Assembly (NCBI GenBank): GCA_947462255.1
Contig: CANHOA010000005.1
Span: 62,001 to 126,000, forward strand
Length of the DNA stretch: 64,000 nucleotides
Direction: 5' to 3'
Source of the DNA: Flavobacteriales bacterium
GTDB lineage: Bacteria > Bacteroidota > Bacteroidia > Flavobacteriales_D > Crocinitomicaceae
Shown here piece after piece: positions 1 through 64,000 of this stretch; the stretch's first letter is position 1, and each line of letters starts with the position of its first letter. The position numbers were made by a program, and so were the translations under genes. The notes under the pieces are model-generated. The model had not been told where the DNA came from. It made no database searches and was given only the letters and a program-made list of their open reading frames with translations.

Positions 1-536
1 GAAGACAATGTTTTTAATTCGCACGAAACCATTTTTTTTCCTTTCACCAATTGCTTAGCAATAATTCCTGAAAACATCAAGGGAATCCATTTCATCCATC
101 GCATGTTTTCGGGCGGGTTTCGCATCGTACCTTTAACTGCTCGCTGAAAAGCGGTTGGATCAGCCTCCCATTGCTGTGGATGCAAAGTGGATAGCGCTGG
201 AGTATTTGGAAAGTAGGTAAAGGTAGCATTGGTATTGTCATTAGAAACACCAAAAGGAAGAACATGCATATATCCATTTCCATGAAGTTCGGCATTTTTA
301 GACAAGACCTCCACAATATCAGGAATCGGCTCAAAGCAATAAACAGTTACATTTTTTGCTTTCTGCATCGCCCTAACCCCAAAAATACCAATATTAGCTC
401 CTACATCTAAAACAACATCACCATCCTTAATAGAAATTCCATTTTGAAGATAACCTTCTACGTGATGGTCTAACATTTTTGCTTCTGGTTTTCTTAAGCA
501 ATGCACTTTTGTTCCATCAAAAAGTTTAGCTATCAT
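1..536 (-). CDS. FkbM family methyltransferase, 3' end cut by window edge
   Basis: The frame is open from an ATG at 534-536 (minus strand) to the window edge with no stop, so about 178 N-terminal residues are visible and the C-terminus lies outside. Residues 42-50 read VLDVGANIG, the SAM-binding glycine motif I, and YCFEP near residue 67 fits the acidic motif II of FkbM-type class I methyltransferases. Members O- or N-methylate sugars, polyketides or peptides; the substrate cannot be read here. The gene lies 35 nt downstream of pruA on the same strand and could be co-transcribed with it. I am fairly sure of the family and not of the function. Confidence 0.85.
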   Translation of the reverse strand, partial: MIAKLFDGTKVHCLRKPEAKMLDHHVEGYLQNGISIKDGDVVLDVGANIGIFGVRAMQKAKNVTVYCFEPIPDIVEVLSKNAELHGNGYMHVLPFGVSNDNTNATFTYFPNTPALSTLHPQQWEADPTAFQRAVKGTMRNPPENMRWMKWIPLMFSGIIAKQLVKGKKMVSCELKTLS

Positions 537-571
537 AAAATTTGTTTAATTAGTTGCTAAAATAAAAAAAA

Positions 572-2203
572 TTATTGTTCGAGGAATGGATACTGATAAT
601 TAAGTGGTGGAACAAAAGTTTCTTTTATTGTTCTGGCGGAAACCCATCGTAATAGATTCATGGCAGCACCTGCTTTATCATTTGTTCCAGAACCTCTTGC
701 GCCACCAAAAGGCTGTTGCCCTACCACAGCGCCTGAGGGTTTATCATTAATATAAAAGTTTCCTGCGGCATTTTCCAATATTCGAGTTGCCGTATTAATT
801 GCATAACGATCCTGAGCAATAATGGACCCTGTTAAAGCATACTCAGAAGTTTCATCAACAAGCTTCAAGGTTTGTTCATAATCGTTGTCATCATATATAT
901 AAATCGTAAGAACAGGACCAAATATTTCCTCACACATGGTGCGGAACTTCGGATTAGTAGTAACAAAGGTTGTTGGTTCAATGAAATAACCAGTTGATTT
1001 ATCATAGCCTCCGCCTGTAATTAATTCGGCATCCTCCTGAGCTTTACAATAATCGATAAATGAGCTGATTTTATCAAAAGCTGTTTCATCAATAACGGCA
1101 TTTACGAAATTAGACGTGTCGTATGGTGACCCAATTTTAATTGAATTAACTTGTTCAACATACAGTTTTTTTATTTCAGGCCAGAGCGATTTTGGAAGAT
1201 AAGCCCGGGAAGCAGCAGAACACTTTTGCCCTTGGAATTCAAAAGCTCCGCGTGCAAGTGCCGTTGCAACAACTGCTGGAATAGCTGAGGCATGTGCCAC
1301 TACAAAATCCTTCCCTCCTGTTTCGCCAACAATCCGTGGATAAGTACGATAATAGGAAAGATTCTCTCCTATTTGCTTCCAAAGAGCTCGAAAAACATTT
1401 GTTGAGCCGGTAAAATGCAAGCCTGAAAAATCCTTGTGCTTAAAAATAACATCCCCAGCAACGGGACCATCAACAGTTATCATATTAACTACCCCATCAG
1501 GCAAGCCAGCAGCTTTAAACAATTCCATGATAACTTGAGCAGAATATACCTGAGAATCAGAAGGCTTCCAAACCACAACATTTCCCATCATGGCTGGAGC
1601 AGCGCATAGATTTGCAGCGATTGCTGTAAAATTAAAAGGTGTAATAGCAAAAACAAATCCTTCCAGTGGGCGGTATTGAAGTCGGTTCCATACACCAGGA
1701 GAAGATTCTGGTTGTTCTTTATAAATTTGGGTCATGTATTGAACATTGAAGCGCAAAAAATCAATCAATTCACACGCTGCATCAATTTCGGATTGAAAAA
1801 CATTTTTGGATTGCGCTAGCATCGTGGCGGCGTTCATTTTATTTCTAAAAGGACCCGCCAATAAATCTGCTGCCTTTAAAAATATCGCAGCGCGATCTTC
1901 CCATGGAAGATTTGCCCAAGCACTTCTAGCAGCCATTGCTGCATCAATTGCATCCCTTACATGCGAAGCATCGCCGAAATTAAAATGACCCAAGACCTTT
2001 TGATGCTCATGTGGTGGGCTCATTGGTTTTTTATTGCTCGTTCTTATTTCCTTAGCGCCAATATACATCGGCACATCAATTGGCTGCTGCGAGTACATCG
2101 TGTTGTAACAAGACAATAAACCAGTTCTATCTTCGCTTCCTTTAGCGTACGATTTTACGGGTTCATTAATGGCTAAAGGGGTTTTAAAAAATGCGTTTGA
2201 CAT
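572..2203 (-). CDS. pruA: L-glutamate gamma-semialdehyde (delta-1-pyrroline-5-carboxylate) dehydrogenase
   Basis: This 543-residue aldehyde dehydrogenase oxidises glutamate-5-semialdehyde, formed from proline by proline dehydrogenase, to glutamate with NAD+. The general-base Glu294 lies in GETGGKD and the nucleophile Cys328 lies in FQGQKCSAASR. The length and the C-terminal QQPFGGARGSGTNDKAG signature match the stand-alone PruA clade of Bacteroidota and eukaryotes (about 540 residues), not the fused PutA. A TAnnTTTG box at 2221-2228 (minus) lies 17 nt before the ATG. Proline dehydrogenase is not in the window. Family and reaction are near certain. Confidence 0.96.
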   Translation of the reverse strand: MSNAFFKTPLAINEPVKSYAKGSEDRTGLLSCYNTMYSQQPIDVPMYIGAKEIRTSNKKPMSPPHEHQKVLGHFNFGDASHVRDAIDAAMAARSAWANLPWEDRAAIFLKAADLLAGPFRNKMNAATMLAQSKNVFQSEIDAACELIDFLRFNVQYMTQIYKEQPESSPGVWNRLQYRPLEGFVFAITPFNFTAIAANLCAAPAMMGNVVVWKPSDSQVYSAQVIMELFKAAGLPDGVVNMITVDGPVAGDVIFKHKDFSGLHFTGSTNVFRALWKQIGENLSYYRTYPRIVGETGGKDFVVAHASAIPAVVATALARGAFEFQGQKCSAASRAYLPKSLWPEIKKLYVEQVNSIKIGSPYDTSNFVNAVIDETAFDKISSFIDYCKAQEDAELITGGGYDKSTGYFIEPTTFVTTNPKFRTMCEEIFGPVLTIYIYDDNDYEQTLKLVDETSEYALTGSIIAQDRYAINTATRILENAAGNFYINDKPSGAVVGQQPFGGARGSGTNDKAGAAMNLLRWVSARTIKETFVPPLNYQYPFLEQ

Positions 2204-2220
2204 AATTTCAAGTATTTATA

Positions 2221-2228
2221 CAAATATA
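2221..2228 (-). promoter_or_regulatory. -7 box upstream of pruA
   Basis: Reads TATATTTG on the minus strand, matching the Bacteroidota TAnnTTTG element 17 nt before the pruA ATG. No TTG is seen at the expected -33 spacing, so this is a partial match. Confidence 0.45.
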
Positions 2229-2316
2229 GCAATTGTTCCTATTTATAGAATAATTATGATGCCTTAAAACGATGTAAAATATATTTTTCATGGTGCAGAT
2301 TTCGTTAATAAAATTG

Positions 2317-2324
2317 TAATTTTG
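2317..2324 (+). promoter_or_regulatory. -7 box 6 nt before recF ATG
   Basis: TAATTTTG ends 6 nt before the ATG at 2331. Its position implies transcription starting at or just before the start codon. This argues against the upstream TTG at 2322, which lies inside the box. Confidence 0.5.
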
Positions 2325-2330
2325 AAACCC

Positions 2331-3452
2331 ATGCATTTAACCCACCTGCACCTTCTTAATTTTAAAAATTACGCCGATACTGAAATCAGCTTTTCACCTA
2401 GATTAAATGGCCTAGTTGGCGACAATGGCAGTGGAAAAACCAATATATTAGATGCCATACATTACCTCAGCATGTGCAAATCGTACTTGAACACCTTGGA
2501 CCGGCAAAATATAAAATTTGGGGAGTTGTTCTTCGCAATTCAAGGCAATTGGAAAGATGACGAAAATGAATCCCTTGTTACTTGTGCTGTGAAATTAGGT
2601 GCGAAAAAAGTAGTTAAACGAAATAAAAAAGAATACGAACGGCTAGCAGACCACATCGGATTATACCCCGTCGTGTTTGTGTCACCATACGATGGTGATT
2701 TAATTGCTGATGGAAGTGAATTAAGGCGCCGATGGATGGATGGCATACTCGTGCAAACAGACCGTGTATACTTGGATCAGCTGCAACAATATATTCGTGT
2801 CTTGGACCAGCGTAATGCCTTACTTAAAAATATGTATGAGCACCGGCTTTTCGATGCCGAAAGCATTGATGCTTGGGATCACCAATTGGTAAATTCTGGC
2901 GGTATTATTTATGAAAAAAGAAGTGCTTTTTTGAAGCAATTCATTCCAATATTTCAAAAATATTATTCTCTAATTGGTAAAGATTCCGAAGTGGTTGGAC
3001 TTACGTATCGCTCCCAGCTAAACGATGGCGCATTTGCTGATTTATTAAAAGAAACTGTTCGCAAAGACGCTGCAACACATTATACCAATGTTGGGATTCA
3101 TAAAGATGATTTGTTGTTTACGTTAAACGAGTATCCAGTTAAAAAATTCGGGTCTCAAGGACAGCAAAAATCATTTATAATTGCCTTGCGCTTGGCCCAA
3201 TACGAGTGGTTAAAATCCAATTTAGGTATTTCTCCTGTATTGTTGTTAGATGACATTTTCGATAAATTAGATGGGGCTCGCGTCGAAAAATTAATAGAAA
3301 TTGTTACCGACGTTTCTTTTGGGCAAGTAATTGTGACAGATACTGATAGCAAAAGAATGGAGCATCTTTTTTCTACTTTAACTGTTTCAAATTGTATCTT
3401 TGAGGTTAATTCCAACCAAATAGTTTCAAATCAAAACGACATACCATTATGA
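2331..3452 (+). CDS. recF: DNA replication and repair protein RecF
   Basis: This 373-residue SMC-like ATPase loads RecA (RecFOR pathway) at single-strand gaps. The Walker A motif is GDNGSGKT at residues 30-37, the ABC-type signature lies around FGSQGQQKS, and Walker B is VLLLDDIFDKLD near the C-terminus. I chose ATG 2331 over the in-frame TTG at 2322 because the latter lies within the promoter box. The last 4 nt overlap the DUF721 gene (ATGA), a recF-DUF721 pairing that is common in bacteria where the partner is DciA-like. Family is certain. Confidence 0.96.
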   Translation: MHLTHLHLLNFKNYADTEISFSPRLNGLVGDNGSGKTNILDAIHYLSMCKSYLNTLDRQNIKFGELFFAIQGNWKDDENESLVTCAVKLGAKKVVKRNKKEYERLADHIGLYPVVFVSPYDGDLIADGSELRRRWMDGILVQTDRVYLDQLQQYIRVLDQRNALLKNMYEHRLFDAESIDAWDHQLVNSGGIIYEKRSAFLKQFIPIFQKYYSLIGKDSEVVGLTYRSQLNDGAFADLLKETVRKDAATHYTNVGIHKDDLLFTLNEYPVKKFGSQGQQKSFIIALRLAQYEWLKSNLGISPVLLLDDIFDKLDGARVEKLIEIVTDVSFGQVIVTDTDSKRMEHLFSTLTVSNCIFEVNSNQIVSNQNDIPL

Positions 3453-3754
3453 ATTCCTTTGACAAGCGTAGTGCAGATAGTCAGCCTTTAAAAGTTGTCA
3501 TTGATCGTTTTTTAAAAGCTTTTTCACTAGAATCGAAAATGCTAGAAATGGACATCATCGCTGCATGGCCCGAACTAATGGGTAGTGCTATAGCGTTTAG
3601 AACGAAAAATATCAAAATACAGAATAAGATTCTTTACCTAGAAATCACTTCTTCAGTCATGCGAGCGGAGCTTCTCAATGGCAAGGGTATTATTATTTCG
3701 AGATTAAATGAAAAAGCAGGAAAAGAGCTAATTAATGATATTTGGTTTAGTTAA
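3449..3754 (+). CDS. DUF721 / DciA-like protein
   Basis: This 101-residue protein has the DUF721 pattern: an N-terminal helix, a WPELMGSAIAFRTK segment (the family's W..vvG..ia.hT), then a KH-like fold with LYLEITSSVMRAEL. DUF721 includes DciA, a loader of the replicative helicase DnaB in bacteria lacking DnaC. Start ATG overlaps the recF stop codon, so the two are translationally coupled. The family assignment is strong; helicase loading in this organism is inferred from the family. Confidence 0.85.
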   Translation: MNSFDKRSADSQPLKVVIDRFLKAFSLESKMLEMDIIAAWPELMGSAIAFRTKNIKIQNKILYLEITSSVMRAELLNGKGIIISRLNEKAGKELINDIWFS

Positions 3755-3774
3755 AACTGACGTAAAAAATAAAA

Positions 3775-3806
3775 TTTGGTCTTTGAAAGACAAGACCCTA
3801 CCTTTG
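3775..3806 (+). promoter_or_regulatory. Bacteroidota promoter (TTTG-N20-TACCTTTG)
   Basis: TTTG at 3775-3778 and TACCTTTG at 3799-3806 are separated by 20 nt, close to the ideal -33/-7 spacing. The -7 box ends 4 nt before the ATG at 3811, so the transcript should be leaderless or nearly so. Confidence 0.65.
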
Positions 3807-3810
3807 CAAT

Positions 3811-4503
3811 ATGAAATCACTTATTCTTTTTATATTATTTACAGTCACCTTTAAATTAGCTTGTTACACACAAATAAAGGCTATTTATAATCAAGCCGAC
3901 TATCCATTTTGGTTATATTTACCCTCCGATAGCATACTAAAAACCCACCCTCCTGTTCTTATCTTTTTACACGGAAGAAGTTTGTCAGGTACAGATCTTT
4001 CATTAGTTAAAAAATATGGGATCATCCATGAAATTGAAAAAGGTAGAGAGGTACCAGCGATAGTAATTGCCCCACAAGTGTTAGCAGGTAAATCTTGGGA
4101 GCCAAAGAAAATATTATCTGTCCTTCGATTTGTACAAGAAACATTTGAAACAGATACGAATCGCGTTTATGTTGCTGGCATGAGCCTTGGCGGATATGGC
4201 GCCTTAAGTTTTGCTGGAGCATATCCGAGTATAGTTGCCGCAGGAGTAGCCTTGTGCGGAGGCGGAAACATTAATGATGGTTGTAATTTATCCCAAGTTC
4301 CTTTGTGGATTCAGCATGGCACCTTAGATAAAAGTGTTCCTATTAGTGAGTCAGAAAAAATTGTAACTGCTATTAAAAATTGTAATGGCGGTGAAAACCT
4401 AAAGTATAGCCGATTAGTTGGAAAAGACCATGGCGATTTAGAGAGCATCTTTAGGGCAGACGAAATGTATGATTGGTTATTTCAGTTTACGAAAGAAGAA
4501 TAA
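3811..4503 (+). CDS. Secreted alpha/beta-hydrolase (prolyl oligopeptidase/PHB-depolymerase-like esterase)
   Basis: A 230-residue protein with an N-terminal signal peptide (hydrophobic residues 3-18), an oxyanion strand LIFLHGRSL, a nucleophile elbow GMSLGGYG (Ser in GxSxG), an Asp region in QHGTLDKSVP and a catalytic His in KDHGDL. The order matches periplasmic dienelactone-hydrolase or esterase-like proteins sometimes annotated as predicted peptidases. The exact substrate (ester or peptide) is unknown. The next gene, 15 nt downstream, is another secreted hydrolase, so the two probably form an operon. Confidence 0.8.
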   Translation: MKSLILFILFTVTFKLACYTQIKAIYNQADYPFWLYLPSDSILKTHPPVLIFLHGRSLSGTDLSLVKKYGIIHEIEKGREVPAIVIAPQVLAGKSWEPKKILSVLRFVQETFETDTNRVYVAGMSLGGYGALSFAGAYPSIVAAGVALCGGGNINDGCNLSQVPLWIQHGTLDKSVPISESEKIVTAIKNCNGGENLKYSRLVGKDHGDLESIFRADEMYDWLFQFTKEE

Positions 4504-4518
4504 TAAATAAATAACTCT

Positions 4519-5493
4519 TTGTACAAACAAGCCTTTTTTCTCTTTTTCTTTTTTGTGAGCCAAGCCCTTAATTCACAAGAGCTAATGGATTACCAATATA
4601 GCAAAAACTGGGCGATCCTTCCTACTAAATTATCGCCAAACATTCAGAATTCAATAAAGGACAGTTCATTATTTAAGAATATCGATGTGTTCTACATTTA
4701 CCCTACTTTACTAGTTAACGATCAGGATAAGCGGTGGAATATAGGAATTGATGATACTGCTCATAGAAGAGAAGTGCTTGATTATGCTATCCGATTTCAA
4801 GCAAGTGCTTGGGCAGAAGCAGGACGAATGTACGCACCCTATTATCAACAAGCGCATCTTCGTTCATATGATAGCCTAGCGAATGGAGGGCGAGAAGCCT
4901 TACTTTTTGCCTATGCCGATATCAAAGCCGCCTTTGAATTTTACATGGAACATTATAATAATGGAAGAGGAATTATTTTAGCTGGTCACAGCCAAGGCTC
5001 TACCCATGTTAACCTCTTGCTAAAAGATTTTTTTGATAACAAGCCACTTCAAAAACAACTTGTTGTAGCCTACATGCCAGGTATTGGATTGGCCCAAAAT
5101 GAATTTTCAACTATTCCTTTTTTAACAGAATCAAAAGAAATTGGTGGATTTGTTACTTGGAACACTTTTAGAAAAAATGTAACGAGCGATAATTACAACA
5201 AATGGCACAAAGGAAAGGCTGTCATAAATCCAATAACGTGGGATTTATCTCCTTTAAGTAGAAAGAAGGCACATTATGGATTCTTTTATAATAATGGCAA
5301 AAAATACAATCATATTTTTCAGACGGAACTGATTGATGGTGGATTGATTTTAACTAAATTACGTTTCCCCTTTAATCTTGTCGCACGTAAAATGGAAAGT
5401 TTCCACATTGGTGACATTAATCTGTTTTGGGAAAGCATTCGTAAAAATGCAAGAGAAAGAGGGGAACAATGGGTCTTAAAAAATAAGCCCTAG
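4519..5493 (+). CDS. DUF3089 family secreted hydrolase
   Basis: A 324-residue protein with a signal peptide. DVFYIYPTLL near residue 55 is the DUF3089 N-terminal signature, and LAGHSQGSTH carries the GxSxG nucleophile elbow of an alpha/beta-hydrolase. The family is related to lipases or acyl-esterases of unknown substrate. The frame starts with TTG at 4519, 15 nt after the previous stop; no ATG precedes the signal peptide, so TTG is the likely start. It probably shares a transcript with the upstream esterase. Confidence 0.82.
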   Translation: MYKQAFFLFFFFVSQALNSQELMDYQYSKNWAILPTKLSPNIQNSIKDSSLFKNIDVFYIYPTLLVNDQDKRWNIGIDDTAHRREVLDYAIRFQASAWAEAGRMYAPYYQQAHLRSYDSLANGGREALLFAYADIKAAFEFYMEHYNNGRGIILAGHSQGSTHVNLLLKDFFDNKPLQKQLVVAYMPGIGLAQNEFSTIPFLTESKEIGGFVTWNTFRKNVTSDNYNKWHKGKAVINPITWDLSPLSRKKAHYGFFYNNGKKYNHIFQTELIDGGLILTKLRFPFNLVARKMESFHIGDINLFWESIRKNARERGEQWVLKNKP

Positions 5494-5499
5494 AGAAAA

Positions 5500-7923
5500 T
5501 TATCGTTTTTTCTTTCTGATGCTTTGAGCATCTAGCCAATAAATTAGTTTAAATGACAAACTATTATTAGGCCCCTGCTGAATGGTTTTGGTCAGGTTGT
5601 AGATGTATGATTCCGCAACGAATTTATCACTTTGAAAGATCGAGTTTTTCCAAACGATATTTATTTCGCTACCAGGAAGAAAAACCCATCGATAAACGAA
5701 ATCAATGGTAAACGCATTAAAATTTACATTGTATGCCGCTTGACCGTCAGTGTCCAGGCCATTAAAAGCGATTGAAGTTAAACTTCCGTCTAGATTCAAT
5801 TCAAAAAAGGAATTATAAGCTAAGGTAGAGCGATAATGCCTTAATCGAAAAGTAATATCCATTCGATTCGTTATCGTATAATCTAAACCGATTGTATTAG
5901 TCGTATTAATTCTATTTCTTGATCCAAATAAAATACCAGTAAAAGACGTGTCAGCTGGAGCTCCAAAGGGAACGGCGAAACCTAAATAATTAACTTGAAA
6001 TCCTTGTTCCCAATTGTATTTTAAGAACAAATGGTTAGATAAGCGAAAGCGTAGCCCAATATTATATTCATATTCACGCCAATTATCTGCATTAACAACG
6101 TAATAACCACCACCTGCATCAAGCGCCACCTTTTTTTGGTAATTGCTTGAAAGCCAAGTAGAAATACCATAAAAAGCAGGGGTTTTATAATAATAACCCG
6201 GTGTTCTAGGTTCAAAATAATCATATCCTTTGACCGGTGAAACGTACGACTCAATACCAAAGGCGTTAAAATGCTTCGTAACTGCGAAAGTCCTTAAATT
6301 AAACCCGAAACTTGTAAAAACGTCTGGATTATAAAGCCTATTATAATTTAAATCAATGGATGAAACGGCCTTATTGAACCTTCCAAAAGGCTTTAAAATT
6401 CGGTAAGAAAAGGAAGCTGATGAGATTTTACGATTATTATTTTGATTGTACCCTAAATCATTGGGGTCGTAGGTATCTGATTCTTCAAAGTATGACGCAG
6501 AATAAACAATAGCACCTCTTTGCTTTCCTGCCCATAACCCCCAGTTATAGCCCGTCGAGATGCTATCTTGAAAAAACTTATTTGATAAAGCAGTCGAGCC
6601 ACCAACATAGTAATTATTATCCTTGGTATTTAACATTGTTTTTAGGGAACTCACATTCGCATCATAAAAAGATCCCGCCCTTGTTACATTGGTATTGGTG
6701 AAATTAATGTAGCTATTATTTTTTAGATTTTGATCTAAAACAAAGACATTAAAATTACTTAAAGGCGAAACTAAGACCTCTCTTTCCGCTAAGGTAGATT
6801 GATTAATAGCAATGGCATATTGGGGCGCCGTAACGCCATTAAAAACACCAATTCCTAACCCAGATTTGGTACGGCCGCTTAATTTAGTAGCATTGTATAA
6901 TTGAGTGGCTGAAGGGACGGCCGATAAGCGTTCATTAGTAAGTAAAAGATTATTAAGCACGGCACCTGGTGCCTGAATGCCTATTCGCCGACTGTAGAAC
7001 AATCCGGATTTATTGAATAGTTCAGTCCCCTCCGTGAAAAATTGCCTGTTTTCATTAAACTGAATTTCAAAAGGCGTTAAATTTAACACCTGGTTATCAA
7101 ACACAACTTGACCAAAATCAGGAATCAAGGTTAAATCCAAGGTGAAGGCATCATTAATTCCGTATTTAATATCCAAGCCGCCATTTATTGATTGAGAAGT
7201 GCTCCCTGATTCATTGCTTATATAGGCAGATACATAAGGCATTAAAGCCAATCGTAAAGGAGGGTTTATTCCACTTAAACCAGAAACTTCTCCACTTTCA
7301 AGTAAATAATTCTCTAGGTCGGGGTTCACAATCGACCAAGAAGACAGTTCTCGTTTTCGACTAATTTGCCTAGAAAAATTAATCCCCCAAGACTGCACTT
7401 CTTTTTCAGGAAAGCGAATTGCAGAATATGGGATCCGAATTTCTACCTGCCATGCTTGATTTGTAATTTTAACAGCACTGTTCCAAATTAAATTTAATTG
7501 TTCATTGTATAAACCCTCTGTAATTTTCGCATCCAATTGAACGCCCTTGCTTGTTACGCCAAAACAAAAACCATTTAGGTTATCGTTGTACGTATCAAGG
7601 AAAACAGCAAAAATATCCGCATTTGGGCTATTATCATCCCTTGCAGAAAAAACTTTTGAAAGCGAATCTGGATGATCATAACAAATCGCTGCAAAATAGA
7701 TAGCATCTAAAGAGTAAGCCATCGCTACTTTCGTATTCTGGAATGATTTCACACCAGGATTAGGACTTATTTGTGTAAACCCCTCAACAAAGTTAGCTGT
7801 CAACCAAAATGACTCCTCCAAATTTCCATCCACCACAATTTTGTCACTCGTTCTATTGGCCTGAATTTCTTGAGCGTAGAGCATACAAGTAATAAAAGAA
7901 GGCAGTAATAGAAACCATTTCAT
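5500..7923 (-). CDS. DUF5916 protein with N-terminal CBM9-like domain
   Basis: An 807-residue outer-membrane-type protein. The start at 7923 gives a clean signal peptide (MKWFLLLPSFITCMLYAQ); the frame stays open 44 codons further upstream, but that would bury the signal sequence. Residues about 20-220 form a CBM9-like domain (VDGNLEESFWLTA, later IRIPYSAIRFP). The rest matches DUF5916, predicted to form a large outer-membrane beta-barrel rich in Tyr/Asn strands, containing FTEGTELF and SRRIG segments typical of the family. The function of DUF5916 is not established. It converges on the DUF3089 gene with 6 nt between stop codons. Confidence 0.85.
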   Translation of the reverse strand: MKWFLLLPSFITCMLYAQEIQANRTSDKIVVDGNLEESFWLTANFVEGFTQISPNPGVKSFQNTKVAMAYSLDAIYFAAICYDHPDSLSKVFSARDDNSPNADIFAVFLDTYNDNLNGFCFGVTSKGVQLDAKITEGLYNEQLNLIWNSAVKITNQAWQVEIRIPYSAIRFPEKEVQSWGINFSRQISRKRELSSWSIVNPDLENYLLESGEVSGLSGINPPLRLALMPYVSAYISNESGSTSQSINGGLDIKYGINDAFTLDLTLIPDFGQVVFDNQVLNLTPFEIQFNENRQFFTEGTELFNKSGLFYSRRIGIQAPGAVLNNLLLTNERLSAVPSATQLYNATKLSGRTKSGLGIGVFNGVTAPQYAIAINQSTLAEREVLVSPLSNFNVFVLDQNLKNNSYINFTNTNVTRAGSFYDANVSSLKTMLNTKDNNYYVGGSTALSNKFFQDSISTGYNWGLWAGKQRGAIVYSASYFEESDTYDPNDLGYNQNNNRKISSASFSYRILKPFGRFNKAVSSIDLNYNRLYNPDVFTSFGFNLRTFAVTKHFNAFGIESYVSPVKGYDYFEPRTPGYYYKTPAFYGISTWLSSNYQKKVALDAGGGYYVVNADNWREYEYNIGLRFRLSNHLFLKYNWEQGFQVNYLGFAVPFGAPADTSFTGILFGSRNRINTTNTIGLDYTITNRMDITFRLRHYRSTLAYNSFFELNLDGSLTSIAFNGLDTDGQAAYNVNFNAFTIDFVYRWVFLPGSEINIVWKNSIFQSDKFVAESYIYNLTKTIQQGPNNSLSFKLIYWLDAQSIRKKKR

Positions 7924-7927
7924 GGCA

Positions 7928-7935
7928 CAAAAATA
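7928..7935 (-). promoter_or_regulatory. -7 box 4 nt before the DUF5916 gene
   Basis: TATTTTTG on the minus strand ends 4 nt before the ATG at 7923, supporting that start over the longer open frame. Confidence 0.5.
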
Positions 7936-8036
7936 CGCTAGAAAAACAATCTGAACGGAAAATAAGTAAGCTATTTTACCAAAAGAAATTACAAGCCATA
8001 TGTAACATATTGAATAAGATTGACTAATATTAACAT

Positions 8037-8783
8037 ATGCGACATTCATTTTCACTATTGGTTTACTTTTCTATTTTTTATTTAAGTGCTCAAGATAGCA
8101 TTGTTATTTACTTTGATTTTAATCGTGCGAGTATTAATAAAACAGCCGAAATAGAATTAAATAAAATAAATAAATCGATTGTTGAGATTACCGGTATATA
8201 CGGATATACAGATCCTAAAGGGAGTATCGTTTATAATAAAAATTTAGCCCTTAGCCGAATAAATTCAGCATGTAATTATTTAAACATCGATAATCCAATT
8301 GAAAATAATTCAGCTGCGATAGGTGAGGAATTTAACTTTTCTACTGATGATAATAAAAACAGAAAAGTTATTATCATCACTGCGGCAAAGAAGCAAGAAA
8401 ATATAAATTTAGATGAGCAACTTAACAAAGCGAAAATTGGGGATAAGATCATTTTAAAATCATTAAATTTTGAACCTAACTTGGATATTTTATTACCCGA
8501 ATCACTGCCTATTTTAGACGAATTATTTAGCCAAATGAGCAATAATAAAAAGTTGAAAATCGAAATTCAAGGCAATATTTGTTGTGCCATTCATGACTCA
8601 AGTAATTTATCTACTGATAGAGCCATGCGAGTATACGAATTTTTAACATCCAAGGGGATTTCGGCAAATAGAATGACTTTTATCGGCTTTGGCGTAACTA
8701 ATCCGATACACAAGATTCCTGAGTTAAATGAGCGGGAACGAATTGCTAATCGACGAGTGGAGATAAAAATTATTAGCAACTGA
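8037..8783 (+). CDS. Secreted protein with two tandem OmpA-like domains
   Basis: A 248-residue protein with a signal peptide (residues 1-18) followed by two OmpA C-terminal-type peptidoglycan-binding domains and no barrel. Domain 1 (about residues 22-110) has IYFDFNRASIN and GYTDPKGS...NLALSR. Domain 2 (about 135-248) has a matching helix, IQGNICC and a clear STDRAMRVYEFLTSKGI...RRVEIKI tail. Domain 2 is truncated in its first strand, and the Asp of the consensus HTD is not obvious. The gene is divergent from the DUF5916 gene. The likely role is cell-wall tethering, by family. Confidence 0.75.
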   Translation: MRHSFSLLVYFSIFYLSAQDSIVIYFDFNRASINKTAEIELNKINKSIVEITGIYGYTDPKGSIVYNKNLALSRINSACNYLNIDNPIENNSAAIGEEFNFSTDDNKNRKVIIITAAKKQENINLDEQLNKAKIGDKIILKSLNFEPNLDILLPESLPILDELFSQMSNNKKLKIEIQGNICCAIHDSSNLSTDRAMRVYEFLTSKGISANRMTFIGFGVTNPIHKIPELNERERIANRRVEIKIISN

Positions 8784-8847
8784 TAAAAAATAAATAATTG
8801 AGGCAGTATTTAACGGTTTTTTTATGACCTATGACAAAAAATCCCAC

Positions 8848-8855
8848 TAAATTTG
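8848..8855 (+). promoter_or_regulatory. -7 box 4 nt before the DUF493 GTG
   Basis: TAAATTTG ends 4 nt before the GTG start at 8860. No convincing -33 element is present. Confidence 0.45.
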
Positions 8856-8859
8856 CCCC

Positions 8860-9123
8860 GTGGAAACATTCAATAACCTTCGCGAGCAGTTAGCATTATT
8901 GGAGTGGCCAGACGTCTATTTTTTCAAGTTTATTGTTCCGAACGATCAACTAAAAATTGACCAAATCACTGCGTTTTTTGATGAAAATGCAACGATTGGA
9001 TTTCATCCATCAGGCAAAGGAAATTACATTAGCATTAGTGTTAAAGCCGTGATGCTAAACGTTGATGAAATCATTACTATTTATGAACAATCAAGTGCCA
9101 TAAACGGCGTAATATCTCTCTAA
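8860..9123 (+). CDS. DUF493 (YbeD-like) family protein
   Basis: An 87-residue protein starting with GTG. It has the DUF493 layout: WPDVYFFKFIVP (family FP..y.fKvI), a central helix, SGKGNYISISVKAVM (family GkY.SvT), and a final VDEIITIYEQ helix. YbeD in E. coli has an ACT-like ferredoxin fold and unknown function; a regulatory role in lipoate metabolism has been suggested. The stop codon abuts the ATG of the next gene, so the two are probably co-translated. Confidence 0.75.
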   Translation: METFNNLREQLALLEWPDVYFFKFIVPNDQLKIDQITAFFDENATIGFHPSGKGNYISISVKAVMLNVDEIITIYEQSSAINGVISL

Positions 9124-9504
9124 ATGCACCCTTACATATTCGTCAAAGACATCCTATTTTACGCCCTAATTATTCTTTTTCTCATTATAATGTATCGTTT
9201 GTTGATAAAGCGTTTGAGTAGAGGGCGACACAGACAAGAATTATTTTGCATTCTCTATCCTTTGGACATAAACCCTTCGAGTGGTGAGATTCCCTTTTAT
9301 TTCACTACTGAAATTGCTAAAAGTGTGAAGTTATCAATAGAAAACGATGAGAAAATGCTAATTGAGCTAGCGAACGAAACATTTGATGTTGGTGGACACA
9401 TTATTCGATTTGACAGCACCATATTACCAAATGGACTTTACTTTTATTGTTTAAGAACAGATAATCAAGAAACCAAGAAAAAGTTTCGAATAAATAACGC
9501 CTAG
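9124..9504 (+). CDS. Small membrane-anchored protein with a predicted beta-sandwich
   Basis: A 126-residue protein with one N-terminal transmembrane segment (about residues 8-27), a basic stretch (KRLSRGRHR) and a C-terminal beta-rich part. The ending SILPNGLYFYCLRTDN...KKKFRI resembles the strand pattern of T9SS type A or FlgD-like Ig domains. Here it is attached to a membrane anchor, not to a secreted cargo. It starts directly after the DUF493 stop. I do not recognise a named family. Confidence 0.55.
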   Translation: MHPYIFVKDILFYALIILFLIIMYRLLIKRLSRGRHRQELFCILYPLDINPSSGEIPFYFTTEIAKSVKLSIENDEKMLIELANETFDVGGHIIRFDSTILPNGLYFYCLRTDNQETKKKFRINNA

Positions 9505-10214
9505 CCTTCTTTTTCTTTCTTTTCCTTTTTCACCTTTATTTTCGTTCTGCTTTTTTTGATGTGATGGTGTTTTTTCGCAAATTCATCTTTATCAGAGGCA
9601 AGGGATTCAAAACGAAAAACTAAACCAGCGCTATGTTGCAGGTAATTAGATTTTCCCATGAAAGGAGTGGTAAGACCCAATTTAGCACCTGTTTGGATTT
9701 GTAAACCAATGGTATTAGTAAACCAAAAATTACAACCTGCTGCAATATTTAATGTTGGTGTGGTTGGGGGTACCAATGTATCATTTTTGGCTCGAATACT
9801 CAATCCTAATCCTGCAGAAACATATGGATCAATGGTTCCTGACTTAAGTAACTTATAAAATGAATATTTTAAATTCGCATCCGTTGCTAAAAATAAGCCT
9901 GTCATACCCAATTGACCATTAACTAATCTATCAGCATTATATTGGTTAAATGCAGTAGCTAGTTCACAAGACCAGCCATTATACAGATACCTGTCTGCAA
10001 AAATTCGAGAGGGATACACATTGTACTGCCAATTTTTGGGTGAGTAAAATGCCCCGGCATCACCATCGTCATCCATAGCATTCCAACCTATACCGAACAT
10101 CCATTTGTATGTATTACCCTCAGTAGCTTTTTTGATAGGTTGAGCAAATAGCTGATTTGCTGAAACCAAAAGTAAAAAGACAAAATAAATTTTAATCTGA
10201 TGTGTATTTTTCAT
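9501..10214 (-). CDS. Outer-membrane beta-barrel protein with lysine-rich tail
   Basis: A 237-residue protein with a signal peptide (residues 1-25) and alternating strand patterns (YNVYPSRIF, LKYSFYKLL, GAKLGLTTPF, HSAGLVFRFE) typical of OmpA/porin-like barrels. After the last strand comes an unusually charged tail of about 30 residues rich in Lys/His/Glu. I chose ATG 10214 over the GTG at 10220, which falls in the TAAATTTG promoter box. The stop overlaps the stop of the facing gene. Specific function unknown. Confidence 0.72.
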   Translation of the reverse strand: MKNTHQIKIYFVFLLLVSANQLFAQPIKKATEGNTYKWMFGIGWNAMDDDGDAGAFYSPKNWQYNVYPSRIFADRYLYNGWSCELATAFNQYNADRLVNGQLGMTGLFLATDANLKYSFYKLLKSGTIDPYVSAGLGLSIRAKNDTLVPPTTPTLNIAAGCNFWFTNTIGLQIQTGAKLGLTTPFMGKSNYLQHSAGLVFRFESLASDKDEFAKKHHHIKKSRTKIKVKKEKKEKEG

Positions 10215-10219
10215 AGGCA

Positions 10220-10227
10220 CAAATTTA
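10220..10227 (-). promoter_or_regulatory. -7 box 5 nt before the barrel gene
   Basis: TAAATTTG on the minus strand ends 5 nt before ATG 10214. A TTG lies 17 nt further upstream (10245-10247), close to a -33 element. Confidence 0.55.
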
Positions 10228-10357
10228 AGTATAAATTTCAGTCACAATCATTCGTAATTATGAAGTTATTAAATAATTGATGTTTGAAATAGTAACTTAA
10301 TCATTTGAGAATAATTTATTAAGGAATTAGTTACAGAAATTAGCAGAATTAAATCCT

Positions 10358-10365
10358 TATTTTTG
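10358..10365 (+). promoter_or_regulatory. -7 box 4 nt before the IPExxxVDY gene
   Basis: TATTTTTG ends 4 nt before the GTG at 10370. No -33 TTG is seen. Confidence 0.45.
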
Positions 10366-10369
10366 TATC

Positions 10370-10807
10370 GTGATTAAGAAAGTAAAAAGGTATCTATTAG
10401 AAGAAGAAGCCATTGAGCCCTTTGATTTTATAGGGATTTGTACAGCACATAGTGATTATCGCTTGGCTTGGCATTTAAATGCCCGTTTTGATGTCTTTTT
10501 TGAAAAAAATCCTAAAAATATTGAAATTCCTAATAAAAAATCTGGGGGTTTTGATCTTTTTAGTTACTATTCCTTTCATCATCCGCAAGACTTGATTTCT
10601 TATTTTTTGATCCGTAACAAGCAAGATGGTCGCTTGTTACTTTCAGAAAAACCGAGTATTGATTATTTCTTAACCATGCAAGATAATTATATAATTGAAC
10701 AAAGCGATATGATTGAAAATCTACGTAAAATGGATAGCATCATCGCGGTATTTGGTTTTAACAGCAAAGAATTTGCTTTGTCAGAATATTTAATTTTTGA
10801 AAAATAA
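10370..10807 (+). CDS. IPExxxVDY family protein
   Basis: A 145-residue Bacteroidota protein. The name-giving segment appears degenerate as LLLSEKPSIDYFL, preceded by FDFIGICTAHSDYRLAWHLN, the family's typical N-terminus. Homology extends to the first residues, which supports the GTG start. Family members are regularly found just upstream of pyruvate kinase, as here (3 nt from stop to pyk ATG), but their function is not established. Confidence 0.8.
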   Translation: MIKKVKRYLLEEEAIEPFDFIGICTAHSDYRLAWHLNARFDVFFEKNPKNIEIPNKKSGGFDLFSYYSFHHPQDLISYFLIRNKQDGRLLLSEKPSIDYFLTMQDNYIIEQSDMIENLRKMDSIIAVFGFNSKEFALSEYLIFEK

Positions 10808-10810
10808 CAG

Positions 10811-12229
10811 ATGAAAAAAACAAAAATTGTAGCAACACTTGGTCCCGCATGCTCGAATAAATCAGTGTTGAAAGACATGATCATGGAGGGTTTAAATGTT
10901 TGCAGATTAAATTTTTCGCATGGCAGCTATGATGACCATGCGAATTCGATCAAAATGATTCGTGAAATAAATGAAGAATTAGGGTTAAACGTAGCGATAT
11001 TGGCCGACTTACAGGGGCCGAAAATCAGAACGAATGAAATGGAAAATAATGGCGTTCTGTTGGAGGTTGGAAATGAAATAAAAATAATCACCGATAAAGT
11101 GCTAGGGAATGCCGTGAGATTCTCGATTAACTACCAAAAATTACCTCAAGATGTTTCTCCGGGAGAGAAAATCTTATTGGACGACGGAAAAATTATGCTG
11201 GAGGTGATAACAACTAATGGAAAAACTGAGATTACTTGTAAAATTGTTCAGGGTGGAATTTTATCTTCAAAAAAAGGAGTCAATTTCCCTAACACCAAAA
11301 TTTCATTGCCTTCCTTAACAGAAAAAGATCAATTAGACTTAGATTTTGCTCTCGACCACGAAGTAGATTGGATCGGATTATCATTTGTTCGTTCAGCGAG
11401 AGACATCATTGAATTAAAACATAGAATAGCTGCTCGAGGCGCTAAGGCAAAGGTGATAGCAAAAATCGAAAAGCCTGAGGCGCTTGAGAACATTGACGAT
11501 ATTATAAATGAAAGCGATGGTCTAATGGTTGCTCGAGGTGATTTAGGGGTGGAAATTCCTTTTCAAAATGTTCCCTTGATTCAAAAAATGCTGATCTCGA
11601 AATGCGTGCGTAAAGCAAAACCTGTCATTGTTGCCACTCAAATGATGGAATCCATGATTAACAATATGACTCCTTCTCGGGCTGAAGTAAACGATGTTGC
11701 AAATGCCGTATTAGATGGCACCGATGCCGTGATGCTATCCGGAGAAACGTCTGTAGGAAAGTATCCTATTGAAGTGATTCGCACGATGTCAAATATTATC
11801 AAAGAAATGGAAACCCATGATGGTATTTACAACAAAGAGGAACTTCCCGAGCGCGGATTGGAGCGATTTATTTCCGATTCGATTTGTTTTAATGCTTGTC
11901 GTTTAAGTCAGCGAGTTGAGGCAAAAGCAATTATTACCATGTCTTTTTCTGGTTATACGGCGTATAAAATTGCATCGCAACGGCCAAATGCGGAGATTTT
12001 TATTTTCACAAGCAATCGCAGTATACTAACACAATTGAATTTATTGTGGGGAGTTAGGGCTTTTTATTACAACAAGCACATCTCAACCGACCATACCATT
12101 GCCGATATAAAATACTTAATGAAAAACGAGGGCTATCTTAAACAAGGTGATTTAGTAATTAATATCGCCTCTATTCCTATAGAAGATTTAGGGGGCTCAA
12201 ACATGCTTAAGTTAAGTTATGTTGATTAA
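10811..12229 (+). CDS. pyk: Pyruvate kinase
   Basis: A 472-residue enzyme that transfers phosphate from phosphoenolpyruvate to ADP in the last step of glycolysis. The N-terminal KTKIVATLGPACS, the substrate-binding LNFSHGS, and the signature IAKIEKPEALENIDDI followed by GLMVARGDLGVEIP are all present, as is ATQMMESM. The length is typical for single-subunit bacterial Pyk. The gene lies in an operon with the IPExxxVDY gene. Family is certain. Confidence 0.97.
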   Translation: MKKTKIVATLGPACSNKSVLKDMIMEGLNVCRLNFSHGSYDDHANSIKMIREINEELGLNVAILADLQGPKIRTNEMENNGVLLEVGNEIKIITDKVLGNAVRFSINYQKLPQDVSPGEKILLDDGKIMLEVITTNGKTEITCKIVQGGILSSKKGVNFPNTKISLPSLTEKDQLDLDFALDHEVDWIGLSFVRSARDIIELKHRIAARGAKAKVIAKIEKPEALENIDDIINESDGLMVARGDLGVEIPFQNVPLIQKMLISKCVRKAKPVIVATQMMESMINNMTPSRAEVNDVANAVLDGTDAVMLSGETSVGKYPIEVIRTMSNIIKEMETHDGIYNKEELPERGLERFISDSICFNACRLSQRVEAKAIITMSFSGYTAYKIASQRPNAEIFIFTSNRSILTQLNLLWGVRAFYYNKHISTDHTIADIKYLMKNEGYLKQGDLVINIASIPIEDLGGSNMLKLSYVD

Positions 12230-12373
12230 AAATCTGACTGATCGCTTTAATACCACAAAATCTTTTTGTTATGATTAAGACCAGTCAATTTAAGAATTAT
12301 TGATTATTTTTAAAAAAAATGGTAATGAATTTTAACTTGTTAAAAACACTTTGCATAGCGACTTGTTAATCAA
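12230..12373. other. pyk-gcvP intergenic region
   Basis: AT-rich spacer. TGACTG at 12235-12240 and CAGTCA at 12282-12287 form a 6-bp inverted repeat just after pyk, but no T-run follows, so a terminator is only possible. I looked for a glycine riboswitch ahead of gcvP and saw none. Confidence 0.3.
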
Positions 12374-12403
12374 TTGTTCATTCGTTTATAGAACGTATAT
12401 TTG
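12374..12403 (+). promoter_or_regulatory. Consensus Bacteroidota promoter of gcvP (TTG-N19-TATATTTG)
   Basis: TTG at 12374-12376, exactly 19 nt of spacer, then TATATTTG at 12396-12403. This is a perfect match to the Bacteroidota TTG-N19-TAnnTTTG consensus. The start codon is 23 nt further on. Confidence 0.8.
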
Positions 12404-12426
12404 TTTCCTAAAAAATTAATTTTTTC

Positions 12427-15288
12427 ATGATAAACTCATTTTCAAACCGTCACATTGGTCCTAGCGAATGCGAAAAAAAGGCAATGCTTCAAACTATTGG
12501 TCTTGATTCCATATCGACCTTAATTGATAAAACAATTCCACAAAACATTCGATTGAATGGAGAATTGGATGTGGCTGATGCACTAACGGAAGCTCAATAT
12601 TTACAACACATCACAGCGTTAGGAAATAAAAATAAAGTGTTAAAATCTTTCATTGGGCTTGGTTATTATGAAACCATTGTTCCGTCGGTTATTTTAAGAA
12701 ATGTGCTCGAAAATCCAGGATGGTACACTGCCTACACACCTTATCAAGCAGAGATTGCTCAAGGTCGTTTGGAAGCGCTTCTAAATTTCCAAACAATGGT
12801 ATTGGATTTAAGTGGAATGGAAATCGCCAACGCCTCCTTACTTGATGAAGGTACAGCAGCGGCGGAAGCTATGATTATGTTTTACAACAATCGCTCTAGA
12901 AACGATATTAAAGAAGGCAAAAATGTATTTTTTATATCCCAAGATTGTTTCCCACAAACGCTCGAGGTTGTTCATGGGCGCGCTCTTAATTTAGGAATTG
13001 AGCTTCTTGTTGGGGATGAAACTTCATACCAAGGCAATGAAAATTGTTTTGGTGCACTTATTCAATATCCAACAGCATTGGGCGAAATACGCAACATTGA
13101 GCCCATCATATCACTTTGGCATTCGAAAGGCATACAAGTAGCGGTAGCAACGGATTTATTGGCGCTTGCCTTATTAAAATCACCGGGTGAAATGGGAGCT
13201 GATGTCGTCTTGGGTTCCTCACAGCGCTTTGGCGTACCAATGGGATTTGGAGGTCCTCATGCTGCTTTCTTTGCATCAAAAGATCTGTACAAACGAAATA
13301 TGCCAGGAAGAATTATTGGTGTTTCAAAAGATTCAGATGATAATTTAGCCTTGCGAATGGCATTACAAACAAGAGAACAACACATAAAACGAGACAAGGC
13401 CACTTCCAATATATGCACGGCGCAGGCTCTGCTTGCGGTAATGGCTAGTATGTATGCCGTTTATCACGGTCCGAATGGCATCAAAGAAATCGCACATGGC
13501 GTTAATCATCTAGCTAAATTGACCTATGATGGGCTTAAAAAGCTTGGGTTTTCGGTAGGTTCAGCTCATTTTTTTGACACTATTTGCGTTCATGGTGTAG
13601 AAGCAAGCACCTTAAGCGGATTAGCAGAACAAAAAGGCTTGAATTTTAACTACTTTAATAAAGACAACGTTTGCATTAGTTTTGGAGAGCCACATTCCAT
13701 CGCTGATGTGCATGCTATTTTAGCTGTTTTTGCTGATTTGAAAGGTGTTTCTTTACCCGATACAGATGCTAGTAATCAAAGTATTCCTAGTTCAGTTGAG
13801 CGAAAAAGCGCTATTTTAAGCCACCCTGTTTTCAATCAATACCATTCGGAGTCAAAAATGATGCGTTACCTAAAACGATTAGAGAACAAAGATTTATCAT
13901 TGGTTCATAGTATGATTGCTCTAGGATCGTGTACAATGAAGCTTAACGCTGCCTCTGAATTAATCCCAATTACCAACTCACAATTTTGCAATATGCATCC
14001 CTTTGCGCCTAAGGAACAAGCAATTGGATACTATGAAATGCTTGATCAATTAGAAAAAGACTTGTGCACCTGCACTGGATTTGCTGCTGTTTCTTTACAA
14101 CCTAATTCAGGGGCGCAGGGAGAATATGCTGGATTAATGGTAATTAAAGCGTTTCACGAGGCGAATGGGGATTTTCAGCGCAAAAAAATTATTATTCCTT
14201 CCTCTGCCCATGGTACCAATCCAGCTTCTGCTGTAATGGCAGGCTTCGAAGTTATTGTAACTAGCTGCGATATAAATGGAAACATTGACATCGAAGAACT
14301 AGAAAAAGTAGCGCTTGAAAATAAAAATGAACTAGCCGGATTAATGGTTACCTACCCATCTACCCATGGTGTATTTGAAGAGGGAATTCAGCAAATCACG
14401 AGTATTATCCATGACAATGGCGGTCAAGTTTATATGGATGGCGCAAATATGAATGCACAAGTTGGCCTTACTAATCCTGGTAACATTGGCGCTGACGTTT
14501 GTCACTTAAACTTACACAAAACCTTCGCTATACCGCATGGTGGTGGAGGTCCTGGAATGGGCCCAATTGGAGTAGCGGCTCACCTTGCTCCTTTTCTACC
14601 CGGGAACCCACTTGTAAAAATGGGAGGCGAGAACCCTATAAAAGCGATTTCAGCAGCTCCTTTCGGAAGCGCACTTATTCTATTGATTTCTTACGGCTAC
14701 ATCAAAATGTTAGGGGCAAAAGGATTAAGAGAATCGACAGAGATTGCAATTTTAAATGCCAATTACATTGCGGCGAAACTCAAAGGACATTACGAAATAT
14801 TGTATACAGGTAAAAATGGACAAGTTGCTCACGAGATGATTTTAGATTGCCGCGACTTTAAGCAAACTGCCGAAGTGGAGGTCGCTGATATCGCTAAGCG
14901 ATTAATAGATTTCAACTTTCATGCGCCAACCGTTTCTTTTCCAGTGGCAGGTACTTTAATGATTGAACCTACGGAGTCAGAAGACAAAGATGAACTAGAT
15001 CGCTTTATCGATGCGATGATAAAAATTAGAGCAGAGATAAAAGACATCGAAAACGGTTATGCTGATAAATCGAATAACCTATTAAAAAATGCACCACACA
15101 CAGCAGACTGTATTATCAATAAAAATTGGGAATACCCTTACACGCCGCAGGAAGCAGCTTATCCTCTACCCTATCTGAAAGAGTGGAAATATTGGGCGCC
15201 AGTGCGACGAGTTGACAATGCTTTTGGTGACCGAAATTTAATCTGCTCTTGTCCAAGCGTAGAAAGTTATAGCACCGTGAAAATATGA
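12427..15288 (+). CDS. gcvP: Glycine dehydrogenase (decarboxylating), P-protein
   Basis: A 953-residue homodimeric-type P-protein of the glycine cleavage system. It decarboxylates glycine and passes the aminomethyl group to lipoylated GcvH. The N-terminus FSNRHIGPSE is the family's classic start. The PLP-binding lysine is about Lys698 in HLNLHKTFAIPHGGGGPG. The two halves, each a PLP-fold domain, are both present at full length. It overlaps bshB1 by 4 nt. GcvT and GcvH are not in the window. Confidence 0.97.
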   Translation: MINSFSNRHIGPSECEKKAMLQTIGLDSISTLIDKTIPQNIRLNGELDVADALTEAQYLQHITALGNKNKVLKSFIGLGYYETIVPSVILRNVLENPGWYTAYTPYQAEIAQGRLEALLNFQTMVLDLSGMEIANASLLDEGTAAAEAMIMFYNNRSRNDIKEGKNVFFISQDCFPQTLEVVHGRALNLGIELLVGDETSYQGNENCFGALIQYPTALGEIRNIEPIISLWHSKGIQVAVATDLLALALLKSPGEMGADVVLGSSQRFGVPMGFGGPHAAFFASKDLYKRNMPGRIIGVSKDSDDNLALRMALQTREQHIKRDKATSNICTAQALLAVMASMYAVYHGPNGIKEIAHGVNHLAKLTYDGLKKLGFSVGSAHFFDTICVHGVEASTLSGLAEQKGLNFNYFNKDNVCISFGEPHSIADVHAILAVFADLKGVSLPDTDASNQSIPSSVERKSAILSHPVFNQYHSESKMMRYLKRLENKDLSLVHSMIALGSCTMKLNAASELIPITNSQFCNMHPFAPKEQAIGYYEMLDQLEKDLCTCTGFAAVSLQPNSGAQGEYAGLMVIKAFHEANGDFQRKKIIIPSSAHGTNPASAVMAGFEVIVTSCDINGNIDIEELEKVALENKNELAGLMVTYPSTHGVFEEGIQQITSIIHDNGGQVYMDGANMNAQVGLTNPGNIGADVCHLNLHKTFAIPHGGGGPGMGPIGVAAHLAPFLPGNPLVKMGGENPIKAISAAPFGSALILLISYGYIKMLGAKGLRESTEIAILNANYIAAKLKGHYEILYTGKNGQVAHEMILDCRDFKQTAEVEVADIAKRLIDFNFHAPTVSFPVAGTLMIEPTESEDKDELDRFIDAMIKIRAEIKDIENGYADKSNNLLKNAPHTADCIINKNWEYPYTPQEAAYPLPYLKEWKYWAPVRRVDNAFGDRNLICSCPSVESYSTVKI

Positions 15289-16001
15289 ACTTAGATATCC
15301 TTGCATTTGCTGCCCACCCTGATGACGTTGAAATCTCTTGTGGGGGAACTTTGCTCAGGTATGTACAAGAAGGAAAAAAAGTAGGGATAATTGATCTAAC
15401 ACGTGGGGAACTTGGAACACGTGGTTCTGCAGAAACGCGAGAAATTGAAGCTAAAAATGCTGCTGATTTTCTACAGTTATCCATGCGAAAAAACCTTTCG
15501 TTTAAAGATGGGTTTTTTACAAGTGATGAAAGCAATACCATGAAAATAATTGCTGAAATTCGTCGCTACAAACCTGAAATTATATTGGCCAACTCCTTGG
15601 TTGACCGGCATCCAGACCATGCAAAAGCGGCAAAGTTGGTTGCTGATGCATGCTTTCTATCGGGATTAAGTAAAATTGAAACGCATTGGGAAAATGAGGT
15701 GCAAGAAGCATATCGCCCTCGTTTAGTATTGCATTATATTCAAGATTATTATATTGAGCCAGATTTTGTGCTTGATGTGAGCGAATTTATTGAGCAAAAA
15801 ATAAATCTTATAAAATGCTTCCAGTCACAATTCTACGATCCGCAATCAAAAGAAGCAACTACTCCAATATCTGGTGAGGAATTCTTTGATTTCCTAAAAG
15901 GTAGAATGATGAGTTATGGTAGACCAATTGGAGCAAAGTATGCGGAAGGATTTTCAGTTAAGCGACTTGTTGGTGTAAGCGATATTTTCGAGTTGCGTTA
16001 A
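15285..16001 (+). CDS. bshB1: Bacillithiol biosynthesis deacetylase BshB1
   Basis: A 238-residue LmbE/PIG-L fold metal-dependent deacetylase. The AHPDDVE motif (His11, Asp13, Asp14) and DRHPDHAKA supply the zinc site. The N-terminal pattern LDILAFAAHPDD with DLTRGELGTRGS is characteristic of BshB1, which deacetylates GlcNAc-malate to GlcN-malate in bacillithiol synthesis. ATG overlaps the gcvP stop codon (ATGA). BshA and BshC are not in the window. Other LmbE-family substrates are possible, but the match to the BshB1 subgroup is good. Confidence 0.9.
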   Translation: MNLDILAFAAHPDDVEISCGGTLLRYVQEGKKVGIIDLTRGELGTRGSAETREIEAKNAADFLQLSMRKNLSFKDGFFTSDESNTMKIIAEIRRYKPEIILANSLVDRHPDHAKAAKLVADACFLSGLSKIETHWENEVQEAYRPRLVLHYIQDYYIEPDFVLDVSEFIEQKINLIKCFQSQFYDPQSKEATTPISGEEFFDFLKGRMMSYGRPIGAKYAEGFSVKRLVGVSDIFELR

Positions 16002-16733
16002 TTAATACAGCAACAACGCCAAGCTAACCCCAACAATGATACTGATTAATTTCAGAAAATTAAATTTGTGATTCTCCGATGTTTCGAAGATAATAGTGGT
16101 TGAGATGTGCAGGAACATACCGATCACAACTCCTAAAATCATATGGTAATTCACACCCAAATCTCCCGGGGTAATAAATAATCCTATCATTAAGCCTATC
16201 GGCGTCATGATGGCAAACAATAATAAGATAGCCCAAGCTTTCAAATTAGAAATACTCGTGCTTAGCAACAGCGTCATTAGAGCGATGGCAACAGGAATTT
16301 GATGAAAGACAATCCCCCAAAATAATGATTCATAATTTACATGTCCGTGTATAGAATCTAATCCTGCAAAATGATTTCCCAAGGGAATTCCCTCAATAAT
16401 TGAGTGAATGGATAAGGAAAAGAACAAAGTCCAAGGTAGCGCCTGCCCTTTGTGAACATGTACGTGGCCATGCTCAATCCCTCCAGAGAAATACTCAAGT
16501 ATTAATTGAATGAGAAAACCAGATAAAATCCAGATTCCGATTGTGGCCTTCCCTGATTCATATAATTCAGGTAAAAGATGTTCAAAGAGAATAGCGAGTA
16601 GAAATCCACCGCTAAAAGCGAGTGCAAATTTAATAACAGCGCTTTTATTTGTAAATTTAAGCAAGCTCACTAGGGCTCCACCAAGTAGGGCTGAAAGTAC
16701 TAATCCAAAAAATACGAAATAAAAACTAATCAT
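16002..16733 (-). CDS. ZIP family divalent metal transporter
   Basis: A 243-residue protein with about 8 transmembrane segments. The ZIP core motifs are visible: HSIIEGIPLG (His110, Glu114) in TM4 and HQIPVAIAL (His144) in TM5. A His-rich loop (HGHVHVH, residues 88-94) precedes them. It is predicted to import Zn or another divalent metal through the inner membrane. It overlaps the following minus-strand methyltransferase by 4 nt, so the two are co-transcribed. Confidence 0.88.
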   Translation of the reverse strand: MISFYFVFFGLVLSALLGGALVSLLKFTNKSAVIKFALAFSGGFLLAILFEHLLPELYESGKATIGIWILSGFLIQLILEYFSGGIEHGHVHVHKGQALPWTLFFSLSIHSIIEGIPLGNHFAGLDSIHGHVNYESLFWGIVFHQIPVAIALMTLLLSTSISNLKAWAILLLFAIMTPIGLMIGLFITPGDLGVNYHMILGVVIGMFLHISTTIIFETSENHKFNFLKLISIIVGVSLALLLY

Positions 16734-17461
16734 TTTCGACGGGCCAAGAGTATTAAACGATCTGAATTTTTAGGGTCAAATGCGTCAAGTTTGAAGTTGC
16801 CAAAGGTAGACAATATTTCAAAATCTTTCGCTAGAAAACGGAGAAAGTCTTCTTGCGTTAAGGCCTGAACCCGTTCGGTATAATGATGTGAAATTCCTTT
16901 GTCTTCAAAGCGAATGTCTTTATAAATATGTTGTCCATCATAACGACGCGTAATAGAAAACAAAATCCCATCAATCATTTTTTCCTCAGAGGCCACTAAA
17001 TGTTCAACAACCTTGATAGCATTCATGAAATCAATAATTAGCTCCCCTTTTTCATTGAGCATAGCAGCAATCGATGCGATCATTTTTTCATTGTCCGATT
17101 GGGAATCAAAATATCCAAAGCTGGTGAATAGGTTGGCTACTAAATCAAACTTTTTAGTGGGAATTACTTCACGCATGTCGTGCACGTCAAAAGCCAATCC
17201 CTGGCAAGAATTTTCCTTCGCTATTTGTATGCTATTGCTTGATAAATCTACGCCTAACACGTCCATTCCCAATTTATGGAACATCACGGCATGACGCCCT
17301 TTTCCGCAGGCTAAATCCAAGACCTTAGTTCCTGGTTTTAATGAAAGGTGTGCCACTAATCTCTCGATAAACTCCTTGGCTTCAAGGTCGTTCCGATGCT
17401 GATAGAGTGTGTGATAATAGGAAGTATCAAACCATTCCGCGAACCATTCTGCCTTTTTCAT
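16730..17461 (-). CDS. Class I SAM-dependent methyltransferase
   Basis: A 243-residue protein with motif I VLDLACGKGRHA at about residues 50-60 and the acidic motif II VLGVDLSS, followed by FDLVANLFTSFGYF, the methyltransferase domain-25 pattern. The substrate is unknown; relatives act on small molecules such as quinones or sugars. The start is ATG 17461. The frame stays open 21 codons upstream, but a TAACTTTG promoter box sits just before 17461. It is divergent from coaE. Confidence 0.82.
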   Translation of the reverse strand: MKKAEWFAEWFDTSYYHTLYQHRNDLEAKEFIERLVAHLSLKPGTKVLDLACGKGRHAVMFHKLGMDVLGVDLSSNSIQIAKENSCQGLAFDVHDMREVIPTKKFDLVANLFTSFGYFDSQSDNEKMIASIAAMLNEKGELIIDFMNAIKVVEHLVASEEKMIDGILFSITRRYDGQHIYKDIRFEDKGISHHYTERVQALTQEDFLRFLAKDFEILSTFGNFKLDAFDPKNSDRLILLARRK

Positions 17462-17466
17462 GGGCA

Positions 17467-17474
17467 CAAAGTTA
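17467..17474 (-). promoter_or_regulatory. -7 box 5 nt before the methyltransferase gene
   Basis: TAACTTTG on the minus strand ends 5 nt before ATG 17461 and decides that start. Confidence 0.5.
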
Positions 17475-17523
17475 CACCTTTGGTAAAAGTAATCCACGAA
17501 ACTCCGTAAATTCGTGCATGACA

Positions 17524-18147
17524 ATGAAAAAAATTGGCATTACTGGTGGAATCGGTTCGGGAAAGTCTTACGTCTCGGATATTATCAAATCGATGGGTTT
17601 TCCCGTCTATCATTCCGATGAAAACGCCAAATCATTAATGGAAAGTAATCAAGAAATCAAGGAAGGATTACTACTTCTATTTGGTGAATCCATTTACGAA
17701 AAAGGCGAATTAAACAAAAAGAAATTAGCGGAGCTGATTTTTGAATCCCCTGAATTACGTGAAAAGGTGAATGCCATAGTGCATCCTATTGTGAGGGCAG
17801 ATTTCGCCCAGTGGGCAAGGAATCAATCGCAAGAAATCGTGTTTAACGAGGCGGCTATTCTTTTTGAAACGGGTGCTCACACGAATTTCGATGCAATAAT
17901 TTTGGTCATTGCGCCCGAAGCTATTCGCATAAATCGCGTGATGAAAAGAGAAAATTGCTCGCGAGCCTTAGTGTTAAAAAGAATCCAATCACAATGGAGC
18001 GACGAACAAAAAAGTAGCTTAGCCAATTTCCAAATTATCAATGATTCCGTTTCTCCTTTGTTAATTCAAGTAGAGAAGGTGCTAGAAAAAATCAGCGCGC
18101 TTAATAACCTGAGTTCGATTATTAAAACAAAGTCAAAATTAATTTAA
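17524..18147 (+). CDS. coaE: Dephospho-CoA kinase
   Basis: A 207-residue P-loop kinase catalysing the last step of CoA synthesis, phosphorylation of the 3'-hydroxyl of dephospho-CoA. P-loop GITGGIGSGKS at residues 5-15, lid/CoA region SDENAKSLM, and FNEAAILFETGAH (family P-LLFE) are present. ATG 17524 is the family start; an ATG two codons earlier (17518) is possible. The last roughly 15 codons (NNLSSIIKTKSKLI) are encoded by one arm of an inverted repeat (see that entry), so the C-terminal tail may be a later addition. Confidence 0.95.
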   Translation: MKKIGITGGIGSGKSYVSDIIKSMGFPVYHSDENAKSLMESNQEIKEGLLLLFGESIYEKGELNKKKLAELIFESPELREKVNAIVHPIVRADFAQWARNQSQEIVFNEAAILFETGAHTNFDAIILVIAPEAIRINRVMKRENCSRALVLKRIQSQWSDEQKSSLANFQIINDSVSPLLIQVEKVLEKISALNNLSSIIKTKSKLI

Positions 18148-18377
18148 AGACTTGGTTGCAAGGCAGATTTTATAAGGGATAACGAGTTATCACATTAAAA
18201 GCTAACGAAGGAAACAAGTTGTTAAATTAAGCCTATGATACGCAATTTCGACTCTAAACAGCAATATACTTCCCTTTTTTGCGTCGAAATATCACAATAT
18301 TCCGATTTAAAAAATATCGTATCTCACTATTTACAGGTGTTTTGACAAAATTTGAATAACCGAACTCAGGTTAATAA
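18100..18377. repeat. Imperfect inverted repeat bracketing the coaE downstream spacer
   Basis: Arms are about 18100-18139 (inside the coaE 3' end) and 18340-18377. The core CGAACTCAGGTTA is identical on opposite strands, and similarity extends over about 28 bp (22 of 28 inside the core side) with a further shared TTTTGAC. Between the arms lie smaller nested inverted repeats: ATTTCGAC/GTCGAAAT (about 18245-18252 and 18283-18290), GATACG/CGTATC, and GATAACGAGTTATC at 18178-18191. It could be a miniature mobile element or a long bidirectional stem-loop between converging transcripts. No target-site duplication is evident. Confidence 0.55.
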
Positions 18378-18390
18378 GCCACATTAACCC

Positions 18391-19491
18391 TTACTTAGAG
18401 AAATACGAACCATTAATGCTTAGGCCAAAGCGAATAGGATAAATGGCAATGGTGCTTCCTTTTTTGAATAAGGGTGTTAAACTATACTCTACAAAAGCGC
18501 CTAAATACTTACCAAAACCTGCTCTAACGGTTGCGTCTAAGGAAAAGTGCTGCAAATTAAAACGTGAAGACGTTGTATTATTAAACTTATCGCCATTCGC
18601 ATATTCTCCCGTTTGTGTACTCGTAGAAGCAAAGCGCCATGCACCAATAACACCTGCGGCGAGGTAAAAACTCTTTTTAGCTTCTGGCTTAGTGGTAAAT
18701 TCCAGTAATAAGGGCAAAGTCAAGCGATGCATTGCCAATGCATTATTTTTATACGATTGGATAGTGTCCGAGACACAAAAAACAGTATCGTTACTATGCT
18801 GAATACGGTAATTATTTCGTAAGGCAAGACTTGTCAAACCATAGCCTAATCCGGTGGTCAAACCTAAATATTGTTTAAAAATGGGAAGCTTATATTCTAG
18901 AAAATTAACATTGATGGCCACGGATTTAACCGGATCTATTTGCCAATAATCATTCGTGCTAAAATCCGTATCAAAACGTGAATTCGTCTGTTCATTTAAA
19001 CGAAACATGCTCACAAAACCAAGATCAAAAGCGACCCAATGTGGCTCATATTTAGGTTCGTCGGAGTCGTCAAATTCACCTTCACCCTCAAGGTCAAATG
19101 ATATTGGTAAATTCATCACAGTCCTTGTTGCCAAAGAAGTATCTGCTGATCCAGGAAGCCAATTCGGCATACTAGATACTACCCGAAGCGCTTCTTGTTC
19201 TATGGCTGGACAATTGATTCCTTTAAGGATTTCCACATTTGCAACCTTCCCGTCTTTTTCAACATAAAAACGGACATACACCTTGCCTTCAACACCCAAC
19301 TCAATGGCTGATTCAGGGTACGTGATATTAGTATGAATAAAACGCATGAGCGCTTCATGTCCACCCGGAAAAGTTGGTTCAACATCATGAGGCCCTTCTA
19401 CTACTTCAATCGGAGGAGGTAAGGGTTCTTCTTGCGAGAACATGCTGGAAACAATAGAAAAACAAAAAAATAAAAGTAATTGAGTTTTCAT
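18391..19491 (-). CDS. TonB C-terminal domain fused to an outer-membrane beta-barrel domain
   Basis: A 366-residue protein with a signal peptide (residues 1-19) and a Pro/Glu linker. A TonB C-terminal domain follows at about residues 35-130 (PTFPGGHEALMRFI, YPESAIELGVEGKVYVRFYV, IEQEALRVVSSMPNW), then an acidic hinge (EGEGEFDDSDEP). A beta-barrel domain of about 220 residues comes next (YEPHWVAFDLGFVSMFR ... FGLSINGSYFSK), similar to PorT/OmpW-like barrels. There is no inner-membrane anchor, so it cannot act like classical TonB. It lies 20 nt downstream of the TonB-dependent receptor, in the same TPP-controlled operon. The domain calls are good; the role is inference. Confidence 0.78.
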   Translation of the reverse strand: MKTQLLLFFCFSIVSSMFSQEEPLPPPIEVVEGPHDVEPTFPGGHEALMRFIHTNITYPESAIELGVEGKVYVRFYVEKDGKVANVEILKGINCPAIEQEALRVVSSMPNWLPGSADTSLATRTVMNLPISFDLEGEGEFDDSDEPKYEPHWVAFDLGFVSMFRLNEQTNSRFDTDFSTNDYWQIDPVKSVAINVNFLEYKLPIFKQYLGLTTGLGYGLTSLALRNNYRIQHSNDTVFCVSDTIQSYKNNALAMHRLTLPLLLEFTTKPEAKKSFYLAAGVIGAWRFASTSTQTGEYANGDKFNNTTSSRFNLQHFSLDATVRAGFGKYLGAFVEYSLTPLFKKGSTIAIYPIRFGLSINGSYFSK

Positions 19492-19511
19492 AGGAAGTAG
19501 TTATTCGTTAA

Positions 19512-21971
19512 TTAAAATTTAAAAAGCACTCGACACATTAAATTTCTTCCCGCTTGAGGGTAATAAAAATTCTCTGTTGTTTTTTGACCATCATAAAGGT
19601 ATGAAAAAGTATACCCGTTATTAGCATAAAGATAATTAAAAATATTATTCACCTGAAGACCGAAATTGATTTCTTTTCCTAAAACATGTCTAAGCGCATA
19701 GTTAAGCGTTAGATTACTATATGAAAAAGCCTTTATGCTTCTATCCAGCGCAGCGGTATTGTCCAAAAATTGTTGCGACACAAACTTACTCATCCATTCC
19801 ACATTCATATTTTTAAAGGGCTCCCATACCACACCAAGGCTGGCCACTACATTTGGAGAAAAGGCCAAATCCACGTCTTTATGCGTGATAATTTGTTGCG
19901 AATAATAGGGTTCCGTGGAGGAATAAACATCCAAAAATTCATTGAATTCTTTTATTTTATTTTGACTTAAGGCCAAAGCCCCATTAAATTTTAAGAAAGA
20001 AAATGGCGCATAAGCGGTATTCATTTCGATACCCAATCGATAACTTGAGGGAACATTGGTACGGGTATAAGAACCCACATCATTAATTTCACCCGTTAAA
20101 ATAAGTTGATTGGTATAATCCATGAAATAAGCATTTACATTCAACAGTAGCTTCGATTTTTTGTAGGTGTAGCCGAATTCAACATCACGTAAAATCTCCG
20201 CTTTGGGTCGGCTATTTGGAGTACTTTCTCTAAAATCTTTCCGCACGGGTTCTCTATGAGAAATACCAAAAGAAGCAAAAATGGATTGCGCGTAAGAAAG
20301 CTGTCTTGAAATGGAAATTTTTGGGTTTAAAAAATCAAATTTTACCCGCTGCTGCACATCTTTTAACACGCCTGAAACTTGATCCACGCCCAAAAAAGAA
20401 TAGTCCAAGTGCCTAAATTGGATGTCACCATTGAACGTCCAATCTTTCAGCTTATACGATCCTTTTACGTAGGAAGACCATTCCGATTTTTGACCAGTTT
20501 CATTGTAATAGCGATCTCCTAATTCCGAATCAGAAGCAAAACGAGACCAGATCACTTCCCCATAATGACGACCCAAATACGTATTCACCGAACCACCCCA
20601 CACCACATTTAAACGGTGTTTAAAATAGGAAAGAGAAAAGACAGATCCTACAAAATCATTGTTCAACCAACGCTGGCGAATTAGATCACTTGTGGTAAGT
20701 GTATCGTTTCCTACGACCACCGAAGAAATTCCATACCCGCTAAGTGTTTGGTTGTTTTTATATTCCTCATAATACCCTCTTCCATACGTATAGTGACCGG
20801 AGATATTTAAAAGTAAATTCGATTTTATGGAATAGGCATAGTGCAATTGATAGTTATCTTGCTTGTAATTATCCACTTGATTTTTGTAGGTGTAATAATT
20901 ATACGTTCTTCCCGAGGAGATTAAATTTTGTCTTTCCTCTGGACTTAATAAATTGCGATCAGCATACGCATTCATCTCCGCTACATCGCCGGTTAAACTA
21001 CTTTCTGGTGTGCCATACCAAGCCTGATACGTCAACTCATGACCACTAAAGACAAGCGCTTTCAGAAGGAAATTTTTACCGAGGTAAGCGCCAGAAAAAT
21101 AGATGGAATTTAAATTTGATTTAGCTCGATCTAGAAATCCATCGGAAGAAATACGAGAAAGACGCGTTTCAAAATTAAACTTTTGATTGAGGAGCCCCGT
21201 TCCAATTTTAATAGAATTTTTGAGCGTATTAAACGCCCCATAACTATTGTCAATCGTTGCGTAGGGCGTTTCGGAAAGATTGCTAGACTTCAGGTTTAAT
21301 CCTGCGCCAAAAGCGGCAGCACCATTGGTAGAAGAACCAATACCGCGTTGAATTTGAATATTTTCAATGGAGCTGCTCAAATCAGGCATGTTGACCCAAT
21401 AAACATCATGCGATTCAGGATCATTGATAGGAATACCATTCAAGGTGACATTGATGCGAGAAGCATCTATTCCTCGAATTCGCATTCCTGTATACCCTAC
21501 TCCATTTCCTGCATCTGAGGTAGTTACTAAGGAAGGCGTGCCATCCAATAAGAAAGGCAAATCTTGTCCAAAGGCCTTTTTTTCTAAGGTTTTCTCTTCA
21601 ACAAAAATCGCGGAGGAAGATGCAGCAGACGCTCTGGTAGAGGTAACTTGAACCTCTTCTAGCGTTTGGGTACTTTTATAGAGCATGATTTTTAATGGAA
21701 CATTAAAATCTTCCGAATAAAAAAAGTTGGCACTTGAAGTGTATCCTGGGCATTCAAAAACAAGCGTGTTTTGACCACCAATTACAAGTCCTATGCTAAA
21801 TTTTCCTTGCGCATCGGTTTGGGTACAGAAAGTTGTGGATTGTATACAAACCTTTACGCCTTCCAACAATTTCCCTTCCTCATCGGATACGACACCCGTA
21901 AAATTATTTTGTCCAAAAGAGAGAAAAGTCGATACTAAAAAACTGATACTGATAAAAATTCTTGTTTTCAT
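19512..21971 (-). CDS. TonB-dependent receptor under a TPP riboswitch (probable thiamine/precursor uptake)
   Basis: An 819-residue outer-membrane receptor. It has a signal peptide from ATG 21971 (MKTRIFISISFLVSTFLSFGQ), a carboxypeptidase-regulatory-like domain (residues about 22-100: FTGVVSDEEGKLLEGVKV) and a plug domain (VQVTSTRAS ... MRIRGIDASRINVTLNGIPINDPESHDVYW). A 22-strand-type barrel follows, ending with the aromatic CRVLFKF. The TPP riboswitch immediately upstream makes thiamine or a thiamine precursor the likely substrate; TPP-regulated receptors of this type are known in Bacteroidota. An iron or vitamin B12 role is less likely given that regulation. The frame extends 8 codons upstream, but that removes the clean signal peptide. 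Confidence 0.9.
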   Translation of the reverse strand: MKTRIFISISFLVSTFLSFGQNNFTGVVSDEEGKLLEGVKVCIQSTTFCTQTDAQGKFSIGLVIGGQNTLVFECPGYTSSANFFYSEDFNVPLKIMLYKSTQTLEEVQVTSTRASAASSSAIFVEEKTLEKKAFGQDLPFLLDGTPSLVTTSDAGNGVGYTGMRIRGIDASRINVTLNGIPINDPESHDVYWVNMPDLSSSIENIQIQRGIGSSTNGAAAFGAGLNLKSSNLSETPYATIDNSYGAFNTLKNSIKIGTGLLNQKFNFETRLSRISSDGFLDRAKSNLNSIYFSGAYLGKNFLLKALVFSGHELTYQAWYGTPESSLTGDVAEMNAYADRNLLSPEERQNLISSGRTYNYYTYKNQVDNYKQDNYQLHYAYSIKSNLLLNISGHYTYGRGYYEEYKNNQTLSGYGISSVVVGNDTLTTSDLIRQRWLNNDFVGSVFSLSYFKHRLNVVWGGSVNTYLGRHYGEVIWSRFASDSELGDRYYNETGQKSEWSSYVKGSYKLKDWTFNGDIQFRHLDYSFLGVDQVSGVLKDVQQRVKFDFLNPKISISRQLSYAQSIFASFGISHREPVRKDFRESTPNSRPKAEILRDVEFGYTYKKSKLLLNVNAYFMDYTNQLILTGEINDVGSYTRTNVPSSYRLGIEMNTAYAPFSFLKFNGALALSQNKIKEFNEFLDVYSSTEPYYSQQIITHKDVDLAFSPNVVASLGVVWEPFKNMNVEWMSKFVSQQFLDNTAALDRSIKAFSYSNLTLNYALRHVLGKEINFGLQVNNIFNYLYANNGYTFSYLYDGQKTTENFYYPQAGRNLMCRVLFKF

Positions 21972-21998
21972 TTGTTTCAAATTACACAAGAACAAGGG

Positions 21999-22025
21999 GC
22001 TAATTCCAGCTGGTTATTAATTAGC
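21999..22025 (-). promoter_or_regulatory. Hairpin between TPP aptamer and receptor start (possible expression platform)
   Basis: GCTAATT and AATTAGC (7 bp) flank a 13-nt loop that itself contains the palindrome CCAGCTGG. The hairpin sits between the aptamer and the ATG (28 nt away) and lacks a T-run, so it is more likely a translational or anti-structure element than a terminator. Confidence 0.4.
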
Positions 22026-22026
22026 A

Positions 22027-22117
22027 CAGTCATCTTCCCTTCGTAGGCATTATCCTAAATCAGGTTCAATGGGTATAATCTCAGCCTTGTCACGGGCACC
22101 CCTTAGAGACGGTGCAA
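22027..22117 (-). ncRNA. TPP (THI-box) riboswitch aptamer
   Basis: On the minus strand the conserved THI-box blocks appear in order: GGGGTGCC (22095-22102), GGCTGAGA, ACCCATTGAACCTGAT (TGAACCTGAT at 22059-22068), GGATAATGCC and GAAGGGAAGATG. Spacing matches the thiamine pyrophosphate aptamer. It ends about 56 nt before the TonB-dependent receptor start and should repress the operon when TPP is abundant. Recognition is strong because all nucleobase-contact blocks are present. Confidence 0.95.
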
Positions 22118-22137
22118 AATTATGAACTATTTTACTC

Positions 22138-22381
22138 TTTGGCATGCATTTTTTGAGAAATAGTAATTAAAAAATGAATGAAGTTCGAAAATTTCAGTGT
22201 AAACCTTTAACAAATCAGGGGTTTTACCTTAACTCATTCCTTGTCTTAAAGCACTAATTTTCAACTTTCTAATCTCACTGCCTATGTAAAAACAACTTCA
22301 CCCACCTTTTTTTCCTCTTTTCTTCTTTTAGGTTAAAGAATAAGGGATTATTTTACTAATTTTATTAACCAAACTTATCAA
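22138..22381. other. Intergenic region with no recognised element
   Basis: AT-rich spacer between the divergent TPP operon and the type B sorting-domain gene. I see no ORF, repeat or clear -33/-7 promoter pair here. Confidence 0.5.
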
Positions 22382-23422
22382 TTGCTGAACTTACTTAAAA
22401 ATATCATATCGTTCAGTCTCGGTTTTTTACCGAGGACAAAACCTGTTTTTTTTATTGTTTTATTATTTACACTTGATTCAAACATCTTAAAATCACAAGT
22501 AAATCTTGTTCCGAATGGCAGCTTTGAAGAATACAATTGGTGTCCAAATTGGGCTCCTGGGTTTTATCTTGATGCTTGTAAATATTGGTCTTCGCCAACA
22601 ACTGGGGGTTCTCCTGATTATTTTAATGCTTGTAGTACTGACCTAGGAACTTCGGGAATGCTTCAATTTAGTGTGCCTCAAAATTCTTTTGGATTTCAAA
22701 ATGCTAGAACCGGTCAAGGGTATGCTGGTCTTTGTTTTGCGCAAGTTACTGCAGGATTAAATACTTATTCGGAGTATATTCAAATTGAACTTTCACAGGG
22801 TTTAGATTTTGGGAAATTCTACAAACTTCAATTTTATTTAAGTAATGCAGGAATATACTATTGTTCTAATTCAATTGGCGCACTTTTCACAACTAACTCT
22901 CTTAATATCAATACTGAAGAAGTAATACCCATGTCGCCACAATTTAATAGTGATTTAAGTTTATTTTTCTGTGACACAACGAAATGGTATGAATTGAGTT
23001 ATCTTTTTCAAGCAGATGGATCAGAAAAATACTTAACAATTGGTGTTTTCAGTGAGATGCCAGAAACGTATGTAATTGATGAAAATGGAGTTGTGCAGCT
23101 ATATGCTCACCGCTATTATTATCTTGACGACGTTTCTTTAGTTGAGTTTGATTACACTTCTTGGATAGAAGGAATTATGCCAAATATCTTTACTCCTAAT
23201 GGTGATAATTCTAATGATGTATTCACTTTTGATAATTCAATAGTTAAGGCGAGAAAACTTACTATTTTGAACCGTTGGGGCGATGTAATCTTTCAAACAA
23301 ATGACACTTTTATTTGGGATGGTTCTTTTGATGGAAAACCTTGTTCTGATGGCATTTATTTTTATCAAATTGAGATTACAAACGCAATAAAAACGAATGG
23401 GTTTTTGACATTGATAAGGTAA
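22382..23422 (+). CDS. T9SS type B (gliding motility-associated C-terminal) secreted protein
   Basis: A 346-residue protein starting with TTG at 22382 (no ATG fits the signal peptide, which spans about residues 22-39). The middle (NLVPNGSFEEYNWCP ... ACKYWSSPT) is a galactose-binding-like or extracellular module common in Bacteroidota. The C-terminus IFTPNGDNSNDVF ... NRWGDVIF ... CSDGIYFYQI is the type B/CHU_C sorting domain that sends cargo through T9SS. Substrate or ligand unknown. A decayed gene fragment follows downstream. Confidence 0.85.
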   Translation: MLNLLKNIISFSLGFLPRTKPVFFIVLLFTLDSNILKSQVNLVPNGSFEEYNWCPNWAPGFYLDACKYWSSPTTGGSPDYFNACSTDLGTSGMLQFSVPQNSFGFQNARTGQGYAGLCFAQVTAGLNTYSEYIQIELSQGLDFGKFYKLQFYLSNAGIYYCSNSIGALFTTNSLNINTEEVIPMSPQFNSDLSLFFCDTTKWYELSYLFQADGSEKYLTIGVFSEMPETYVIDENGVVQLYAHRYYYLDDVSLVEFDYTSWIEGIMPNIFTPNGDNSNDVFTFDNSIVKARKLTILNRWGDVIFQTNDTFIWDGSFDGKPCSDGIYFYQIEITNAIKTNGFLTLIR

Positions 23423-23423
23423 A

Positions 23424-23611
23424 TCCTCAACAAATGAAAATTCTCAAACCATTATTGCCATTGAACTGAATGATTCCACCTATGTCATTGGTCCGGATTC
23501 CTCAAGTATATCTTATGGTACCCAAACATTCAACTCCAAAAGGTAGCCTATAGTGCAAAGCGAACCTTTGGAAAGGAGCGACATGGTAGCATCACTTTGC
23601 GGGTTGATTAA
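23424..23611 (+). pseudogene. Coding remnant with one frameshift
   Basis: The segment reads as protein (ENSQTIIAIELNDSTYVIGPD...) until an in-frame stop at 23544-23546. Shifting frame at about 23541-23543 continues as VAYSAKRTFGKERHGSITLRVD and stops at 23609-23611. No start codon fits. It looks like the C-terminal end of a disrupted gene; I do not recognise the family. Confidence 0.35.
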
Positions 23612-23698
23612 AAAATTATAGAATTTTAGTTTGAATATAACCACCCCTTTACGCGCGATTTTTCGTTACCTTCAACGAGGAGTACTGCAAAATTGAAT

Positions 23699-24250
23699 AT
23701 GCTAAAGGAAGAATGGATTGCTGGATCAATGAAATTAGACCGGAAGAGTCAATTGGCTTTGTACAATTATTGTTTTCCTGAATTAAAGAAAGCCGCACGA
23801 AAATTTTTCAGCACTGATGTAGAACTTATGCATGTCATTAATGGCTCATTCATTAAAATCATTGAAAACCTTCATAAGTACGAACCTATCAACTTCAACG
23901 CTTGGATTAAGCGAATTTGTACCAATGAATCCATAGATTACCTCCGAAAAAACAAAAAATACAAAGAAACCTTTCTCATCAAAGCGTCAGAAGGAATAAA
24001 CGAACCTTTCGAAGCGCCTTCTATTGAAACGAGCATAGAAAATGAGCACCTTGAATCTCTTTTACTTCAACTGAATACCCCTTGTCGGATCGTATTTAAT
24101 CTATTTGCCCTTGAAGGATTTTCGCATAAAGAAATAAGCCAATCCCTCGGGATTACCGTGGAGACCTCAAAATGGCATACCAAAATGGCCCGCAAAAAAC
24201 TAAAAGACTTACTTGCAAACACTCAAAAAAAAATTATTAACCATGGATAA
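23699..24250 (+). CDS. ECF-type RNA polymerase sigma factor
   Basis: A 183-residue sigma-70-family protein of ECF size. Region 2 spans about residues 20-90 (FNAWIKRICTNESIDYLRKNKK is the DNA-melting helix region), and region 4 lies near the C-terminus (CRIVFNLFALEGFSHKEISQSLGIT...SKWHTKMARKKL, a helix-turn-helix). The start is ATG 23699; the TTG at 23693 is an alternative. It overlaps the next gene by 8 nt, a barrel protein with a cytoplasmic N-terminus, the usual place for an anti-sigma factor. Its target genes are unknown. Confidence 0.9.
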   Translation: MLKEEWIAGSMKLDRKSQLALYNYCFPELKKAARKFFSTDVELMHVINGSFIKIIENLHKYEPINFNAWIKRICTNESIDYLRKNKKYKETFLIKASEGINEPFEAPSIETSIENEHLESLLLQLNTPCRIVFNLFALEGFSHKEISQSLGITVETSKWHTKMARKKLKDLLANTQKKIINHG

Positions 24251-25508
24251 AAAGCCTGACGAATCTAATTCATTTAATCAAATTCCGGAAAACTACCTAA
24301 TTGACTTAAACCTGCGCTTGGATGCCTTGGAAAAAAAACGCAAGCGTAAACGCATTTTCTACATATGGTTTCCTATCCTGCTGCTATTTGGGATTGGCTT
24401 AGGCATGTATCAATCACTTAGACCTAATTTGCCGACGACTAAAGTTTCTGTTGACAAAGCGCTTACCCTGGTTTCTCCTACAACTCCAAATTCAAATCGC
24501 AATTCAACGTATAAATCAACTCCCGATTCAACTCAGAAATCAATACAGAAACAAAACAGCCTCAGCAGACACCTTGAACCTACTCCTAAAACTTCCATTC
24601 AATCCAAACGAACTGAGAGTGCAACAGAATTGAATATCGAAACACAGCGAAAAGACACCATCCCCTTTACTTCTGATGACGCTAAAATTGCGGCAGAGGG
24701 ACTTAAAGCTGAAAAAGTAGCAGTTGCACACATCGATTCCAATTTTTCCAAGATCGAAATGTCTCCAAAACCAAGTGAATTTAGGATTCCCTTCCGAGAA
24801 ATACCCCCGATTGCTTTGCACCGCATTGGCTTTTTCACATGGCCCATCTTAGAGACCTCGCAAGAAAGAAAAACGGAAGTTTCTTGGCAGCATATGCTCG
24901 GGTTTTCCTGCGGTGTGAGCGGGATCATTTCCTCTTTTACTCCGATGGAAAACCCCGTAAGTTCGTTTTTAAATACTACCTACGGCGATTATAAAAGCTA
25001 TGCCCAAGCACGAAAAGAAGCAGAGCGCGCCACCAGTTCCTTGGATTTATCGGTATTTTATCGGCAACAAGCCAAACATTGGTTTTATCAAGTGGGGATC
25101 GCCTATAATGAATGGGGTGAACAAATTGTATATCCGTTCAATTCAATTGATGGAACCAACCGCTACCGTTACCTCAACATCCCTATCTTTGCGGGCTATC
25201 AATGGACCAAAAACAAAGTGAGTCTAAGTCCAATGCTGGGACTATCTGCTGGAATTAAACTGAGCGGAAGAGGGTACTATCTAATGCCTAATGGCGGTGT
25301 AGACATCGTTGAAGCACAAACTTTTTCTACTTCCGGTATCGCACAAATCGAATTGGCGTATCACCTGAATCCATTCATTTTCCATTTTACCCCTGGTATT
25401 CGTAGCTCCATTGGTTCCCCTGTAAAATCGGCGGTTACAAAAAATAGCTACCAAGCGATTGGATGCCAAATCGGGTTTATTTATCTTTTGGAGCATAAAA
25501 GAAAGTGA
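24243..25508 (+). CDS. Membrane-anchored protein with outer-membrane-barrel-like domain (anti-sigma-like partner)
   Basis: A 421-residue protein. About 36 cytoplasmic residues end in a basic KKRKRKR stop, then one transmembrane segment follows (about residues 38-57). A Ser/Thr/Gln/Lys low-complexity linker spans about residues 70-150, and the C-terminal region (about 215-421) has porin-like strand patterns (FYRQQAKHWFYQVGIAYNEW, AIGCQIGFIYLLEH). The start ATG lies within the sigma-factor 3' end (8-nt overlap), as is typical of sigma/anti-sigma pairs. A transmembrane protein that also carries a barrel is odd, since the two should sit in different membranes. No named anti-sigma domain is visible. 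Confidence 0.7.
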   Translation: MDKKPDESNSFNQIPENYLIDLNLRLDALEKKRKRKRIFYIWFPILLLFGIGLGMYQSLRPNLPTTKVSVDKALTLVSPTTPNSNRNSTYKSTPDSTQKSIQKQNSLSRHLEPTPKTSIQSKRTESATELNIETQRKDTIPFTSDDAKIAAEGLKAEKVAVAHIDSNFSKIEMSPKPSEFRIPFREIPPIALHRIGFFTWPILETSQERKTEVSWQHMLGFSCGVSGIISSFTPMENPVSSFLNTTYGDYKSYAQARKEAERATSSLDLSVFYRQQAKHWFYQVGIAYNEWGEQIVYPFNSIDGTNRYRYLNIPIFAGYQWTKNKVSLSPMLGLSAGIKLSGRGYYLMPNGGVDIVEAQTFSTSGIAQIELAYHLNPFIFHFTPGIRSSIGSPVKSAVTKNSYQAIGCQIGFIYLLEHKRK

Positions 25509-25569
25509 ATCCCCCCTTTTACTCGATGAGTTGCGTTTAGTAGAATGTACCTTCACTAAACGATACCTC

Positions 25570-27135
25570 ATGAAGACACTTCTATTCGCTTTTATCGCCA
25601 TCCAGGCTTTCATGTCCACGGCGCAACAACCCAACTACATGCCCTTAGATCACAACAATGTATCCTGCTTACTCGATGACGAAGGTGGGTTTTTTAACCA
25701 TCTGCAGGTAGGCATGAACGGTTATGAAATCCCTAAAAACAGTGGCTTATCTACCATTTTTGCCGGAACCTATTGGATAGGAGCTGAAGATGTGAACGGT
25801 GCACTTTATGTTTCCTCCGTTATGTATAGCGGTGGAGGCAGCTGGAGTGCCTTTCATGGTGGCCCAATCGCTAACAACAGTGCATACAATTCCTTGGCCT
25901 ATATGAATCAATATCAACAGTCCATTTGGAAAATAAGCGAAGCAGAAATAACCAACCATCAAACTAATTTTCAAACACCGGGTTATGTTGTCCCAAATGC
26001 CCTATCCACTTGGCCCGGAAATGGCGATGTGTCTCTTGGAGTGGCAACGAAGCTTGCTCCCTTTGTGGATTTAAACGGTAATGGACTCTACGAACCCTCA
26101 CTCGGTGATTATCCAGACATACGGGGCGATGAAGCCGTTTACATCATTATGAATGATGAATCGTACCAACCCGATGGAAACCAATTGGGGATAGAATTAC
26201 ATGCCATGTTTTATCAATATAGCTCGGGAACCTACCTAAACAACACTACGTTTCTTAATTTGCGCGTCATAAATCGAAGCAACCGCACGTATTACAACTT
26301 TCATGAAGGTCTTTACCTTGATTTTGATCTTGGTAATTATTCAGACGATTACATAGGTTGTGATCCTACAAAGAGACTGTTATATGCGTACAATGGCGAT
26401 GACGTTGACGAACCTGATGGTGGAAATATTGGATACGGTGCAAACCCGCCCTGCCAAGGGGTATTGTGCCTTTCGCATCCCCTGGAAAGTGCCACCATGA
26501 TTACAGGATCCATGGATGCGGGCATAACTACCAGTTTTGATACGACGGCTTGGCTAATGATGAACGGACAATACAGTGACAGCAGTAATTGGATGAATCC
26601 CCTAACGAACCTTCCCACCCACTTTATGTACGATGGCAATCCCAACTTACCCAATACATGGAATGAAGCGGCCAGTAATAACCCCGCAGGTGAACGCAGA
26701 GGAATGCTGAGTATAAGGGAAACGACATTTCCACAAAACTCGTCTATCTGTTCTGATTACGCATTTGTTTATGATCGATCTGGCAGCAGATTAAACAACG
26801 TTCAACAAGTTCTAAATATAAGCGGGGCTTTATTGAATGCATATCAAAATGGCGGAAATTTCCCCTGTCTTTCTAGCGCCTTTAATGAACTTTCTGATGA
26901 AACACTATCACCGAGCGAAATAGTTGTTTATCCCAATCCAAGCAATGGGAATATTCAAATAACTTGGAATAACATCCAGGCAAAACAACTTGAAATCCGA
27001 AGCATGCAAGGAGCGCTTGTTTATGCTGAATCCATCGAAAACATAAGTTCAAAAACGCTTGATTTAACCGTACTTGCAAAGGGGATTTACTTTGTTCATA
27101 TCGGAACTCAAATGCAGCGCATAATCATTGAGTAG
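25570..27135 (+). CDS. T9SS type A cargo protein
   Basis: A 521-residue secreted protein. I chose ATG 25570 because it opens a signal peptide (MKTLLFAFIAIQAFMSTAQ); the frame stays open 37 codons upstream, through the previous gene's end. The middle has a Bacteroidota-specific module (DPTKRLLYAYNGDDVDEP, FVDLNGNGLYEPSLGDYPDI, an EF-hand-like Asp-rich loop). The C-terminus VVYPNPSNGNIQITW ... LAKGIYFVHIG is a type A sorting domain. The gene follows the sigma/barrel pair by 61 nt and may be its regulon target; this is inference. Confidence 0.88.
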   Translation: MKTLLFAFIAIQAFMSTAQQPNYMPLDHNNVSCLLDDEGGFFNHLQVGMNGYEIPKNSGLSTIFAGTYWIGAEDVNGALYVSSVMYSGGGSWSAFHGGPIANNSAYNSLAYMNQYQQSIWKISEAEITNHQTNFQTPGYVVPNALSTWPGNGDVSLGVATKLAPFVDLNGNGLYEPSLGDYPDIRGDEAVYIIMNDESYQPDGNQLGIELHAMFYQYSSGTYLNNTTFLNLRVINRSNRTYYNFHEGLYLDFDLGNYSDDYIGCDPTKRLLYAYNGDDVDEPDGGNIGYGANPPCQGVLCLSHPLESATMITGSMDAGITTSFDTTAWLMMNGQYSDSSNWMNPLTNLPTHFMYDGNPNLPNTWNEAASNNPAGERRGMLSIRETTFPQNSSICSDYAFVYDRSGSRLNNVQQVLNISGALLNAYQNGGNFPCLSSAFNELSDETLSPSEIVVYPNPSNGNIQITWNNIQAKQLEIRSMQGALVYAESIENISSKTLDLTVLAKGIYFVHIGTQMQRIIIE

Positions 27136-27164
27136 CGCAATCGTTTACTACCAAACCATCAAAT

Positions 27165-27803
27165 ATGAAAAAAATCATTATTCAGACAATTGTTTTCCTA
27201 AGCCCAATAATATCATTCGGACAAGAAAACGTAAAAGCGACAGAATTAAAAAGAAATTCAATTTATTTAGAGGCTTTCGGTCAAGGTCTTTATAATTCTT
27301 TTTCGTTCGATCGACTTTATAATGTTGACAAAAAAATCAAGACATCTTTTAGTGCTGGCTTGACAATTATTCCAGTCCCCGAGCTTTTCGTCCTAGGCGT
27401 TCCAGTTTCTTACAACTATTTATTCGGAAAAAAAAATCATCACTTAGAGTTAGGATTTGGTTTTACTGCCATGTATTTGCGACAAGGTCGAATTATTGCG
27501 GCTGAAGGCTATATTGACAACAATGGTTTATCACAGACAAATAATTTCGTTGGACATAGTAATGAATTCTATTCTTTCTTTACTCCAAAAATCGGTTACC
27601 GTTTTCAAAAACCAAGTGGCGGCATATTTCTGCGTTTAACTTTAACCCCACCAATTGCTGGTATAAATAAAATTGGCAGTGTAAAGGGAGGTAAATACAA
27701 CTCAGGATGGACATACACAGAATATTTTACTAGTGCCGCTTTTTTTGGTTACCGTGTGTTTCCATGGGCTGGTTTTAGCATTGGTTGGACGCTTAAAAAA
27801 TAA
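27165..27803 (+). CDS. Predicted outer-membrane beta-barrel protein
   Basis: A 212-residue protein with a signal peptide (residues 1-20, ISFGQ cleavage). It has alternating polar/hydrophobic strands (NSIYLEAFGQGLYNSFSFDRLY, KTSFSAGLTIIP, FLRLTLTPPIA) and a terminal strand ending in WTLKK. This pattern fits an 8-stranded-type barrel. It lies 29 nt after the T9SS cargo gene and may be co-transcribed. No specific family is recognised. Confidence 0.6.
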   Translation: MKKIIIQTIVFLSPIISFGQENVKATELKRNSIYLEAFGQGLYNSFSFDRLYNVDKKIKTSFSAGLTIIPVPELFVLGVPVSYNYLFGKKNHHLELGFGFTAMYLRQGRIIAAEGYIDNNGLSQTNNFVGHSNEFYSFFTPKIGYRFQKPSGGIFLRLTLTPPIAGINKIGSVKGGKYNSGWTYTEYFTSAAFFGYRVFPWAGFSIGWTLKK

Positions 27804-27887
27804 ACTACACCTAACACACGTATTGCAAAAAAGCAGAATTATAAGCGGGTAAGAATCATGAGAAATTAATTGCAACAATTAAAGCCT

Positions 27888-27959
27888 ATGCAGAAAATTG
27901 TTGCTATAACGGGGGCCAGTGGGCACATTGGGAATGTGGTAATGAATCGTAAAGATTAA
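27888..27959 (+). pseudogene. Truncated 5' end of an SDR gene paralogous to the one at 30196
   Basis: The 23-codon frame reads MQKIVAITGASGHIGNVV then MNRKD and a stop. Eighteen codons match the start of the SDR at 30196 (44 of 54 bases identical), and nearly all differences beyond codon 2 are at third positions. This is the pattern of a paralogue that evolved under selection and was later truncated. Nothing of the rest of the gene follows. Confidence 0.75.
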
Positions 27960-28038
27960 ACTTCCAACACTATATATTTTTAAATAAGTTAGTTTAGGCC
28001 TAATGATTTTGAATTAGAAATTTTACGATTGATTTACC

Positions 28039-28046
28039 TATATTTG
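28039..28046 (+). promoter_or_regulatory. -7 box upstream of the CAP lipoprotein
   Basis: TATATTTG, placed 45 nt before ATG 28092. It supports that start over the open frame beginning at 28029. Confidence 0.4.
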
Positions 28047-28091
28047 AAACATAAATTAGAAAGTACATCTGATGTATTAAAACGTAAGCAT

Positions 28092-28988
28092 ATGAAAGGA
28101 AAAATAATTTTACTGGCTCTATCTGCATTGGCAATTTCAGGCTGTAAGAAGAAGGTAAATCCCACACCAGAGCCTACTGCAAGAGAAATCGCGCTAGAGG
28201 ATTATAACACCAATTACTTGGGTTCAGCAGTTTCAGATCCGGGATGGACAGGCAGTACAGTGACCTGCAATGCTGGAACTCTTCCTCAAACAACACATGA
28301 TAAGGTAATCCAACGAATAAATTATTTTAGACGGATGGTTGGACTTAATGATAATACAACGCTTGACCCTTCAAAATATGGAATGTATCAAGATGCGGCA
28401 CTGATGATGAAAGCCAATAACGCCTTGAATCACACCCCACCAGATACCTGGACTTGTTATACGCAAAATGGATATACAGGCGCTTCAACAAGCAATCTTG
28501 CTTTGGGGGCGCACGCTTCCAATGCCGTTACACTATTTATTAATGATCCTGGGGCAAGTAATACCAGTGTTGGTCACCGCAGATGGATACTACACTCAGC
28601 AAAAACTCAATTTAGTTATGGTAGTACAAATTCATCTATGTCATTAGGAGTTATTGGGGTTGCTGGTGGCAATACCAAAATACCTGCATTCATTGCCTAT
28701 CCGCCAAATGGATACATTCCTCAAACACTCACTTTTCCTAGGTGGTCTTTTGGAATTGCGGGAGCTAATTTTTCTGCAGCTACCGTAACCATGACTGGGG
28801 ATAGTGGCAATATACCCGTAACAATTATATCGGCAGGTGGTAGTTACGGTGATAAAACCATCGTGTGGGAACCTCAAGGCATTGTTACCAATAGCAATGC
28901 TGATGTATCATACACCGTTACAGTGAGTGGAATTACAGGTGCTGCACAAACAAGTTATACCTACACAAGTATTATTTTTAAACCTTAG
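28092..28988 (+). CDS. CAP (SCP/PR-1) domain lipoprotein
   Basis: A 298-residue lipoprotein with a type II signal ending in the lipobox ISGC (residues about 15-18), then a polar linker. The CAP domain (about residues 65-215) shows VIQRINYFRRMVGL, MYQDAALMMKANNALNHTPP and VGHRRWILHSAKTQFSYG, covering the family's first helix, second helix and the GHR segment. The rest has beta-rich Gly/Thr repeats. CAP proteins vary in function; here no catalytic claim is made. Neighbouring SDR fragments suggest accessory DNA. Confidence 0.82.
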   Translation: MKGKIILLALSALAISGCKKKVNPTPEPTAREIALEDYNTNYLGSAVSDPGWTGSTVTCNAGTLPQTTHDKVIQRINYFRRMVGLNDNTTLDPSKYGMYQDAALMMKANNALNHTPPDTWTCYTQNGYTGASTSNLALGAHASNAVTLFINDPGASNTSVGHRRWILHSAKTQFSYGSTNSSMSLGVIGVAGGNTKIPAFIAYPPNGYIPQTLTFPRWSFGIAGANFSAATVTMTGDSGNIPVTIISAGGSYGDKTIVWEPQGIVTNSNADVSYTVTVSGITGAAQTSYTYTSIIFKP

Positions 28989-29134
28989 GTTTACTTACTT
29001 AAAAAATAATTTCAACAGAGGGTATTTGTTAAAACTACTGAAAAGGCTTATTTTAGCTTAATTTTTTATTAGGATGTTGATTTAAATAAGTGTTTTAGAA
29101 AACTTCCAATGAAAAAATATAAGATAGTTCTACA

Positions 29135-30100
29135 ATGAAACATTTAATTCTATTAATAAGTTTTTTGCTTTTTTATTCAATTAATTTTTCACAAAAAATA
29201 AATATTGTTTCTCAATCAATAGAATCAGATAGTAGTTTTTATGACGTAGAAAAAATAAATAAAAACGAATTTTGGGCAGGAGGAGAACACGGCATCCTTA
29301 AAAAAATTGATTCTTTAGGCAATATTAGTTCACTTAACTTTCCGAATGAGGGGCTAAATATTTTAAAAATTGTCACTGAAGGGAATTATATTTTTATTGT
29401 CACTGATAATGCTGTTATCTACCGATACGATATTATAAATCAACAATTCATAAAAAAAACATTCCTCAAATTTAAAAATAGATGCTTTTATGATATCATA
29501 GTATTACAAAATGGAAGTTTGATGGTTTGCGGAGGAACAAGCGGCATTTCAAAAGGAGAAAAAAAGATTCCTTTTGGATTTATAGGAATCATAGATTTAG
29601 AGTTAAACGATATAAAGACAGTCTGGAAAAGTAACAGGAAATTTGTTTGGTCGCTTTTAGAATTAGAAAATGGCGACATCCTTGCTTCTACTTTTAATGG
29701 CCTAAATACCAAAATTATTAAAACTGAAAACAATAAAGATTGGACAAAAAATAATAAAATAAAAGGGTTGGTTCATCACATAGCACTTTTAAATAATAAT
29801 GTTTGGTTTTCCGGCACAAGAAATACTCACTTCAAAGAAAATGGTATTATAAAAACGAAAGATAAAAATCAATTACTCCTTAATAAAACTGGTTGTTTGT
29901 GGAGAATGAATACGGTCATAGGAAATATAATTTCTGTTACTGCCAATAGTAAATTAATAATGTTTGATAAAACGACCAATGAAATAAATCAAATAGATAC
30001 CTCCCCATTTGCTTTTTATAATATTGAAAAGATATCAGAGTCAAAAATTTTAGTTGTCGGTCATGGCAAGAGTATCTGCATTATTGATTTTAATGAATAA
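29135..30100 (+). CDS. Secreted protein, propeller-like, low GC
   Basis: A 321-residue protein with a signal peptide (residues 1-19). It has repeated aromatic/Asp segments such as FYDVEKINKNEFWAGGEHG, KFVWSLLELENGDILAST and NIEKISESKILVVGHG spaced at roughly 40-50 residues. This is reminiscent of a beta-propeller with blades starting near an (E/N)xxEFW or similar pattern. It is Asn/Lys/Ile-rich, and its base composition is lower in G+C than the flanking genes, suggesting transferred DNA. No family is recognised. Confidence 0.5.
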   Translation: MKHLILLISFLLFYSINFSQKINIVSQSIESDSSFYDVEKINKNEFWAGGEHGILKKIDSLGNISSLNFPNEGLNILKIVTEGNYIFIVTDNAVIYRYDIINQQFIKKTFLKFKNRCFYDIIVLQNGSLMVCGGTSGISKGEKKIPFGFIGIIDLELNDIKTVWKSNRKFVWSLLELENGDILASTFNGLNTKIIKTENNKDWTKNNKIKGLVHHIALLNNNVWFSGTRNTHFKENGIIKTKDKNQLLLNKTGCLWRMNTVIGNIISVTANSKLIMFDKTTNEINQIDTSPFAFYNIEKISESKILVVGHGKSICIIDFNE

Positions 30101-30195
30101 TGAAACAAACGTTCACTCCTTACTAAGTAGGACAAGGATAAAAAAGATTTTGTAGAGCATTAGAAGCTTTTTATCAACGCACATTTTTAATTTGT

Positions 30196-31182
30196 ATGTC
30201 TAAAATTGTTGCTGTAACAGGAGCCAGTGGCCACATTGGAAATGTAGTTTGTAGAAAACTGATTGAATTAGGCTATGCCGTAAAAGCCTTTTATCATTCT
30301 GACGCTGCTAGTCTAAAAGATTTGCAATTAACATTGATTAAAGGCGATATTCTCGATCCAACAGCGGTAAGTAGCTTATTAACTGGATGTGATTATGTAA
30401 TCAATTGCGCGGCCATAATAAGTATCAATGGTGATCCAAGTGGAATAGTATACAAGACCAATACCCAAGGTCCTGCAAACATTCTTTCTGTAGCCAAGGA
30501 ACTTGGAATAAAAAAAATAATTCATGTCAGCAGCGTACATGCCGTACATGATTTGCCGCACAATACGCCTTATGATGAGACGCGACCTTACAAAACGAAA
30601 AGTGATTTTGCCTACGATTACTCTAAATCCCAAGGCGAACAAATCATGCTTGCAGGAGCGCAACCCGATGGCGTAGAAGTGGTGGTGGTAAGACCCAGTT
30701 GTGTGATAGGACCTCATGATTTTAAACCTTCCAAAATGGGAGCTGCACTTCATGGATTTTACAGAAAGAAATTCTTATTCCTTCCCAAGGGAGGCTATGA
30801 TTTAGTAGATGTTCGCGATCTTTCAACTTCCATTTGTGCGGCTATTGAACTTGGAAAAAATAAAGAAATTTACTTGTTATCTGGAAAGTATTACAGCTTC
30901 AAAGAGTTGGGAAAAGAAATTGGAAAAGTGCGCGCTCAAAAGAAAACCATCCTGATACTACCCAATTGGATTTTAACACTTAGCCTTCCATTTGTTTGGC
31001 TTGCAGGTAAAATAACCAGGACAGCGCCCTCGCTTACTAAGGAAGCGATAGTTGCCATTACGGAAGGTCACCCTGAAATGAATAATGAGAAAGCCAAATT
31101 GATACTGCATCATAAAACACGGCCACTGCAAGAAACGCTTAGGGATGTTTTTAATAGTAATTCAAAAAAAAATAATTCATGA
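30196..31182 (+). CDS. NAD(P)-dependent 3beta-hydroxysteroid dehydrogenase-like SDR
   Basis: A 328-residue extended short-chain dehydrogenase. The dinucleotide motif TGASGHIG spans residues 8-15, the active-site pair Tyr140 and Lys144 are in YDYSK, and VRPSCVIGP is the extended-SDR substrate-domain motif. The tail has a hydrophobic helix (LILPNWILTLSLPFVWLAG), seen in membrane-associated 3beta-HSD-like or DFR-like members. It overlaps the 5alpha-reductase gene by 4 nt (ATGA), so the enzymes likely act on one substrate. The substrate itself is not proven; an alternative is another alcohol or sugar-nucleotide substrate. Confidence 0.82.
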   Translation: MSKIVAVTGASGHIGNVVCRKLIELGYAVKAFYHSDAASLKDLQLTLIKGDILDPTAVSSLLTGCDYVINCAAIISINGDPSGIVYKTNTQGPANILSVAKELGIKKIIHVSSVHAVHDLPHNTPYDETRPYKTKSDFAYDYSKSQGEQIMLAGAQPDGVEVVVVRPSCVIGPHDFKPSKMGAALHGFYRKKFLFLPKGGYDLVDVRDLSTSICAAIELGKNKEIYLLSGKYYSFKELGKEIGKVRAQKKTILILPNWILTLSLPFVWLAGKITRTAPSLTKEAIVAITEGHPEMNNEKAKLILHHKTRPLQETLRDVFNSNSKKNNS

Positions 31183-31943
31183 CCTTATCAACCCTTAATA
31201 TAATCACCTTTTCATGGATTGGATTAGCAATCGCGGTTCATGTTACTATGTTTTTTATCAAAGCTCCCTTCGGAAGACATACTTCAACCAAATATGGTAG
31301 GTCAATTAATAACAAATGGGGATGGTTTTTAATGGAATTACCTTCCCTTTTGATCATGAGTTATTTTTTATTCTTTGGTACTAGATCGCTCTATTCTTTT
31401 ACTTGGATCTTATTCCTCATGTGGATCCTCCACTATTTAAATCGTACCGTGATTTATCCCTTGCGCATCAAGTCTACCGATAAAAAAATGCCGCTATTTA
31501 TTGTGCTTAATGCAGTAATTTTTAATTTATTTAATGCCGGATTGAACGGTTACTTCTTGGCTGAATTAGCTGATGGTGCGAATTATTCAGCTGCTTGGTT
31601 GAGCAGTCCGCATTTCATCATTGGAAGCAGTTTGTTTTTTATTGGCATGGCCATCAACTGGACTTCAGACACCCTTTTGATCGGTTTAAGAAAAAAAGGA
31701 GAAACGGGCTATCAAATCCCAAAAGGATTTTTATTTGAATTGATTTCATCTCCCAATTTATTTGGAGAAATAATAGAATGGACAGGATTTGCTATTCTTG
31801 CCTGGAACCTTCCAGCGCTTAGTTTTGCCATTTGGACCTTCGCTAATTTAGTGCCTAGAGCCTTGAATCACCACCAATGGTACAAAGACAAATTCCCAGA
31901 TTACCCCAAGAACAGAAAGGCGGTATTTCCGTATATATTTTAA
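31179..31943 (+). CDS. Steroid 5alpha-reductase (SRD5A-like) family integral membrane protein
   Basis: A 254-residue protein with about 7 membrane segments and the same length as human SRD5A1/2. The catalytic Glu corresponds to Glu53 in FLMELPS (human SRD5A2 Glu57 in FLQELPS), and Tyr86 in HYLNRT corresponds to human Tyr91 in HYFHRT. The C-terminal half has GMAINWTSD, LRKKGETGYQIPKG, NLFGEIIEW and DYPKNRKA, all SRD5A signatures. It should reduce a delta4-3-keto steroid or similar enone with NADPH. The overlap with the upstream SDR supports a joint pathway. Confidence 0.9.
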   Translation: MTLSTLNIITFSWIGLAIAVHVTMFFIKAPFGRHTSTKYGRSINNKWGWFLMELPSLLIMSYFLFFGTRSLYSFTWILFLMWILHYLNRTVIYPLRIKSTDKKMPLFIVLNAVIFNLFNAGLNGYFLAELADGANYSAAWLSSPHFIIGSSLFFIGMAINWTSDTLLIGLRKKGETGYQIPKGFLFELISSPNLFGEIIEWTGFAILAWNLPALSFAIWTFANLVPRALNHHQWYKDKFPDYPKNRKAVFPYIF

Positions 31944-31995
31944 TTTTAAGGCACTTATCACAATGAAGTTTTATTCGATTTTCGAATAAATTACG

Positions 31996-32003
31996 CTATG
32001 TTT
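31996..32003 (+). promoter_or_regulatory. -7 box within the proposed YdeI-type upstream region
   Basis: TATGTTTG at 31996-32003, with TTC (not TTG) 19 nt upstream at 31974-31976. The ATG at 31998 lies inside this box, favouring the downstream start at 32079. Confidence 0.4.
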
Positions 32004-32078
32004 GATAAAAAGAAAGCGTTAGAAAAATCATTATCTGAAGATCGTGTGCATCTAAATTTGAATAGTAATAAAATTATT

Positions 32079-32666
32079 ATGAATCCTAAAGTGCAGTTTT
32101 ATTTTTCGAAGGAAATTAAGTGGAAGGGAGAAATGGAGCTTTTAAGAGTCATTACACTGAGTTGTGACTTAAAGGAAGTATTAAAGTGGGGCGTTCCTTG
32201 CTATACTTTTGAGGACAATAATGTGGTCTTAATTCATGGTTTTAAAAACTACTGCGCCCTATTGTTTGTCAAAGGGGTTCTGTTAAAAGATACCAAAGGA
32301 ATTTTAATTCAACAGACAGAACATGTGCAAGCGCATCGACAAATTCGTTTTACCAATTTACAGGAGATCATTGATCAACAAGAGGATATCATTAGCTATA
32401 TTGTGGAAGCCATTGAACTCGAAAAAAATGGAGAAAAAATTCCATTCAAAAAACCGGAAGAATTTAAAATGGTGGAAGAATTCAAGATTAGATTAGAAGA
32501 AAATATTGACTTAAAAGTTGCTTTTGAGTCCCTAACTCCGGGCAGACAAAGGGCCTATCTGCTTCACTTTGGCGGAGCAAAACAAAGTTTAACAAGAGCG
32601 GCAAGGGTTGATAAATGTATTCCGAATATCCTCAAAGGGATAGGTTTAAACGACGCATATAAATAA
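32079..32666 (+). CDS. DUF1801/YdeI-OmpD-associated family protein
   Basis: From ATG 32079 the protein has 195 residues (MNPKVQFYFS, the family's typical N-terminus); the frame stays open to an ATG at 31998. It carries a DUF1801-type domain (VLKWGVPCYTFEDNNVVLIHGFK) followed by a YdeI-type helical C-terminus (FKIRLEENIDLKVAFESLTPGRQRAYLLHF). In YdeI the C-terminal part is linked to antibiotic tolerance, but no function is established. It seems to be a separate transcription unit between the steroid-like pair and the following genes. Confidence 0.78.
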   Translation: MNPKVQFYFSKEIKWKGEMELLRVITLSCDLKEVLKWGVPCYTFEDNNVVLIHGFKNYCALLFVKGVLLKDTKGILIQQTEHVQAHRQIRFTNLQEIIDQQEDIISYIVEAIELEKNGEKIPFKKPEEFKMVEEFKIRLEENIDLKVAFESLTPGRQRAYLLHFGGAKQSLTRAARVDKCIPNILKGIGLNDAYK

Positions 32667-32674
32667 ATGCCAAT

Positions 32675-33466
32675 ATGAAAGTGCTACTTCCAATTTTATT
32701 ATTGTTTCTCTTGGGTTTTAATGATACCTGGTCGAAAGATATTATCATCCTTGACTCCAATCAATTGAAAATAGAAGATCGGGAAGCAATTCTTGTATTA
32801 ACGGGCTTTGGATCTTTTTATCATTCACCAAAAAATCAGAAAATAAATTTCAAGCAGCCTGGGTATGATTTGTTTATTCCCGACTACATTGATAAAAATT
32901 CAATTGCTTTATGCAGTGAGCATTTAGAGGATTTTATTGTGAAGCAGGGACTTTCAAAATATAAAAAAATCCATGTGTTTGCCTATATCTTAGGAGCTTG
33001 GACATTAAATACTTATCTCGAGCACAACACGCTTCCCAATTTAGCGAGTATCATCTACGACAGAAGTCCATTACAAGAAAGAGTACCCGGAATTTTAGTG
33101 AAGTCAAATCCGTTTTTAAGTCGCTTGGTTTTCGGGAAATTAATTGCAGAGATTGCCCATACTCCTTACAAAGCGCATCAAAAACAAAATGAAAATATTG
33201 GAATTTTAATTGAATGCAAAGCCACTAAAGTTTTATGGAAAAAAAAGAAGGAATATGATCTAATGCCTGCTCCCTCCTTTTCTGTTGAACAATTAAATCA
33301 AGGACATACTGATTATTGTTATTTTTTCATCTCACACGATGAATTGTATACGCAATTAGAAAAAGTAAGTCCTTCCATATTTACTTTTTTTAAAACAGGT
33401 AAGTTTTCCGTTGACGCAAGCAAGGAAGCATGTTCCACCGATCCATTTATAAGCTACCATAAATGA
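32675..33466 (+). CDS. Alpha/beta-hydrolase-like protein with a missing nucleophile serine
   Basis: A 263-residue protein with a signal peptide (residues 1-20). The segment KKIHVFAYILGAW (98-109) aligns with the hydrolase elbow HVFGYSLGGY, with the serine replaced by Ile105 and a glycine by Ala103. A later His (GHTDYCY) sits where the catalytic His would be. It therefore looks like a non-catalytic hydrolase fold. It overlaps the UbiA-like gene by 4 nt. Confidence 0.6.
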   Translation: MKVLLPILLLFLLGFNDTWSKDIIILDSNQLKIEDREAILVLTGFGSFYHSPKNQKINFKQPGYDLFIPDYIDKNSIALCSEHLEDFIVKQGLSKYKKIHVFAYILGAWTLNTYLEHNTLPNLASIIYDRSPLQERVPGILVKSNPFLSRLVFGKLIAEIAHTPYKAHQKQNENIGILIECKATKVLWKKKKEYDLMPAPSFSVEQLNQGHTDYCYFFISHDELYTQLEKVSPSIFTFFKTGKFSVDASKEACSTDPFISYHK

Positions 33467-34272
33467 ATCGAAAAAGGATAAAAATTAACTTACTCTTTGT
33501 TTTGGCGACATTGTCATTGCTAACAACTGGCTTTTGGATCCACCCTGGTGAATCGATCCTACCTTTTTTATTTCTTGCCTATTTATGTATTTGTGGTACT
33601 TGGGTAGTTTATGGATTAGAATATAATAAAAGGAATGATAATTCAATTTCATCATTATTTAAAGCACTTAAAAAAAAGAAAGGGCAGCAATTATTTATTT
33701 TTCATTTAATCCTATTATCGCCGTTCTTACTATACATGATGTCCTGGCATGCTATTTTTGTAATGCTGATTATTGCCTTTTTAGGATTGATTTATTCCCT
33801 TGAATTAAAATTTATCAATGTTGGTTTTCAATTAAAAAAAGTTTTTTTAATAAAAAATATAATTATTGGGCTTGCATGGGGATTATTGGTTCTTTTGGGC
33901 GGAAAGAATTATGAAAACTATGCACTATTAGCCTGTTTTTTTCTAGCAACTTTGCAAATAGTTGTTGGAAGTATTCTAAGAGACGTGGCAGATTTCAACT
34001 TTGATATTAAGTCAAATACAAAAACAGTCCCGATAATTTTAGGATTGAGGTACACCTTTCCATTATTACATGTACTGAATCTACTGAGTGCATTCGTGCT
34101 ATTGGTATGGTCGGCTACTTGGATGTTATTTGTTGTGAGTTTTGTGATTGGATGGAAAGCTTTGATCATTGAAAAAGTCAGGAGAGACAACCATAGTATT
34201 TTGTGGACCCAAACTCTAAACATACTAACTTGTACCTTAATATTTATTTTGGTATTCATTTTTAAAAAATAA
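33463..34272 (+). CDS. UbiA-like membrane protein
   Basis: A 269-residue protein with about 8 transmembrane helices. The second Asp-rich motif of UbiA prenyltransferases is intact (LRDVADFNFD, Asp174, Asp177, Asp181, then KTVPIILG). The first motif, normally NDxxDxxxD, is replaced by YGLEYNKRND near residues 50-59. Normal UbiA enzymes use both to bind the Mg-diphosphate of the prenyl donor, so activity is doubtful or altered. It overlaps the previous gene (ATGA) and abuts the next one, so this is one operon. Confidence 0.68.
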   Translation: MNRKRIKINLLFVLATLSLLTTGFWIHPGESILPFLFLAYLCICGTWVVYGLEYNKRNDNSISSLFKALKKKKGQQLFIFHLILLSPFLLYMMSWHAIFVMLIIAFLGLIYSLELKFINVGFQLKKVFLIKNIIIGLAWGLLVLLGGKNYENYALLACFFLATLQIVVGSILRDVADFNFDIKSNTKTVPIILGLRYTFPLLHVLNLLSAFVLLVWSATWMLFVVSFVIGWKALIIEKVRRDNHSILWTQTLNILTCTLIFILVFIFKK

Positions 34273-34273
34273 C

Positions 34274-34765
34274 ATGATGACCCAAATCAACGCCACCTAT
34301 TTTGCCTTTGCAATATTAATGTCCGCCACCATCTTTGTTATCGCTTGGTCGCTAGATGCCATTACGCATACCCGACTTGTTAAAATTGACATTACTGACA
34401 AAGAGCTTCAAACCCATAGGATCCTTATTCTGAGTTCTGGTTTAATGGAACTTTGCCTTGTTTTGATGTATTGGTTTGATGTAGAAATCTTGCCTGTTTT
34501 CATCGCTGCTTTGGTAACTAGAACGGCACATGAATTTATTGATGAACTACGCTATCATACAGACAGGTGCACTTTTAGGGAAACACTTTTACATTTGATT
34601 ATGTGGATTTCAGTTATTTCAAAAACTGGCTTTTTATTTATTTGGGGATTTTTCTTGCACTACAAAGGACTTGAAAAGTTACACCCAGCCTTCTATATTT
34701 GGGGAATCCTGATCATTGCATTCATGTCAATTACCAGTATCAAGGAATGGAACCAAGGGAAATAG
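34274..34765 (+). CDS. Small polytopic membrane protein
   Basis: A 163-residue protein with four to five hydrophobic segments (about residues 5-26, 50-68, 73-88, 108-130, 138-155). It has conserved-looking His/Asp/Glu positions (THTRLV, RTAHEFIDELRYHTDR) between the helices. No family is recognised. It starts 1 nt after the UbiA-like stop, and its 3' end overlaps the RND gene on the other strand by 26 nt. Confidence 0.6.
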   Translation: MMTQINATYFAFAILMSATIFVIAWSLDAITHTRLVKIDITDKELQTHRILILSSGLMELCLVLMYWFDVEILPVFIAALVTRTAHEFIDELRYHTDRCTFRETLLHLIMWISVISKTGFLFIWGFFLHYKGLEKLHPAFYIWGILIIAFMSITSIKEWNQGK

Positions 34766-37049
34766 ATTTTTTGGTTTTTGGGTACTTATAAAACATCAAA
34801 ACTAAAATGGGCAGTAAAGTTAAATCAGAAATTAAGGCTATAAATAAGGTGATACTTATTAAAACACCCATATAAAAAGATCCTGAAAAATTAGAGAAAA
34901 TCAACAAGGAAAAACCACAACATAATACTAGGCTTGATAAAATCATTGCCTTACCTCTTTCTAAATAAGCCGTTTTTAAGGCATAACTTTTTGATTTCCC
35001 TTTCGCCAATTCAATGCGAAACTTTCCTAATAAATGTATGGTATCATCATATGAAATTCCAAATGCAATCGTAAATATTACCGCTGTACTGGTCTTTAAG
35101 TTGATTCCAAAATAACCCATAATGGCACCAATTACCAATAAAGGTATGAGGTTTGGTATCATGCTAATTAGCATCATACGAACAGACTTATAAACGAGGC
35201 CCATGATTAAGGCTATTAGCAAAACTGAAAATATCAATCCTTCCACTAAGCTTTTTGATATAAAATGGATGTTCTTATCAAACAAATGTGCGGTACCTGT
35301 TATGCGATATTCAATTTTCCCTTTATATTTTAACTGTTTCAAAAATTGCTGAAAAGCCTCATTTTTAAGCTGAATACCTTGGTTACCAATATCGGGGAAA
35401 TTACCATTCATCCTCAATCTTGTTTCACTAGAATCAATTATTGTTTTTGCATATTTTCCTTGTCCGAGAATCCTGATAATTTTTCTAAATTTCAATAATT
35501 CTCTTCTAGATGTTGGAATGGAATAAAAATTTCGATTGCCTAAATGAGAGGATCTATTTAAAGATTTTAAAGTTTTACATAAAGAGTTCTTTATTTCAGC
35601 CCCATATATTTCTTCGATATATACTTCCACTTTATCGATTTCATTCAGAACACCAGGGTCCCAAACGTTTAGACTTTTATCTTTTAATTCAATTGCCATG
35701 TCGAATGGTCGTATTCCACCATAATGCTGATCTAAATAATTAAAATCCTGTTTTAAAGGTTCGTTTGCACTTAGGTCATCCATTAGAAAGTTGTTTGACT
35801 CAATCAAACTAATACCAACAACACAGATTACGACCAATATTGCACTTCCCCAAAGCACTTTTTTTCTAAAGAAGATAAGCCATTGAAAGGTCTTGCGTAA
35901 AAATACTTGCCAGAATAACGCCTCTTTTTGCGCCTTAATATATTTTGGAATAGGGAATAAAAGAAAGAGGATGGGCAATAAAAACATGGTGAAAAAATAA
36001 GCGATAATTGTTCCCGCACCTGCTACCAAACCAAACACTTGGACCGGAATGACATCTACAAAATATAAACTACCAAAGCCAATTGCTGTCGTGATGGAAG
36101 TTAAGAAAGCTGAAAATGAAATTTCCTTGTAGGTCAATATCACTGCTTCTCGTTTTGACATATTGGCTCTAATTCCTTCGAGGAATCTTGTCACAATATA
36201 AATTACATCTGCCATTGCCACCACGAACATGATGGTAGGAAGGGTTACAAGAAGAATATTTATTGGCTCTTTAAACCATGACATTGCGCCAATCAACCAT
36301 AAGGTAGCCATCAAAATCACGGATAATGGCACGAGAACTCCCCACCCAGAACGAAAAGTAAAAAATAAGAAAATGACCACTAGAAGACAACTCAGGATGA
36401 TAAAGAAAATCATTTCTTGCATCATTTTCTCAACATACAATTTTTGGCCAATCGTTCGTCCTGCAATATGAACTCCATCGAAATGGAATTTATCTATTTC
36501 GTAATGTAGCTTTTTAAGAAGTAGATCACTTTTGTTTTTTTTGATGTAATCTTCGTGTCGAATATAAAGACATACAGATTTCGCATCCTTTGAAATTAAA
36601 GCATTCAACAATTCATCGGTATGAAAAATTCGTATCGAATCTCGTTTCAAATCAATATTTTTGAAATCTAGATACGGTCGTGATGACCTGCCGCCAAAAG
36701 GAAATAAGAATTCTTCTTGGACTTCGGTAATGGACCCTACAAAAGTTATATAAGGAACATTTTCTTTGATGGATTTTGTAAGTGAGGCAATTTTTTTTAA
36801 AAATCTTTCATCAAAAACCCCTTTTTTCCTTTCAATGGCAACCAAAAGAAAATCATTATCAGAATCAAATAATTTACGATGTGCCTTAAAAAAAACAGTT
36901 TCTTCATCATGATCAGGAAAAAATTTCTCGAAATTATTATCAAACGATATAAAGTTTAATCCCCAAGCGATAAAAAAAGTTAATCCTAGAATTAGCGTAA
37001 GTACCCAAAAGGCAATTCGATTAAGTTTTTTTTCTTCTGGTATTTTCAA
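34740..37049 (-). CDS. RND/MMPL family exporter (Patched/HpnN-like)
   Basis: A 769-residue protein with a duplicated RND layout: TM1, a large periplasmic loop, TM2-6, TM7, a second loop, TM8-12. The conserved Asp residues of the proton relay are visible in AMADVIYIVTRFLE (first repeat) and AFGISYDDTIHLL (second). The family moves hydrophobic lipids or sterol-like molecules between membranes. The start is TTG 37049, overlapping the asd stop (TTGA), so it is translated from the asd mRNA. The substrate is unknown. Confidence 0.86.
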   Translation of the reverse strand: MKIPEEKKLNRIAFWVLTLILGLTFFIAWGLNFISFDNNFEKFFPDHDEETVFFKAHRKLFDSDNDFLLVAIERKKGVFDERFLKKIASLTKSIKENVPYITFVGSITEVQEEFLFPFGGRSSRPYLDFKNIDLKRDSIRIFHTDELLNALISKDAKSVCLYIRHEDYIKKNKSDLLLKKLHYEIDKFHFDGVHIAGRTIGQKLYVEKMMQEMIFFIILSCLLVVIFLFFTFRSGWGVLVPLSVILMATLWLIGAMSWFKEPINILLVTLPTIMFVVAMADVIYIVTRFLEGIRANMSKREAVILTYKEISFSAFLTSITTAIGFGSLYFVDVIPVQVFGLVAGAGTIIAYFFTMFLLPILFLLFPIPKYIKAQKEALFWQVFLRKTFQWLIFFRKKVLWGSAILVVICVVGISLIESNNFLMDDLSANEPLKQDFNYLDQHYGGIRPFDMAIELKDKSLNVWDPGVLNEIDKVEVYIEEIYGAEIKNSLCKTLKSLNRSSHLGNRNFYSIPTSRRELLKFRKIIRILGQGKYAKTIIDSSETRLRMNGNFPDIGNQGIQLKNEAFQQFLKQLKYKGKIEYRITGTAHLFDKNIHFISKSLVEGLIFSVLLIALIMGLVYKSVRMMLISMIPNLIPLLVIGAIMGYFGINLKTSTAVIFTIAFGISYDDTIHLLGKFRIELAKGKSKSYALKTAYLERGKAMILSSLVLCCGFSLLIFSNFSGSFYMGVLISITLFIALISDLTLLPILVLMFYKYPKTKKSISLGSIP

Positions 37050-38038
37050 AATGTAACCAAGCTTTTAGCAAGTAGTAAATTAGCAATTTGAACGGCATTG
37101 GTTGCTGCTCCTTTGCGAAGATTATCCGCTACAATCCATAAATTAAGGGTGTTTTCTTGGCTTTCGTCGCGACGAATCCTTCCCACAAACACATCGTCTT
37201 TTCCTTCGGCATATTTCGGCATCGGATACGTAAAGGTCTCGGTGTCATCTTTCAATACCACTCCTGGTGTGTCATGAAGTAGTTTACGAACCTCAGCGAG
37301 ATCAAAATCATTCTCAAAAGCAATATTTACGGCTTCCGAATGCCCCCCAACAACAGGAACTCTAACCGCTGTAGCTGTTAATTTAATGGCTGGATCTAAT
37401 ATCTTTTTGGTTTCGTTAGACAATTTCATTTCCTCTTTTGTATAGCCATTATCCATGAAGTCGTCGCATTGAGGAATGCAATTTTTATCAATCGGATATT
37501 TATACGCCATTTCAGCTTGAACTCCGGATCGTTCATTTTCCATTTGTTGAACAGCCTTTACCCCTGTCCCCGTGATCGATTGATAGGTAGAAACCACTAC
37601 CCGTTTAATCGCATACTTTTTATGTAAAGGAGCAAGCACCATCACCAATTGAATTGTACTGCAATTCGGGTTGGCTATAATCTTATCAGACAAGCTTAAC
37701 AAATGACCATTAATTTCCGGAACGATTAACTTCTTGGTAGGGTCCATTCTCCAAGCAGATGAATTATCAATTACCACTGTGCCTACATCAGCAAATTTTG
37801 GTGCCCATTCCAACGAGATCGCCCCTCCGGCAGAAAAAATAGCAATGTCTGGTTTCTTATCAAGCGCCGCTTGCAAACCAATAACAGGGTATCTCAATCC
37901 CCCAAAATCTAGTTCACTTCCAATCGATTTTTCTGAAGCCACTGGAAATAATTCTGTAATTGGGAACGCTTGTTCCCTTAAAACTTGTAACATAACTGTT
38001 CCAACCATTCCAGTTGCTCCTACTACTGCTACTCTCAT
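37046..38038 (-). CDS. asd: Aspartate-semialdehyde dehydrogenase
   Basis: A 330-residue enzyme reducing aspartyl phosphate to aspartate semialdehyde in the lysine/threonine/methionine pathway. It has the N-terminal NADP motif VVGATGMVG, the nucleophile Cys126 in NPNCSTIQ and a catalytic His near GGHSEAV. Length and motifs match the bacterial Asd clade. It is followed on the same strand by the RND transporter with a 4-nt overlap, an unexpected partner. Confidence 0.96.
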   Translation of the reverse strand: MRVAVVGATGMVGTVMLQVLREQAFPITELFPVASEKSIGSELDFGGLRYPVIGLQAALDKKPDIAIFSAGGAISLEWAPKFADVGTVVIDNSSAWRMDPTKKLIVPEINGHLLSLSDKIIANPNCSTIQLVMVLAPLHKKYAIKRVVVSTYQSITGTGVKAVQQMENERSGVQAEMAYKYPIDKNCIPQCDDFMDNGYTKEEMKLSNETKKILDPAIKLTATAVRVPVVGGHSEAVNIAFENDFDLAEVRKLLHDTPGVVLKDDTETFTYPMPKYAEGKDDVFVGRIRRDESQENTLNLWIVADNLRKGAATNAVQIANLLLAKSLVTF

Positions 38039-38074
38039 TCCTTTATTTTATTGTTATCAATTCTTAAAAATGCC

Positions 38075-38104
38075 TTGATTTCTCAATGTAAAATTATACA
38101 TTTG
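38075..38104 (+). promoter_or_regulatory. Consensus Bacteroidota promoter (TTG-N19-TACATTTG)
   Basis: TTG at 38075-38077, exactly 19 nt of spacer, then TACATTTG at 38097-38104, placed 17 nt before the ATG of the lamin-tail protein. GGAGGG directly after it lies around the expected transcription start and is unlikely to act as a ribosome-binding site. Confidence 0.75.
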
Positions 38105-38121
38105 GAGGGAACTAATACTCT

Positions 38122-40701
38122 ATGCGACTTTTTTTCTCTTTTATAGCCTTGTTATTGTTAAAATATGGCGCTTTTGGTCAAACAACAGAAACCTTTTCTG
38201 ATGGTGATTTTACAACAAACCCTACCTGGCAGGGCAATGCTTCAGAATTTATTGTTAATGCTAGCGGACAATTGCAACTCAACAATTCAATTGCTGGCAC
38301 ATCCTATTTATCGATACCGCATGGCTTAATGGATCTTACTAACAAAGAATGGCACATCTATGTAAAACAAAGTATTGCTTCATCTACCAGTAATTTCGGT
38401 CGGGTTTACCTATGTTCTGACAACAGCAATTTAACCCTTGCGCAAAATGGCTATTACCTGCAGTTTGGAGAAGCAAATGCTACCGATGCCATCCGATTAT
38501 TTAAATTACAAGCTGGTATTTCAACACAAATTTGCGCGGGAATTGATGGGCAAATTGCAAATAGTTTTATTTCCTCGGTTAGGGTAAAGAGAAATGCTCT
38601 TGGAGACTGGGACCTAGCCGTAGATTTTTCTGGTGGGGGGAACTATATCTTTCAAGCTAGTGGAAATGACCCCAGTAATTTAATCGGGAACTCATTTGGT
38701 GTGCTATGCACATATACGGCGAGTAATGCCACGAAATTCTATTATGACAATGTGTATATAGGCAATGAGATTTTTGATATTATTGTGCCAGTAATAGACA
38801 CGGCCATTGTCATTTCGCAAAACCAAGTTGATGTGTATTTTAATGAGGCGATTTCAACGGCAAGTGCAAATTTAGTTACCAATTATTCTTTAATCCCCTT
38901 CCAGGGCATTTCAAGTGCCGTTCAAGATGGGGTAAATTTATCCTTGGTTCATTTAACCTTAAGCAGCTCACTTGTTAATGGCACTACCTATACCCTAAAT
39001 TCTGCAAATATTACAGATCTAGTGGGTAATGTCGCAGGGAATCAATCCATTAATTTCGATTATTTGGTCGCTGATGTTCCGCTAAAAGGCGATGTGATCA
39101 TCAATGAGTTTTTTGCAGACCCTACACCTGTTATTGGCTTGCCAGAAGTAGAATACGTAGAAATTTATAACAAAAGCAACAAAATATTCAATCTTCAAAA
39201 TTGGCGTATCACAGATGGATCTGCCACGGGGACCATTGCAAATGCTTGGCTAATGCCCGGTGAATATTTAGTATTAACTGCAACCTCCAGCATTCCATTA
39301 TTCTCTCCATTGGTGCCTGTTGGCGTTACCAGTTTTCCTAGCTTAAATAATGCTGGAGATAGTATTATTTTGAAAGACGATAACGGTGTATTTATTGATT
39401 ATATCGTATATACTGATGATTGGTACCAAGATGATGTAAAAAAAGATGGCGGTTATTCCTTGGAATTAATCAACCAACAAGACCCTTGTTCAGATGGCGA
39501 TAATTGGACGGCATCAACTTGGATTATGGGAGGAACACCGGGAGTTGTTAATTCTGTCTTTAGTATAACACCTGATACAGATTCGCCGAACATTACGCAA
39601 CTAATTGCCTTAGCACCTAATTATGTTACTGTATATTTCGACGAGGGAATGGATTCTACAAGTCTTGCGAATGCCATTATTCAAACAGTAGCGCCACTAA
39701 CCATCCAAAATAGTTACATCAGTGGAAGTCATCCAACTCAATTAACCCTTCAGTTTATTGAAAATTTACAAAGTTCCGTAATTTATAACATTACGATTGC
39801 TCCTGTAGCTGATTGCTGGATGAACACAGCCAATCTTTCAGGAGAATTTGTTTTAACTGAAATGCCTCAAAAAGGAGATATTATCATTAATGAGATTCTT
39901 CAAAATCCGTTAAATGGCGGTTACGATTGGATTGAATTATATAACAATTCTCAGAAGATGTTTAATTTGAAAAACATGGAATTGGCCAATTTTGACAATG
40001 ATACCATCGATAATAACAAAATAATTCCCCAGGATTTTATCCTCAAACCTGGTGGATATGCCGTAATAGGTAAAGACTCCGCTTTTGTCAAGCAAAATTA
40101 TCCCTTTAGCGTAGCAGGAACTTTTGTTTATAGTGAATTACCGAGTTACAACAATGATTCTGGGCAGGTATACTTAATAAGCAATTACCAAGTGATTGAT
40201 TCCGTTTTGTACTACAATTCTTGGCAATTTAAATTGTTAGATGATGTTGACGGCGTTTCATTGGAACGGATTGATCCAAATGGGCCATCATCGAGTTCAT
40301 ACAATTGGCATTCTGCTGCTGAATCAGTAGATTTCGGAACACCTGGAAGAATTAATTCCCAGTATCTTCCTGCCTTAATCAATGGTGAAATTAATTTAAC
40401 GAACGATGTTTTTTCACCAGACAATGACGGTTTTGAGGACGTGCTTCAGGTTTCTTACAACATGACAAAAGAGGGATTATTAGGAAAGGTAACTATATTT
40501 GATGATCGAGGACGAATAGTGCGTGCATTAATGAGTAATGAATATCTAGGCACAAGTGGCACCTTTTCTTGGGATGGCGTAACAGACACTAATTTCAAAG
40601 CCAGTATTGGTGTATATGTTTTACTTTTCGAAGCCTTTGCAATAGATGGCAGCGTTTTTTTTACCAATAAAAAAGCCTTTACCTTAGCCGGAAAACTCTA
40701 A
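38122..40701 (+). CDS. Secreted lamin-tail (LTD) and Ig-like repeat protein with T9SS-type tail
   Basis: An 859-residue protein with a signal peptide (residues 1-19). Two lamin-tail domains are visible (INEFFADPTPVIG ... VEIYNKSNKIFNLQNWRI, and INEILQNPLNGGYDWIELYNN...). Bacterial Ig-like regions with VYFNEAIS/VYFDEGMD repeats (SbsA-type) lie between them. The C-terminus (VFSPDNDGFEDVLQVSY ... DGVTDTNFKASIGVYVLLFEAF) is a FlgD-like module that serves as a T9SS sorting signal. It is likely a cell-surface protein. The ligand is unknown. Confidence 0.85.
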   Translation: MRLFFSFIALLLLKYGAFGQTTETFSDGDFTTNPTWQGNASEFIVNASGQLQLNNSIAGTSYLSIPHGLMDLTNKEWHIYVKQSIASSTSNFGRVYLCSDNSNLTLAQNGYYLQFGEANATDAIRLFKLQAGISTQICAGIDGQIANSFISSVRVKRNALGDWDLAVDFSGGGNYIFQASGNDPSNLIGNSFGVLCTYTASNATKFYYDNVYIGNEIFDIIVPVIDTAIVISQNQVDVYFNEAISTASANLVTNYSLIPFQGISSAVQDGVNLSLVHLTLSSSLVNGTTYTLNSANITDLVGNVAGNQSINFDYLVADVPLKGDVIINEFFADPTPVIGLPEVEYVEIYNKSNKIFNLQNWRITDGSATGTIANAWLMPGEYLVLTATSSIPLFSPLVPVGVTSFPSLNNAGDSIILKDDNGVFIDYIVYTDDWYQDDVKKDGGYSLELINQQDPCSDGDNWTASTWIMGGTPGVVNSVFSITPDTDSPNITQLIALAPNYVTVYFDEGMDSTSLANAIIQTVAPLTIQNSYISGSHPTQLTLQFIENLQSSVIYNITIAPVADCWMNTANLSGEFVLTEMPQKGDIIINEILQNPLNGGYDWIELYNNSQKMFNLKNMELANFDNDTIDNNKIIPQDFILKPGGYAVIGKDSAFVKQNYPFSVAGTFVYSELPSYNNDSGQVYLISNYQVIDSVLYYNSWQFKLLDDVDGVSLERIDPNGPSSSSYNWHSAAESVDFGTPGRINSQYLPALINGEINLTNDVFSPDNDGFEDVLQVSYNMTKEGLLGKVTIFDDRGRIVRALMSNEYLGTSGTFSWDGVTDTNFKASIGVYVLLFEAFAIDGSVFFTNKKAFTLAGKL

Positions 40702-40713
40702 CTTTTACATTGA

Positions 40714-41979
40714 ATGTTTTCACCTAGTGCAAATAATTGGATTGATAAATACTTCTCCTACGTTGATCGCGGGGACATAGTCCTTGCAGATTCAATCCAT
40801 TTAAACGGTGGCACGAACGATAAAAACGATGAAATCCTCCATTTTTTTGCCAACCATACTGGATTAAGTTTTGGATCACCATTACGCTTAATCTTTTCAG
40901 AAGAATTAAACTTTAATTTAACCAAAGAAGAGAAATTAAAGGTGCTATTATTTGAGGCCTTGATTGTTGTTTATATCCAAGAATCGAATAAACCTTTTAA
41001 TACTGATGATTTCATCGCTTGTCTTTGTCGTTTTTATACCCCCGATAAAGTAAACAATCTTTATCCATGGTTATCGGTGTTTTATTCAGACAAGCCGAAA
41101 AATGCACTAGAACGATTATTTTCAAAACGCGTTAAAATTAAAAGCACATTCAATGAGTCCAATTTTTGGTTAAATCACCTATCGAATAGTTTTGTTTACC
41201 AAGACGTTATACTATTTAGCGCATATCTTAGGGGAAAAGCAAAAGGATTTCTAAGTTTTTCAGAATCCTATGCACTACAAATTTTACAAGCCATTGTATT
41301 TGCTGCTAAGCTAGACGGCGTAATAGATAAAGTAGAAATTCGACTCATCAAATACTTCATATCTTCAGCAGGAATTTCAGAAAAAACCGAGGGTATTATT
41401 GATGATTTAATCTCAAATAAAAACGCTAAAATTACAGATTGTGACTTTCAAAAAAGCAATAAATTATTCAGTTATTATGTGTTTGATATGGCAACATTTA
41501 TGTTAGAGACCACAAACCAAACCTACACGAACGAGCATGCTTATCATTTGGAATTAGGCAAGTTATTAAATTTAGATGAGCAGGAAAGAAAATCTTCTAT
41601 TTCTCAATGTAAAGCGTTCATTATTGAATCATCTCAGAATATAGAATTGCTCACGAAAAGTACAGAAACTAAGTTAGTTTATTCGAATCTTTCTAAGCGT
41701 TATCTAAAAATATTAGGAAGGGGTAAAGATCAATTTCTTCAAGAAATCAAAGAGAGTAAAGAATTAATGACTCTAATAAAAAAATCAACACACACTGAAC
41801 TGACGAGTAAAGAGAAGGAAATCGTAAAAGCGCAGTTTAAAGACATCGTAAAAACAATGCCTTCCATCGCTATCTTTTTAATTCCAGGCGGATCACTTTT
41901 ACTGCCTTTTATCTTAAAATTAGTTCCTGATATGATGCCTTCGGCTTTTAAATCGAATGAAATTGAAAAAAAGGATTAA
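40714..41979 (+). CDS. TerB/LETM1-like protein
   Basis: A 421-residue protein without a signal peptide. Residues about 186-285 resemble a TerB-like domain (LQAIVFAAKLDGVIDKVEIRLIKYF). Residues about 320-410 resemble the LETM1 core: KDIVKTMPSIAIFLIPGGSL then LLPFILKLVPDMMPSAF. Similar Bacteroidota proteins are annotated as LETM1-related. In mitochondria LETM1 is linked to ion exchange; the bacterial function is not known. It starts 12 nt after the previous stop and may be co-transcribed with it. Confidence 0.72.
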   Translation: MFSPSANNWIDKYFSYVDRGDIVLADSIHLNGGTNDKNDEILHFFANHTGLSFGSPLRLIFSEELNFNLTKEEKLKVLLFEALIVVYIQESNKPFNTDDFIACLCRFYTPDKVNNLYPWLSVFYSDKPKNALERLFSKRVKIKSTFNESNFWLNHLSNSFVYQDVILFSAYLRGKAKGFLSFSESYALQILQAIVFAAKLDGVIDKVEIRLIKYFISSAGISEKTEGIIDDLISNKNAKITDCDFQKSNKLFSYYVFDMATFMLETTNQTYTNEHAYHLELGKLLNLDEQERKSSISQCKAFIIESSQNIELLTKSTETKLVYSNLSKRYLKILGRGKDQFLQEIKESKELMTLIKKSTHTELTSKEKEIVKAQFKDIVKTMPSIAIFLIPGGSLLLPFILKLVPDMMPSAFKSNEIEKKD

Positions 41980-43061
41980 GCTAAGTCTCCGAACATAGTA
42001 AGAATTGCCCCTTCATTAGGTGCGCACAGTCCGCGCTCAGTGATAAGACCGGTGACCAAACGCGCAGGCGTAACATCAAAACCATGATTCACCGCTTGAG
42101 TTGTTTCAGGACAAATTAAAACGGATTCTATTTTCCCAGAAGAGTTTTTACCAATTACGTATTTCACTTCGTTTTGGTCTCGTTCCTCAATAGGAATCTC
42201 ACTCAAACCATCTTTTATTTTTAAATCCAGCGTAGTAGATGGTAAGGCCACATAAAATGGAATTTGATTATCGTATGCAGCTAAAGCTTTTAAATACGTT
42301 CCGATTTTATTCGCCACATCACCCTGGCGCGTAGTACGATCAGTGCCAACAATCACTAAATCTACCATACCATGCTGCATCAAATGTCCTCCAGCATTAT
42401 CCACTATCAAGGTGTGGGGTATGTCATGCCGCGTAAGTTCATACGACGTAAGATTTGCACCTTGGTTTCGCGGACGAGTTTCATCTACATAAACGTGTAC
42501 ATCAATGCCTTTTTGCTTGGCTTGATAAATCGGTGAGGTGACTGTACCCCACTCTACACATCCGAGCATGCCGGCGTTACAGTGAGTAAGGATATTTACC
42601 CGTTCTCCTGGCTTTTTCGCAGAAATGGCTTCTATGAGTGGTAAACCGTGTACTCCAATCATACGACAAGTTTCTATGTCTTTTTCTACAATGGCTTGTG
42701 CTTCTTCCCAAGCGTCTGCGATCAAATCAAGGGAATCCTTGAGTTTTAATTTCATCCGATTCAAAGCCCAAAATAAATTCACTGCGGTAGGTCGCGACTT
42801 CGCCATGTCCTCGAAAGCTTGGTCCATGAAAGAAGCATTCAGTTTTTTTTCGACACATTCTCTTGCGGCCAAATATATTCCATAGGCTGCTGTAGCTCCA
42901 ATAAGAGGCGCACCACGCACCACCATGTCTTTGATAGCCCTTTCGGCTTCTTGATAAGTATGTAGTTTTACCACTACCCATTCGTGAGGTAAAAAGCGTT
43001 GATCAATTACTTCCACGAACCGATCATCCGTCGGCCAAATGGTTCGAAATGGACTCGCCAA
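41976..43061 (-). CDS. mtnA: S-methyl-5-thioribose-1-phosphate isomerase
   Basis: A 361-residue eIF2B-like isomerase converting MTR-1-P to MTRu-1-P in methionine salvage. The catalytic Cys161 (HCNAG) and Asp241 (GTDRTT) are present, as is the segment VDETRPRNQGA. It belongs to the subgroup with CVEWGT and HLMQHG motifs also found in proteobacterial MtnA-like isomerases, some of which work in the DHAP-shunt salvage route. It lies 3 nt after metK on the same strand. Stop codons of the facing LETM1-like gene overlap by 4 nt. Confidence 0.93.
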   Translation of the reverse strand: MASPFRTIWPTDDRFVEVIDQRFLPHEWVVVKLHTYQEAERAIKDMVVRGAPLIGATAAYGIYLAARECVEKKLNASFMDQAFEDMAKSRPTAVNLFWALNRMKLKLKDSLDLIADAWEEAQAIVEKDIETCRMIGVHGLPLIEAISAKKPGERVNILTHCNAGMLGCVEWGTVTSPIYQAKQKGIDVHVYVDETRPRNQGANLTSYELTRHDIPHTLIVDNAGGHLMQHGMVDLVIVGTDRTTRQGDVANKIGTYLKALAAYDNQIPFYVALPSTTLDLKIKDGLSEIPIEERDQNEVKYVIGKNSSGKIESVLICPETTQAVNHGFDVTPARLVTGLITERGLCAPNEGAILTMFGDLA

Positions 43062-43064
43062 GAA

Positions 43065-44315
43065 TTATAGTTTAAATGCCGCTTTAACCTGATCTACAAA
43101 GTCAAGTTTCTCCCAAGTAAAGAGCTCCACTGACACTGCTATTGGTGAGCCATTTGGAGGCGTAAAGGTTTTGCTAACAGTTTCCGGTTTTCTTCCCATG
43201 TGGCCATAAGCAGCCGTTTCCAAATATATTGGATTCCTTAATTTTAATCGCTTTTCAATAAAGTAAGGACGCATGTCAAAAATAGTTTCCACTATTTTAC
43301 TAATTTCCCCATCGGTAAGATTTACCTTAGCGGTTCCATATGAGTTAACATTAATAGAAGTTGGCTTTGCCACGCCGATCGCATAAGACACTTGAACAAG
43401 TACCTCATCACACAACCCAGCGGCCACTAAATTCTTAGCAATATGGCGTGTTGCATAGGCAGCAGATCTATCTACTTTAGAAGGGTCTTTACCAGAGAAA
43501 GCACCACCACCATGACCACCTTTACCACCGTAGGTATCCACAATAATTTTTCTACCTGTTAATCCAGTATCACCATGCGGTCCACCTATAACAAATTTTC
43601 CCGTCGGATTAATATGATAAGTGATTTGATCATTGAATAAATGAACATATTGAGGGTATTTAGCTTTTACTCTAGGGATTAAGATTCCTATTAAATCAGC
43701 TTTGATTTTAGCCAGCATTTCTGCCTCTGGCGCAAAATCATCATGTTGCGTAGAAATCACAATGGCATCGATACGAACAGGTTTATTATCGTCAGAATAT
43801 TCTAAGGTCACCTGAGATTTCGCATCAGGACGCAAATACTTAATTTCATTGTTTTCTCTTCTTATTGCTGCTAATTCAATCAATAGAGCATGAGACAAAT
43901 CCAAGGCCAAGGGCATGTAATTCTCTGTTTCATTCGTCGCATAACCAAACATCATTCCTTGGTCTCCTGCACCTTGATCTTCAGGATTAGATCGCTCAAC
44001 TCCTTGGTTTATGTCTGATGATTGTTCATGTATCGCTGAAAGCACACCACACGAGTTGGCTTCGAACATATATTCACTTTTCGTATAACCAATTTTCTTA
44101 ATCACCTCTCTGGCAATTTGTTGCACATCTAAATAGGTATTCGATTTAACTTCTCCAGCCAAAATAACTTGCCCAGTTGTCACAAGAGTTTCGCAAGCGA
44201 CCTTTGAATTAGGGTCAAAAGCCATAAAGTTATCAATGATTGCATCAGAAATTTGATCAGCAATTTTATCTGGGTGTCCCTCAGAAACAGATTCGGATGT
44301 AAATAAGTATGCCAT
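43065..44315 (-). CDS. metK: S-adenosylmethionine synthase
   Basis: A 416-residue enzyme making SAM from ATP and methionine. The N-terminus [21 protein letters not shown] and the motif [12 protein letters not shown], plus the phosphate-binding [19 protein letters not shown], are diagnostic. Length is slightly longer than E. coli MetK (384). It forms an operon with mtnA, linking SAM synthesis with recycling of its by-product methylthioadenosine. A TATTTTTG box lies at 44337-44344 upstream, without a clear -33. Confidence 0.97.
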
Positions 44316-44396
44316 TATTTTTATTTTTTAAGTACACAAAAATAAGAAAAATAGCAAGATTGAATACTATGAAAAGCGAACTTGTTTGGTTTTTTT

Positions 44397-45557
44397 TTAA
44401 TAAAACGTTTGATTTTCCCTTACCATTTTCCTAAGTAGTGGATTGGGACGATAGCGATCCTCACCATAAATCAACTGTAAATCTTCTAAGCGCAAAAGGA
44501 TTTCTTCCAAACCAATTTCATCCGCCCAAGCTAATAATCCTTTTGGATAATTTACCCCTTTTGTCATGGCGACATCAATATCTTGAATAGATGCAACCTG
44601 CATAAAAACAGCGTCTACCGCTTCATTTATCAGCATGCTAATTACTCGATCAAAAATCTGCCTTCCGATTTTCTCATCCATAGTTGGCTGTGGCATTGAG
44701 CTCCCAGCGGAATAATCATAAAACCCCCTTCCTGATTTACGTCCGTAATAAGCGGCTTCTTTGAGTCGTTTTTGAGTAAATGATGGCTTAAACCTTGGAT
44801 CAAAATAAAAAGCTTGAAAAACTGATTCTGTTACCGCATAGTTTACATCGTTTCCGATATAATCCATTAAGGTAAACGGACCCATTTTAAAGCCACCAAA
44901 TTGCACCATGGCCCAATCAATTGTAGCAAAATCGGCAATTCCCTCCTCGTATATTCGTAAGGCTTCGCCATAAAAAGGGCGCGCAACGCGATTAACAATA
45001 AATCCAGGTGTATCCTTACAAACTACCACTGTTTTTTGCCAAGTACGGATTAAATCAACGATGTCGTTTAAGACCACTGCACTCGTTTGTACCGAAGGAA
45101 TTACCTCCACCAAAGGCATTAAAGGAGCAGGATTAAAAAAATGAATCCCAATGATTCGATCTGGATTTTCAAGAACAGACCCAATTGAAGCAATCGATAA
45201 AGATGAGGTATTACTGGCTAAAATACACTCTTTAGAAACATGCAACTCCATGGTATGAAAAACAGCATTCTTCACCGCCAAATCTTCTACAATAGCTTCA
45301 ATTACAAGATCACATGGTGCGAAGTCCTCTAGATTATTTGCATACTGAATTCGATTTTCAATCGCTAACTTTTCTACTGCCGATATTTTTTCTTTTTCGA
45401 CAAGTTTAGATAGGATGGCAGCTAAAGACGCTTGCGCTTTTTCAAGTTGACCTTTATTCAAATCGACCAAAATTACAGCATGTCCACTTTGTGCAGCTAC
45501 CTGCGCTATTCCTGCACCCATTGTGCCGGCACCTAGTACCCCTATCGTTTTTTTCAT
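44397..45557 (-). CDS. paaH: 3-hydroxyacyl-CoA dehydrogenase (PaaH-like)
   Basis: A 386-residue NAD-dependent dehydrogenase. ATG 45557 gives MKKTIGVLGAGTMGAG with the NAD motif GxGxxG at residues 8-13; the open frame reaches further upstream but lacks homology. The HFFNPAPLMPLVEV segment and two C-terminal 3HCDH domains (VNRVARPFYGEALRI, and MDEKIGRQIFDRVISMLINEA) are present. It is probably the 3-hydroxyadipyl-CoA step of phenylacetate catabolism because it follows paaG by 2 nt. General beta-oxidation is the alternative. Confidence 0.85.
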   Translation of the reverse strand: MKKTIGVLGAGTMGAGIAQVAAQSGHAVILVDLNKGQLEKAQASLAAILSKLVEKEKISAVEKLAIENRIQYANNLEDFAPCDLVIEAIVEDLAVKNAVFHTMELHVSKECILASNTSSLSIASIGSVLENPDRIIGIHFFNPAPLMPLVEVIPSVQTSAVVLNDIVDLIRTWQKTVVVCKDTPGFIVNRVARPFYGEALRIYEEGIADFATIDWAMVQFGGFKMGPFTLMDYIGNDVNYAVTESVFQAFYFDPRFKPSFTQKRLKEAAYYGRKSGRGFYDYSAGSSMPQPTMDEKIGRQIFDRVISMLINEAVDAVFMQVASIQDIDVAMTKGVNYPKGLLAWADEIGLEEILLRLEDLQLIYGEDRYRPNPLLRKMVRENQTFY

Positions 45558-45559
45558 CC

Positions 45560-46333
45560 TTATTTTCCTTTGAATTTCGGCTGTCTTTTTTGTAAAAAAG
45601 CAGCAACACCTTCCGCACAATCTTCCGTTGACCCGGCTTCTACTTGAATTTTTTCTTCGACATCTAGCTGATCCTCTAAGGAATTGAATAATCCTAAATT
45701 TACCGCCTTCTTCGTTAGGCCTAGACCTCTTGTTGGCATTATAGCAAGTTGATTAGCGAAATTTTCAATTTCTTCATCAAAAGATTCATCATCCACCGCT
45801 TTATAGATCATATTTAATTTTTCAGCTTCTGACGCAGACACTTTATCTCCTGTCATCATTAAGGCTAGTGCTTTTTGCATACCAATCAAACGAGGCAGAA
45901 AAAAAGTGCCACCTGAATCAGGTATTAGACCAATTTTTGAGAACGCTTGAATAAACGAAGCGGATTGCTTTGCAATAGTAATATCGCAAGCCAAGGCAAT
46001 ATTCGCTCCTGCTCCTGCGGCGACACCATTTACTGCGGCAATAACCGGTTTTTCTATGGATCGAATTTTTAATATAATTGGATTATAATGATCGCGAACT
46101 ATCGTTTGGAGACCTGGACCATTAGGATCGGTTGCTTCTGCTAAATCTTGTCCTGCGCAAAAAGCTTTTCCTATTCCCGTAATAACGATGACACGCACCT
46201 CATCATTTGTAGCACAATCATCTAGTTGCTGCTGAAGTTGGAGCGCCATCGATTGATTGAACGAATTATACACTTCCGGACGGTTTAAGGCCAAGGTGCA
46301 GACACCATTTATATCGGTACGTTCTATTTCCAT
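45560..46333 (-). CDS. paaG: Phenylacetate-pathway enoyl-CoA isomerase (PaaG-like)
   Basis: A 257-residue crotonase-fold protein. FCAGQDLAE, PVIAAVNGVAAGAGANIAL and GLIPDSGGT with LPRLIGMQKA closely track E. coli PaaG, including AFLQKRQPKFKGK at the C-terminus (E. coli AFLAKRSPQFTGK). PaaG isomerises the ring-epoxide CoA to oxepin-CoA. Only paaG and paaH are in the window; the oxygenase paaABCE and paaZ are absent, so the pathway must be completed elsewhere if present. Confidence 0.88.
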   Translation of the reverse strand: MEIERTDINGVCTLALNRPEVYNSFNQSMALQLQQQLDDCATNDEVRVIVITGIGKAFCAGQDLAEATDPNGPGLQTIVRDHYNPIILKIRSIEKPVIAAVNGVAAGAGANIALACDITIAKQSASFIQAFSKIGLIPDSGGTFFLPRLIGMQKALALMMTGDKVSASEAEKLNMIYKAVDDESFDEEIENFANQLAIMPTRGLGLTKKAVNLGLFNSLEDQLDVEEKIQVEAGSTEDCAEGVAAFLQKRQPKFKGK

Positions 46334-46360
46334 AACGTTAATTAATACTGCAAAACTACT

Positions 46361-47380
46361 TTATTTTTTTACGGAAGAATAAATTTCACTGTGATAGTTT
46401 ACCCGTTCCGCTATTGTTATTCGCAAATGCTTAGGCTCAATAACCTCTATCTCACCGCCGTAGCTAAGTAAGAGACGAATAAACTCCTCAGAGATAAGGA
46501 TATTTAATTCAAAAAAACCATGAGTATCTGTTTGCTTTACAAGCACCTGAGAATGGTGAAATGGCTGAGAATGAATGTATCGCTCAGCAATTTTATTTGC
46601 TTTAAGGGTGATTTTTTCAGGACTTCCCTTAAATGCCGTTATTCCTATAGCATCTTGAAAATATACCATTGGATTAAAATCAAGTGGTAAATTATATTCC
46701 TCAAGTAACAGCGCTAGCTCATTCATTCTATCGAGTGCATAGGTAATGATGTCGTTTTTATCAAAATCAAAAACAAGTACATACCACCTATTCCTATACT
46801 CCTTAAGATAAAGGGGAAGGCCTTTGCGTTGTTTAGCAAGATCGGAAATAAAACTTTGGTACATAAAACTCACCACTTGTTTTTCGCGAATAGCAGCTAA
46901 CAAGCGAGGCAAGAATTCACTTCCACCAATCGAACTAGCCGACTCAAAACCTACATATTGATTAACATCACTCGAAGGATCCGATCCAATAGCAACACGA
47001 TCCACAATCTTGTCAATGGCGGAGCCAAACTGCTGAAAAAATGGTACCTCACGAAATTGTTGCAAGGTATTCACTGCGAAGCGAATTGAGCTTAATTCAT
47101 CTTCAGACAAGGGAATATCATTGATACTAAAATCAGGATCTAGGTAATAATACCCCGCATTACTTTTACTGTATTTAATGGGCGCATCATGGTCCATTTT
47201 CATGGCAAACATATCTTTTTCAATGGTAGAATCACAGATATTATCACCATAACTTTCGCCATAAAGTGCTTCTTCGCACGCTTCCCTTAAATCTGCCTTA
47301 GAAGGGTAAGTCTTGTATTTATTACGCAACATGCGATCAATGATACGGTAGCGAATTAGAGCATTTTTGATATGCGGCAT
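46361..47380 (-). CDS. WYL domain transcriptional regulator
   Basis: A 339-residue protein with an N-terminal HTH region (IDRMLRNKYKTYPSKADLREA, SGYYYLDPDFS) and a WYL domain at about residues 155-250 (FMYQSF ... LPLYLKEYRNRWYVLV). WYL domains sense ligands such as nucleotides or oligonucleotides. It lies 27 nt before the paaG start and so precedes the paaGH genes on the same strand; control of those genes is plausible but unproven. Confidence 0.82.
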   Translation of the reverse strand: MPHIKNALIRYRIIDRMLRNKYKTYPSKADLREACEEALYGESYGDNICDSTIEKDMFAMKMDHDAPIKYSKSNAGYYYLDPDFSINDIPLSEDELSSIRFAVNTLQQFREVPFFQQFGSAIDKIVDRVAIGSDPSSDVNQYVGFESASSIGGSEFLPRLLAAIREKQVVSFMYQSFISDLAKQRKGLPLYLKEYRNRWYVLVFDFDKNDIITYALDRMNELALLLEEYNLPLDFNPMVYFQDAIGITAFKGSPEKITLKANKIAERYIHSQPFHHSQVLVKQTDTHGFFELNILISEEFIRLLLSYGGEIEVIEPKHLRITIAERVNYHSEIYSSVKK

Positions 47381-47390
47381 ACAGGGTAGT

Positions 47391-48794
47391 TTATTTGGAT
47401 TTGTATCCGAACAACTTAAAGAATTTTATCGCTTGAGCAACTTCATAAGGGACATCTTCCTCCCATATAGCAGAACCCATTTTTATTTTACTTAGCACAT
47501 CATCTGACATGATATGAAGCAAGGATTTGTCGTATTCGCTTATCGCTTGCAGCTTACCATTTTCTATCATAAATTGCAATAAACTATAGAGATGCTTTGG
47601 TAATTTTATAGTTGACAAATCGTACATTAATCCATCATCAACATTAATGGCAGGATAAACATATAGTTTAACAGAATTACCAAATCCACGTCCAAAAGCC
47701 TCTAAAAGTCCCCCCTGAAGATTATCATAATAGCGTTCATCAAATATCGTGTTCAAGTTATAAATGCCAACTATAACACCAATCATAGATCCTTTTGTCG
47801 TTGCCGATAAATACTCAACCATTTTATAGTGCTTCAAATAATTTGAGATCATAACCGTATAGCCAAGTGATCCGAGCAATTCCGCACGATCCATAAAGTC
47901 TTTTATCGAAATTTTTCCATCAGCCGTTAAATCTTTGAGCGTCAATTCAAAAATCACCTCCAAACTTCCTTCATCCACATTATTTTCGAGAAGAAAGGCT
48001 TTCTTCCCTTTCTCAATCATATCAATATGGACCTTAGTAACAGGCCTAAACCTTCCCCTCATCAACAATACATTTTTTTTGTAGAGTGCAGTGGCTGGCT
48101 GCAAGACGTTTTTGGCTAGGTCAAACATGGTGGCATCTGTTATTCCTCTTTGAACCAAATTTAAAGAAACAAGTCTATTGTCGACACCTTCAAAATCAGG
48201 CCCTGAAAAGCGTAACATATCAATTTCTATCTTTTCACGCGGCAATCGTGCTACTAATACATCTATAAATTTATCTAAATTATCATGGTGAAAAAAGGCG
48301 GCATAAATAAGATTTACGCCTAAAATCCCCAATGATTCTTGCTGTGATTTATGTCCGGAATCGTGAAGTTTCACGTGTAGAACAATATCGTTTGGCTTTC
48401 CTCCTAAAGTTTTCTGATAACGAATGCCTATCCAACCATGCCCTTGATTTGTTTTGTGATAATTTAATGATTCAACCGTATTACAAAAAGCAAAAAAGCG
48501 AGCATCCTTATTTTTTTCAGGAAGAACCGCTGTTAATTGGTTGTATTCAGCAGATAACATGGTTGCCAAGCGTTCTTCGCACACATATCTTGAAGTTGGA
48601 CCATACATGGAATCTGATATTTTCATATCATAGGCAGAACGAGTAAATGCAATTGTTCCAGAACTCCCTCCAGCTTTAAAAAAATTAGCTGCTACCTCTT
48701 GCCCTGCACCTATTTCAGCAAAGCAGCCATAAATATCTTCTTTGAGATTTATTTTTAAGGCCTTATCCTCCGTTGTTAATCGATCACTGCTCAT
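47391..48794 (-). CDS. Conserved protein of unknown function (467 aa)
   Basis: A 467-residue protein with distinct conserved-looking segments: IYGCFAEIGAGQEVAANFF, GTIAFTRSAYDMKISD, FCNTVESLNYH, GHGWIGIRYQ, ILGVNLIYAAFF and FSGPDFEGVDNRL. I know similar full-length proteins across Bacteroidota, sometimes automatically labelled nicotinate-nucleotide adenylyltransferase. I see no HxGH nucleotidyltransferase motif to support that. Soluble, no signal peptide. It lies 10 nt upstream of the WYL gene in the same direction. Confidence 0.65.
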   Translation of the reverse strand: MSSDRLTTEDKALKINLKEDIYGCFAEIGAGQEVAANFFKAGGSSGTIAFTRSAYDMKISDSMYGPTSRYVCEERLATMLSAEYNQLTAVLPEKNKDARFFAFCNTVESLNYHKTNQGHGWIGIRYQKTLGGKPNDIVLHVKLHDSGHKSQQESLGILGVNLIYAAFFHHDNLDKFIDVLVARLPREKIEIDMLRFSGPDFEGVDNRLVSLNLVQRGITDATMFDLAKNVLQPATALYKKNVLLMRGRFRPVTKVHIDMIEKGKKAFLLENNVDEGSLEVIFELTLKDLTADGKISIKDFMDRAELLGSLGYTVMISNYLKHYKMVEYLSATTKGSMIGVIVGIYNLNTIFDERYYDNLQGGLLEAFGRGFGNSVKLYVYPAINVDDGLMYDLSTIKLPKHLYSLLQFMIENGKLQAISEYDKSLLHIMSDDVLSKIKMGSAIWEEDVPYEVAQAIKFFKLFGYKSK

Positions 48795-48801
48795 TGATGG
48801 A

Positions 48802-49872
48802 TTAATTAGGATCTTTAAATGCTGGATTATTCACAAAATTCAAATCCGTAAGGGTTAGCAAAAACTTTTTCAACAACATCTTCTCTTGAGCATCTAATTG
48901 AACGCCACCTTGACTTGCATATTCAATTAAGGGATCTACAGTAGGTCCTGCATGTACACCGCTTGAATAAAATTCAATGACGTCATCAAGGGTTGCGAAC
49001 CTTCCGTCATGCATGTAAGGCGCAGTTAAAGCAATGTTTCTTAGCGTTGGCACTTTGAATTTTCCATTATCATTTGAATTTCCCGTTACCGCGCCACGGC
49101 CTAAATCCGTTAGGGTGATATCTAATCCATTGTTGCTAAATTTCTTAACACGCATCAGTGGCCCATTATGACAATGGAAACAATCGGCACCGTTTAAACT
49201 TTTAAATAAATCGTATCCTGCCCATTCATCTACTTCAATGGTCGTGAAGATTTGCTGTTCAACAGCATTCAGAGACAAACCATTCTCGTATTTATACATG
49301 ACATCAAATTTTGATTCCCCAGACACCATTGTTCTAATAAATTGAGCAATTGCCTTTGCAACATGGGTAGAATCGATAACTGGAGATCCAAAAGCTTTAA
49401 AGAATCTATTTCGGTAAACCACATCCGCATTTAGCTTTTGAACAGTGACTTGCCAACTTTGATGCATTTCAATCGGATTTAGAACCGGTTCAAGTATTTG
49501 TTGCTCCAAGAAAGTTGCCCTGCCATCCCAGAAGAAAAAATCTTCCCACCCTAAATTAATAAGTGCCATTGATTGACGATTTCCTACTAATCCGTCAATA
49601 CCAACTGAAAATTGATTGTTATCCGAGAATGAATTTTGAGGAGAATGGCAAGTCGCACAACTCATTGTATTATCACCGCTCAATCTTTTTTCATAGAACA
49701 AGTACCTTCCTAATTCTATTCCTTCTTCCGTCATTGGATTATCAGAAGGAATAAGCATTTGAGGGAAGTGTGACGGAATCGACACAGCTGTTGGCGTTGG
49801 TAAATAACTTGCCTTATCTTTATTACAAGAAAACAAGAAAATTAGCGAACTAATACAGAGCCACTTTTTCAT
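48802..49872 (-). CDS. Di-heme cytochrome c peroxidase/MauG family lipoprotein (MbnH-like)
   Basis: A 356-residue lipoprotein with a lipobox ending at Cys16. Two CxxCH heme sites are visible: Cys72-Cys75-His76 (CATCH) and Cys231-Cys234-His235 (CFHCH). The MauG-type FFFWDGRA, NPIEM and APYMHDGRF segments match the cytochrome c peroxidase fold. The gene overlaps the MbnP-like gene by 1 nt. MbnH enzymes oxidise a tryptophan of partner MbnP; the pairing suggests the same here. Confidence 0.86.
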   Translation of the reverse strand: MKKWLCISSLIFLFSCNKDKASYLPTPTAVSIPSHFPQMLIPSDNPMTEEGIELGRYLFYEKRLSGDNTMSCATCHSPQNSFSDNNQFSVGIDGLVGNRQSMALINLGWEDFFFWDGRATFLEQQILEPVLNPIEMHQSWQVTVQKLNADVVYRNRFFKAFGSPVIDSTHVAKAIAQFIRTMVSGESKFDVMYKYENGLSLNAVEQQIFTTIEVDEWAGYDLFKSLNGADCFHCHNGPLMRVKKFSNNGLDITLTDLGRGAVTGNSNDNGKFKVPTLRNIALTAPYMHDGRFATLDDVIEFYSSGVHAGPTVDPLIEYASQGGVQLDAQEKMLLKKFLLTLTDLNFVNNPAFKDPN

Positions 49873-50624
49873 TAATAGGGTGTAAGAGCAGATTTGAAAT
49901 TTTTTCCAAATTTTAAGGTAAGCGCAGCCTGTAGGCTAGATGAATGTGCTAAAAATTCAGTCCGCAAATCGATCGGGGTCATTGCATTACAAATCACATC
50001 AAACAAATCTAATTGAAGCGCAAAAGTATGCGTGTTGGGAGTGGTTTTTACCCAATTTATCGCAGAGAAAGATTTAGATTGAAGATAGTCATCCGTACCA
50101 ACATGAAAGCTAAAATTATGATCATAGTTTTCGATACCATCGATTAAAGTGTCAGATTTTCCTTCTACGCTAATGAAAATATATCCCGGATTCCAACCCC
50201 AATGCATCGTGCCTGCGTTGCTAATATTCAAAGGACTATCATTTGAAAATGTTGATGGATCGTTGTGGTTCAGCAAACTGTCAACCCCTAAAATCATTTG
50301 TAAATCAGAAAATAAATTTACGTCTTGTTCCACTTTCATAAAATAATTGCCCGATAAAGCAAAATCGAAAAATCCAACTTGAGCTAAATTATTGGAACCG
50401 TTTTTTAAGGTGGTGCCAAAGAATTTTAAATCTGTGAATTTAATTTTATACCCTTCCGTGGTTATGTATACAGAATCAAGAAAAAGATTAGATGAATTGT
50501 AGGTAGGCTGTACCGTTATTTCCACGAAAGATTTTGGTGTTTCAATTGGATTAGGCTTATCTTTATTACAAGAATATAAAAAAAAACACCCAGTAAAAAT
50601 GATTAAAAAATAAATCTTTTTCAT
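49872..50624 (-). CDS. MbnP-like copper-binding lipoprotein
   Basis: A 250-residue lipoprotein with a lipobox (LYSC, Cys19). The family core shows MHWGWNPGYIF (His141, Trp142, Trp144) and FHVGTDD (His174), the pattern of MbnP proteins (also called metallo-mystery-pair partner). Other Trp residues lie at 191. In methanotroph MbnP a Trp is converted to kynurenine by MbnH and the protein binds Cu(I). The upstream TATATTTG box sits 4 nt before the ATG. Confidence 0.82.
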   Translation of the reverse strand: MKKIYFLIIFTGCFFLYSCNKDKPNPIETPKSFVEITVQPTYNSSNLFLDSVYITTEGYKIKFTDLKFFGTTLKNGSNNLAQVGFFDFALSGNYFMKVEQDVNLFSDLQMILGVDSLLNHNDPSTFSNDSPLNISNAGTMHWGWNPGYIFISVEGKSDTLIDGIENYDHNFSFHVGTDDYLQSKSFSAINWVKTTPNTHTFALQLDLFDVICNAMTPIDLRTEFLAHSSSLQAALTLKFGKNFKSALTPY

Positions 50625-50628
50625 GCGT

Positions 50629-50636
50629 CAAATATA
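50629..50636 (-). promoter_or_regulatory. -7 box 4 nt before the MbnP-like gene
   Basis: TATATTTG on the minus strand ends 4 nt before ATG 50624, giving a leaderless-type start. Confidence 0.5.
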
Positions 50637-50680
50637 CAAAAACAGCACCTATAAATCAGTACCTTTATCAAAAAATTTCC

Positions 50681-53600
50681 ATGAGTAATAACACAAGACA
50701 AGAAAAACCACTGTTGGTAATGAGCGCGTCTGCGGGAAGTGGAAAAACACACCAGTTAGTTCTAGAATACTTAAGCATATTATTGGAAGAAAAAAATAGT
50801 GTCGGAAAATACAAGTCCATTGTTGCCATGACTTTCACCAATAAAGCAGCAATGGAAATGAAAACTAGAATAATCAATACCTTGGACGGACTAGCAACGA
50901 GGAATACTAGCACCAAGATAAGCTCAATGAGAGAAAACTTACTTGAGGCGCTTCCAATTGATGAGTTAGAATTAATGGCGAGAGCAAAACAAACGCTACA
51001 TGAAATATTACATGGGTATGAAGAATTTCACGTTTCAACCATCGATAAATTCAATTTAAAACTAATCCGTTCCTTTAGTAGGGATTTAGACATTCAAGGC
51101 GACTTTGAAGTTGTATTAAATGAAAGTCAAGTGTTAGCAGAAGTAGTAGATTCAATGCTAAACCGACTTGGCGTTGATGGTTATGAAAACTTAACCGCCT
51201 TAGTAAAAAGATACGCAAAGTTTAATTTTGAAGAGGGAAAAAAATGGAATTTTAGGGATCAACTCATCGATTTTGCTGGTGTGTTGAGTAATGAAAAATA
51301 CCATGCACATGTCCAAAAACTCATCGAAATGACCTTAGATGATGACGCTTTCAAAAATTTACTCAAAGATATAAAAGACATTGAGGCGCCCTTTTTACAA
51401 ACCGCAGGAACACTTTACAACACCTATGTATCGTTGGGCCTTGACGTCGACAAGATTCCAAACAAATCCGTAACCAATAATCAAATACTTGCTCTAGGCA
51501 AATACGATTATTTCCCAATCAAAAAATCGGGTTTATTCACAAAAAAAGTTGATGATTTGCTAAAGGATGAAGCAAAATGCGATTTTATACCTAACGAGTT
51601 GCGCTTAGGTCTATTAAACATTGATGAAGAATTTCAAGGGAATATCCCCCGATTTTTGCTTTTGGAAGCATATAAGAATAACTTTTTCAATATGGCCTTG
51701 CTTCAATTTATTGCAAGTGAAATGGACATAATCAAAAAAGAGGAGCAAATTATTCGAATTTCGGAATTCAACAAAATGATTAGCGTTTTAGTTAGAGATG
51801 AAGAAGCCCCCTACATTTACGAACGGCTTGGTAATCGTTTAAGTTATTTCTTACTAGATGAATTTCAAGACACATCGCGCCTTCAATGGTTAAACCTAAT
51901 TCCTTTACTCCACGAATCATTATCAAAAAACAACCGAAACCTTATCGTAGGAGATCCAAAACAATCCATATACCGATTTAATAATGGATTAGCCGATCAG
52001 TTTGTATCGCTTCCCGCAATTTATAATCCCGAACAAAATGCGCTCACGCAGACACAATCCGATTATTTTAATTCTCGTGGCGCTCTTAGAACATTAACAA
52101 ATAATTATCGCTCATCGAAACAAATCGTAGCCTTTAATAATGCATTTTTTGAGCAACTCATTCCTAATTTATCAGCCAAATCAGCTGAATTCTATTCTTC
52201 TTTGCATCAAGAATCACAATCAAATAAAGAGGGCTTCGTTCGCTTGGTGTCACAAGCAAAAGAATCATGTGATGGAGATTTAATAGAGGATATTATTGCA
52301 ATAATCGAACAATGCATTGAAGATGACTATGACCCTGCAGACATTTGCATCTTATCAGAAACAAAAAAAATAGGGAATGCAATTGCCAACGGCCTAAGCA
52401 ATGCTGGGTACAAAATCGTTTCCGTTGATTCCCTGTTAATTACGAACGATTCAAAAGTTCGACTATGCTTATCCTATCTAAAAAGACGCGAAAAACCATC
52501 TAATACAACAGAAATAAAGCGGTTTGCAGAAAGTTATTTTAGAATAGTTACTGGAAATGCAGGAAGTGAATACCTTTCTTATTTTGAAGAAACAATCAAT
52601 GCGAAAGGTAAGCTAATACGAGGATTTAATGAAACTCGCTTCCTAGATGATAAATTTGGTGGGGTAATTAATTTCTTTTGCGCCTATGAAAACTTATATG
52701 ATTTAATACAAAAGTTCTTCAAACTAATGCAGTGGAAAGAGTCAGAAGAAGCCTACTTGCATCATTTTGCCGATGTATGTTTTGCCTTCCAATCCACGCG
52801 GCAATCGGATATTACAACCTTTAATGCCTATATCGATGAAAATAAAAATAGCATTGCGATTCAATTGCCTGAATCAAGAGATGCCATTAAAGTAATGACC
52901 ATTCATAAATCAAAAGGATTAGAATTTCCGGTTGTAATTTTACCTCAAATCGACTTTTATTTAAAATTCTTATCATTTGCCAACTACCTCATTGATGCTG
53001 GAGAGCAGATTTTATATAAAAATTTATCCTTAAGCAGCGGTATTGAACCAGTAAGATTATTTTCTGAGATTGAAAAAGAATTGATTTTAACAGATAAAAT
53101 GAATCTCTTTTACGTAGCGATGACCCGGCCAGAAAATAGGTTATATGCCTTTAATCATTTCTCAAAAGGTAATTTTGGAGAATTAGTTCATGCTGCCTTA
53201 CAAAAAATAGCTGATCCTTCTATTATTGATATGGTTCCGCTTATCTATGAACAAGGCGATGAAAATGAAAAAAAGGAATATAAAGAGCCCAAAGAAGATG
53301 AATTCTACTGCCCAACGGAACATCATGATAGGCTTTGGTACCCTGACATTGTATTGCGTGCCAATCACGACGAAGCTTTTTCATCAGATGAGATCTTATA
53401 CGGCAACTCTTTTCATTTGTTAATGGCCCAAGTTAATAAACTCGATGAACTCGATGAAACACTTAGTAAACTAATCGCTAATGAAGAAATCAATGGTATT
53501 TATGAAGAACGTTTATTGCGAGAGGCTAAAGGACTTTTGGGCAATTCTATTTACAAGAATTTTATTGAACATTCCAACGATATTCGAAGCGAGACAACCA

Positions 53601-53809
53601 TTATTGTGGGGCCAAAAGAAGTGAAACGACCCGATAAAATAATCTTCTTGTCTGATAAAATAATCATTATTGACTTTAAAACAGGTGCTAAGCAAAGCAA
53701 GCATATTGATCAAGCTATTACGTATCAAGGAATTATGAATGAAATGTTTGAATTACCAACTGAAACGTATTTATACTATTCCGCTAGCTCTGAATTAATC
53801 ATTTGCTAA
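50681..53809 (+). CDS. UvrD-type helicase/nuclease (AddA/RecB-like)
   Basis: A 1042-residue protein. Helicase motifs are readable: motif I SASAGSGKTHQL at about residue 14, motif II LLDEFQDTSR, motif III VGDPKQSIYRF, motif V VMTIHKSKGLEFPVV, motif VI YVAMTRPENR. The C-terminal region has a PD-(D/E)xK-type IIDFKTGAK, the AddA/RecB nuclease. A partner AddB is not adjacent. It is likely involved in DNA break end-resection. It converges with the CTP-synthase-like gene with a 15-nt overlap. Confidence 0.88.
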   Translation: MSNNTRQEKPLLVMSASAGSGKTHQLVLEYLSILLEEKNSVGKYKSIVAMTFTNKAAMEMKTRIINTLDGLATRNTSTKISSMRENLLEALPIDELELMARAKQTLHEILHGYEEFHVSTIDKFNLKLIRSFSRDLDIQGDFEVVLNESQVLAEVVDSMLNRLGVDGYENLTALVKRYAKFNFEEGKKWNFRDQLIDFAGVLSNEKYHAHVQKLIEMTLDDDAFKNLLKDIKDIEAPFLQTAGTLYNTYVSLGLDVDKIPNKSVTNNQILALGKYDYFPIKKSGLFTKKVDDLLKDEAKCDFIPNELRLGLLNIDEEFQGNIPRFLLLEAYKNNFFNMALLQFIASEMDIIKKEEQIIRISEFNKMISVLVRDEEAPYIYERLGNRLSYFLLDEFQDTSRLQWLNLIPLLHESLSKNNRNLIVGDPKQSIYRFNNGLADQFVSLPAIYNPEQNALTQTQSDYFNSRGALRTLTNNYRSSKQIVAFNNAFFEQLIPNLSAKSAEFYSSLHQESQSNKEGFVRLVSQAKESCDGDLIEDIIAIIEQCIEDDYDPADICILSETKKIGNAIANGLSNAGYKIVSVDSLLITNDSKVRLCLSYLKRREKPSNTTEIKRFAESYFRIVTGNAGSEYLSYFEETINAKGKLIRGFNETRFLDDKFGGVINFFCAYENLYDLIQKFFKLMQWKESEEAYLHHFADVCFAFQSTRQSDITTFNAYIDENKNSIAIQLPESRDAIKVMTIHKSKGLEFPVVILPQIDFYLKFLSFANYLIDAGEQILYKNLSLSSGIEPVRLFSEIEKELILTDKMNLFYVAMTRPENRLYAFNHFSKGNFGELVHAALQKIADPSIIDMVPLIYEQGDENEKKEYKEPKEDEFYCPTEHHDRLWYPDIVLRANHDEAFSSDEILYGNSFHLLMAQVNKLDELDETLSKLIANEEINGIYEERLLREAKGLLGNSIYKNFIEHSNDIRSETTIIVGPKEVKRPDKIIFLSDKIIIIDFKTGAKQSKHIDQAITYQGIMNEMFELPTETYLYYSASSELIIC

Positions 53810-54481
53810 AAGGAGCCATGGCGCAGCGCTTTTTAGGAAGGTATAGATAATGGGATGAGGAATATCTCTAGTAGACGATACTTGAGGATAGAATGCGCAG
53901 ACCACAAAAAACGTTAATTCTTTTACCGAAAATATTTCAGGGTCATCAAATTGATTTTTAGCTTCAATATCGATCCACTCACCGGCCAAATCATCTAATA
54001 ATTTAGGATAAAGACTATAGCGCGTGGCAGTTAACTCGGTTGTTGTAAAATTTTCATAAAGCTTAGCAAAAATTCGAGTGTTTGGCGTGATTTCAATTTG
54101 TTCAAAATAGGGCCCAGACGACAAATTCTCAGAAATTAACTTATCCCCAACTGCATTTAGGTTATTTGCAGCAATTAGGAATTCCATGAATAGCTTAAAA
54201 GATTCACCAGTAGCAAGAACAGGCTTATTTATTTCGATGAGGCGCTTAAATATCCCATTTAAAAAAAACGAATTTTGATAAGGGCCCGGAGCAATCCAAA
54301 AAGCATCATATTGGGAAAAGTAAGCTGGTTTTTGTTGCGCAGCATCGCTTATCTTGATCCAATAATAATTAATTTCTACATCTAAGAATATGGAAGCGTG
54401 ATCTAAGGAAAGATTGGTAGCGTGGTGAGCATTAAAAGTAAAATTATAATCACCAATTATGGCAATTTTTAATGGTTCCAT
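53795..54481 (-). CDS. CTP-synthase C-terminal-related protein lacking the active-site Cys
   Basis: A 228-residue glutamine-amidotransferase-like protein. IAIIGDYNFTFNAHH at the N-terminus and AFWIAPGPYQN match the CTP synthase C-terminal region-related family. In typical members the nucleophile lies in GTCGGFQH; here this segment is LATGESFKL (residues 89-97), with glycine at the Cys (or Sec) position. The fold is clear, but catalysis by a Cys nucleophile cannot occur. No binding partner is visible in the neighbourhood. Confidence 0.65.
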   Translation of the reverse strand: MEPLKIAIIGDYNFTFNAHHATNLSLDHASIFLDVEINYYWIKISDAAQQKPAYFSQYDAFWIAPGPYQNSFFLNGIFKRLIEINKPVLATGESFKLFMEFLIAANNLNAVGDKLISENLSSGPYFEQIEITPNTRIFAKLYENFTTTELTATRYSLYPKLLDDLAGEWIDIEAKNQFDDPEIFSVKELTFFVVCAFYPQVSSTRDIPHPIIYTFLKSAAPWLLLAND

Positions 54482-54514
54482 CTCGTTAAAAAAATGCCTT
54501 AGATAACCGTTGGA

Positions 54515-55153
54515 TTATCTTCGAAAATAACCGCTATATTTTGCATTTTGAATGTAAATGGAATCAATCAAACTTGTCGTTGGATTATTCCTGTATACAT
54601 AACATGAAAAATTACAATCAAAGAAAGAATAATCGCCTGTATTATCAGATTGCTGCTTAATATTTGAAAAAGCAACAGTATGAGGCACATTATATAATTC
54701 CCTAGACTGCCAAATGGAGCTGTTGTTGTCAGTGTAGGTTACCTCAAAACCAGGAGCATTAATATTATCACCGTAATTTTGTGCGTTAATCGCAGAATTT
54801 GTATGATAATTATTAAACATGGTAAGCGTTGGTTCCATATTTGCGGCCGCATCCCAATTTAAAGCACCTAGTTTTAACCTTATGGATAAAGGTTGATTAG
54901 GAGAAGTCATCTCTGCCATATACACCATGAAAGATGGATTTGGTGATGGATTAATATCAACGATGTTGTCAGTGTTTCCTAAATAACTATTTACATTTTG
55001 GGTAAGTTCAACTTGAGTTCCGTTGACATATCCATTAAATGTACAAGTAAGATTTACAGTGCTTGTTGGAGGGGGGATTACTTCATGCTCGATGCACGAA
55101 GAAACAGAAACCAAAAGAACTAATGCGGAAAGAAAGTTTATTAAAATTCTCAT
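54515..55153 (-). CDS. Lipoprotein of unknown function
   Basis: A 212-residue lipoprotein with a signal ending in VSSC (Cys20) and a polar linker. The rest is beta-rich, Asn/Tyr/Thr-rich (LTCTFNGYVNGTQVELTQN, IWQSRELYNVPHTV). Two later cysteines (FDCNFSCYVY) are present. No family is recognised. It lies 33 nt before the CTP-synthase-related gene on the same strand. Confidence 0.6.
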   Translation of the reverse strand: MRILINFLSALVLLVSVSSCIEHEVIPPPTSTVNLTCTFNGYVNGTQVELTQNVNSYLGNTDNIVDINPSPNPSFMVYMAEMTSPNQPLSIRLKLGALNWDAAANMEPTLTMFNNYHTNSAINAQNYGDNINAPGFEVTYTDNNSSIWQSRELYNVPHTVAFSNIKQQSDNTGDYSFFDCNFSCYVYRNNPTTSLIDSIYIQNAKYSGYFRR

Positions 55154-55443
55154 AATTATAAAATTTAGTTAACAAAGTTAAACGAATTAACGCAAAATAT
55201 CAAAAAAAGATGCCTAGAGATTTATTATTGCTAAAATATTTGTAAAACTGATGAGCTAGATGGCGTAAAGAACTCTGTCTCTGCTACGCCTTAGAGAATC
55301 GCACGACATAAGGATTTGGAGCGGGTGATAGAATAGGAAGGTTCTCCTGAATTTAATTCTAAAAGAGTGAGAATGAGTGCGAAAATGAAGAAAAGTCAGG
55401 TGATTAATCATCGCTCTCGCTCTGTTTCTCACTCTTCCTTTTG
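55154..55443. other. Spacer with hairpins downstream of tRNA-Arg
   Basis: A perfect hairpin GGCGTA ... TACGCC lies at 55262-55290. A longer one has 11-bp arms AAGAGTGAGAA (55363-55373) and TTCTCACTCTT (55426-55436), with further pairing of GAGCGA/TCGC segments inside. Lying just past the tRNA in its direction of transcription, the long hairpin may act as a terminator or processing signal. I see no ORF in this spacer. Confidence 0.5.
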
Positions 55444-55515
55444 TGACCTCGCCAGGAATCGAACCTGGATCAAAAGTTTAGGAAACTTCTATTCTATCCG
55501 TTGAACTACGAAGTC
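55444..55515 (-). tRNA. tRNA-Arg (anticodon CCU)
   Basis: A 72-nt cloverleaf on the minus strand. The acceptor stem GACTTCG/CGAGGTC pairs fully (with one G-U), the D-arm is GTTC/GAAT, the anticodon loop is TTCCTAA with anticodon CCT, the T-arm is CCAGG-TTCGATT-CCTGG and the discriminator is A. It reads AGG codons. CCA is not encoded. It lies 6 nt after the M14 peptidase stop codon on the same strand. Confidence 0.93.
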
Positions 55516-55521
55516 AGTGGT

Positions 55522-58128
55522 CTACTTTTTTAAAATCAATAGCCTTTGATGATTTTGTCCTTTCCTACATTCCAAAACATAAGACCCAGAAGCCAATTCT
55601 TCTGTATTCAGGTAACAAGTGCTAGTAAAGGAAATGTGTTGATAAACGCAGCGACCATTCAAATCATAAATGGCAAGAGCTGTTTGTGGCAACAATCCTT
55701 CAACCGTAAATCCGTTTTCCCACGGATTTGGATAAATCAGTATATGAAATCCTTGTTCCTCAGACAAAGAAGCGCAGGATTGAACAAAAATGGAGTCATA
55801 GAACATACTGCTTCCTGCGGCATTTCCAGCACTTAAAGAAACTTGGTAGGCACCTGCTGTCATGTATGCATGACTTGGGTTTTGTAAAGTTGATAGGTTG
55901 CCGTCTCCGAAATCCCAAGACCATGTGTTAGGTTGATTGCTCGATGCATCCGTAAAAGTAATGGCTTGTTCAGCACACACTGTTGTTGCACTACTGCTAA
56001 ATTGAGCCACCGGCGCAATCGGTGGGGGTGCGAGATTAAATAAGACCTGAAAATCATCGAAATAGTAACCATCCGCTGTCGTGCCTCCATCTGATTTAAG
56101 TTGAAATCTGAGTTTGATGATTTGACCTAAGTAATCACTCAAATTAATTTCTTCTATTACCCAAGAAGACCTAACCCCCTCGTACACGGGCTGGTTGTTC
56201 GGCTGAACACTCCCATTGGCACTTGTTCCAAGAACCGTATAATTACCACATTGTCCAATCCAAGTGGTGCCACCATCTGTGGAAACTTGAAATTGTACAA
56301 AATCAAAATCTGCCTCTAAATTCCATTTAGCGTAAAACTTAACCATGGCATCGCTTGCGTTAGTAAGATCAACGGTTGGAACATATGTGTAGGTTTTGTT
56401 GGTATTGTTCGAATAATTTCCTGTTGGAGTATCCGTGAAAGATTTGGTTGCTGAGACATAGGTGGTGGTAGTGGTAGACCAATTACCTGTCCAATTGGCG
56501 GCAGAAGTCGCGTCTTCAGTAACTTGAACCGTTAATGAACCATAAGTTTTAGTGATGGTGTCCCTTTTGATCCATAGACCGTAATCCGTTTTTAAAACAT
56601 ATTTAATTTGATCTCCAAATTGGATGTTTGGGTTTAAAGAATATGATATATTGCCGTTAACCAACTGCTGCTGGAATAAGTTATAAACTAGAGGAGCCCC
56701 AATGTTCGTAATATTCAGAATAGGATCTATCGAAACACTAACTGAACCAGCTTCTCGACCAAGTCTTTTGGCGGAATGGGTGAAATTACCTGTAAGCGAA
56801 GGAATCATGGCAGGATCGGTTTCCTGAACCACGAGATATTGCTTGGCTATGTGAGCTAGAATTAAGTTTGGAAAAAGCATGCCTTTACAGGTGCTTACAA
56901 TTTCTGATTGAGGCTGCCAAAAGGCTGTTCCTACTTCGGGAGTATTAACAAATATGGTGTCTTTTTGCCCTACACCAACATCAACTTTATACATATAATC
57001 ATCTGAATCACCTGAAGCTGGATACAAGGCAGAACTTTTCATTGCTGTATAGCCATTATGTTCTACCATGTGATTTGTAAAATCCTGAAAATAATTATGA
57101 TGTTGGGCAAATTCTGCCGTGGTTGTCCCAATTGGAAATAAAATATCTTGGGCATAAGTATGTGCATTGAATGCCGTGATAAAATCGTTGTTTTGAACCA
57201 ACCACCGAATAGCTTGTGTTTCTGGCTCTGAGAAGGCTGAAGTGCCACAATAAGTATCATTGCTAGTATTAGTAGAGGTGCCCGTGGTATTCCAACCGTA
57301 CGAATAATTGCGATTTAGGTCGACGCCATATACTCCTCCTCCATTGTTTCTTCTATTTTTTCGCCACATTCCTCCACCATTTGGATTTGTGGTCTGGTTA
57401 TACACGTATCCGTCGGCATTGATACACGGTACAAAATACATTTGGAAATTATTCACCAAATAACTTACCTCATCGTTTGTACCATAATTTTCTAAAATGA
57501 ACCACATATAAAAAATGGTTTCCATCAAACTCATAGGCTCTCTGGCGTGGTGAATGGCGGTATATAGTACCTTCGCTTCAGCCTCGTCTACATTGGGATT
57601 ATCTGAGATTCGAACGTGATAAATGGGCCTATTTTCATGGGTTAAAAAATTGGATATTTGACTTTTCTGGGTGATTAAATTGGGGTATGTCGCAAACATT
57701 TCATCTAACTCAGCCAACATTTCGTTGTAGGTTAAATAGCCACCCATGGATCCCAAATTAAAATGAGTTGGTGTGGCAGGATTAGTATAAAACCCTCCAC
57801 TTGCGCCAGCAGCGCCAGAGCAATTGGCATTTCGCAGGGTTTGGTCACTTGCCGGCTCCATTAAAATTTGCTCATAATAAGAAACAACATCTGCAATAAG
57901 AATCTCGATATTTACATTTAAGGCCTGCATCGTTGCCACTTCTGAAGCTGAAAAATCAGAAATGAAAAATTGACCCTCTTTGTGGATTCCATGGTCTATG
58001 GTTACCCCATGCTGAGAAAGCATAGCGAGGCCTGCATCATCGGTGATAATTTTCACCCTACTATAATTTTGAGCAAAGGAATAAGCACAAACAAACGAAA
58101 AGAAAAAGAAGAGCAATTGACGATTCAT
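55522..58128 (-). CDS. T9SS-secreted zinc carboxypeptidase (M14) with PKD and type A sorting domains
   Basis: An 868-residue secreted protein with a signal peptide (residues 1-20). The M14 domain (about residues 120-430) has the zinc ligands His194 and Glu197 in HHAREP, the substrate-binding NADGYVYNQ, a third zinc His in FNAHTYAQDI and the catalytic Glu in NTPEVGTAF. A jelly-roll region follows, then a PKD domain (about 745-800, WDFGDGNLSTLQNPSHAY) and a type A sorting domain (YPNPWENGFTVEG). It is probably a surface peptidase. Confidence 0.9.
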   Translation of the reverse strand: MNRQLLFFFFSFVCAYSFAQNYSRVKIITDDAGLAMLSQHGVTIDHGIHKEGQFFISDFSASEVATMQALNVNIEILIADVVSYYEQILMEPASDQTLRNANCSGAAGASGGFYTNPATPTHFNLGSMGGYLTYNEMLAELDEMFATYPNLITQKSQISNFLTHENRPIYHVRISDNPNVDEAEAKVLYTAIHHAREPMSLMETIFYMWFILENYGTNDEVSYLVNNFQMYFVPCINADGYVYNQTTNPNGGGMWRKNRRNNGGGVYGVDLNRNYSYGWNTTGTSTNTSNDTYCGTSAFSEPETQAIRWLVQNNDFITAFNAHTYAQDILFPIGTTTAEFAQHHNYFQDFTNHMVEHNGYTAMKSSALYPASGDSDDYMYKVDVGVGQKDTIFVNTPEVGTAFWQPQSEIVSTCKGMLFPNLILAHIAKQYLVVQETDPAMIPSLTGNFTHSAKRLGREAGSVSVSIDPILNITNIGAPLVYNLFQQQLVNGNISYSLNPNIQFGDQIKYVLKTDYGLWIKRDTITKTYGSLTVQVTEDATSAANWTGNWSTTTTTYVSATKSFTDTPTGNYSNNTNKTYTYVPTVDLTNASDAMVKFYAKWNLEADFDFVQFQVSTDGGTTWIGQCGNYTVLGTSANGSVQPNNQPVYEGVRSSWVIEEINLSDYLGQIIKLRFQLKSDGGTTADGYYFDDFQVLFNLAPPPIAPVAQFSSSATTVCAEQAITFTDASSNQPNTWSWDFGDGNLSTLQNPSHAYMTAGAYQVSLSAGNAAGSSMFYDSIFVQSCASLSEEQGFHILIYPNPWENGFTVEGLLPQTALAIYDLNGRCVYQHISFTSTCYLNTEELASGSYVLECRKGQNHQRLLILKK

Positions 58129-58277
58129 AATTATTAATTTTGGATTGGCAAATTAACAAATAAAAATAGAAACTTGAGCCAATTATTGAGTTAATAATCT
58201 CTTGCTGAAAACGAATAAAATAATAATACAGATTTATGCCCATCTAGCAACTTTATGGATAAAAAGTAGTTATAATA

Positions 58278-61200
58278 TTGCTGCATTTAACTTATCGCTG
58301 TAAATTAGCCTTTCAAGTGAGAAATTTTACTATTTTATTTTTTATATTTTTTGGACTAACGGCATACGCTCAGAAAATCAGCATGACCCCCAATCAAGGT
58401 CAATGGGATGAGCGAATTGATTTCAGCGTACCCATTCAATCTGGAAAACTGTACATAGAGAATGACGGTTTAACGTTTTGGCTATTCGAACATGCAGACC
58501 CACACGAAGGTAAAATCAAGCCAAGCCAAACGTCCTATCAGGGAATTTTTCAAAAATTTGTCAACTGCCATACCACTCAGCCAAAAACGCGAGGAAAAGC
58601 ATCCGATCATTACTCCAATTTTCTCATCGGTTCAGATAGCAGTAAATGGAAACACCACGTTTACGATTATCAAGAGGTCGTTTACGAAGAATTGTACACC
58701 GGAATTGACTTATTTTATTCAAGCACAAAAGATCAACTTTCATACTGTTTTAAAGTGAATCCTAACGGACAAGCAACACAAATTAAACTAAAAATTGAGG
58801 GTGCTAACGCTGTTTATATTGATGCAAAGGGGAATTTAGTTATGGACCACCGTTTTGGTCAAATCACCCAATCCAAATTAGTAGCTTGGGCTTTTGTAGA
58901 TGGAAAAAGAGAAGATGTAGCCGTTCGCTTTGAAAAATCAGAGGGCATAGTTGGCCTTCACTTTCCTGATAATCTGCCAAAATTCGACTCCTTGTTTATC
59001 GATCCCAACTTAACCTTTTCGACATTTACGGGTTCATCAGCCGACAACTGGGGTTTCACCGCCACACCAGATGTAGCCGGCAACTTATATGGAGCAGGAA
59101 TCGTTTTTGGCTATGGCTACCCCACCACTGCTGGTGCCTATGACCTCACCTACAACAATGGAGAGGGCATTCCTTTTGACGTTGGCATTACCAAGTTCAA
59201 TGCTACTGGCTCTAATTTACTCTATTCAACCTACCTCGGTGGAGCTGGAAACGAAACCCCCCATAGTATTATTTGTGGTTCGAATGGAGAATTGTATATT
59301 TATGGTGTAACCTCTTCCCCTAACTTTCCTATTTCTCCTGGTGCCTACGATGCCACTTTCAACGGCGGACCGGCTGAAATGGAAAACTCGCTAAGTTTTT
59401 CAGGAAGTGATATTTACATAGCGAAAATCAGTACTAATGGCGCGACTTTATTGGCCTCTACTTATTTGGGGGGAAGTGGTACAGATGGACTAAACATCAA
59501 CACCCTGCATTACAATTACGGCGACCAATTCCGCGGAGAAATAATTTTGGATGCCAATAACAACATTTACATCGCCAGCACCACGGCTTCATCGAATTTT
59601 CCTGTGACATCAGCTACCACTTTAAATGGAAGCCAAGACGCAGTGATATGCAAGTTTTCAAACAACTTGAATACTTTGTTGTGGAGCACCTATTTCGGAG
59701 GAAGCGGTCAAGATTCTGGTAATTCAATAGACATCAGTCCTGCCGGCTTTGTATATGCCACGGGGGGAACAACATCCTCATCCTTACCAGGAATTTTTTC
59801 AGGGAATGATTTAACCTTCAACGGCGGTATCAGCGATGGATACCTCATCAAACTTAATCCAGCGAATGGTAGCCTTACGGAAGGAACCTTTATGGGTATG
59901 GGAGAGTACGATCAATCGTATTTCGTGCGTTGCGACCCCTCCAATCAAGTATATGTTTACGGGCAAACGGAGTCGAACTGGGGCATTACACCAGGATGTA
60001 CAGGAACACCAAATTCCGGTCAATTTCTTAGAAAATATGATCCCAATCTCCAAACGATACAATGGACAACAACCATTGGCGCTGGAAGTGGCCATGTTGA
60101 AATTTCTCCCACGGCCTTTTTAATTTCCGATTGTTATGAAATTTACATCGCTGGGTGGGGTGGCACTTTAAATGCGAATAGTTCTGTCTCTCAAGCCCTC
60201 AATTCCAGCTCCAATGGCTTCCCGATTTCCCCCAATGCCTTTCAAAACAATACCAACGGATCTAATTTTTACTTAGCCGTCTTCTCCTCAGATGCACAGC
60301 AGCTAAAATATGGCACTTATATGGGAGGGCTAACCAGCAGTTCCAATCATGTAGATGGCGGCACTAGTCGCTTTGACAAATCAGGTCGAATTTACCATGC
60401 CGTATGTGGGGCTTGTGGTGGAAATAATTTCGGTTTTACATCCACTCCCGGTAGTTGGTCTCCCCAAAATCCAAGTCCAAATTGTAATATGGCCGTTTTT
60501 AAATTTGATCTGAGCACCTTGGATGCCATTTTTGCCCAACCCTCACCCTTAGTTTGTATTCCACAACCTGTTGTATTCACCAACACCAGTGTGAATGGCA
60601 ACAGTTATTATTGGGATTTTGGCGACAATACCAATTCAACGGCCTTTCAACCCAATCATTACTACACATCTCCTGGCGTATATACAGTAACCTTAATCGT
60701 TTCGGATTCCGCGAACTGTTACATTCCAGATACTGCCGTTATCCAAGTTAACATCGGAAATTTTGAGGGAGGTGTTACCATACCTCCTAACCCTATTTGT
60801 TCAGGATCACCATATCAACTAGAAGCTTTTGGAGGCTCGACATACACCTGGAGTCCAGCCAATCTTCTCGATAATGCAAACATTGCAAATCCAACTGCGA
60901 CTGTTTACACCAATACTGTTTTTACCGTCATTGTAAGCGACAGCTGCGGGACAGACACCCTGCAAGTTCCTCTTAATGTAGTATCTTTAAATTTAACCCT
61001 TTCCCCTGACACTTCTATTTGTATTGGAGAGAGCACCCCATTAAATGCAATAGGGAATGGCACCATCCAGTGGACCCCAAGCACATTTTTGAATATCGCA
61101 ACTGGGGCCAACGTTATCTCCACACCAGATACTAGCACCAATTATATTGCAGTGCTAACCAGCCCAGAGGGATGTAGTATTCAAGACACCGTTTCAGTGA

Positions 61201-62168
61201 ATGTATATTTTACACCACCAAGTTCCAATTTACAAGACACCCTCATCATTTGCTTAGGAAATTCTGCCGCGCTCAGTGTTTCTGGAGCCAACACCTACCT
61301 TTGGTCACCCAACGTATCAATTTCGACTACGGTTGGGCCGAATGTTACCCTATCACCTACTCAAAACATGTATTACTACTGTACCTTCACAAATGCTTGC
61401 GGAAGTATTGTAGACTCCATTTATATTAATCTGCTGGTGGCCAACATAACCGCGGGCAATGATACTGTTATTTGTCCCAACCAAATAGCCATGCTATGGG
61501 CCAATGGTGCCTTGTATTACCAATGGAGTCCTTCTCAATTTGTGGTGAATCAAACGGGAAATCAAGTTTGGGTTAGCCCCACCAATTCCACCTTATTTCA
61601 AGTGATTGGAACCGATGTAAACGGTTGTAAGGATACGGCATTTGTAGAAGTAGTTTTACACCCCCAACCCTTTATTCAATTAAATCCAGTTGTTCAAGCA
61701 TTTTATGGTGATTTAATCCAATTGAATGCTGTGACAAATCAACCGGGTGTATTTACATGGAGTCCCCCAGAGTTTTTGTCCTGTATAAATTGTGCAAATC
61801 CAATTGCAAACCCAGACCAAGACTTCACCTATTTTGTAAGTTTTATCGATGCAAATGGTTGTATAGCAGAGAATCTAGTTTCCATAACTTACGATGCTGT
61901 AATCTACGTTCCAAACACCTTTATTCCAGACGGCAATGGAACAAACGACCTTTTTGGTGTTTACGGAGGAAACATTTCTGTTATGAAGATGTTGATTTTT
62001 GACCGCTGGGGGGAATTAATTCACACCCTAAATTCCACCTCAGAATTTTGGGATGGAACCTATAATGGCAATTCTTGTCAAGACGGCACCTATACTTGGC
62101 GCTTATTTTATTCGGATAAGCAAGATAAGAAATATGAACTTACAGGCCATGTAAATCTGCTTAGATAA
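58278..62168 (+). CDS. Large secreted SBBP/PKD/T9SS type B adhesin-like protein
   Basis: A 1296-residue protein. The frame begins with TTG 58278; GTG 58317, directly before VRNFTILFF, is an alternative that trims the signal peptide. The N-terminus (MTPNQGQWDERIDFSVPIQ) is a DUF7948-like region, then SBBP beta-propeller repeats (YSTYLGGAGNE, GVTSSPNFPISPGAYD) and a PKD domain (WDFGDNTNST). Four similar Cys-containing Ig-like repeats follow (PICSGSPYQL, SICIGESTPL, LIICLGNSAAL, TVICPNQIAM). The last part is a type B sorting domain (FIPDGNGTNDLFGVY ... FDRWGELI). A cell-surface or matrix role is expected. Confidence 0.88.
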   Translation: MLHLTYRCKLAFQVRNFTILFFIFFGLTAYAQKISMTPNQGQWDERIDFSVPIQSGKLYIENDGLTFWLFEHADPHEGKIKPSQTSYQGIFQKFVNCHTTQPKTRGKASDHYSNFLIGSDSSKWKHHVYDYQEVVYEELYTGIDLFYSSTKDQLSYCFKVNPNGQATQIKLKIEGANAVYIDAKGNLVMDHRFGQITQSKLVAWAFVDGKREDVAVRFEKSEGIVGLHFPDNLPKFDSLFIDPNLTFSTFTGSSADNWGFTATPDVAGNLYGAGIVFGYGYPTTAGAYDLTYNNGEGIPFDVGITKFNATGSNLLYSTYLGGAGNETPHSIICGSNGELYIYGVTSSPNFPISPGAYDATFNGGPAEMENSLSFSGSDIYIAKISTNGATLLASTYLGGSGTDGLNINTLHYNYGDQFRGEIILDANNNIYIASTTASSNFPVTSATTLNGSQDAVICKFSNNLNTLLWSTYFGGSGQDSGNSIDISPAGFVYATGGTTSSSLPGIFSGNDLTFNGGISDGYLIKLNPANGSLTEGTFMGMGEYDQSYFVRCDPSNQVYVYGQTESNWGITPGCTGTPNSGQFLRKYDPNLQTIQWTTTIGAGSGHVEISPTAFLISDCYEIYIAGWGGTLNANSSVSQALNSSSNGFPISPNAFQNNTNGSNFYLAVFSSDAQQLKYGTYMGGLTSSSNHVDGGTSRFDKSGRIYHAVCGACGGNNFGFTSTPGSWSPQNPSPNCNMAVFKFDLSTLDAIFAQPSPLVCIPQPVVFTNTSVNGNSYYWDFGDNTNSTAFQPNHYYTSPGVYTVTLIVSDSANCYIPDTAVIQVNIGNFEGGVTIPPNPICSGSPYQLEAFGGSTYTWSPANLLDNANIANPTATVYTNTVFTVIVSDSCGTDTLQVPLNVVSLNLTLSPDTSICIGESTPLNAIGNGTIQWTPSTFLNIATGANVISTPDTSTNYIAVLTSPEGCSIQDTVSVNVYFTPPSSNLQDTLIICLGNSAALSVSGANTYLWSPNVSISTTVGPNVTLSPTQNMYYYCTFTNACGSIVDSIYINLLVANITAGNDTVICPNQIAMLWANGALYYQWSPSQFVVNQTGNQVWVSPTNSTLFQVIGTDVNGCKDTAFVEVVLHPQPFIQLNPVVQAFYGDLIQLNAVTNQPGVFTWSPPEFLSCINCANPIANPDQDFTYFVSFIDANGCIAENLVSITYDAVIYVPNTFIPDGNGTNDLFGVYGGNISVMKMLIFDRWGELIHTLNSTSEFWDGTYNGNSCQDGTYTWRLFYSDKQDKKYELTGHVNLLR

Positions 62169-62190
62169 AGAAAAAGCATGATTAAATTCT

Positions 62191-62198
62191 TACCTTTG
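62191..62198 (+). promoter_or_regulatory. -7 box 8 nt before the metallo-hydrolase gene
   Basis: TACCTTTG ends 8 nt before ATG 62207. No -33 element is visible. Confidence 0.45.
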
Positions 62199-62206
62199 AC
62201 ACTGAT

Positions 62207-62854
62207 ATGTCGCTAAAAATAAAATCTTTCGAGTTCAACGCCTTTCAAGAAAATACCTTTGTTGTATCCGATACAGAAAGAAACGCAATTGTTATCGATC
62301 CGGGCTGCTATTCACGTGATGAGGAGCAGGAACTAGCCGCATATATTAAGCACGAGCAACTTAATATTGTGGCACTTTTAAACACACACGCTCATATCGA
62401 TCATGTATTAGGGAATGCCTTTATAAAAGAAAACTATGGTGTTGATTATTACTTACACCAGGAAGATATTACTACCCTAAATGCTGTCCAACAATACGCT
62501 TCATTATATGGTTTCGAAGGGTATCGCTTATCTCCGGAGCCTGATTTTTTAATAGAGGACCAATCGGAATTAGTTTTCGGATCCATGCGCATTAAGGTAT
62601 TGCATACGCCCGGACATTGCCCCGGACATGTTGTATTTTATTTTGAATCAGAAGGAATCGTGATAAATGGCGATGTATTATTTAATGGTAGTTTTGGTCG
62701 AACAGACTTACCCGGTGGAAATTTAGAAACGCTTAAATCCAGCATCTTTAAAACGATGTTTACCATGCCAGACAAAACCCTTGTGTATTGCGGTCACGGC
62801 CCCTCAACCACGATTAAAAAAGAGCGACTAAGCAATTACATACATCAATTTTAA
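62207..62854 (+). CDS. MBL-fold metallo-hydrolase (glyoxalase II-like)
   Basis: A 215-residue protein with the metal motif HAHIDH (His61, His63, Asp65, His66), a further His in PGHCPGHVVFY, the Asp in NGDVLF and the last His in YCGHGP. Features match hydroxyacylglutathione-hydrolase-like proteins in the MBL superfamily, with two metals. The substrate is not determined; a glyoxalase II-type thioesterase is possible. It is followed 3 nt later by the glycosyltransferase. Confidence 0.88.
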   Translation: MSLKIKSFEFNAFQENTFVVSDTERNAIVIDPGCYSRDEEQELAAYIKHEQLNIVALLNTHAHIDHVLGNAFIKENYGVDYYLHQEDITTLNAVQQYASLYGFEGYRLSPEPDFLIEDQSELVFGSMRIKVLHTPGHCPGHVVFYFESEGIVINGDVLFNGSFGRTDLPGGNLETLKSSIFKTMFTMPDKTLVYCGHGPSTTIKKERLSNYIHQF

Positions 62855-62857
62855 TCC

Positions 62858-63976
62858 ATGAGAATAGGCATTAACACCCGTAACCTTATTCCCAATAAAA
62901 TGGAAGGTTTTGGGCACTATACCTTTGAAATAGTATCACGATTAATTTCGAATCATCCCGAACATGAGTTTATTCTTTTTTTTGACCGTCCAATAGATCC
63001 ATCTTTTACGTTTGGTCCAAATGCTAAAGGCATTGTGTTATCACCACCAACTCGTCATCCAATTTTATACCTTATATGGTTTGAAATAAAATTACCAAGG
63101 GCCTTAAAAAAACATCGGATTGACTTATTTTATTCACCCGATGGTTATTGTTCACTAAGAACGAAAGTACCACAAGTGGCGGTCATTCACGATATTAATT
63201 TTGAGCATAACCCTAAGGATTTGCCCAAATTAATTGGAGCTTATTTGCGCTATTTCTTTCCTAAGTTCGCTCAGAAAGCAAAGCATATTATTACCGTATC
63301 GGAATACTCTAAATCGGATATACAGCAAACCTATAAAATTACGCCGGAGGGTATTAGCGTTATTCCAAACAGCTCCAACGACGTGTTTAAAGAAATTAGC
63401 CTATCGGAGCGAACAAAGACAAAAGCAACATGGACGCAGGAGCTTGATTATTTCTTGTTTGTAGGGTCCTTGCACCCAAGGAAAAACGTACAACGATTGA
63501 TCCATGCGTTTGAAATAATTGCATCTGAAAACAAGGAAATTCTCCTAGTGATTGTTGGGACAAAAATGTGGCGTTCGAGTACATTAAAGATTCCAAGTTC
63601 TCTTGATGACCGAATAATTTTTACAGGTCACCTTCCATTGGAAGAACTTGCAGCCATTATGGGAAGTGCTTTAGCCTTAACATACGTCCCATATTTTGAA
63701 GGGTTTGGCATTCCATTAGTTGAAGCCATGAAATGTGGCGTACCTATTTTGGCGGCCAATACCACTAGTTTACCGGAGGTTGCAGGGAATGCGGCCATTT
63801 ATTGTAATCCATTTGACACAGAAGAGATTGCCGAAGGGATGAGACAATTACTCACCAATAAATCCCTAAGAGAAGAGTTATCTCAAGTTGGTTTAAAACG
63901 AGCGGAATTATTTTCTTGGGATGCTTCTGCAGAAAAAGTTTGGACGATCTTAGAAAATACGATTTCAGGAAAATAG
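62858..63976 (+). CDS. Family 4 glycosyltransferase
   Basis: A 372-residue GT-B glycosyltransferase. It has an N-terminal domain with GFGHYTFEIVSRL and VAVIHDINFEHNP, and a C-terminal domain with FLFVGSLHPRKNVQRLIHAF and YVPYFEGFGIPLVEAMKCGVP, the EX7E acceptor/donor motif of GT4. It transfers sugars from nucleotide donors onto surface glycans or lipids. The start ATG follows the MBL gene by 3 nt. Confidence 0.92.
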   Translation: MRIGINTRNLIPNKMEGFGHYTFEIVSRLISNHPEHEFILFFDRPIDPSFTFGPNAKGIVLSPPTRHPILYLIWFEIKLPRALKKHRIDLFYSPDGYCSLRTKVPQVAVIHDINFEHNPKDLPKLIGAYLRYFFPKFAQKAKHIITVSEYSKSDIQQTYKITPEGISVIPNSSNDVFKEISLSERTKTKATWTQELDYFLFVGSLHPRKNVQRLIHAFEIIASENKEILLVIVGTKMWRSSTLKIPSSLDDRIIFTGHLPLEELAAIMGSALALTYVPYFEGFGIPLVEAMKCGVPILAANTTSLPEVAGNAAIYCNPFDTEEIAEGMRQLLTNKSLREELSQVGLKRAELFSWDASAEKVWTILENTISGK

Positions 63977-64000
63977 AAACCTCTTTATTTAAGGCATTTA

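Follow-up and report, generated by a model that had tools for sequence, protein, structure and literature searches.

A TPP-riboswitch-led TonB-dependent transporter and its outer-membrane barrel partner with a TonB-like domain in a Flavobacteriales bacterium

Some transporters of the Bacteroidota have an outer-membrane companion, as in BtuB–BtuG and SusC–SusD, and proteins containing the TonB C-terminal domain (TonB_C) are usually annotated 'energy transducer TonB'. According to PMC5613172, OMthi (BT2390) of Bacteroides thetaiotaomicron is a TonB-dependent thiamine transporter led by a TPP riboswitch, and in most gut genomes it shares one operon with tnr3 and with pnuT, whose product imports thiamine. 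Here we describe a two-gene unit in which a TPP aptamer is followed by a TonB-dependent transporter gene and then by a gene for a TonB_C–barrel fusion protein. It occupies 18,391–22,117 of a 64,000-nt stretch of DNA, referred to here as the window (Flavobacteriales bacterium GCA_947462255.1, contig CANHOA010000005.1, 62,001–126,000, forward strand); positions below are those of the window, and all features lie on its minus strand.

The transporter and the fusion protein

The first gene (19512..21971) encodes a TonB-dependent transporter of 819 residues, its start taken as the ATG at 21971, where the list of open reading frames had a TTG at 21995. Pfam identifies a CarbopepD_reg_2 domain and a plug domain (PF07715, 44.2 bits, cut-off 23.9) and lists no TBDT-barrel family, and the receptor sequence found no match in the PDB. 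Its AlphaFold model matches TBDTs at Z 32, with PqqU at Z 32.1 (r.m.s.d. 3.2 over 614 residues), FhuA, FecA and BtuB near Z 31, and 8blw and 8bmx among the structural matches. Membership of the SusC/RagA subfamily was considered and rejected, TIGR04056 scoring only 45 bits against a cut-off of 368.

Starting 20 nt after the receptor stop is the gene for the fusion protein (18391..19491; 366 residues), which Pfam, the structure model and synteny describe as a signal peptide, a TonB_C domain and an outer-membrane barrel. The TonB C-terminal domain (residues 38–138 by hmmsearch, 19078..19380) is matched in Pfam to PF03544 over residues 55–134 (56.1 bits, cut-off 24.6, E 5e-15), and its fold resembles Neisseria meningitidis TonB (Z 10.6) and the FusB C-terminal domain (Z 8.4). 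The barrel (residues 147–363 by hmmsearch, 18403..19053) is matched in Pfam to OMP_b-brl_2 over residues 180–342 (32.9 bits, cut-off 27, E 8.4e-8) and resembles NspA (Z 13.5) and OmpA (Z 13.2); its strand number, eight, is that of the model and of its eight-stranded structural matches. The model as a whole has a pLDDT of 86. Normally TonB_C is the part of TonB, the protein that delivers the energy, which grips the receptor; here, and in many relatives, it is carried by the second protein.

The start is usable in 53 fused proteins, of which 52 show a type-I-like cleavage motif and none a lipobox, signal peptides being called by a simple motif rather than a dedicated predictor; a median of 28 residues precedes TonB_C. 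The inner-membrane anchor and long periplasmic spacer of a TonB transducer are absent from the fusion proteins, whose C terminus is the barrel. Lacking a membrane anchor, the fusion is therefore not a TonB. An ordinary TonB, with a hydrophobic N terminus, a proline-rich stretch and TonB_C, is encoded elsewhere in the genome.

The riboswitch and leader

The aptamer (22019..22113) aligns to all 105 positions of the TPP riboswitch model (RF00059, model 1–105) at 54.2 bits (local cmscan covariance-model scan, E 4.1e-10), and is conserved in 67 aligned leaders. This score is 0.1 bit short of the gathering cut-off of 54.3, and the whole-window gathering scan therefore does not list the site. Matches to RF00059 were found in 68 of the 86 genomes of the genus, in 42 of them above the gathering cut-off, giving 71 TPP sites in total. 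The P1 pairing ends at 22029 and the likely receptor ATG lies 57 nt on. The preliminary description had placed a full THI-box aptamer about 56 nt ahead of a TonB receptor, and 20 nt downstream of the latter a gene joining a TonB C-terminal domain to an outer-membrane barrel; the covariance-model alignment and spacing, the plug domain and TBDT barrel fold, and the Pfam matches and model folds of the second protein bear this layout out.

Four nucleotides before the P1 strand is a TAnnTTTG box (22115..22122), which we take to be a −7 type box. It ends exactly 4 nt ahead of P1 in 60 of 69 leaders of the genus, the other 9 having no exact copy, and occurs in 34 of 3,400 random 20-nt windows. To judge from this sequence, the transcript probably begins at the aptamer. 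Neither the promoter nor the terminator scan yielded more than shuffled sequence did, and neither lists a site within the 20-nt intergenic gap.

Below the aptamer, the expression platform contains an anti-P2 element, CCCCTT (21994..21999), invariant in the 67-leader alignment; in 68 of 69 predicted unliganded folds it pairs (P > 0.5) with the 5′ side of the P2 helix of the aptamer. It is followed by a hairpin enclosing the receptor start codon (21958..21993), with a mean z of −2.50 in 69 leaders, compared with −0.14 at 52 starts of the second gene and −0.04 at 85 other gene starts. In five example leaders the hairpin is predicted in free and P2-forced folds alike. The mode of TPP-switch action in Bacteroidota is called uncertain in PMC5613172, and leaders with the start codon inside a conserved hairpin bear on that mechanism. 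Low TPP would be expected to raise expression of the unit.

Conservation of the unit

The aptamer, the transporter, the partner gene, and the gene order with its conservation are all directly observed. In the genus sample (86 genomes, 71 TPP sites, contigs searched by profile with the receptor alignment as query), 58 receptor sites are readable and eight are cut short. A barrel gene follows the TPP-led receptor at 55 of these, the window included, with TonB_C in 42 and without it in 13; the remaining three have no partner gene. The constant partner of the receptor is thus the barrel, and TonB_C is optional. Receptors at partner-bearing sites are 49–97% identical to that of the window, the last figure belonging to a locus (L104) whose partner lacks TonB_C. 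Viewed from the other side, 50 of the 55 fusion genes of the genus lie directly behind this receptor (median gap 27 nt in 41 fused pairs) and five are without that link; L243 and L245, labelled as lying elsewhere in one count on the barrel tree, sit at contig ends with no readable upstream gene.

Relatives without the barrel retain the TPP switch ahead of the receptor at all 13 loci tested. Related barrels without TonB_C stand alone, away from the receptor, at 8 of 8 loci in other genera, and TonB_C-less paralogues inside the genus lie away from it at 9 of 10 fetched loci, behind sigma-factor-like loci. In a sample of 395 genomes of the phylum, with about five candidates scored per genome, both domains were matched, among the matches listed, only in the two genomes of this genus. 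Secreted-looking TonB_C proteins without a barrel do occur elsewhere in the class (L250, one single-domain and one two-domain protein).

On the barrel tree, the presence of TonB_C requires at least four changes with the receptor kept, counting all TonB_C-bearing rows under one label, or six if fusions away from the receptor are labelled separately. The best tree of the TonB_C domain itself (100 columns) needs five changes, of which starred branches force only one, and a single fusion group appears in 0% of 200 bootstrap trees.

Proposed function and comparison with known systems

ThiC was found in 0 of the 86 genomes of the genus, with 13 of 14 controls positive, and the best TMP synthase score in the window's genome is 19.1 bits (cut-off 27). 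Thiamin pyrophosphokinase (TPK) and a PnuC-family carrier both exceed their cut-offs, each on another contig. With ThiC found in none of the 86 genomes, and TPK present where TMP synthase stays below its cut-off, the unit most likely serves to import thiamine, the substrate being assigned solely from TPP control and the missing pathway genes. The genus is probably a thiamine auxotroph. Thiamine uptake, as first proposed, is in this way supported as the likely role of the transporter.

We favour, at a probability of about one half, a TPP-riboswitch-led thiamine-uptake unit whose second gene encodes a dedicated outer-membrane companion docking its TonB_C on the periplasmic side of the receptor. 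The transporter would carry thiamine, or a phosphate of thiamine, over the outer membrane, and the PnuC-type inner-membrane carrier and TPK encoded elsewhere would finish uptake. The TonB-like N-terminal domain of the fusion would lie in the periplasm beside the receptor, with the barrel as the constant part. Docking on the periplasmic face is the most likely arrangement we can infer, with TonB_C most probably held at the receptor N-terminal region (the TonB box or a neighbouring domain) as a non-energised holder, and the force would come from the cell's ordinary TonB. Against this companion stand the variability of TonB_C where the receptor is kept, the YP pair of TonB, which no more than 12 of the 21 aligned fusions retain, the placement of related barrels elsewhere, and the missing partner link at five of the fusion genes and at three of the receptor sites.

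In another account, which we regard as possible but doubtful, an ordinary small outer-membrane barrel protein happens to be co-transcribed, and its TonB_C serves for binding in the periplasm in general, with no role at the receptor. Barrel-only homologues without a nearby receptor, the repeated changes of TonB_C on the barrel tree and the stand-alone secreted-looking TonB_C proteins of the class all agree with it; retention of the barrel at 55 of 58 sites, behind receptors 49–97% identical to that of the window, argues against it. It is much less probable that the receptor takes another substrate, such as pyridine riboside, with the TPP switch as a side control. This is suggested by 18 of 34 no-barrel relatives, in which an AAA_28 kinase lies just upstream, accompanied by a PnuC-family gene at 17 loci and alone at one, AAA_28 being a family that we take to include NadR-like kinases. 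However, the aptamer directly precedes the receptor at every tested no-barrel locus, and the thiamine importer PnuT presumably belongs to the PnuC family itself.

An outer-membrane-anchored TonB_C might instead fill the TonB box in competition with the genuine TonB, and so gate the receptor or protect it against toxins and phages that depend on TonB. The canonical fold and YP motif of the window protein suit such a latch, and a domain tethered in the receptor's own membrane would be locally concentrated. The receptor N-terminal domain, linked to TonB contact in PMC12204202, is missing at 14 of the 41 fused loci, where the match to the receptor begins after residue 90, and all five of these present in the fusion alignment lack YP. 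Yet YP is absent from nine of the 21 fusions, four of them beside receptors retaining that domain, and the partner in L104 naturally lacks TonB_C beside a nearly identical receptor; we consider a latch unlikely. That the fusion itself energises the receptor we reject: TonB_C is encoded directly with the receptor, and dedicated TonB homologues exist (HasB and FusB), but the short spacing to TonB_C, the missing transmembrane anchor, the C-terminal barrel and the ordinary TonB in the genome speak against it. The proposal of a dedicated accessory, distinct from a general TonB, accordingly stands for the missing anchor and spacer and as synteny: fusion homologues lying mostly away from TPP-controlled receptors would have refuted it, whereas 50 of the 55 fusion genes immediately follow this receptor. 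But the TonB domain is not a constant part of it, 13 of 55 partners being barrel only.

For the companion as favoured here, a tentative extension is that outer-membrane-anchored TonB_C may represent a new kind of receptor partner, one that holds or gates the periplasmic face in cis by TonB-box recognition without an inner-membrane motor, and perhaps belongs to widespread receptor-side regulators of Bacteroidota. Searches of the open-access literature listed no title or abstract describing a TonB_C–barrel fusion or an unanchored TonB-like protein, and passages of PMC12204202 describe none. Here TonB_C lies on the outer-membrane side, unanchored, and both substrate and control of its unit can be read from the genome; near-identical natural loci with and without it (the window and L104) therefore make its role testable.

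By riboswitch, transporter class and gene content, the unit resembles OMthi (PMC5613172), with a TPP riboswitch directly before a TonB-dependent transporter in a genome that also encodes TPK and a carrier of the PnuC family; it differs in that the next gene encodes a barrel or TonB_C–barrel, the pnuC and TPK genes are found on other contigs, and ThiC is absent. With FusB and HasB (PMC13253070, PMC9008036 and PMC7593965) the fusion shares the TonB C-terminal fold and the tie to one receptor, whereas FusB is an inner-membrane protein and the fusion, which has no anchor, combines a signal peptide with an outer-membrane barrel. The L250 proteins likewise have a signal-peptide-like start followed by TonB_C without a long spacer, but no barrel. 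Like BtuB–BtuG and SusC–SusD, the unit pairs a transporter with a co-encoded outer-membrane partner, although BtuG and SusD are surface lipoproteins and the partner here combines an integral barrel and a periplasmic domain. In joining a small eight-stranded barrel to a soluble periplasmic domain this partner resembles OmpA-type proteins, from which it differs in that the periplasmic domain is TonB_C and precedes the barrel.

The TPP leader, the receptor and thiamine supply

The unit lies on the minus strand and is composed of a TPP aptamer, a TonB-dependent transporter (the receptor) and a gene fusing a TonB C-terminal domain (TonB_C) to an eight-stranded outer-membrane barrel; these parts, their order and their conservation were observed directly. 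The covariance-model search bore out the complete THI-box aptamer of the preliminary description in length, with all 105 positions of the Rfam model aligned (22019–22113, minus strand; E 4.1e-10), but at 54.2 bits it falls just below the gathering score (54.3), and a scan of the whole window at the gathering cut-off returned only a tRNA, the TPP aptamer being absent from the results. TPP matches occur in 68 of the 86 genomes of the genus (over the cut-off in 42 of 86), at 71 sites in total; one of these is in the genome of the window, an assembly of 2.67 Mb in 42 contigs at 95% completeness, which has no other.

Around the aptamer is a conserved expression platform (21958–22122, minus strand), also found in the leaders of loci L063–L130 and comprising a TAnnTTTG motif, a CCCCTT element and a start-codon hairpin. 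Excluding L062 and L131 leaves 69 leaders, whose counts are not independent because the leaders are related. The end of TAnnTTTG is exactly 4 nt ahead of helix P1 in 60 of these 69 (the motif occurs in 34 of 3,400 random 20-nt windows). CCCCTT, 3′ of the aptamer, is invariant across 67 aligned leaders and is predicted to pair with the 5′ strand of helix P2 in 68 of 69 unliganded folds. For the 52-nt windows at the start codon, z averages −2.50 over the 69 leaders; the averages are −0.14 for 52 starts of gene 2 and −0.04 for 85 starts of other genes (L142–L165). One clade builds an equivalent hairpin around the same AUG from different letters. The start-codon hairpin is still present in the P2-forced folds of five example leaders. 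T-rich codons 3′ of it may only reflect the signal peptide.

The receptor (21971–19512, minus strand) begins with ATG and carries the Pfam domains CarbopepD_reg_2 and Plug; membership of the SusC/RagA family was rejected (45 bits, cut-off 368). In its AlphaFold model (31 rows; pLDDT 80, pTM 0.77), residues 110–819 or so resemble TonB-dependent transporters, with highest similarity to PqqU (Z 32.1, r.m.s.d. 3.2 over 614 residues).

ThiC was found in none of the 86 genomes (controls positive in 13 of 14), and the best TMP synthase match in the window's genome reached 19.1 bits against a cut-off of 27, although at 95% completeness a single gene absence is no proof. Other contigs of this genome carry a gene for a PnuC-family carrier and one for thiamin pyrophosphokinase, the latter with both its domains; PnuC is present in 75 of 86 genomes. 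At least one member of the genus keeps a ThiM–TMP-synthase operon: the highest TPP score of the genus, 72 bits, is at L062 (genome G065, contig 14), where the aptamer leads ThiM-like and TMP-synthase genes. At L131 (G206, contig 169), a weak TPP match (39.6 bits) immediately precedes genes for a PnuC-family protein and thymidylate synthase. Given the gene absences and the OMthi transporter and PnuT described in Bacteroides thetaiotaomicron (PMC5613172), thiamine uptake is the natural reading of the receptor's role.

The fusion protein

Twenty nucleotides after the receptor is the fusion gene (19491–18391, minus strand; 366 aa), with Pfam TonB_C and OMP_b-brl_2 both over their cut-offs. The predicted model (40 rows; pLDDT 86, pTM 0.59) places a TonB C-terminal domain, a poorly ordered linker (residues ~137–144) and a small barrel in succession. 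Structural comparison (VIA-align) matched the barrel to NspA (Z 13.5, r.m.s.d. 2.8 over 151 residues) and OmpA (Z 13.2), and TonB_C to the C-terminal domain of Neisseria meningitidis TonB (Z 10.6, r.m.s.d. 2.0 over 83 residues) and to Escherichia coli TonB of the BtuB complex (Z 8.8).

Signal sequences were judged by simple motifs rather than a dedicated predictor. A usable start was available for 53 fused proteins: 52 of them show a type-I-like cleavage motif, and no lipobox was seen in any. Median lengths are 28 residues ahead of TonB_C and 13 for the linker to the barrel. Given the signal-sequence motifs, the short spacer and the barrel, the expected location of TonB_C is periplasmic, tethered to the outer membrane. 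A separate TonB, hydrophobic at its N-terminus and containing a proline-rich stretch, is encoded in the window's genome (L253).

The YP pair, a motif of TonB's C-terminal domain, is present in 12 of 21 aligned fusions. The receptor match begins past residue 90 at 14 of 41 fused loci; the five of these in the alignment lack YP, as do four fusions beside receptors that have the N-terminal domain. In L074, L088, L083 and their clade, whose receptors lack that domain, a conserved stretch near VLEKPQLVEK directly follows the fusion's signal peptide.

Distribution of the barrel gene and of TonB_C

All 71 TPP sites of the genus, 70 fetched and that of the window, were examined. Three fetched sites (L062, L131 and L108, whose contig stops after 168 codons) have no receptor match; a further eight with a cut receptor and two with a contig ending too soon were set aside, leaving 57. 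At 54 of these the next gene on the same strand encodes a barrel, 41 with TonB_C and 13 without, or 55 of 58 with the window included. The remaining three (L073, L103 and L109) are in genomes carrying a barrel or fusion gene elsewhere (L140, L141 and L229). Conversely, the genus search yielded 55 fusion genes (54 matched from TonB_C into the barrel, and L113, reported by its barrel only); 50 are directly behind a receptor, including eight on contigs lacking the TPP end, and five are not (genomes G127, G229, G230, G148 and G145). In G145, a barrel-only gene (L282) takes the place of the fusion behind the receptor. This neighbourhood comparison, proposed in the preliminary description, therefore supports the association of fusion and receptor. 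The suggestion of a dedicated accessory is sustained as synteny, with the barrel as the constant partner, found behind the receptor at 55 of 58 sites; TonB_C is optional, 13 of the 55 partners being barrel-only.

Among the best 80 receptor relatives in named genomes, the next gene is a fusion in 33, barrel-only in 9, cut in 4 and not a barrel in 34. Two of the 34 (L148 and L164) were taken as genus exceptions (G148 and G188) and the other 32 as outside the genus. A TPP aptamer over the cut-off precedes the receptor in all 13 scanned of these 32, and the link of receptor to switch is thus wider than that to the barrel. Directly upstream in 18 of the 34 are a PnuC-family gene and an AAA_28 kinase gene (17) or the kinase alone (1), with Pfam checks at L171 (3742–4841) and L194 (3671–4806) only; this arrangement is found at none of the 42 barrel loci among the same relatives. 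It is possible that this kinase acts on thiamine and has gone unrecognised as such.

Ten other barrel genes in the genus (30–43% identical to the window's barrel) all lack TonB_C. One is the receptor partner of G145. For the other nine, among them the paralogous genes in the middle of loci L273–L280, there was no receptor match within about 3 kb; the majority lie behind genes of ~160 and ~350 codons on the same strand, an arrangement that by eye looks sigma-factor-like. At eight loci of other genera, picked from the best barrel-only matches, none has a receptor match within about 4–6 kb of the barrel gene. Barrels away from receptors, in the genus and beyond, indicate that the barrel family is wider than this unit. 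In the window itself, 23693–25508 holds a gene that by eye looks like a sigma factor, followed by one whose product has a hydrophobic segment and weakly matches a barrel family (PF13568, 21.1 bits, cut-off 27).

A tree was built from 78 barrel domains (omitting L095, L129, L240, L234 and L244 as cut or doubtful). TonB_C is present in 54 rows and absent in 24, a distribution that needs four changes, each of them required by branches with good support; barrels from other genera group together. This pattern fits a single gain and repeated loss; the TonB_C domain tree is compatible with one origin or more than one. The most clear-cut example is L104 (G214), where receptor and barrel are 97% and 86% identical to those of the window and TonB_C is absent in frame with the signal peptide retained (787–1578, minus strand). 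Secreted-looking stand-alone TonB_C proteins, one single-domain and one two-domain, are encoded at L250 (1501–2747) in a bacterium of another family of the class.

Proposed mechanism and comparison with known systems

In the likeliest mechanism, the ordinary TonB would power thiamine import through the receptor, the barrel protein would be the receptor's outer-membrane companion, and TonB_C would dock on the receptor's periplasmic face in a non-energised manner. As TonB_C is absent in several lineages, such docking would be helpful, replaceable or lineage-specific, and not essential.

To our knowledge, the known receptor companions in Bacteroidota are surface lipoproteins. No description of a fusion of TonB_C with an outer-membrane barrel was found in titles and abstracts of the open-access literature, and in a phylum sample of 395 genomes, among the matches listed, both domains were matched only in the two genomes of the genus. 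TPP-led TonB-dependent thiamine transporters are already known (PMC5613172). So are dedicated TonB homologues, but these are inner-membrane proteins, as described for FusB (PMC13253070), whereas the fusion here carries an outer-membrane barrel.
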